22,211 nucleotides of DNA from a virus: positions 1 through 22,211 of the IMG/VR virus record IMGVR_UViG_3300003690_000189; one strand, 5' to 3'. Position 1 is the first letter of the stretch. Every line of letters begins with the position of its first letter. The position numbers and the translations under genes were made by a program. Positions 1 through 22,211 of this stretch are shown piece by piece. Under the pieces are notes generated by a model. It was not told the DNA's origin and searched no databases. It worked only from the letters and a program-made list of their open reading frames with translations.

Positions 1-2112
1 CTTGCTGATGAAGCCAACAAGGTTAAGGAAGCACGGCGCATGGTTGCGGGTGCCGTACAGCTAGGAGAGTACCCTGTCTTACCTCGTAGGCCCAGAGCGC
101 CCACATCTAGGCGCACCTTTACTCAGCTTATTAAGGACGCCAAGTCAGCAAGAAATTATCGAGACTGGTATGAGCGCCATCGTCCTATTCTGCATGAGCT
201 ATTTGGTGATGACATGCAGTTTTTCAACGACATCATATCCATCACCAGTCAGAACAGACGCATTGATATAAATATTGATCTGGCGATGGTGGCTTATGAA
301 GCCATCAAGACAGGCGACACCCTTGACGGTAAGGGTTTGCTCCCTCAGGTGGTAGATAACCTCAATCGTCTCATGGGAAGGTTCCCATCTAGGGAGGAGA
401 CGCTTCGACAAAAGGCAGGTAAGCCACCCTCTAAGTTACCGGGTGGTGGAGTGCGTTATTTCGGGGGCAAGAAAATACCCGACATGATAGAAGCCATGCG
501 TGAGACTCCTGAAACGGTGGTTGTGGACAGGCACATCGCTCAATTGCTTTTCGATAGAGACAGTCCCACGGATGCTATGGTTTTAGAGGCACAGCGTCTT
601 ATCACCAAGGTGGCTAATGAATTGCGTTGGACGCCAATAGAAACACAAGCTGCCCTATGGGCTTTCAACCAAGTAAGAAAAGGAGAGGATCTAGACAATG
701 TCAGAGACTACGAGAAAGAGCTTAGGAAAAGAGCGAGCAGAATCAAAGAACTCGTTAAAAGAGTTCAGGTCACTCAAAGGGCGGGCGCGGGCGTTCGACC
801 TAGGGGCGCAGTTGCTAAAGGGGTTGCAGAAAGAGCTAAAGCAAAAGCCGCTCGCAAAATCATAGGGGTTGGTGACCTCTTCGTTGATGAAAACATAATC
901 GATCTGGAGGCTGTGCGCCAAGCACGAGAACGTGAAAAAATACTCCCTCTGGATGATGAAGCTCCTATGTTGGAACGAGCGCCAGCATATGAATCAGTAA
1001 AATTGCTTGGAGCTTATACTCCAGAGTTCGATGAAGCTCTTCAAAAAATGAGGAGGGATCGCCGCGCTGCGGAGGCACGGGAACTGGAGGGTGAACTCCC
1101 CGGGCATGAGTGGTCCGTTGAGATTGGCGATAAAATTATGACTGAAGAAGGTGCCCGTAAGGGTCAAGCACCTTGGACGGTAACAAGCAGGTTCATTAAG
1201 AAGAAAGGGCTATCTCCAGAGTCGCGGCCTAGACAGGGGTTGGTCATACAAGATGAAAACGTGCCTTACCTGACCGTCTTGATTGATCGAGACGGTGAGA
1301 CATACACGATACCAGAATGGGCTGTTCAAACTAGGTTTACAGGGCCGAAAGCCGCTCGCCCGTTCTATGATATAAGCGATACTCAATACGACAGCCTGCG
1401 CGGCCACGGGATGCGCCTCACTCTCGACCAACGTCCTGACCGGGCGACCTTAACCATACAAAGCGGCGACAACCGCATTGAGGTACGGGGTCACCCTGCT
1501 GTGGGATCACGCTATGAGGGTAGCAGGCTTGACCGCATCATCGACTCGATCCCGCAGATGGCGAACATCTCAGCCCTCTTTGCAGGAGAGACGCGCAACA
1601 TCTCTGCCTCTATGGCAGACCCCATCATCGATGCGTTGGAGCTTGAGGATGAGATCCAGCGTAGGATTTTCTCTTCCAAGGAAGCGCGCTCGTTTATCAA
1701 GGACGAGGAGGGCAGAAAGTCTTTCGAGGAGGCGCGTCAGCGCAACGTCATTGCCGAGGACTTGCGCACACCCAAGTACAGGAAACGGGTGGTGCGTAGC
1801 CGCAAGGGCTACACCCGCAAGGACAAGCACAAGCGTCCCTACCAAGCGGCACGGGCCTTCTCGTTTCAGAACAAGGAAGAGGGTGTTGGTAAGGTCGCGT
1901 TAGGCATGATTGCTCCCCCAGAAACTACCGACGACACGCTTGGAAGCAAGATCTTAACCCATGTTGGGATGCTTGGCGGGGCACCGCTAGATAGTTACAA
2001 GGATTTTTTCAAGTGGTTCCGTACCAGCATGGTCGACATGTGGGATCCCGCGCGTCGGACAGAGGTTGGGCTAGCTGAGAAGGATGCAAAGTTCTGCCTT
2101 GCGCATGGCTAG
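1..2112 (+). CDS. Large virion/ejection protein, upstream part (5' end outside window)
   Basis: The frame is open from base 1, so the gene starts upstream; the first ATG (base 40) is probably internal. About 704 residues are visible, with no signal peptide or membrane segment. The early part (after WYERHRP, through FGDD and ITSQN, to VVVDRHIAQLL) recalls a domain I associate with giant phage proteins. It is followed by a charged, lysine/arginine-rich helical stretch and a segment that reads like a small beta domain (GDKIMTEEGARKGQAPWTV). The last 40 residues (FFKWFRTSMVDMWDPARR) look like the beginning of the helical region that normally runs into an LPD38-type C-terminus, which is found here in the next frame. 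The product is therefore probably a fragment of one internal virion or DNA-ejection protein. The role is inferred from size, position before the holin, and the downstream half. Confidence is high for coding, moderate for role. Confidence 0.8.
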   Translation, partial: LADEANKVKEARRMVAGAVQLGEYPVLPRRPRAPTSRRTFTQLIKDAKSARNYRDWYERHRPILHELFGDDMQFFNDIISITSQNRRIDINIDLAMVAYEAIKTGDTLDGKGLLPQVVDNLNRLMGRFPSREETLRQKAGKPPSKLPGGGVRYFGGKKIPDMIEAMRETPETVVVDRHIAQLLFDRDSPTDAMVLEAQRLITKVANELRWTPIETQAALWAFNQVRKGEDLDNVRDYEKELRKRASRIKELVKRVQVTQRAGAGVRPRGAVAKGVAERAKAKAARKIIGVGDLFVDENIIDLEAVRQAREREKILPLDDEAPMLERAPAYESVKLLGAYTPEFDEALQKMRRDRRAAEARELEGELPGHEWSVEIGDKIMTEEGARKGQAPWTVTSRFIKKKGLSPESRPRQGLVIQDENVPYLTVLIDRDGETYTIPEWAVQTRFTGPKAARPFYDISDTQYDSLRGHGMRLTLDQRPDRATLTIQSGDNRIEVRGHPAVGSRYEGSRLDRIIDSIPQMANISALFAGETRNISASMADPIIDALELEDEIQRRIFSSKEARSFIKDEEGRKSFEEARQRNVIAEDLRTPKYRKRVVRSRKGYTRKDKHKRPYQAARAFSFQNKEEGVGKVALGMIAPPETTDDTLGSKILTHVGMLGGAPLDSYKDFFKWFRTSMVDMWDPARRTEVGLAEKDAKFCLAHG
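2075..2112 (+). other. Frameshift overlap joining the two halves of the virion protein
   Basis: Frame 1 runs to TAG at 2110-2112. The next frame (+1) is open from 2075, just after a TAG at 2072-2074. Skipping a single T at 2092-2093 would turn ...EKDAKFCLAHG-stop into ...EKDAKSALRMARRGTAL, a smooth helical continuation that fits what I know of LPD38-type proteins. No classical slippery heptamer, stop-codon pause or downstream hairpin is evident. A one-base insertion (natural or an assembly error) is therefore at least as likely as programmed +1 frameshifting. Confidence 0.6.
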
Positions 2113-4741
2113 AAGGGGCACCGCTCTGACTGCCTATGCCCTTTCCAAGGGCGTGCCTGTGTATGCCAATGGTTTTTCCTCCGTTAAAGATATTCCCGAA
2201 GATGCGATGCAAACCAACATCGACGGCTCTCTGTCGTCTAGTCCAATCGCTGGTACGCCTACAGGTTTGATACCCATCATAGAACCCCTGCGTGAGGGCA
2301 ACAGGTTCCGTGCTTTCCATGCCTATGCCATCGGGCGCAGGGCAGCGCGCTTGCTGAGAGAGGGTAGGGAGAAGCTCTTAACGCAGGATCAGATCATCGA
2401 GTATCTTGGGTACGGCAACACGCCCCTTGAGATCCAACGCATAATCGGTGACCCAGCCTTAACGGAAGATGCCATTGCGCAAAAGATAATAGCCACGGGA
2501 CAGGATACCTTCCTAGATTTCGATCAGATATTTAAGAACTATCAGGTGTGGAACAGCTACTTCGTAGACTTCTTGGTAGACACGGGGGTTATCGACCGCA
2601 AGAAGGCTGACCAATGGAAAGAGACGGCTGATTACATCCCCTTCTACAGGCAGCTTGAGCCAGACCACAAAGCTGTGCTCGGGGAGACGCAGATATTCAA
2701 CGGCATTACAACCCGGCCTCCTCCCCCTCTCTCTGGCAAGGGAACGATATGGACTATCGTCACAGAGGAGACCATTAACGGAGAGGAGGTAGCTACCCGT
2801 CTTCCAACCACCTTTGAGTCCCATCAGAAGGAGGTAGCAAAGGGTTATGCCAAGAAACTAAAGCAAGAGAACCCCAATCTGAAGGTATCGATAGTGCGTG
2901 GTGGGATGCCTATCGGAGGCTTCCTTGATACTATAACTGAGAATGCTTTAGCTGCCGTACAGACGGGTATGATGAACGTCGGGGTGCAGCGTGTGATGCG
3001 CAACCTTGTCTTGGCGGAGCCTGAGACAACGGTGAGGGCCAAGATCAAGACACCGGGGGCGATAACATTCAGAGTCAAAGGTAAGTCTATGACTCTTTAT
3101 GTGGGAGACAAGGCTCTTTATTCTTCGTTGAGTAACTACCTAAGCAACCAACAGATCCCGCCGTGGGTTAACCTGTTCGGTATGCCAGCCCGTTTCCTCA
3201 GGGAGATGATCACCAGATCACCAGACTTCATGGCCGCCAACATGCTGCGTGACTCGTTGTCTGCATGGGTTACCAGTGGGCGCAATACTGGTGCATTGGC
3301 AGGTACTATAAAGGGCTTCGGCAATGCCTTGCGCGGAGATGAATCGGCTAACGCACTGGCTGCCGCAGGTTTGATGACGGGCTTCGACTTTGGCGGCGAT
3401 CCCACCAAGATGACTACCTTCATAGAGAAGGAGCTTATGAAGTACGAGTATCCTTCCGAGATGAGGCAGGCTATTCGCAACCCATTCAAGTACTTATGGG
3501 ACGTAACCGGCACAGCTTCTCGTGCCTCCGATGCCGCCACCAGAATTGCCGTTTACAATAGGGTATTAAAAGAGACTGGCGATGAGGCGCAGGCTATATG
3601 GGAGGCGCAGGAAGTTATCAACTTCTCGGCCCGTGGGTCTTCTCCCTTAATTCAGAACATCGCTGTCATGGTGCCCTTCTTGAACGCTAGGATACAGGGA
3701 CTCGACGTACTCTATAGATCATCTATGGGGAGGCCCGGCTTTGCTGCACGACCAGAGTCCGATATTGTTAAACGCCGCTTCCTGATGAGGTCATTGCTGG
3801 TAGGAATAAGCAGTGCAGCTTACTGGACTTTGGTGCATGACGATGAGGAATACATCAATCAAAATCCAGAGGTAAAGGACAACTACTGGATCATTCCATC
3901 GTCGTGGATCCCCGGGTATGACGGGCCACCACTGAAGTTCCCCATACCGTTTGAGGTGGGCTTCCTGTTCAAGACCATACCTGAGAGGTTAATGGCTTTG
4001 TTCTTCGGGCAAGATGTACCTCGTGATACGGCGCACTCCCTGAGAAGGGGGTTGGTTAATACGTTCGAGTTCAATCCCATCCCTCAGGCGTTCCTTCCTC
4101 TAGGAGAAGCGCTGGTTAACTATAGTTTCTGGACGGGACGTGAGATCGAAGGGCAATACCTCAAGGGCATTGAGCCGGGGTATCGTTATGCCAGTAGAAC
4201 GTCAGGACTGGCGCGTGAGTTAGGGGAGGCGTTAAATTATTCTCCCATAAAGATCGATCACATGATCAAGGGCTATGGCGGTACGCTGGGTACGGTATTG
4301 TTGGATACGGTGGATGAGGTGGTGCGCTCGGTTGATGATGAACTGGGTGAAACACAGTCTCGCAAGGTTACCGAGTATCCCTTTATCAGGCGTTTCTTTG
4401 CGCGCCCCGATGCTCGTGGTCTGGTGACACAGTTCTACGAACTAAAGGATGCCGTGAGGCAGGCGGTGGGTACTCAAAGTATGCTCGAAAGGGGCGACCT
4501 CACCATCGTTAAGAGTGAGGAGTTTGCTGACAAGAGGGCTGCGTTGCTGGATTTGGAGCAAGAGGTGAATGCTATTGCTCAGATACTTGCTGACTTCAGG
4601 GAGGAGAGAAAGAGTATAATGGAAGGCGACATGTCAGGTACGGAGAAGAGAGCTTTGATTGACGACATTACTCAGGATGAGTTACTGGCTGTACAGGATC
4701 TACCGGCTATGAGACAGGAAGCTTTTCAGATAGGGAGGTAG
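2084..4741 (+). CDS. Large virion/ejection protein, LPD38-like C-terminal part
   Basis: This 885-residue reading frame overlaps the end of the preceding one by 29 bases. Residues about 560-660 carry the features I recognise from large polyvalent protein domain 38: a hydrophobic helix (FLMRSLLVGISSAAYW), then NPEVKDNYWIIP, and a proline/phenylalanine-rich PFEVGFLFKTIPERL segment. Before it lies VPFLNARIQGLDVLYR, also typical. The rest is helical and charged, ending in a coiled stretch. Such proteins are thought to be packed in the capsid and released with the DNA. The ATG at 2084 has AGAAGG directly against it (too close for a normal ribosome site), and the ATG at 2105 has none. Independent initiation therefore looks poor, and continuity with the upstream frame is likely. 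The stop is followed at once by the holin gene. Confidence 0.85.
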   Translation: MQSSALRMARRGTALTAYALSKGVPVYANGFSSVKDIPEDAMQTNIDGSLSSSPIAGTPTGLIPIIEPLREGNRFRAFHAYAIGRRAARLLREGREKLLTQDQIIEYLGYGNTPLEIQRIIGDPALTEDAIAQKIIATGQDTFLDFDQIFKNYQVWNSYFVDFLVDTGVIDRKKADQWKETADYIPFYRQLEPDHKAVLGETQIFNGITTRPPPPLSGKGTIWTIVTEETINGEEVATRLPTTFESHQKEVAKGYAKKLKQENPNLKVSIVRGGMPIGGFLDTITENALAAVQTGMMNVGVQRVMRNLVLAEPETTVRAKIKTPGAITFRVKGKSMTLYVGDKALYSSLSNYLSNQQIPPWVNLFGMPARFLREMITRSPDFMAANMLRDSLSAWVTSGRNTGALAGTIKGFGNALRGDESANALAAAGLMTGFDFGGDPTKMTTFIEKELMKYEYPSEMRQAIRNPFKYLWDVTGTASRASDAATRIAVYNRVLKETGDEAQAIWEAQEVINFSARGSSPLIQNIAVMVPFLNARIQGLDVLYRSSMGRPGFAARPESDIVKRRFLMRSLLVGISSAAYWTLVHDDEEYINQNPEVKDNYWIIPSSWIPGYDGPPLKFPIPFEVGFLFKTIPERLMALFFGQDVPRDTAHSLRRGLVNTFEFNPIPQAFLPLGEALVNYSFWTGREIEGQYLKGIEPGYRYASRTSGLARELGEALNYSPIKIDHMIKGYGGTLGTVLLDTVDEVVRSVDDELGETQSRKVTEYPFIRRFFARPDARGLVTQFYELKDAVRQAVGTQSMLERGDLTIVKSEEFADKRAALLDLEQEVNAIAQILADFREERKSIMEGDMSGTEKRALIDDITQDELLAVQDLPAMRQEAFQIGR

Positions 4742-4743
4742 AT

Positions 4744-5193
4744 GTGATCACTTTATTGGGCAGCTTGCTTGGATTTTCTACTTCATTCCTGCCAAAGGTG
4801 ATGGAGTTTTGGCAGGATAAACAGGACCAAAAGCATGAGCTAGCTGTGATGGAGATGCAGATCAAGCAACAGAAAGAGGTTGCTGCACAGAAGCTGGAGG
4901 CAGTCCATGTCGAGGCGGATATACGAGAGATCGAAGCGCTTCAGAAGTCCATGCAACCATCCGGTGTCCGGTGGATCGATGGTCTTCGCAGTAGTGTGCG
5001 CCCTGTTATTACCTATGTTTTCATGGGGTTGTTCTGTTTCGTTGAGATCGCCGCCTATCTTAGTCTCACTGCCAGTGGACTATCTGGATTGGATGCGGCC
5101 CAGCTTATCTTCGACGAAGAGATCAAGGCCCTTTTCGCTGCCATCATCAGTTTCTGGTTCGGGGGAAGAGCAATCTCCCGGCTTAGTCGGTGA
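4744..5193 (+). CDS. Holin, GTA_holin_3TM-like
   Basis: A 149-residue membrane protein with a GTG start, preceded by a strong ribosome site (AGGGAGG) that lies over the stop of the virion gene. There is a hydrophobic N-terminus (residues 2-17, LLGSLLGFSTSF), a charged coiled region (about 24-75, rich in Q/K/E), a membrane helix at about 85-108 (VRPVITYVFMGLFCFVEIAA) and a second at about 127-143 (ALFAAIISFWFGGRAI). The W/F-FGGR ending and the RPVITY motif match three-helix holins found in gene transfer agents and many phages of Alphaproteobacteria. These oligomerise in the inner membrane and let the endolysin out. The stop overlaps the start of the lysozyme gene (TGATG), so the two are probably translated together. 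Confidence 0.8.
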   Translation: MITLLGSLLGFSTSFLPKVMEFWQDKQDQKHELAVMEMQIKQQKEVAAQKLEAVHVEADIREIEALQKSMQPSGVRWIDGLRSSVRPVITYVFMGLFCFVEIAAYLSLTASGLSGLDAAQLIFDEEIKALFAAIISFWFGGRAISRLSR

Positions 5194-5702
5194 TGTCAGT
5201 CGCTAACTTCCTGCTTGCAAAGCACGGTTGGGACGGACACTGCAATGCAAGTGGGATATACATCATCAAAATCTTCGAGGGATTCTCATCCGTCGCGTAC
5301 AGATGTCCTGCGGGAGTGGCGACACAGGGATATGGATTCACTCGTCTGGGTGACGGTAGCCGAGTTACGATGGATAGCCCAGAGATCACAAAGGATGAGG
5401 GCGAGGCTCTTCTTCAACAGGGGCTGGTATCTGTCGAGCATTCTGTACGAACTCTGGTTCGGGTGGCGCTCAACGAGAATGAGTTCAGTTCGATTTGTTC
5501 ATTCACATGGAACCTCGGATCAGGACGACTCCAGTCTTCTACGTTACGGGCCAAGCTTAACCGGAACGACAGAATAGGTGCAGCTAATGAGTTCCCCAAG
5601 TGGCGCAGAGCCGGGGGAAAGATATTGCGCGGACTCGTTCGGAGGCGTGCAGTTGAAAGAGACCTCTTTATGACTCCCGCTCCTCACCAAATGGGTTACT
5701 AG
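5193..5702 (+). CDS. Endolysin, T4/P22-type lysozyme (GH24)
   Basis: A 169-residue muramidase that cleaves the glycan strands of peptidoglycan. The catalytic glutamate lies in KIFEGF (residue 29), followed by YRCPAGVATQGYG with Cys38 and Thr44. This gives the E-(D/C)-T triad in its cysteine form, which is well known in phage endolysins. The family C-terminal signature is visible in FTWNLGSGRLQSSTL and EFPKWRRAGGKILRGLVRRR. No signal peptide or SAR anchor is visible, so export should depend on the holin encoded just upstream. The frame can also start one codon earlier at GTG 5190. I prefer the ATG because it overlaps the holin stop as TGATG; neither start has a clear Shine-Dalgarno site, so coupling is likely. 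Confidence 0.93.
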   Translation: MSVANFLLAKHGWDGHCNASGIYIIKIFEGFSSVAYRCPAGVATQGYGFTRLGDGSRVTMDSPEITKDEGEALLQQGLVSVEHSVRTLVRVALNENEFSSICSFTWNLGSGRLQSSTLRAKLNRNDRIGAANEFPKWRRAGGKILRGLVRRRAVERDLFMTPAPHQMGY

Positions 5703-5885
5703 ATGAGTGCTCCTGAAGACACTATTTTTGGAAGTGACTTGGTGGTGTGTCCGTGGTGCGGCGGGGTCACCAGACCACAGTTCCACCAGTCCAAATATAT
5801 CTGCGGGAGATGCAATAAGCCTGTCTTGGATTGTTGCGACGGTGAGCAAGCCCAGCCGGTACAGGATACCAAGGATGAGAAATGA
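5703..5885 (+). CDS. Mini zinc-ribbon-like protein
   Basis: A 60-residue protein whose ATG directly abuts the endolysin stop. Two CxxC knuckles are visible (C16-C19 in CPWCGG and C34-C37 in CGRC) with a Cys pair at 44-45, which should bind one zinc ion. The C-terminus is acidic and charged. Phages encode many such mini zinc ribbons and their functions are mostly unknown. Position in the lysis cassette suggests a co-expressed late protein, but nothing in the sequence points to a lysis role. There is no Shine-Dalgarno site, so it probably relies on reinitiation after the lysozyme. Its stop overlaps the next start (ATGA). Confidence 0.7.
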   Translation: MSAPEDTIFGSDLVVCPWCGGVTRPQFHQSKYICGRCNKPVLDCCDGEQAQPVQDTKDEK

Positions 5886-6250
5886 TGGCACCTACTACTT
5901 CTCTTATAGCCTTGATGGTGCTGCTGTGTAGTGGTTGTGCTGTCGCTCAACAGGTTGATCCACATATAGCGCAGGGTTATGTGCCGTTAAGGCCCACCGG
6001 CATATACCAACATAGAAGCCCTTGTGCTAACTATGAAATCTTAAAGAAAAGTCTTCAGGGAGGGGGTGAAAGGTTACTGGTGTCGATGATCGCCAAGAAC
6101 CCTACGAATATCTATGAGGTGTGGGTGGATAAGGATCAGAATGATTGGACCTTAATACTCCACACTTCCATAGATGATGAGGGCTGCGTCGTGGGAAGTG
6201 GGCTTGGGCTCGTGCTGGAAGCTCCAATTAAAGAGGAGGCGCGCTATTGA
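5882..6250 (+). CDS. Small exported protein or lipoprotein of the lysis module
   Basis: A 122-residue protein with an N-terminal signal: hydrophobic residues 8-15, then C-S-G-C ending at Cys19, a slightly atypical lipobox because the -3 residue is Cys rather than Leu/Ile/Val. Cleavage after A-V-A (residues 20-22) by the ordinary signal peptidase is an alternative. The mature part has two further cysteines and ends in acidic and basic residues. It follows the holin, endolysin and zinc-protein genes with an ATGA overlap and a fair ribosome site (AAGGA). The place of a spanin would be here, but there is no long coiled coil or proline-rich Rz1 composition, so I call it hypothetical. A second ATG follows immediately at 5885. 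The 3' end overlaps the convergent minus gene by 23 bases. Confidence 0.75.
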   Translation: MMAPTTSLIALMVLLCSGCAVAQQVDPHIAQGYVPLRPTGIYQHRSPCANYEILKKSLQGGGERLLVSMIAKNPTNIYEVWVDKDQNDWTLILHTSIDDEGCVVGSGLGLVLEAPIKEEARY

Positions 6251-6395
6251 CCCCTGACCCCTCGCATTCCTCGCACTCGACTTCTTCTTCATAGTAGATA
6301 GGCTCTGCAAACCTGTCGTAGTTTTGAGGAGCAGACTTAACCTTCTCCACTATCTCACGTCCTGTTCCCTGACAGGCACAGCACTGACCTACCAT
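6228..6395 (-). CDS. DnaJ-type double zinc-knuckle mini protein
   Basis: A 55-residue frame on the minus strand. It holds two perfect CxxCxGxG motifs: residues 5-12 (CCACQGTG) and 41-48 (CEECEGSG), separated by a charged stretch with YYEEEVE. Two such motifs form one zinc centre of the DnaJ cysteine-rich type. No J domain is present. The ATG follows directly after the TAG of the previous gene, and AGGA lies 8-9 bases upstream inside that gene. It is the last gene of the long minus operon and overlaps the plus-strand exported-protein gene by 23 bases. Similar free-standing zinc domains are common in phages. They may act in protein folding or nucleic-acid binding, but no function can be assigned. 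Confidence 0.75.
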   Translation of the reverse strand: MVGQCCACQGTGREIVEKVKSAPQNYDRFAEPIYYEEEVECEECEGSGVNSAPPL

Positions 6396-6572
6396 CTATA
6401 TTTTCCTGTAAGGTTCGGCAAAACTAAGGTCTCTATAGTCGGTGGTTTGACGGCACCGACTACAGATCCTGTTGCCGGAACCCCAGCTTTCAAAGATCCT
6501 CTTGCACAAAAGGCACAAGCGCTCTTTGAGAACGCTTGTCCCTTTAGGTTTTTGGTAGAGTGGGTTGCTCAT
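6396..6572 (-). CDS. Mini zinc-finger protein
   Basis: A 58-residue, basic protein. Four cysteines form a treble-clef or zinc-finger-like arrangement: C20-x2-C23, then 13 residues, then C37-x2-C40 (LCLLCKRIF ... ICSRC). The start overlaps the stop of the lipoprotein gene as ATGA, and AAGGAA lies about 9 bases upstream. The stop is directly followed by the start of the DnaJ-type zinc protein. The CxxCKRxF spacing recalls small phage zinc fingers that bind nucleic acid. The function is unknown, but coupled translation and the cysteine pattern make it a real gene. Confidence 0.7.
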   Translation of the reverse strand: MSNPLYQKPKGTSVLKERLCLLCKRIFESWGSGNRICSRCRQTTDYRDLSFAEPYRKI

Positions 6573-7174
6573 TGACGTAAGCGTTCCTTGTCCAGTTCTT
6601 TGTACCCCTCTTCAGCCTGTTGCCGGGAGTTGAGAGCGGTTGCGCGCTGACGTTGCAGTTCAAGCAACTCGTTAGCTTCCCCCACAGGATACATCAGCAG
6701 TACATACACACGGAAGAAGGTTTTGTGTGGGCGGATTTCCATTTCCTTTAGGCTGTACCCAGCCACATTTACCTCACGCATGATGTTCTTGGTTACACGT
6801 TCCGTATCAGTCACTGCTACAGGTGCCAATTCCCTCCCCGTTTCCGTCAGATATTCCTTAACTTGGGAACTCAAGCGTCCCTCTATCCTGTCTGCAAGCA
6901 TACGCTTGGCATGAAGGATGCTCTTGTCGATGGCGAACTGAAGGTCAGGGGAGGTGCCGCTACCCACAGAATGGATAGCACCATCTTCCTTTGGTAGTTC
7001 TACAAACCACGACGGCAGATCAGCGATGGTTTCCTCGACCATCTCCTTGCGAGCTTCGAGCCGTGCCTCCTGTTTCTCTAGGAATGCTGCTGGAGAACCG
7101 GGTGACGTTGACGAGCACCCCCCTATCAGAAAAGAAACGGTGATGTATATGAGGATGCCAAGCACTATGTTCAC
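6569..7174 (-). CDS. LPP20-like outer-membrane lipoprotein
   Basis: A 201-residue protein with a type II signal peptide: hydrophobic residues 3-17, then I-G-G-C with lipidated Cys20 followed by serines, so outer-membrane sorting is likely. After a charged coiled linker, residues about 52-165 (LPSWFVELPKEDGAIHSVGSG, aligned Ala/Arg helix, then a strand with FFRVYVLLMYPV) match the general plan of LPP20-type domains found in bacterial lipoproteins. The C-terminal 30 residues form a charged helix. The GTG start overlaps the upstream stop (GTGA), with GAGGAG 8 bases before it. The gene lies two genes downstream of a DUF4384-type exported protein. In bacteria these two families often occur together, but both are rare in phages as far as I know. 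A role in superinfection exclusion or envelope modification is a guess. Confidence 0.7.
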   Translation of the reverse strand: MNIVLGILIYITVSFLIGGCSSTSPGSPAAFLEKQEARLEARKEMVEETIADLPSWFVELPKEDGAIHSVGSGTSPDLQFAIDKSILHAKRMLADRIEGRLSSQVKEYLTETGRELAPVAVTDTERVTKNIMREVNVAGYSLKEMEIRPHKTFFRVYVLLMYPVGEANELLELQRQRATALNSRQQAEEGYKELDKERLRQ

Positions 7175-7566
7175 AGCACAGGCTCCTCAGGATCTTCGGG
7201 CTTGTCCGGCGATCTTTCCAGTGTGCTACTGTCGTCGTCCCTAGTAAGGGCCTTGTCAGCTAGCATGGCATAGAACTCGACGCCTTCGCTGGCTTGTGCC
7301 ACGTCCTTGATTTCTTCCAAGGCTGTGCGTAATGCGGCGATACGGTGCTGAGATATCATTAACTGATCAGACATAACGCTCTCCTGTTGTGGTGGTGGTT
7401 TGCTAAGGACGCGGATAGCTTCGCGTACAGTCTCTTCCTCAAGTTTGCTTGGGTACTTGAGCTTGCGGAGGAGGAGCGTTTCAGCTTCTTGTTGTGAGCG
7501 TATTATCTCTTCCTCAGCTGTACAGATGGGGCAGTTAAGGTGGTCATGGTTCACTTCTTCAGTCAT
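7171..7566 (-). CDS. Hypothetical acidic helical protein
   Basis: A 131-residue hydrophilic protein with no recognised family. A single CPIC pair sits at residues 12-15. The middle is a predicted long helix (EEEIIRSQQEAETLLLRKL and following), and a second segment begins at an internal Met (MSDQLMISQHRIAALRTAL), which could be a secondary start. The C-terminus is acidic and proline-rich. The ATG has GGGAG about 8 bases upstream, and the stop overlaps the GTG of the lipoprotein gene. It may be a cytoplasmic partner or regulator; nothing decides this. Confidence 0.7.
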   Translation of the reverse strand: MTEEVNHDHLNCPICTAEEEIIRSQQEAETLLLRKLKYPSKLEEETVREAIRVLSKPPPQQESVMSDQLMISQHRIAALRTALEEIKDVAQASEGVEFYAMLADKALTRDDDSSTLERSPDKPEDPEEPVL

Positions 7567-7583
7567 ATGTCTTCTCCCATTCG

Positions 7584-7898
7584 CTAGATCGGTAGTTTCT
7601 GTATAGCGCAGGGGAGACTGTCCAAAACACCCTCGACCAGTTGGATGTCCTTAGGCTCAACCAGAACCAACATGGTGGTCAGCGACTGGCAACTGCCCGA
7701 GCGTTTGCGTAGGCTATCGACAGCCATAGCTGCAACACGCGGCATGAAGCCAGCCTTCTCCCAGTGATTGGCAACTCCGTTGGAATAACCCAGTAGCCCT
7801 GCAAGGGCATCCCTAGAGAGATTGAGATCAAGGCATCCCTGCTCGAATGCCGAATAGGGAACGGATTTAGACGCACGGTCTTTTTTTGATGTAGCCAT
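7584..7898 (-). CDS. Small helix-turn-helix-like protein
   Basis: A 104-residue protein. Residues about 17-66 read as a Cro/C1-like helix-turn-helix: FEQGCLDLNLSRDALAGLLG, then a turn and NHWEKAGFMPRVAAMAVDSL, typical of phage operator-binding proteins in which the second helix contacts DNA. The C-terminal half (TTMLVLVEPKDIQLVEGVL) looks like a small alpha/beta element for dimerisation. The longer open frame runs back to 8078, but that would overlap the DUF4384 gene. The ATG at 7898 has AAGGA 8 bases upstream and gives the natural start. It probably represses or activates phage genes. An 11-base dyad (GTTGT-T-ACAAC) lies in the leader and might be its own operator. Confidence 0.65.
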   Translation of the reverse strand: MATSKKDRASKSVPYSAFEQGCLDLNLSRDALAGLLGYSNGVANHWEKAGFMPRVAAMAVDSLRKRSGSCQSLTTMLVLVEPKDIQLVEGVLDSLPCAIQKLPI

Positions 7899-7947
7899 TT
7901 TGTGGTATCCTTCTGTGTGAATTAAGATTGTGTTGTTACAACTGCAC

Positions 7948-8754
7948 TTATTTAACAAGTCGGTAGGCTTTCTTGACGTATCGCTTCTTGCTGTTGGGTA
8001 ACTCAAGAAGCTTGATGTTAAAGTCTTCGATGCTGTACTGGGCGAGGAGTAATAGAGGGTCGCGTGTGCCCAGCACATGCACTATCTCCTGCGCGTCGTT
8101 CCCTGATAAGTGGGACGGGAACTCAGCCAGAATGTCATAGGCTTCGCTCGATGGGATGACCCTCCGACTTGTCGTGTGCGACTCCTCTTCAAACTGGTTG
8201 GGAAATATTTTGGTGAGGGTGTGACTGTAGTCCTCGACCAAGATGTTGAGGTACATAGGCTGCGTCGGCTCGACCTCTATAGTGAGGGAATCGCCATGAC
8301 GCAGGGTCGACGTTGATAGACGCACCTGTATATCGAAGTTGGGATCGAAAGGTTCGGGTCTCGTAGACACCCGAGCCTCCAGCGTAACACGGCATATCCT
8401 TTGATCTTCTAGGTTCTCGGTGGCGCGCACTGTCTTGTTGCGCACCCCGCTGATCAATCCGTCAAGCATCGACCATGTGAATGTGTGTAGTGGACACTCG
8501 ACGTTGTCGTCCTTTTCTTTACAGGCCATGAAGGTGTCGCTGGCAATATACTCCCCATTGAATGAGTGTATGGCATCAAGCTTCGCTCTCGACTCTGCCT
8601 TGGCGCAAGCCTGTGCTTCGGTGATCTCCGAATGGATGATGTATGACCCACGTCCGTAGACCCACTCCTCAATAAGGATGTCTGCCGACGCCCCATAAAC
8701 ATGAGCGTCGAACAACAGACGCAGTAGCCCTATACCTATACTGACGTACTCCAT
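7948..8754 (-). CDS. Exported DUF4384-type protein
   Basis: A 268-residue protein with a weak signal peptide (residues 1-22, ending in GASA before DILIEEW). The N-terminal half (about 25-125: YGRGSYI, a long Ala/Glu-rich helix, two cysteines, VCRVTLEARV-like strand) resembles the FlgT/LPP20-type alpha/beta layout. The C-terminal half (about 140-260: RHGDSLTIEVEPTQPMYLNI, then KIFPNQFEEE, then RRVIPSSEAYDI, ending with EIVHVLGTRDPLLLL) has the order of conserved elements of DUF4384. That domain occurs in bacterial envelope and stress proteins, often beside kinases or secretion components. AAGGAG lies 8 bases before the ATG, which overlaps the upstream stop as TGATG; GTG at 8757 is an alternative. 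An envelope-directed phage function is inferred. Confidence 0.7.
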   Translation of the reverse strand: MEYVSIGIGLLRLLFDAHVYGASADILIEEWVYGRGSYIIHSEITEAQACAKAESRAKLDAIHSFNGEYIASDTFMACKEKDDNVECPLHTFTWSMLDGLISGVRNKTVRATENLEDQRICRVTLEARVSTRPEPFDPNFDIQVRLSTSTLRHGDSLTIEVEPTQPMYLNILVEDYSHTLTKIFPNQFEEESHTTSRRVIPSSEAYDILAEFPSHLSGNDAQEIVHVLGTRDPLLLLAQYSIEDFNIKLLELPNSKKRYVKKAYRLVK

Positions 8755-9176
8755 CACCCTATCTCCTTGAAGTGTCGAAGGGGTACATGGATAACAGGCT
8801 CCACATCCAGAGCATCGCCCCGGTCAAAGCGCCCACCTATTTCTGTGGAGTACTCCCCCTCAGCAAAGCGCCACCACTTGAGCGCATCTGTGTATTGAAC
8901 CACGACGATGAAGGGGCAGCCGATAAGCTGGGCGTGTTGGTTGCAGCGCACGACCTTGTCTACGCTTAACAGGAAGGTGGCATAATAATCGTGTGTATTC
9001 TTCCGCATCTTGATTTCTACTACTCCCCTTATCAGCCCATCCTTTACGACACAGTAGTCGTAAGGTGCTTTGGGTGGGGTCTTATGAATCTCACAGCCCC
9101 ACGCCAATGCAATTTTCTGGGCTATTGTAGCTTCATGGTTGCGGTCTTCCTCACTTTCATAGAGCGGTCTGCTCAC
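8754..9176 (-). CDS. PD-(D/E)XK-fold nuclease-like protein
   Basis: A 140-residue protein with the hallmarks of a restriction-endonuclease-like core: Glu15 in the first helix (NHEATIAQKIALAWGC), Asp40 in APYDYCVV, and Glu54-x-Lys56 in GVVEIKMR, followed by a helix with CNQHAQLIG and the hydrophobic strand PFIVVVQY. This should bind Mg2+ and cut DNA, perhaps in repair or in attack on host DNA. I chose the GTG at 9176 because GGAG lies 7 bases upstream. The longer frame would begin with TTG at 9236 without a ribosome site and overlap the preceding gene by 80 bases. The chosen start still overlaps it by 20. The exact subfamily is not clear. Confidence 0.72.
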   Translation of the reverse strand: MSRPLYESEEDRNHEATIAQKIALAWGCEIHKTPPKAPYDYCVVKDGLIRGVVEIKMRKNTHDYYATFLLSVDKVVRCNQHAQLIGCPFIVVVQYTDALKWWRFAEGEYSTEIGGRFDRGDALDVEPVIHVPLRHFKEIG

Positions 9177-9375
9177 CGTTCCGCTCCGCTGGACGCTCCC
9201 TAAAGGTGGCAGATCCCATGACGTAGTCCTCGACAATGCGCCGCATCAGCGTAGCTGTCGTGCAGTGTTGTTGCCGGGCTAGTATGTTGAGCGCCTCAAG
9301 AACGTGGCGCGGGGCTAAGAAAGAATACTTCTTGTTATCCCCGTCTAGTTTTTGTGGCCTGTCCATTTGGGTCAT
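9157..9375 (-). CDS. Ribbon-helix-helix-like DNA-binding protein
   Basis: A 72-residue protein. Residues 16-52 fit an Arc/CopG ribbon-helix-helix: a short strand (KYSFLAP), then helix RHVLEALNILARQQ, a turn with C-T-T, and helix ATLMRRIVEDYV. Such proteins dimerise and place a beta ribbon in the DNA major groove. The tail (TFRERPAERNGEQ) is charged and flexible. The ATG overlaps the upstream stop (ATGA) and has GGAGAGAG just upstream. It is a candidate regulator of the operon in which it sits, or one part of a two-part module with the adjacent PD-(D/E)XK gene; there is no direct sign of the latter. Confidence 0.7.
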   Translation of the reverse strand: MTQMDRPQKLDGDNKKYSFLAPRHVLEALNILARQQHCTTATLMRRIVEDYVMGSATFRERPAERNGEQTAL

Positions 9376-9854
9376 TTACTCTCTCCGTTGGTTGTCATTT
9401 CAAATTCATCACGCAATGCACGGAAGGTGCGCTGCGCGCTTTGGTTTTCTTTGAGTTCGCTGAGGGACTCTACGTTGAGGGCAGCGCGTACATATGCTCT
9501 GGTCTGGTCCTCAAGAGTGTCCTCTATTACGGGGCCAAGCTTATTGTTGGTAGCCCATGTCGCCATGAAGGTCTGGAACTTGTCATCACGGCACATTTTG
9601 CTAGCGTTAGCTATCAGGCCCTTGCCAGCTTCTATGTGCGATGGCACCACGGGCTGTTCGTCGTCACCGATCTCGGCCATCGCTACACGAAAGCGCGTAG
9701 CTGTGGTGTGGGTAAGCAGCCCCTCTGGAACGTCGTTGGGATGTATTAAAATCTTTATCAGCACCCCCGTCTGGGCCTTCATGTTGTTGGTGACGCTGTG
9801 AAGCTGGCCTTCAAACGTGAAGATGGCTTCGCGTAATGTTTCTTCGTCAAGCAT
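9372..9854 (-). CDS. Hypothetical phage protein next to the HNH gene
   Basis: A 160-residue protein with no motif I can name. Residues about 15-65 (FEGQLHSVTNNMKAQTGVLI, KILIHPNDVPEGLLT, ATRFRVAMAEIGDDEQP) read as a small beta domain of the kind encoded beside DUF968/HNH nucleases in many phages. The second half is helical (FMATWATNN, then DQTRAYVRAALNV). The long frame reaches 9929 but would overlap the HNH gene. The ATG at 9854 has GGAAGGAG about 7 bases upstream and an 8-base overlap with the HNH stop. Given its place in the recombination operon, a role in DNA metabolism is likely but unproven. Confidence 0.72.
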   Translation of the reverse strand: MLDEETLREAIFTFEGQLHSVTNNMKAQTGVLIKILIHPNDVPEGLLTHTTATRFRVAMAEIGDDEQPVVPSHIEAGKGLIANASKMCRDDKFQTFMATWATNNKLGPVIEDTLEDQTRAYVRAALNVESLSELKENQSAQRTFRALRDEFEMTTNGESK

Positions 9855-10134
9855 TGCTCCACTCCTTCCATTGACTGGTCGCCCATGCGATGGGGTCACG
9901 GTCAACAGCTTCCCAAAAATGTTTTTCATTGCCAGCCATGTGCAGTTGGTGGTGACAGTTCCTGCACAAAGGGACCACCCAGTTGTCGCTCACCTTCATG
10001 CTCATGGCGGCTGGTTCTGCGAACATGATGTGATGGGCGTCACCCGCCCACGGGCGGCGACACGCAAGGCAAGCTTGCTGCCGCACATGGACAAGGTAAC
10101 GCTTGTCCCGCAGACGTTTGATCTTAGAGATCAT
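9847..10134 (-). CDS. HNH endonuclease, DUF968/Ref-like
   Basis: A 95-residue nuclease. Visible elements are the zinc pair C22-x2-C25 (ACLACRR), the histidine pair H34-H35 in DAHHIMF, the second zinc pair C57-x2-C60 with H61-H62 and H65 (PLCRNCHHQLH). This is the bba-metal arrangement of the DUF968 group, to which the P1 recombination-enhancing nuclease Ref is related. Such proteins nick or cut DNA during recombination and may cooperate with recombinase filaments. The frame can be extended to a TTG at 10161, but homologous proteins start close to RDKRYL, so the ATG at 10134 is preferred although it lacks a good ribosome site. It overlaps the upstream gene by 11 bases. Confidence 0.85.
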   Translation of the reverse strand: MISKIKRLRDKRYLVHVRQQACLACRRPWAGDAHHIMFAEPAAMSMKVSDNWVVPLCRNCHHQLHMAGNEKHFWEAVDRDPIAWATSQWKEWSNA

Positions 10135-10432
10135 CGAAGTTAAAAGCTTTATCAAGGTCAACCTCGCTCTCCTTTTTGGGTTCGGGAGCAGGGGTGGGTT
10201 GAGAAGATTTGCCAGCCCACGGTTGTTTAAGCTTGATGTTAAGGTAGGAGCCTTTCTTTCCCTGCCGTTCCTCTCCCTGCATTTCCATCTTGGGTTCGTT
10301 GACCCCCGCCTTTAGTTGGTCAACCAGATACTTGATATCTTCCTCGCGAAAGGACAGGTCGCCCTTCCATTGTGGCCGCCACTTACCGTCGTTGGCGAGG
10401 GGGCGGTTGTCGAAAATGTTTCCGATAGCCAT
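10124..10432 (-). CDS. Possible ssDNA-binding-like protein
   Basis: A 102-residue protein. The N-terminus (NIFDNRPLANDGKWRPQWKG) and the strand SYLNIKLKQPW suggest a small beta-rich fold that recognises polymers. The tail after residue 73 is proline/charged and ends in an acidic tip with an aromatic residue (VDLDKAFNFDDL). Such tails are the hallmark of phage and bacterial single-stranded DNA-binding proteins, where they recruit partners. It lies directly downstream of the Sak3-type annealing gene (start and stop share one base), where an SSB would be expected. The fold is not a clear OB match by eye, so this is an inference. Confidence 0.6.
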   Translation of the reverse strand: MAIGNIFDNRPLANDGKWRPQWKGDLSFREEDIKYLVDQLKAGVNEPKMEMQGEERQGKKGSYLNIKLKQPWAGKSSQPTPAPEPKKESEVDLDKAFNFDDL

Positions 10433-11277
10433 TACTTTGTTCCTTTCTCAAGCTCGGCTCTGCGTTTGTTAATGCTGGCTATGAACTTAAGGCTTGTAAC
10501 CTTTACACCCGTGTCCTCAGCCAGCTTTCTGAACATGGGCAGGTGGTTCTGAGAAAACTCCCCTAACACCATGATGTCGTCGATCCTCTCAACGATCATA
10601 GGGAGGGCATCGTTGAGGTATTCCACCGCCTTTGACGGCTTCTCTTTCGGATCGATCAGGAACATGTTCGTATCTGGATCGTACCCACATTTGTGTTCAT
10701 CGTCCTGATGTATGTCAGTAGTTACAGCGTCTGGAAATGTTTCCTTCACGGCCTTAGTCAACTCAGACTTCTCCACTTGTTCCACCACACCACCACTGTT
10801 TCCGGCATCTTCGTCGTCGTCGTCTGCCTTGGCTGCGTCCGGGGGGAGATCTTCACCCGCATAGATGTAGTGGCCCAGTCCGTGATAAGCGATTGCTTTG
10901 GCTAGGCACCGTTGCAGGGCTGTGTTGACCTCAAATGAATCGGGATGAACCACCGCCTTGTTGGCGTAGTTCAAGACGGGGTAGGTCTCGGTTACTGGGA
11001 TGTCGTCCACAGTAACAGTGACCTTGACGTATGAGTGTCCCCCTGCATCAACGGCGTAAGGTAAGCTGCCATTCTCATGGGTGAACCAGTGCTTCTCGAA
11101 TGAGGCTGTGGGATACGAATCCTTTAGTGTTCCCCACGCCCACGCCCATGATAAGTAGCTGAGGGTAATGCCCCCGGCTCCCTTCTTCTTTTCGATCCTG
11201 TCGCTCACATCGATGAGCGAAAGCTTTCCCCACACGGATGTGGGGTCGGTCTTCTCTTTAACTTTTTTGGTTGCCAT
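10432..11277 (-). CDS. Single-strand annealing protein, Sak3-like (DUF1071)
   Basis: A 281-residue protein. The N-terminal 150 residues show the DUF1071 pattern: SVWGKLSLIDVSDRIEKK, the aromatic run LSYLSWAWAWGTLKD, a central KVTVTVDDIPV strand, and NTALQRCLAKAIAYHGLGHYIYAGEDLP. Proteins of this group (SAK3) anneal complementary single strands in phage recombination, acting after a 5'-3' exonuclease. A poly-acidic linker (about 150-157) separates a helical C-terminal part (EYLNDALPMIVERI, then FIASINKRRAELEKG) probably used for multimer or partner contacts. AAGGAG precedes the start. The gene shares its operon with a Cas4/RecB-type exonuclease and an SSB-like gene, which supports the call. 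Confidence 0.87.
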   Translation of the reverse strand: MATKKVKEKTDPTSVWGKLSLIDVSDRIEKKKGAGGITLSYLSWAWAWGTLKDSYPTASFEKHWFTHENGSLPYAVDAGGHSYVKVTVTVDDIPVTETYPVLNYANKAVVHPDSFEVNTALQRCLAKAIAYHGLGHYIYAGEDLPPDAAKADDDDEDAGNSGGVVEQVEKSELTKAVKETFPDAVTTDIHQDDEHKCGYDPDTNMFLIDPKEKPSKAVEYLNDALPMIVERIDDIMVLGEFSQNHLPMFRKLAEDTGVKVTSLKFIASINKRRAELEKGTK

Positions 11278-11313
11278 CTTATTCTCCTTACTTTTTACAG
11301 GTGTGTATGTTGC

Positions 11314-11574
11314 TTACGCCTCGTCAACAGACTCTAACTCTGGCTCGCTGAACTCGGCATCAGTAGCATCGTCGTGAAGGATCTTGCCTCCTTCAATCAT
11401 TTCTTCCGTATAGCCAAGATTGAGGAAGTCTTCGACGTAGGACCGCCAGTCAGCGCGATCCTCTGTAGCCAACTCCAGTTCTTCTAAAACCTGTTGCTTG
11501 GTTATACTTACCTCCACCTGCATCGTATGGGTGATGGTCTCCGTTCGGTTAAGTGTTAAAATAAATTTAGCCAT
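11314..11574 (-). CDS. Hypothetical small acidic protein
   Basis: An 86-residue acidic protein. It begins with strands (KFILTLNRTETITHTMQVEV) and continues with helices (ITKQQVLEELELA; WRSYVEDFLNLGY), ending in a strongly acidic tail rich in Glu and Asp. No family is recognised. The ATG at 11574 is chosen because GGAGAGAG lies just upstream; the open frame runs 19 codons further but without a ribosome site. Acidic small phage proteins sometimes mimic DNA or bind host enzymes, but that is only a possibility here. Confidence 0.65.
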   Translation of the reverse strand: MAKFILTLNRTETITHTMQVEVSITKQQVLEELELATEDRADWRSYVEDFLNLGYTEEMIEGGKILHDDATDAEFSEPELESVDEA

Positions 11575-11594
11575 TGTCTCTCTCCATTTAAATC

Positions 11595-11906
11595 CTAAGT
11601 CATCGACACTTTGTTTAAGAAGCGTTGCCACAAACTACGCCTGTTGCGTGTTTCTGTGACTGCGTTAGAAACCATAAGCCTCTCGCCGTGCAGGGTTTGC
11701 GGCTGCATCAACAACTGTTCGGGAGCGTTCCATATGTCTGGGTTCTGCTTACGATGGATCGCGAGGAGCTTGTAGATGTATGCCTCGTTAAGGCCAAACG
11801 CCTGACCCAAACGGGGAATGATCCCCGCCTGTCCCATCGTGCGTTGCTGTAAATAATTTTCTGCGAGAAGCCGGTTGCGGCACTCGCGGTTCTTACGTCC
11901 CTTCAT
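11595..11906 (-). CDS. Small basic helical protein, possible HTH
   Basis: A 103-residue basic protein. Residues about 27-50 (GIIPRLGQAFGLNEAYIYKL) read as a possible helix-turn-helix: a helix, the turn at FGL, and a recognition-like helix. The C-terminus is basic with RNRRSLWQRFLNK. GGGAG lies about 8 bases before the ATG, and the gene overlaps the upstream stop by 14 bases. A DNA-binding role is plausible; no family is recognised. Confidence 0.6.
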   Translation of the reverse strand: MKGRKNRECRNRLLAENYLQQRTMGQAGIIPRLGQAFGLNEAYIYKLLAIHRKQNPDIWNAPEQLLMQPQTLHGERLMVSNAVTETRNRRSLWQRFLNKVSMT

Positions 11907-12159
11907 TGTCTATTCTCCCATCTCTTCTTGGTTTCGTTTTGTCCTTGGAACGAGTGAACAGGTAGTCAAACCTGTCGCCGTTGCGGCGTTGGGTAAGTGT
12001 TCCAAAGTGGATATCGGTGGCGTATTGCCACGCGACACGGCCTAAATCAAAGATCTCCCGGCTGCGTTCTCCTGCCTCACCGAGATGCCCGCTAAAATAG
12101 ACCATAGTTTCGCCACCCTTTAGATCGGCAGCTTGCTTTCTGAATTTATCGGCGTTCAT
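11893..12159 (-). CDS. Hypothetical small phage protein
   Basis: An 88-residue protein with a beta start (METMVYFSGHL-like segment), a central helix (SREIFDLGRVAWQYATD) and a basic strand TLTQRRNGDRFDYLFTRSKD. This order resembles small winged-helix-like hypothetical proteins of phages and mobile elements that carry a TLTQRR motif near a tyrosine-containing strand. The function is unknown. The ATG overlaps the stop of the exonuclease gene as ATGA, so the two are co-translated. Confidence 0.65.
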   Translation of the reverse strand: MNADKFRKQAADLKGGETMVYFSGHLGEAGERSREIFDLGRVAWQYATDIHFGTLTQRRNGDRFDYLFTRSKDKTKPRRDGRIDNEGT

Positions 12160-13037
12160 TTTAATTCTCCTTGGTACTGGTCACAGAACGGTGCAGCGCT
12201 ACAGTAACGCTCGCACCGCAGTGGACTTGATGGGCGAGGCTCCACGACATACTTGTCCTTAGTGGCTGCCAGCGCCTTGGCTTCTTCTTCGCTACCAAAA
12301 ATGCGGTAGGCTTTGGTGGACGTTGTGTTGGGCATGACAGCCCACTTGTCGCCACGCTTCCAGCGCTCCTCATCTGTGCATGGTGGAAGGAGGCCCGTCA
12401 CGTCGAACAGGTCTTCGGCTTCGACGTGAGCGGCGATGCGATCCTTGATAAACGCCAGCCGCTTCTCTTGGGGCCATAGTTCTATTTCCACCATGTGGAT
12501 AGGCGACGGTGGATAATCTTTCTGACGCTCCCCCTGTTGGGGGGTGTGGTCGCGGATGATAGCGCACACGGCAAGCTCGTAGACGGGGAACTCTTTGTTC
12601 TGTTCTACCAACTCAGCGTAGCAGTTAAGTTGCTCAGTCCAGCCTCGCAACGAGTACGAATCGGGCTGCGCATTTCGCGCCTTGGTCATCTTCCAATCCG
12701 TAATGGCGATGCCAAAGTCGCTCACTTCCTGCACGTCGATGGCTCCGCTGATAATCTTTCCGTCGATCTCCATAAAGAGACGTTCTTCCTTGATGAGAGA
12801 GTTGCTCTCACCTTCTTGGAGAACCTCGTGAATGGCGGAGCCAAACAGTTTCCACACACCATCGGAGGCGTCCTCGCTAAGAGCCGACCAATGTTGTTTG
12901 GTCAGGACGGACATACGAGGAGGACGCTGCAATCCAGTGACGCTCATCCAAGCATCGCCCTTGGAATATCGGGCTTGCTGGGAACGCAGCGCATCGACTA
13001 TAGTCGATGGCAGATTATAGCAATTAGTGATTTTCAT
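12156..13037 (-). CDS. Cas4/RecB-type PD-(D/E)XK exonuclease
   Basis: A 293-residue nuclease. Motifs in order are the first-helix histidine (GSAIHEVLQ, near residue 70), GAIDVQ with the metal-binding Asp near 100, TDWKMTKA with D-x-K near 115, and QLNCYAEL (motif of the RecB family) near 133. A C-terminal cysteine cluster (C275, C279, C285 in CERYCSAAPFC) may hold an iron-sulfur cluster as in Cas4 and AddB. A fourth cysteine ligand could lie at residue 216 (LPPCTDEE). Such enzymes resect double-strand ends; here it would feed the Sak3-type annealing protein. It is the first gene of the operon, about ten bases after a predicted transcription start, with a GAGAGAG leader in place of a classical ribosome site. 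Confidence 0.87.
   Translation of the reverse strand: MKITNCYNLPSTIVDALRSQQARYSKGDAWMSVTGLQRPPRMSVLTKQHWSALSEDASDGVWKLFGSAIHEVLQEGESNSLIKEERLFMEIDGKIISGAIDVQEVSDFGIAITDWKMTKARNAQPDSYSLRGWTEQLNCYAELVEQNKEFPVYELAVCAIIRDHTPQQGERQKDYPPSPIHMVEIELWPQEKRLAFIKDRIAAHVEAEDLFDVTGLLPPCTDEERWKRGDKWAVMPNTTSTKAYRIFGSEEEAKALAATKDKYVVEPRPSSPLRCERYCSAAPFCDQYQGELK
12992..13009. promoter_or_regulatory. 18-base perfect palindrome, operator candidate
   Basis: CATCGACTA/TAGTCGATG is a perfect 18-base inverted repeat with no spacer, lying in codons near the start of the exonuclease gene, about 45-65 bases downstream of its promoter. The same DNA contains a possible plus-strand -10 (TATAGT at 12999-13004) with TTGCTG at 12975-12980 and an 18-base spacer. 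A repressor or activator bound here could therefore act on both divergent operons. Chance is not excluded. Confidence 0.45.
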
Positions 13038-13054
13038 TTCTCTCTCTCAGAGAT

Positions 13055-13084
13055 GTTATAGGATGAAAAGAGATTATATGTCAA
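13055..13084 (-). promoter_or_regulatory. Sigma70-type promoter of the minus operon
   Basis: On the minus strand TTGACA (13084-13079) is a perfect -35 box, and TATAAC (13060-13055) is a near-perfect -10 box, 18 bases apart. The transcription start would fall about ten bases before the ATG at 13037, leaving a minimal leader made of the GAGAGAG ribosome-site element. The boxes overlap the first codons of the divergent RusA-like gene, so the two transcription units probably interfere. Confidence 0.65.
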
Positions 13085-13428
13085 CTCTTTCTTTTGTTGC
13101 TCACGGTGAGCCTGCAAGCAAGAGCAACCAACGCAGACTAGTTATGCACAAATCGAAGCCACGCTTTATCAAAAGTGCTAAAGCTCTGTCATTTTTAAAA
13201 GCCTTCAGCCTCCAAGTGCCACGGTGTGATCCCCTCATTGAGGGAGATGTAGCTGTTACCATGACAATTTATTACGCTTCCCGCCGTCCTGATCTTGACG
13301 AGTCAGTGGTGCTTGATGCCATGCAGGGGTGCGTCTATCAGAATGACAGGCAGGTGAAAGAGAAACACATTTATTGGGCGCTTGATAAGGACGATCCGAG
13401 GGTTGAGGTCAGCGTTGATCTCCGCTGA
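13063..13428 (+). CDS. RusA-like Holliday-junction resolvase
   Basis: A 121-residue protein. The start of the RusA fold is visible (LSFVAHGEPASKSNQRR). The acidic region RRPDLDESVVLDAMQG and the following YQNDRQVKEKH correspond to the RusA DxDN...K and DDxQV motifs. Two catalytic aspartates are kept in PDLD. The asparagine and lysine after them are replaced (E and V), and the second motif reads N-D instead of D-D, so activity may be altered. ATG 13063 is taken; ATG 13078 with AAAGAG upstream is a good alternative. RusA resolves four-way junctions that arise in recombination, consistent with the divergently placed exonuclease/annealing operon. Confidence 0.78.
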   Translation: MKRDYMSTLSFVAHGEPASKSNQRRLVMHKSKPRFIKSAKALSFLKAFSLQVPRCDPLIEGDVAVTMTIYYASRRPDLDESVVLDAMQGCVYQNDRQVKEKHIYWALDKDDPRVEVSVDLR

Positions 13429-13711
13429 AGCCAAGTTGTGGCGAGAGGTGTTGGTGTCTGCCTTGTGGGACGTGGCCCACGCCAAGAATAAGCGTGACCT
13501 AGCAGAGGCTGTTGGCTGGTTCGCGACTGAGTACTGCGATGACGTGTGTCAGTTAGTGGGGAGGGATCCAGTACAGATGCGACGGTTGGTAGGAAAGCTG
13601 GTGGTGCGCGGCAAGGCGCAACGTCGATACTGGTTTGAAAGGATTCGCGAAGGGTTGGGGGAGCGGCGGATTGTTGTGGGGAGAGAGAGGATGCCCGCCG
13701 CCCCCGATTAG
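13415..13711 (+). CDS. Small helical phage protein
   Basis: A 98-residue protein with a TTG start chosen for the GAGGT five bases upstream, overlapping the RusA-like gene by 14 bases. It is helical throughout: LWREVLVSALWDVAHAK, then LAEAVGWFATEYCDDVCQLVGRD with DPVQMRRLVGKL. The pattern W-F...D-V-C-L-G-D-P-x-x-x-R is one I have seen in short phage proteins encoded near replication genes; their function is unknown. The C-terminus is very basic, so nucleic-acid contact is possible. Translational coupling to the resolvase is likely. Confidence 0.65.
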   Translation: MISAEAKLWREVLVSALWDVAHAKNKRDLAEAVGWFATEYCDDVCQLVGRDPVQMRRLVGKLVVRGKAQRRYWFERIREGLGERRIVVGRERMPAAPD

Positions 13712-13773
13712 AAGTAGAATGAACACCTAACATAGCTTATAGTCAGGCGCAAGGGTAGAGAGAGGAGTATCAC

Positions 13774-15582
13774 ATGCACTTAGATGACGCTATTAGAGCG
13801 GCCTGTGAGCCGTTTGCTCATCGTATTGAAACCAACATCAGAATCACATGCCCCGAATGCTCACACCGCAGGAAGGGGCGCAACAAACGTGAGCCTGTTT
13901 TAAGTGTATTAATTAAGGAAGACAGGTTCGTATACGACTGTCACCATTGTGACATTAGCGGGTGCGTTCCGTTCCACACCACACCATACCACACCACACC
14001 ACGCCACGATCCGCTGCCCCCTCAGGATATCAAACGCGCCGAGGCTGCGGCACTGGATGATGAGCCTCTTGCTTATCTCGAAACAACCCGACACATATCA
14101 CGGAGCGTTCTCCAGCAATTCGGCGTGTTCTCCACCGAGAAATACTTTCCCAAGCTTGACCGTGAGGTCACAGCCGTTGGATTCCCCTACTTTGAGGGCG
14201 ATCAAATCTATGCGACCAAGTTCAGAGCGGTGGAAGCCAAGGCCCACACCCAGTCGGGGGGAGGCGCGCACACCTTTTTTGGTGAGCAACGCATCAACGG
14301 TGAGACCACCTTGTGTGTTTGCGAGGGAGAGATCGATGCCCTTAGCTGCACATGTGCATTCGAGGAAACGGGTCAGGAGATCAGTGCAGTGTCTGTTCCG
14401 AATGGCGCACCTTCAAAGCTTTCGGACAGGAGGGTTGATCCAAGCGAGGACAAGAAATTTAATTACGTTTGGGAAGCGCGTGAATTATTCGGACGCATGG
14501 AGAAAATAGTTTTAGCGACGGACGGGGACGCGCAAGGTGACGCACTTGCTGAGGAACTCGCCAGAAGAATTGGGAAGGCTAAGTGCTGGCTGGTAAGATG
14601 GCCTCCCGACTGCAAGGACGCCAACGATGTGTTGGTCAAGCACGGTGCGGAAGCCCTGTCGCAAGCGATCACCGATGCGGTTCCCTATCCTCTTAGCGGC
14701 CTTAATACCGCCGATCATTATTCAACTGAAGTCGATGACCTCTATCGTAAGGGTATTGTTGGCGGCGAAAGCACAGGCTTCCCGACTCTGGATGACATGA
14801 TCACTGTCAAGACAGGGCATCTGTCTGTGGTCACAGGTATCCCGTCGAGTGGCAAGAGTTGTTTCTTGGATGCCGTGATGGTCAACTTGGCACGGAGTAG
14901 GTCGTGGAAATTCGCGATATGTAGCTTTGAGAACGACCCGGCAACCCACATAACCCAGTTGATAGAGAAGTTTACAGGCAAACCTTTCTTCGACGGCCCC
15001 ACACCACGCCTAAACGAACAGGCGTTGAGAGAGGCCAAGGATTTCATCGCCGATCATTTTGTTTTCATTGACTACAATGAGGGGGAGAAGGCCACGCTTT
15101 CCAGTATACTTGAGCGAGCGGGCGCGGCTGTTCAACGAATGGGCGTGCGCGGGCTGATCATAGACCCCTATTCCTACATCGCACTCCCCAACAAAGATAA
15201 GTCAGAGACACAGCAGATAGCAGACATGCTCACCGACGTGCGTATGTTCGCCAAGCTGCACGATATCCATGTGTGGTTCGTCGCCCATCCCGCTAAGATG
15301 AGGCGGGAGGAAGGTAGCGTCCCAGTTCCTAAGGGCTACGACCTGAGTGGTAGCGCTCACTGGTATAATTTTGCTGACACCGGCATCACGGTGGCACGCT
15401 TCGATGACACCAAAGAAGAACGTGAGCGTGTAAAAATTATCTGTTGGAAACAGCGCTATCGTTGGTTAGGATCTCAGGGAGAACGTGTCCTTGACTTCGA
15501 CCTCCCATCCGGCTGTTACTATGAGGAGAAGAATGAGGTTAGCGAGTGGGTTAAAGAAGAATCTTGGTGGAAAGATCTCTGA
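13774..15582 (+). CDS. Primase-helicase, T7 gp4/Twinkle type
   Basis: A 602-residue bifunctional replication protein. The N-terminal zinc-binding domain has C26-x2-C29 and C56-x2-C59. A TOPRIM core follows with Glu in CVCEGEIDAL (about residue 184) and the D-x-D in VLATDGDAQGD (about 247-251). The RecA-like helicase domain has Walker A GIPSSGKS (355-362), Walker B LIIDPYSY (about 461) and the histidine in VAHPAK. It would lay down primers and unwind the fork as a hexameric ring. The linker after the zinc domain contains an odd HTTPYHTTPRH run encoded by a CCACA repeat. AGGAG lies seven bases before the ATG. Next to it lies a DUF6456-like gene. Confidence 0.93.
   Translation: MHLDDAIRAACEPFAHRIETNIRITCPECSHRRKGRNKREPVLSVLIKEDRFVYDCHHCDISGCVPFHTTPYHTTPRHDPLPPQDIKRAEAAALDDEPLAYLETTRHISRSVLQQFGVFSTEKYFPKLDREVTAVGFPYFEGDQIYATKFRAVEAKAHTQSGGGAHTFFGEQRINGETTLCVCEGEIDALSCTCAFEETGQEISAVSVPNGAPSKLSDRRVDPSEDKKFNYVWEARELFGRMEKIVLATDGDAQGDALAEELARRIGKAKCWLVRWPPDCKDANDVLVKHGAEALSQAITDAVPYPLSGLNTADHYSTEVDDLYRKGIVGGESTGFPTLDDMITVKTGHLSVVTGIPSSGKSCFLDAVMVNLARSRSWKFAICSFENDPATHITQLIEKFTGKPFFDGPTPRLNEQALREAKDFIADHFVFIDYNEGEKATLSSILERAGAAVQRMGVRGLIIDPYSYIALPNKDKSETQQIADMLTDVRMFAKLHDIHVWFVAHPAKMRREEGSVPVPKGYDLSGSAHWYNFADTGITVARFDDTKEERERVKIICWKQRYRWLGSQGERVLDFDLPSGCYYEEKNEVSEWVKEESWWKDL
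13974..14008 (+). repeat. CCACA pentamer repeat inside primase-helicase gene
   Basis: Seven head-to-tail pentamers: CCACA, CCACA, CCATA, CCACA, CCACA, CCACG, CCACG. They encode a His/Thr/Pro-rich linker between the zinc domain and the TOPRIM part. A second run of four units lies at 15804-15823 in the next gene, and a partial copy at 15703-15717. Confidence 0.85.
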
Positions 15583-16051
15583 GCCTTTCGACAACGGCAA
15601 CGGCACGTTCGTTTTAGAGGCAGCGTCCACCCGTGCTGGTGACATCAGGGTCAGGCGCGTCGACAGTTGCGAGATCGACAGGCTTCTTCTCGCACAGAAG
15701 ATCACACCACACCAACATGACACCGCTGAACATTTCATGTCAGTGCTTTTTCGGGCGCGCATGATAGGCGGCGGCAGTAGTAACTGGGAACGTGGGGGTT
15801 GCACCACACCACACCACACCATATCCGAACGGCAAGCGATAGCCTATGCGGAGGCGGGCAAGATGATCGGGGTCGTCAAAAGATTGGGGGGAGATCACGC
15901 CAAGAATGTGATTCTTGCTGCGGTTCTTGAGGACCGGCGCGTGATAAAAGGGAAGGATATCGCAGCCCTTGCGAGAGTGCTTGCGATTCTGGATGAATAT
16001 TTTACCGCCAAGTTAGGCGGCGACGGTCGCCACCGGCAACCGTCGCTTTGA
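15533..16051 (+). CDS. Hypothetical protein, DUF6456-like helical
   Basis: A 172-residue protein. The ATG at 15533 is chosen for GAGGAG four to five bases upstream; it overlaps the primase-helicase by 50 bases, and a start at 15521 or further back is possible. Residues about 40-85 (RRVDSCEIDRLLLAQKITPH, then AEHFMSVLFRARMIGG) resemble the start of DUF6456-type proteins, with a dimer-like helix that carries a RLL...I-x-x-Q/H motif. The rest is helical (AIAYAEAGKMIGVVKRL; LARVLAILDEYF). A CCACA repeat is translated as CTTPHHTI. A DNA-binding or regulatory role is likely but unproven. The 3' end overlaps the convergent minus gene by 50 bases. Confidence 0.65.
   Translation: MRLASGLKKNLGGKISEPFDNGNGTFVLEAASTRAGDIRVRRVDSCEIDRLLLAQKITPHQHDTAEHFMSVLFRARMIGGGSSNWERGGCTTPHHTISERQAIAYAEAGKMIGVVKRLGGDHAKNVILAAVLEDRRVIKGKDIAALARVLAILDEYFTAKLGGDGRHRQPSL
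15804..15823 (+). repeat. Second CCACA pentamer run
   Basis: CCACA three times followed by CCATA, in a different reading frame from the run at 13974-14008, so selection for protein sequence alone does not explain both. Confidence 0.8.
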
Positions 16052-16223
16052 CGTTTACGGTGACGCCATCTCGAACGAGAGACTTGACCAGCTTTTCGGT
16101 CAGATACTCGTTGCACTTTGGATCGGTAGTATTGGTCGCCTTCACGACCAGATACTTAAATGATTGAAATCCATCGGATAAGTCCTCTTGCTTGAGGTTT
16201 AAGGTCACCTTGATCTTAGCCAT
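16002..16223 (-). CDS. Small basic protein of unknown function
   Basis: A 73-residue protein with beta-strand character (KIKVTLNLKQEDL, SFKYLVVKATNTT, TVNVKATVAGG) and a lysine/arginine-rich end. No family is recognised. It has a GAGAGAGAG element 5-14 bases before its ATG, preceded by a hairpin, the same arrangement as the MoxR gene at 21090, so it is probably translated well. It is the last gene of the second minus operon and overlaps the convergent plus gene by 50 bases at its 3' end. Confidence 0.65.
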   Translation of the reverse strand: MAKIKVTLNLKQEDLSDGFQSFKYLVVKATNTTDPKCNEYLTEKLVKSLVRDGVTVNVKATVAGGDRRRLTWR

Positions 16224-16239
16224 GTCGTTCTCTCTCTCA

Positions 16240-16255
16240 GGTGCATGGTCGCACC
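16240..16255 (-). promoter_or_regulatory. Hairpin directly upstream of GAGAGAG ribosome-site element
   Basis: In the minus transcript GGTGC-GACCAT-GCACC (five-base stem) ends exactly where the TGAGAGAGAGAA leader of the 16223 gene begins. A stem-loop bordering the ribosome site could tune its use. A larger dyad (ACTGCCTA/TAGGCAGT, 16258-16283, ten-base loop) lies just before it. No U-run follows either. Confidence 0.45.
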
Positions 16256-16293
16256 GTACTGCCTACCCTATGCGATAGGCAGTGGCGCTGCGA

Positions 16294-16518
16294 TCATTCA
16301 GTCGCCTTTCGATCCTCTCGGATCACCTCAGCGATAGGTACCAAGGTGAAGTTTCCCTCAGCGTTCACGGTAGCCTTAATGTATCCATCGTCGTGAAGCT
16401 GCGAGAGGATGCAATCAACGGCGCACTCAGCAAGCTGACGCTTTGCTACAAATGCACCGCCGTAATAGGCAGCGGCCAATGCGGCCACTGCCAACAAGGT
16501 ATGCAGTATGGGGTCCAT
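16294..16518 (-). CDS. Small membrane protein
   Basis: A 74-residue protein with one N-terminal membrane helix at about 5-24 (LHTLLAVAALAAAYYGGAFV) followed by a basic turn and a soluble domain (LAECAVDCILSQLHDDGYI, then a beta stretch NAEGNFTLVPIAE) that may be cytoplasmic. AGGAGG, an excellent ribosome site, lies just upstream. The start overlaps the end of the preceding 69-residue gene by a few bases only through the leader. Function unknown; a membrane partner for the block 4 proteins is one possibility. Confidence 0.7.
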   Translation of the reverse strand: MDPILHTLLAVAALAAAYYGGAFVAKRQLAECAVDCILSQLHDDGYIKATVNAEGNFTLVPIAEVIREDRKATE

Positions 16519-16728
16519 TCACTCCTCCTCTTTGTTGTGGACCGATCCCCGACAAGAGGGTGACTGTATCCCTCCGGGGAACTCACTATTAATTTGGCGC
16601 AACGGCTGGCCGGTTTTCTGCTGATAGAGAAAAGCCCACGCCATCCACCGTTGACCCGCTGAATAGTTGGCGGGGTTGGCGGCGATGGTCACCGCCGTCC
16701 GCCGCCATGTTTCGATGGTACGCCTCAT
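16519..16728 (-). CDS. Small basic protein of unknown function
   Basis: A 69-residue protein. It begins RRTIETWRRTAVTIAANPAN, has an aromatic-rich middle (QRWMAWAFLYQQKTGQPL) and ends in a basic-then-acidic tail (SVHNKEEE). A membrane anchor is not clear. The ATG overlaps the stop of the preceding 298-residue gene (ATGA), and the ribosome site of the next gene lies within its last codons. No family is recognised. Confidence 0.6.
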   Translation of the reverse strand: MRRTIETWRRTAVTIAANPANYSAGQRWMAWAFLYQQKTGQPLRQINSEFPGGIQSPSCRGSVHNKEEE

Positions 16729-17621
16729 AGCTGCGCCACCATGTCGCGATAGATACGCTGACGCACCAGCGAGTAAGCTTTCGCTGGTGAATCGTGGACG
16801 CCTGTCACGGTGTTCTCACCGATGTGTCGGTCCATGAAAGCCAACCACTTGCGGTCAGCCAACTCGATATTGCGGTCGCCCAGCGGCCCGACAACTTCGA
16901 TTGCCTTGATGGGATAGGCTCGTATGCCATTCTCCATCGGCTTGATCTCGCCGTCCTTGATGTAGTCGAACACTGGGTCACCCGCATCGAATACAAGGTA
17001 CTGGAAATACTTTCCAGTGCGAGTATTCCCAAGCCTCTCGACCTGTGGGATATTATCCCAGCGCTCACTGTCGTCGTACCTATGAGATGCCTTGATCTCG
17101 CCGCTGTTAAACATCGGCATGACCTTAGTAAAGATGTTGGAATTGACCTTGATCTTTACGTTTATTTTGTTTCCGTAATCGCTCTTAGTTATCAGCGATT
17201 CTTGTAAGCCATCTATCGCATCGGCGTTGCTGCCGAAATACAGATAGACCTTGACGGTCTCTCGCCAGCGGTTGAGAGCAGCGCTGATATCGTTCAACCT
17301 GTTTTCCCATCGCCCAGTTAATGTCGGAGAATCCTCTGGATCGATACGATGACCATAGCCGTTGACGCTGTACTTCTGCTTGACGCGATAGTCTTGAATG
17401 CGCTTGAGCGCATCTTCAATAGGACTGACTAGTATTTCGCCAGCGAGATCGGGCCGGGCGTCCTTTATAATCTGACGCTGATCCCAAGAGTGGAGACCAT
17501 CGTCTTTCAGTGATCGCAGGAAAGCATTTAAAGCTTCACTGCCAATCACCTGTCGTAGCGCATCAAGAGTCCTCTTCATCTTAAGGAAATCGTGGTACGC
17601 CTCTTCCGTTCCCTCGTTCAT
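16725..17621 (-). CDS. Unrecognised phage protein, 298 residues
   Basis: I do not recognise this family. It begins with a helical region (FLKMKRTLDALRQVIG, then ARPDLAGEILVSPIEDALKR), followed by mixed strands (ETVKVYLYFGSNA; NKINVKIKVNSNIFTKVMPM; KYFQYLVFDAGDPVFDYI) and a helical C-terminus (LADRKWLAFMDRHIGE, AYSLVRQRIYRD). No transmembrane segment or cysteine cluster is seen. I use ATG 17621, which has GGAGAG before GTATCAC; the frame is open for 14 more codons. It follows the AAA+ and VWA genes after a gap with two hairpins, so it may be a substrate or partner of that machine. The leader shares the string GTATCACATG with the primase-helicase start. Confidence 0.7.
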   Translation of the reverse strand: MNEGTEEAYHDFLKMKRTLDALRQVIGSEALNAFLRSLKDDGLHSWDQRQIIKDARPDLAGEILVSPIEDALKRIQDYRVKQKYSVNGYGHRIDPEDSPTLTGRWENRLNDISAALNRWRETVKVYLYFGSNADAIDGLQESLITKSDYGNKINVKIKVNSNIFTKVMPMFNSGEIKASHRYDDSERWDNIPQVERLGNTRTGKYFQYLVFDAGDPVFDYIKDGEIKPMENGIRAYPIKAIEVVGPLGDRNIELADRKWLAFMDRHIGENTVTGVHDSPAKAYSLVRQRIYRDMVAQL

Positions 17622-17663
17622 GTGATACTCTCCATGTGTTTCGCGGATATTGCCGCACATCAA

Positions 17664-17680
17664 TTGGGCTGCTAGCCCAA
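17664..17680. other. Small hairpin in the gap after the VWA gene
   Basis: TTGGGCT-GCT-AGCCCAA, seven-base stem and three-base loop, directly downstream (on the minus strand) of the stronger hairpin at 17687-17710. Confidence 0.6.
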
Positions 17681-17686
17681 GACACA

Positions 17687-17710
17687 GCGCCCGGGGTTTC
17701 CCCCGGGCGC
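17687..17710 (-). terminator. Strong GC hairpin after the VWA gene, possible attenuator
   Basis: GCGCCCGGGG-TTTC-CCCCGGGCGC is a perfect ten-base-pair stem with a four-base loop. It begins seven bases after the stop of the VWA gene (17717). No run of U follows, so it is not a standard intrinsic terminator. It could slow polymerase, protect the 3' end of the upstream message or be an RNase III site, lowering expression of the downstream four genes. Confidence 0.5.
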
Positions 17711-17716
17711 ACTACT

Positions 17717-19069
17717 TCAAGCAACCTTGTCGAGCTTTATTGTCTCTCCCCATGGGGCCACTGCATCAGTGGTCGAGACCCACACGACCGCATAGTCAGG
17801 TTCGTCTGGAAAGCTGCATTCCAAATCGCTCAAATAGATGAAGGTGTCAACGTCAAGGCCGTTGTCCTCGACATAATCGAAAGGCGGACGAAAGTCTGTA
17901 CCGCCGCCGCCGTAACGACCCAAGTCGCGCTCTTGGATTTGCGATGGGTCTTCAAACGTGTCGACGTGAGCGATGCGGCTGTCGCAATATATGACAGTCA
18001 CCTCGTCGGCATCGACATCAGAGCAGATGGCTTTTAACTCAGCCATCAGCGCTTGGTATTCGTCTTGGCGTACACTTGCTGAGGTGTCGACCGCAACAAC
18101 GATGTTGCCGCTGCCGTCTGGTGTACGACGGGCAGCAAAGAGGCCACGACGAACTGCTTTCTTGTCGAGGCGAGTCCAATCGTTGCGATAGTCAGAGCCA
18201 CGCCCAAGAATGCGGGCCAGCTTTTCCCGCCAATCGATGACGGCATCGCGCAATGTCTTAACATACTCCGCGATGCTGGCTGGCAACTTACCGCGAGACT
18301 TTGCGTTTTGTGCGTCGTTGTGAATTTCTGACGCCAACTCGCGCTCTGCCTGAGACAGTTCAGAACCGCTCAGGCTCTCGCCGTCATCGTCCTCAGCATC
18401 GATGACGATTCCGGTGCCGCCGACATCTTCAAAAGGATCGGAACCTTCGCCGCCACTAGTCTCGCCAGTGTCGGCACCTTCGCCGTCACCCGTCTCACCA
18501 GTGTCGCCGTCGTCGCTGTCTTCGCCGTCGTCGCTGGTTTCTCCCGGCTGGTCGCCGTCGTCGCATGGTTCTCCCGGCTGGTCGCCGGTCTCGCCGTCGT
18601 CGCCGTCCTGACCTTCATCATCGCTATCGTCGCCGGGACCGGCATCGCCTTCATCACCTTCTCTCCCGGGGTTCTTACCCTGAGGAACCAAGGCGTCGTA
18701 CAAAGACTCTGTGGTGTATTCGTTGTCCTGTTTTGGCAGGTCATATCCTTCCGCCCTTAGAGAGGCGAACGATATGTGACCTGACGGCAACGTGAAACGC
18801 TCCTTGATAGCGTGCCAATTGATGACGCCATCACCGGCAAGATTCCAGAAGTGAGGGTCACGAGTGCCGCGCCGTAAGTGGTGGAACATCCAGATGTGAG
18901 CGCCTTCATGCCACAGGACGCCTTTCAAAAGGTCAGGGGTATTTAGCACGTTTGTCAGGTAGTGAGGGTTGACAAAGAGGTGCGTTCCATCGACGCCCAA
19001 AGTCGGCAGGGCGTCGGTGAAGATTGTCTTCATCCTCAGCAACCGAAAGCCGGTAAAGGGATGGGTCAA
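17717..19069 (-). CDS. VWA/metallopeptidase-like protein (DUF2201 type)
   Basis: A 450-residue protein. The N-terminal part has the family PF start (HPFTGFRLL), then a HExxH zinc site at residues 54-58 (LWHEGAHIW) and FWNLAGDGVIN, typical of the DUF2201 putative metallopeptidase domain. Residues about 130-240 form a strongly acidic Gly/Asp/Glu linker built of repeats such as DDGDQPGE. The C-terminal VWA domain has the metal-binding DTSAS (about 326-330), the threonine in GGGGTDFR (near 387) and SDLE (near 409). This family pairs with MoxR ATPases, which here ends in the TTG start of this gene (TTGA overlap). Such pairs act as chaperones or assembly factors. ATG 19033 is an alternative but would remove the PF start. 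Confidence 0.85.
   Translation of the reverse strand: MTHPFTGFRLLRMKTIFTDALPTLGVDGTHLFVNPHYLTNVLNTPDLLKGVLWHEGAHIWMFHHLRRGTRDPHFWNLAGDGVINWHAIKERFTLPSGHISFASLRAEGYDLPKQDNEYTTESLYDALVPQGKNPGREGDEGDAGPGDDSDDEGQDGDDGETGDQPGEPCDDGDQPGETSDDGEDSDDGDTGETGDGEGADTGETSGGEGSDPFEDVGGTGIVIDAEDDDGESLSGSELSQAERELASEIHNDAQNAKSRGKLPASIAEYVKTLRDAVIDWREKLARILGRGSDYRNDWTRLDKKAVRRGLFAARRTPDGSGNIVVAVDTSASVRQDEYQALMAELKAICSDVDADEVTVIYCDSRIAHVDTFEDPSQIQERDLGRYGGGGTDFRPPFDYVEDNGLDVDTFIYLSDLECSFPDEPDYAVVWVSTTDAVAPWGETIKLDKVA
18539..18587 (-). repeat. Direct repeat within the acidic linker
   Basis: Two 19-base copies (plus strand TTCTCCCGGCTGGTCGCCG) at 18539-18557 and 18569-18587, 30 bases apart, each coding for part of a DQPGE unit. 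The surrounding 18400-18690 is rich in GTC/GCC codon repeats of the same sort, as expected from repeat expansion. Confidence 0.8.
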
Positions 19070-21090
19070 TAGAACCTTGATCCTGTGAAGCCAGCCAACT
19101 TGGCGGCAAGGTCAGCCGCCTCAGACTGTACGGTTTCCACAATATCGGAAGCCTCAGGATCCCTGAAGGTTTCGACATCGTGCTTGAGCAATTCGCTGTC
19201 GCGAATTTCGTTGATCACCGCCGCGAGTTGCGGATCTTTCTTGATGTTCAAGGCATCGCCAATTTCAACGAGATCGGCGAGGTTGGTGATCATGGAATCG
19301 AATAGACGCCGTGACGGTTCGTTCTTGTACTTGCCGCCAGACTTGCGCACACGGGTAACAGAGAAGCCGGTGAGGCACTCGTTTATGTGAGCCACTGCCT
19401 TGAGAAAACGGCTGACAGTTTCGTCGTGACCGGCATCGGCGCACTGGACATTAGATTCGTCCATCGCGATTGCTATCTGGCTCTTTACCTCTTCATCGAC
19501 GATGTCGGCAATGAGGTCGCCAGACTGCCCGATTGGGCGGGGCGTCCACTCGAAACCATAGAGGCTGTCGAGATTGTCCAAGTGAGAGTAGTCAGCCTCA
19601 TTGAACATTCCGTTGAGTTGCTGACGCCGGGCGTTGATGAGACCGGGCAAGCGCTCTTTCAACTGCTCGACTTCATCAGTAAAGCGTGAGCGCGCGCCGT
19701 CCATCTTCTCGTTATACGCTTCAAGCAATTCAATCGGCAGATAGCGGAAGCCATCCTTGCCGAAACCCACTGTGAAAAAATCGTGGATTGCGCGAGCGGC
19801 GCGAGCGGCCTTTTGAGGTCCGTCGACATCGCGAGGGTCGAGAATGTTTTTGTCGTACTTACCGGCATTGCCGGTCGCGCCGTGTTCGTTGTTCACTTTG
19901 TCGGTGATGGCGCGATCCTTCCTTGTGTACCCGGCGCAATTGATGTGCACCGAAACGAGGATGCCGTTCTTTGCTAAAGCTTCACTCATTGTGATCCTCC
20001 ATTCGAGTGTTTCATGGATACTGCCAATCTTCAGTCGAGCTTCTAGCTCGATACACTCGCGCCCCGGGTCGATAGTGATGCGTGGCTTGCCGTCAGCCTT
20101 CAACGCCTCGTTTCGAGTCTTGATAGCTGCTTCCGCGACCGGATGCAGTTCTACGGGCAGACGCTTAACATAGACGCCAAGCGCTTGAGCCGTCTTGGGA
20201 GTGACTGCTGCGACAAGAGAACTGACCATCGCAAAGCAACCATCGATGGCTGGCTCGCCATCCTTGGTCGACGGGATGGGAGATGTCTCAGGATTGGCGA
20301 ACACCTTAGTGGGCGGTGTCAGCGAATCAGCGAGCCTTTCAAAGCCACAAAATTTAGCGGCTTCCTCGACGCCGATATGCCCGGCGATCAACACCGACTT
20401 GACGGTATCGGTGAAGGCTCCCCACAGTATATCGGATACCGCTACCCATGAACGGGGAGACGGGAACGGCGTGCCGTCTTGAACGTGCCGGTGAAGGCTG
20501 TCGTTACTGAACGCAAGATAGCCAGACACCACAGGGTGCACGCCGATCTTGGCGAAGTGGGTCAGGGTCGCGTCGAGTTCTGCTTCGACCTCGACTATGG
20601 TGAAACGGCTTACGACCTGTTCTGGCATGGCACGCACGTTCGCGCGGTCTTCCTTACGATTGCCATTGGCAACGATAAGGCAATCATCGGGCAACCGATG
20701 CCCGGCGCAGCGGCGGTCCCACAGGATCTGCGTGGCGGCGGTTTGGACATCCTTGTCGCACTGAGGAAATTCCTCAAACACTAACAGGGTCTTTTTCCCT
20801 GCCTCAGCAGCGGTCAGGATCCTGACGAGCCAAGCCGGTTTGAGCTGGGCCATCTGGTCACCGACTTGGGTAACCCAACCGGCAACCTCAGGTGGCTGAA
20901 AATTTATGAGGTTAACAACCTCGACATACCAGCCAAGGGCCTTGGCAACGGCAATTGCGATCTGGCTCTTGCCGACACCGACAGGGCCAAGGACAATCAG
21001 GGTCTTGCCGTATACGGGATGGTCTTCCTGAAGCTTGGCTTGCGCGACGATAACGTCAGGCAAGTCTTTCATGCTAACTAAATTTCTCAT
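19066..21090 (-). CDS. MoxR-type AAA+ ATPase
   Basis: A 674-residue protein. The first third is an AAA+ module: Walker A GPVGVGKS (35-42), the NFQPPEVAGW segment, Walker B LLVFEE (102-107), sensor 1 LIVANGN (138-144) and an arginine in VVSRF (162). This is the MoxR pattern, in which the ring-shaped ATPase works on a complex through a VWA partner; the partner is encoded directly downstream with a four-base overlap. The remaining 450 residues are mostly helical with no recognised domain, unusually long for a MoxR protein and probably for substrate contacts. The gene starts the operon with a hairpin followed by TGAGAGAGAGAG, five bases before the ATG. Confidence 0.87.
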   Translation of the reverse strand: MRNLVSMKDLPDVIVAQAKLQEDHPVYGKTLIVLGPVGVGKSQIAIAVAKALGWYVEVVNLINFQPPEVAGWVTQVGDQMAQLKPAWLVRILTAAEAGKKTLLVFEEFPQCDKDVQTAATQILWDRRCAGHRLPDDCLIVANGNRKEDRANVRAMPEQVVSRFTIVEVEAELDATLTHFAKIGVHPVVSGYLAFSNDSLHRHVQDGTPFPSPRSWVAVSDILWGAFTDTVKSVLIAGHIGVEEAAKFCGFERLADSLTPPTKVFANPETSPIPSTKDGEPAIDGCFAMVSSLVAAVTPKTAQALGVYVKRLPVELHPVAEAAIKTRNEALKADGKPRITIDPGRECIELEARLKIGSIHETLEWRITMSEALAKNGILVSVHINCAGYTRKDRAITDKVNNEHGATGNAGKYDKNILDPRDVDGPQKAARAARAIHDFFTVGFGKDGFRYLPIELLEAYNEKMDGARSRFTDEVEQLKERLPGLINARRQQLNGMFNEADYSHLDNLDSLYGFEWTPRPIGQSGDLIADIVDEEVKSQIAIAMDESNVQCADAGHDETVSRFLKAVAHINECLTGFSVTRVRKSGGKYKNEPSRRLFDSMITNLADLVEIGDALNIKKDPQLAAVINEIRDSELLKHDVETFRDPEASDIVETVQSEAADLAAKLAGFTGSRFY

Positions 21091-21105
21091 TTGCTCTCTC
21101 TCTCA

Positions 21106-21122
21106 GATGCGCTCAACGCATC
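21106..21122 (-). promoter_or_regulatory. Hairpin abutting the GAGAGAG leader of the MoxR gene
   Basis: In the minus transcript GATGCG-TTGAG-CGCATC (six-base stem) ends directly before TGAGAGAGAGAGCAA-ATG. The layout repeats that before the 16223 gene. Confidence 0.5.
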
Positions 21123-21156
21123 ATTAAATGCACCACCATGAATGCACTTAAGGATG

Positions 21157-21176
21157 CGCTGACCTGTTGGTCAGCG
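21157..21176. promoter_or_regulatory. Inverted repeat upstream of the MoxR operon
   Basis: CGCTGACC-TGTT-GGTCAGCG, a perfect eight-base stem with a four-base loop, about 70 bases before the MoxR start. It may be an operator dyad or a hairpin of the 5' leader. Read on the plus strand it is followed by TAGTCCTTTCTTA, weakly terminator-like. Confidence 0.5.
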
Positions 21177-21590
21177 TAGTCCTTTCTTATCTGCTGCATG
21201 TAATGTGTCCGCCGTTCTGGCTTGTCCATTCTTTGTCACAAGAGCCAAATATTTTCAGGCACTCCGTATGGAGCTTTTACCTTTTTGCGACATGCACTCC
21301 CGACTGACGGGCTGTGATTCTCCCACGGGCGCGAACTTCTTAGGGGCATCGCGGGTGCGGGGTCAGAGAGGTCAGCACGCCTTAGCGCCTGACTTCGCCC
21401 GCCTGCGCGACACCTTGGTCGCCCGGGGGTCGCGTTGTGAATGCGGTCGCGAGCCGGTCACCGTAACAAGTAGGTGACATAAGGGAGATGGGGATGATTA
21501 GGGCAGATTACAACTGCCACAAGATTATTAGGTATCCTGTGTGACAAATATGCACTCCCCAACAAGTGGCCCGAAAAAACGTTCCTTGTA

Positions 21591-21683
21591 AGCGTCACTG
21601 AGGTGCCATGCCGGTATGCTCGGCTACCTCCGTATCAGATTTCTGCCATCCTCACCAGTGGGCTTCCTAGAGCGTCACAGAGG
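21591..21683 (+). repeat. Pair of 13-base direct repeats
   Basis: AGCGTCACTGAGG at 21591-21603 and AGCGTCACAGAGG at 21671-21683 differ at one base and are 80 bases apart, about 7-8 helical turns. They may bind a regulator or replication protein. Confidence 0.6.
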
Positions 21684-22044
21684 CATTCGACTTCTGTAAG
21701 GTGCATAGATAGGGTGAATTAGGGGGTAAATGGGCCTGTTGGGCTGTGGCCGCCAAGACACGGGGTAATGGCAGCCTTGGCAGGGATGGCTCCCGGGCAA
21801 GTGAGCATCGATGGTTGCAGGTGCGAGCGCCGCCATGTTGGCAGGGGATGATGTGCGATGGGACTGGAAAGGTGTGACCGATTTTGGCATGTGACAGATT
21901 CGGGCATACATGTTATGTCCCGGTTGTATCGGATCCTTCCCCATGATCACGCCCGGCGTCAGCAAGCACGAGAGTGATTGCCCTCAGGGAACGCTTCAGT
22001 GTAAGAGGGATGTATGGGAAACCTTGGGGGCCTGAGACTTGATG

Positions 22045-22060
22045 CATACCAGTTGGTATG
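22045..22060. promoter_or_regulatory. 16-base dyad, operator candidate
   Basis: CATACCA-GT-TGGTATG: two seven-base perfect arms around two bases, about 135 bases before the next gene. Same geometry as the dyad at 22109-22124. Confidence 0.5.
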
Positions 22061-22108
22061 GACCGGCGCAGAGCAAGTGGCTTGCTGGGCTTTAAGGGAG
22101 CGGATGTA

Positions 22109-22124
22109 TCCCCATTGATGGGGA
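22109..22124. promoter_or_regulatory. Second 16-base dyad, operator candidate
   Basis: TCCCCAT-TG-ATGGGGA: two seven-base perfect arms around two bases, 64 bases downstream of the first dyad, about six helical turns. Their arms differ in sequence, so they may serve different proteins or act as short hairpins in the leader RNA. Confidence 0.5.
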
Positions 22125-22193
22125 GAGCTACATATCAATAGGATTGGCTGTGGCTAAGAGAACGTATATCACCTAAATGAGAGGGACTGAGAC

Positions 22194-22211
22194 ATGACAA
22201 AGAAGAAGCCG
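22194..22211 (+). CDS. Start of next gene (cut by window edge)
   Basis: ATG at 22194 opens MTKKKP and runs out of the window. A GAGAGGGACTGAGAC leader lies directly before it, in the style of the other phage starts here. A basic N-terminus and the position after a long non-coding region would suit the first gene of a late operon (for example a small terminase), but six codons cannot identify it. Confidence 0.5.

Follow-up and report, generated by a model that had tools for sequence, protein, structure and literature searches.

The window, a single metagenomic contig of 22,211 nt (IMG/VR record IMGVR_UViG_3300003690_000189), contains two minus-strand open reading frames, 17717-19069 (450 aa, TTG start) and 19066-21090 (674 aa), whose coordinates confirm the four-base overlap of ATPase and VWA genes given in the preliminary description. 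The real unit at this locus is a cassette encoding a MoxR ATPase, a DUF3150-type protein, a peptidase-VWA protein, and a 298-residue protein, P3 (Table 1). The cassette is carried by a tailed phage: the same gene order is present in a 61-kb sister phage, and a terminase-small-subunit-like gene follows the cassette region (PHROG E value 0.001). These two observations rule out a chromosomal segment beside a prophage boundary, which had been named as a possible source of the pair. Neither Rfam matches nor tRNA genes were found in the search.

Table 1. Features of the cassette and its neighborhood in the window.
Feature	Coordinates	Strand	Evidence
Primase-helicase, beside the cassette	13774..15582	+	PHROG 239, 5.7e-84
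74-aa ORF	16294..16518	-	among compared relatives matched in L004 only
69-aa ORF downstream of P3, conserved	16519..16728	-	blastp to L003, L004, L009
P3, 298-aa protein, no known family	16725..17621	-	profile searches, model
Perfect GC-rich hairpin between VWA gene and P3	17689..17708	+	none in 100 shuffles
DUF2201-type protein	17717..19069	-	PF13203 (DUF2201_N), 2.7e-30; PF09967 (DUF2201), 3e-22; PHROG 1314, 1e-71
MIDAS DxSxS, D328-S332	18074..18088	-	100% conserved, 39 distinct relatives
HExxH zinc-binding motif HEGAH, residues 54-58	18896..18910	-	97% conserved, 39 distinct relatives
DUF3150-type protein, M368 to end of 674-aa ORF	19066..19989	-	separate ORF in relatives
Translated intergenic spacer (fusion linker)	19990..20076	-	DNA alignment with L013 non-coding spacer; junctions of relatives
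MoxR-type AAA+ ATPase, residues 1 to ~338 of 674-aa ORF	20077..21090	-	AAA_5, PHROG 1297, conservation

The MoxR-VWA pair is real, its catalytic residues are intact, and its matches to known families are much stronger than chance would give. The key residues noted earlier in both proteins are conserved in 39 distinct VWA and 46 MoxR proteins. The ATPase has the AAA_5-type P-loop of the MoxR class (PF07728, 4.7e-7; PHROG 1297, 4e-53), with Walker A (GPVGVGKS), Walker B (VFEE), sensor 1 (N144), and the conserved arginines R162 and R213. G40, K41, N144, R162, and R213 are invariant among the 46 proteins; the Walker B residue is present as claimed, its glutamate (E107) being 97% conserved, and the motif reads FEE rather than DE. 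The partner protein comprises an N-terminal zincin metallopeptidase domain, an acidic linker of ~100 residues, and a C-terminal VWA-like domain with a MIDAS, and thus has both parts of the DUF2201 family, DUF2201_N with HExxH and the VWA-like DUF2201. N76, D80, and N84 accompany HExxH in the conservation analysis, and T391 and D415 complete the MIDAS, all five residues of which (D328, S330, S332, T391, and D415) are conserved in every compared VWA protein. Judging from these motifs, the protein is probably a peptidase. Pfam identified DUF2201_N and DUF2201 but no HNH domain both here and in N4 gp25; therefore the label 'HNH endonuclease' carried by PHROG 1314 looks wrong. Searches by sequence found no solved VWA or MoxR chain, a solved-structure VWA match at E 0.003 being judged a chance one, and the window protein P0001, used as a single query against viral contigs, gave no match.

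The ATPase had been described as bearing an extra region of 450 residues. It contains no insert: about 26-29 residues of the region are translated spacer, and most of it, 307 residues, comes from the neighboring DUF3150-type gene, which is separate in all eight relatives with a readable junction (L003-L006, L008-L010, and L013). A native long ATPase is thereby ruled out, the two genes being fused in this contig and separate even in the sister phage L013, whose primase is 98.5% identical. In alignments with L013, the window ATPase lacks by deletion ~20 C-terminal residues. Compared with its L013 counterpart, the VWA protein has lost ~30-35 residues at the N-terminus, and the first 15 positions of the DUF2201_N profile are missing from it; this second deletion also accounts for the TTG start and for the overlap of four bases. 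Neither the fusion junction nor the shortened-VWA junction was found outside this single metagenomic contig; thus, an assembly fault is possible. The window copy may be damaged or misassembled, with both the fused ORF and the shortened VWA protein as non-functional forms, a reading that is compatible with all others and that we regard as a substantial possibility, though clearly below even. It is favored by two apparent deletions in one operon with neither junction matched elsewhere, by hairpin sequence at the first junction, and by the separation of the genes in all relatives. On the other hand, reading frames stay open after both deletions, no active-site residue has been lost, and the DUF3150 part retains a ribosome site, the Shine-Dalgarno-like GGAGG of the spacer, ahead of its internal ATG (M368).

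The DUF3150 assignment comes from profile and fold similarity to annotated DUF3150 proteins, PF11348 itself giving no direct match to the window sequence up to E 5. The window-family HMM finds L032 (4e-31), which matches PF11348 at 5e-5, just under the cut-off; the window protein is 24% identical to the DUF3150 protein of Synechococcus phage MinM2 (5e-17); and the model of this part (pLDDT 86.6) matches the viral DUF3150 protein A0A6J7WV52 in Foldseek (2e-15). Against PDB the fold had no match at E <= 0.001, and the best solved-structure match of the profile (E 0.008) was judged to be chance. DUF3150 is a probable third component of the cassette: in contigs found by DUF3150 alone it recurs with MoxR and VWA genes in varied order, and it accompanies them on Burkholderiales, Variovorax, and Rhodovastum plasmids. 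In other contigs, the genes near it encode, among other products, terminase, portal, and polymerase proteins. When genomes were scanned with the DUF3150 alignment, a search restricted by a single peptide pattern, only two Pseudovibrio contigs were retrieved, and a search of the literature library found no paper on DUF3150.

The N-terminal part of P3 is helical and the C-terminal part rich in beta structure, and a helix at the C-terminus is conserved; the low-confidence model of P3 had no match in PDB. The proposed co-occurrence of the pair with this gene was observed within the clade of the window, and in 29 other contigs the gene adjacent to the VWA gene is related to the P3 C-terminal domain (hhalign 93.6%, 2e-7). 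The sister phage carries the hairpin in the same position, between the VWA gene and P3, and also in its MoxR/DUF3150 spacer.

MoxR-VWA pairs were earlier taken to be usually cellular; however, by tblastn 237 phage records contain a match to the VWA protein and 616 a match to the ATPase. Nor is the pair new, as homologs occur in N4-like phages and, as reported in 2021, in jumbo phages of group 2.2, where a MoxR protein is paired with a metallopeptidase-vWA protein (PMC7824862). Homologs of N4 gp24 and gp25 are core genes of the N4-like phages (PMC4193335). As in the window, these two (PHROG 1297 and PHROG 1314) are a MoxR ATPase followed by a DUF2201_N-DUF2201 protein; unlike the window, a window-derived profile detects no DUF3150 gene between them, sequence identity is low, and gp25 has 380 aa and no long acidic linker. 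Both jumbo-phage proteins share the domain architecture of the window pair, and the consulted sections of that report propose virion assembly and do not mention a DUF3150 component (PMC7824862). The order MoxR-DUF3150-VWA is identical in MinM2 and on Burkholderiales plasmids, where, unlike in the window, the genes are separate; several plasmid triads adjoin conjugation, replication, or partition genes. Profile searches of the surveyed triads L012 and L101 found no P3 homolog. The statement that no function is established for a phage-borne pair agrees with our literature search, which found no characterized phage homolog with a settled role, no experiments on the target of any homolog, and no paper on schitovirus MoxR; the CRISPRi-ART text has neither a MoxR nor a 'phage N4' entry.

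Virion assembly or maturation, with the pair serving as a chaperone-protease for the folding and processing of structural proteins, was proposed for jumbo phages of group 2.2 from a comparison with p618/p892 of the archaeal virus ATV (PMC7824862); in ATV, the VWA partner p892 is bound by p618, a component of the virion (PMC4124505). An ESI-MS/MS note on the PA5oct ATPase record and the structural genes beside the pair of Escherichia phage PBECO4 point the same way. We nevertheless consider this role improbable: N4 gp24 and gp25 are middle genes whose homologs are absent from the listed RPP1 and RLP1 virion proteins (PMC4193335), the same triad occurs on conjugative plasmids, and many homologous pairs are located within replication modules.

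Among the suggested targets, which also included RNA polymerase, the envelope, defence, and virion assembly, replication is the one best supported by context. Of 44 related contigs with at least 6 kb downstream, 36 have a MoxR gene next to the primase-helicase; this count is biased, since the primase served to retrieve these contigs, and they include near duplicates. Replication genes also lie near the homologous pair in LIT1, MinM2, CRP-7, RHph_TM3_14A, and phiFa. Non-replicative contexts are the virion genes of PBECO4 and the conjugation genes near plasmid copies; in Bacillus phage G the pair is beside neither replication nor virion nor conjugation genes.

Comparison of the window with L013 revealed 55-76% nucleotide identity inside the cassette and 90-99% in the left flank, with dS saturated or above 2 in the cassette and 0.10 in the primase. 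The cassette was swapped as one block between these two phages, and it is under purifying selection (dN/dS <=0.25 where defined). In three sister pairs, divergence is greater in MoxR and P3-like genes than in the primase. Such divergence and whole-cassette exchange are typical of variable host-facing genes and, with the occurrence of the cassette in both phages and conjugative plasmids, favor host takeover or counter-defence, by a machine that dismantles or cleaves a host complex (a defence system, polymerase, or the envelope). We view this role as rather unlikely, since the genes are core in N4-like phages and present throughout cyanomyoviruses, which suits a housekeeping role, and the cassette is under purifying selection; the lack of any match to the PADLOC defence library is weak evidence in the same direction. 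In P0001-P0003 and the small ORFs, Pfam detected none of the third components of MoxR-vWA ternary conflict systems (VMAP, iSTAND, FtsH, and beta-propeller).

At the primase-helicase locus of five contigs, the DUF2201 pair is replaced by a CobS/CobT-like one. CbbQ_C and CobT/CobT_C domains are present at varying strength in the replacements (L084, L069, L051, and L092) and were not detected by Pfam in the window proteins. Cyanophage cobS is commonly listed as a cobalamin gene. A metabolic chelatase, inserting metal into a tetrapyrrole as the CobS/CobT annotations would suggest, is nonetheless very improbable for the window pair, which lacks CobT_C and CbbQ_C matches and metabolic neighbors, and cyanophage CobS itself sits among recombination and clamp genes. 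There, 'CobS' co-occurs with an HExxH- and MIDAS-containing 'peptidase' that adjoins recombination genes, and replication genes adjoin this counterpart pair. The pairs of Roseobacter phage CRP-810 and cyanomyoviruses resemble the window in having a MoxR-class ATPase beside a protein whose N-terminal region carries HExxH and whose C-terminal region carries a MIDAS, but phage CobS with CobT-like or 'peptidase' partners forms a distinct subfamily (CbbQ_C, CobT_C, PHROG 249/459). It is conceivable, at a little under even probability, that N4 gp24/gp25, the jumbo-phage pair, the MoxR-DUF3150-peptidase cassette, and cyanophage CobS/peptidase all represent a single replication-associated remodelling protease in interchangeable forms.

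NorQ-NorD, RavA-ViaA, and CbbQ-CbbO resemble the cassette in that a MoxR ring and a VWA partner remodel a target, and differ in being cellular, with known targets; to our knowledge, none has a zinc-peptidase domain. NorQD provides the mechanistic precedent (PMC13036017). For the cassette we infer complex formation, a direction of action, protease activity, and a target: with about even confidence, we propose a remodelling machine, powered by ATP and probably proteolytic, that acts, most likely in the replication/recombination phase, on a nucleoprotein complex. By analogy with solved MoxR-VWA complexes, (i) a MoxR hexamer would grip the VWA domain, whose MIDAS site would hold the target, (ii) ATP hydrolysis would shift the VWA domain and strain the acidic linker that connects it with the N-terminal zinc peptidase, and (iii) the peptidase would then act on the target. 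DUF3150 would be a helical third subunit, an adaptor or regulator, and P3 a fourth partner, perhaps the substrate or a target-specific adaptor.

MoxR-VWA-peptidase pairs are core in N4-like phages and occur in hundreds of sequenced phages, where they have been masked by the label 'HNH endonuclease'. The new elements here are the recurrent third component, DUF3150, and the ability of the genes to move as a block. The replication module is the first place to look for the target. If the proposed equivalence is true, cyanophage cobS would be part of a replication machine, and, should the CobS comparison hold, a widely cited auxiliary metabolic gene would need re-examination.

The positions of the 674- and 450-residue open reading frames (ORFs) in the preliminary description, as well as their four-base overlap, were reproduced. 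In Pfam, the hits of the 450-residue protein are DUF2201_N (2.7e-30) and DUF2201, a VWA-like domain (3e-22), and residues 31-129 of the 674-residue protein match AAA_5 (4.7e-7); the respective PHROGs families are PHROG 1314 and PHROG 1297. The key residues said there to be intact are conserved across the relatives from the contigs fetched in this analysis: in this set, HExxH is conserved at 97% and the MIDAS residues at 100% (39 distinct relatives of the VWA protein), and the Walker A lysine, Walker B glutamate, sensor-1, and arginine positions of MoxR at 97-100% (46 relatives). In many phage records, including the RefSeq record of N4, the PHROG 1314 label "HNH endonuclease" (sometimes "homing endonuclease") sits on DUF2201 metallopeptidase/VWA proteins; by Pfam, the HNH domain is absent from the tested DUF2201 proteins bearing this label. 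The PA5oct ATPase, a MoxR homolog, carries an "ESI-MS/MS" note that may mean detection in virions.

Coordinates of features in the window and in related contigs and phage records
Feature	Record	Positions	Strand
885-residue protein	window	2084-4741	
Stretch without counterpart in L013	window	11288-11605	
Primase-helicase	window	13774-15582	+
P3	window	16725-17621	-
GC-rich hairpin	window	17689-17708	
GC-rich hairpin	L013	13833-13853; 16376-16396	
Peptidase-VWA ORF	window	17717-19069	-
MoxR and second-gene ORF	window	19066-21090	-
Second gap relative to L013	window	~19085	
First gap relative to L013	window	~20077	
Interrupted DUF3150-type match	L112	8001-8885	
Gene with PARP-like match	L029	15301-15972	
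gp25 of N4	L099	2165-3307	
PA5oct ATPase	L097	2945-4060	

The extra region that the preliminary description noted on the ATPase is not part of the ATPase; relatives carry it as a separate second gene. In all eight relatives with the MoxR-DUF3150 junction read (contigs L003-L006, L008-L010, and L013; L002 repeats L003 and was not counted, and L007 stops within the second gene), the counterpart of the 674-residue protein is two genes, encoding a MoxR protein of ~349-371 residues (as many as 400 for the L008 ORF) and a second protein of ~302-323 residues. The two genes are also separate in the distant phage MinM2, with one other gene in between. The decisive case is the 61-kb sister phage contig L013, whose primase-helicase (primase) is 98.5% identical to that of the window, and where a stop and a spacer divide MoxR from the second gene. 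In the alignment with L013, the first gap removes 91 bases from the window, taking the MoxR end and its stop, and the window frame runs on into the second gene via DNA matching the L013 spacer; the Shine-Dalgarno-like GGAGG and the ATG of the second gene are kept. Through the second gap, of 172 bases, the second gene loses its end and spacer, and VWA loses ~30-35 N-terminal residues, which accounts for the TTG start of the VWA ORF and the four-base overlap. Exact sequence searches of viral contigs with both junctions matched no other contig. The junctions may reflect either natural deletion or misassembly, and, without reads, the fused protein is not to be put forward as a natural architecture.

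Membership of the second gene in DUF3150 is supported indirectly, by three links in place of a direct Pfam match: (i) the window-family profile recovers proteins in contigs L029-L032 and L038 (up to 4e-31), of which the L032 protein matches PF11348 (DUF3150) at 5e-5, just below the Pfam cut-off, (ii) the MinM2 homolog carries a DUF3150 annotation, and (iii) the top viral structure match of the AlphaFold2 model (21 sequences, mean pLDDT 86.6) is a DUF3150 protein (2e-15, TM 0.74/0.79). A PDB structure search with the model gave no match at E <= 0.001. Near the VWA gene, L029 and L030 contain a gene with a weak, below cut-off match to the PARP catalytic domain (PF00644, 5e-4), whose family also occurs in L031, L032, and L038.

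With the DUF3150 alignment as the sole query, viral contigs yielded 14 loci outside the window's clade (L111-L124, duplicates included), 13 of which have a MoxR or VWA gene within ~8 kb, and most have both; the gene order varies, and L121 has neither gene within this distance. In L112, the DUF3150-type match is interrupted by an in-frame stop, with MoxR and VWA genes close by. The order MoxR, DUF3150-family protein (mostly annotated as hypothetical), VWA was observed on plasmids of Cupriavidus, Paraburkholderia, Burkholderia, Variovorax, and Rhodovastum, and type IV secretion genes directly follow the triad in two of them (L133 and L134, from Paraburkholderia and Burkholderia). Synechocystis pSYSA and a Sphaerotilus plasmid carry the MoxR-VWA pair with no gene in between.

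Co-occurrence of the 298-residue gene with the pair, raised in the preliminary description, was found in the window's clade, where this fourth gene, P3, directly follows the VWA gene. P3 has no match in Pfam, PHROGs, or sequenced phage records, and was modelled with low confidence (mean pLDDT 69.5). One family comprises the VWA-proximal gene of 29 other contigs, and the last ~76 columns of its profile align with the P3 C-terminus (hhalign 93.6%, 2e-7). Because this conserved tail occurs next to an unfoldase-type machine, we conjecture that P3 is a substrate or adaptor.

At the cassette locus of five contigs (L051, L069, L083, L084, and L092), a longer ATPase replaces the usual MoxR gene; the one scanned, from L084, matches CbbQ_C and PHROG 249 (phage CobS). 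The partners in L051, L084, L092, and, weakly, L069 match CobT-type VWA profiles; the L069 partner is without HExxH, and the two partner ORFs of L083 carry the HExxH and DxSxS motifs. In Roseobacter phage CRP-810, a CobS-CobT pair lies close to the genome start, the place of the MoxR/VWA genes in CRP-7. In cyanomyoviruses, the neighbour of the CobS gene is a "peptidase" bearing both motifs, an adjacency read in four cyanophage records (L140-L143) and, with CobT in place of the "peptidase", in Ochrobactrum phage OC (L144); tblastn record counts are equal for the two proteins (Synechococcus, 365; Cyanophage, 61; Prochlorococcus, 24). HExxH and DxSxS align in S-CAM8, S-PM2, P-SSM2, S-CAM7, the CobT proteins of OC and CRP-810, L051, and L092. 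The recombination nuclease gene gp46 is upstream of CobS in 4/4 cyanophage records, with the clamp gene gp45 coming after CobS in S-CAM8 and S-PM2; the P-SSM2 and S-CAM7 stretches stop short of gp45. Phage OC has the same order, with a clamp gene.

Nucleotide identity between the window and L013, in 500-base bins, is 90-99% at 3.7 to 16.0 kb, 55-76% at 16.0 to 21.0 kb, and 85-92% beyond. MoxR, DUF3150, VWA, and P3 all show synonymous divergence that is >2 or saturated (primase, 0.10; exonuclease, 0.23). The dN/dS values are 0.25 (DUF3150), 0.09 (VWA), and 0.11 (P3), with that of MoxR undefined. Joint replacement of the four genes through recombination best accounts for this pattern. The full exchange was observed in this one sister pair; in the pairs L003/L004 and L050/L054, MoxR and the P3-type gene diverge more than the primase, and VWA less so. 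A counter-defence role of the machine would fit the block exchange.

The sister phages also differ by ~300 bases of the window without counterpart in L013. A perfect GC-rich hairpin, followed by a second small palindrome, occurs in cassette spacers of both and was not found in loci outside them. The window further encodes an 885-residue protein that has an LPD38 domain (large polyvalent protein; 9e-34).

Of the primase-type contigs, fetched by the primase and including near duplicates, 44 have at least 6 kb of downstream sequence; the MoxR gene is present in 36 of these and the DUF2201 gene as well in 31. In records found via the pair itself, replication or recombination genes lie near it in LIT1, CRP-7, RHph_TM3_14A, phiFa, and MinM2, and N4 has replication genes somewhat farther away; PBECO4 has virion genes near the pair, and Bacillus phage G has neither kind. 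DNA polymerases are the commonest DUF3150 neighbours in the family tally (n=70), and terminase and portal genes are also present. Virion assembly is the role put forward for jumbo phages in PMC7824862; for N4-like phages, the data speak against it, since the homologous gp24/gp25 pair belongs to the middle genes and the virion list does not include homologs of the two (PMC4193335).

The MoxR-VWA pair is already known; a limited literature search found no description of the DUF3150 third component, the block exchange, or the proposed equivalence with CobS/CobT-like pairs. In NorQD, the VWA partner inserts its finger into the pore of MoxR, and the linker joining VWA to the N-terminal domain is twisted and stretched as ATP is hydrolysed (PMC13036017). 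N-terminal domain, long linker, and VWA follow in this order in the window protein as well, with a zinc peptidase predicted as the N-terminal domain; on these grounds, the cassette machine would strain its target and perhaps also cleave it. Replication as the setting of this machine fits the gene neighbourhood, which is circumstantial evidence.
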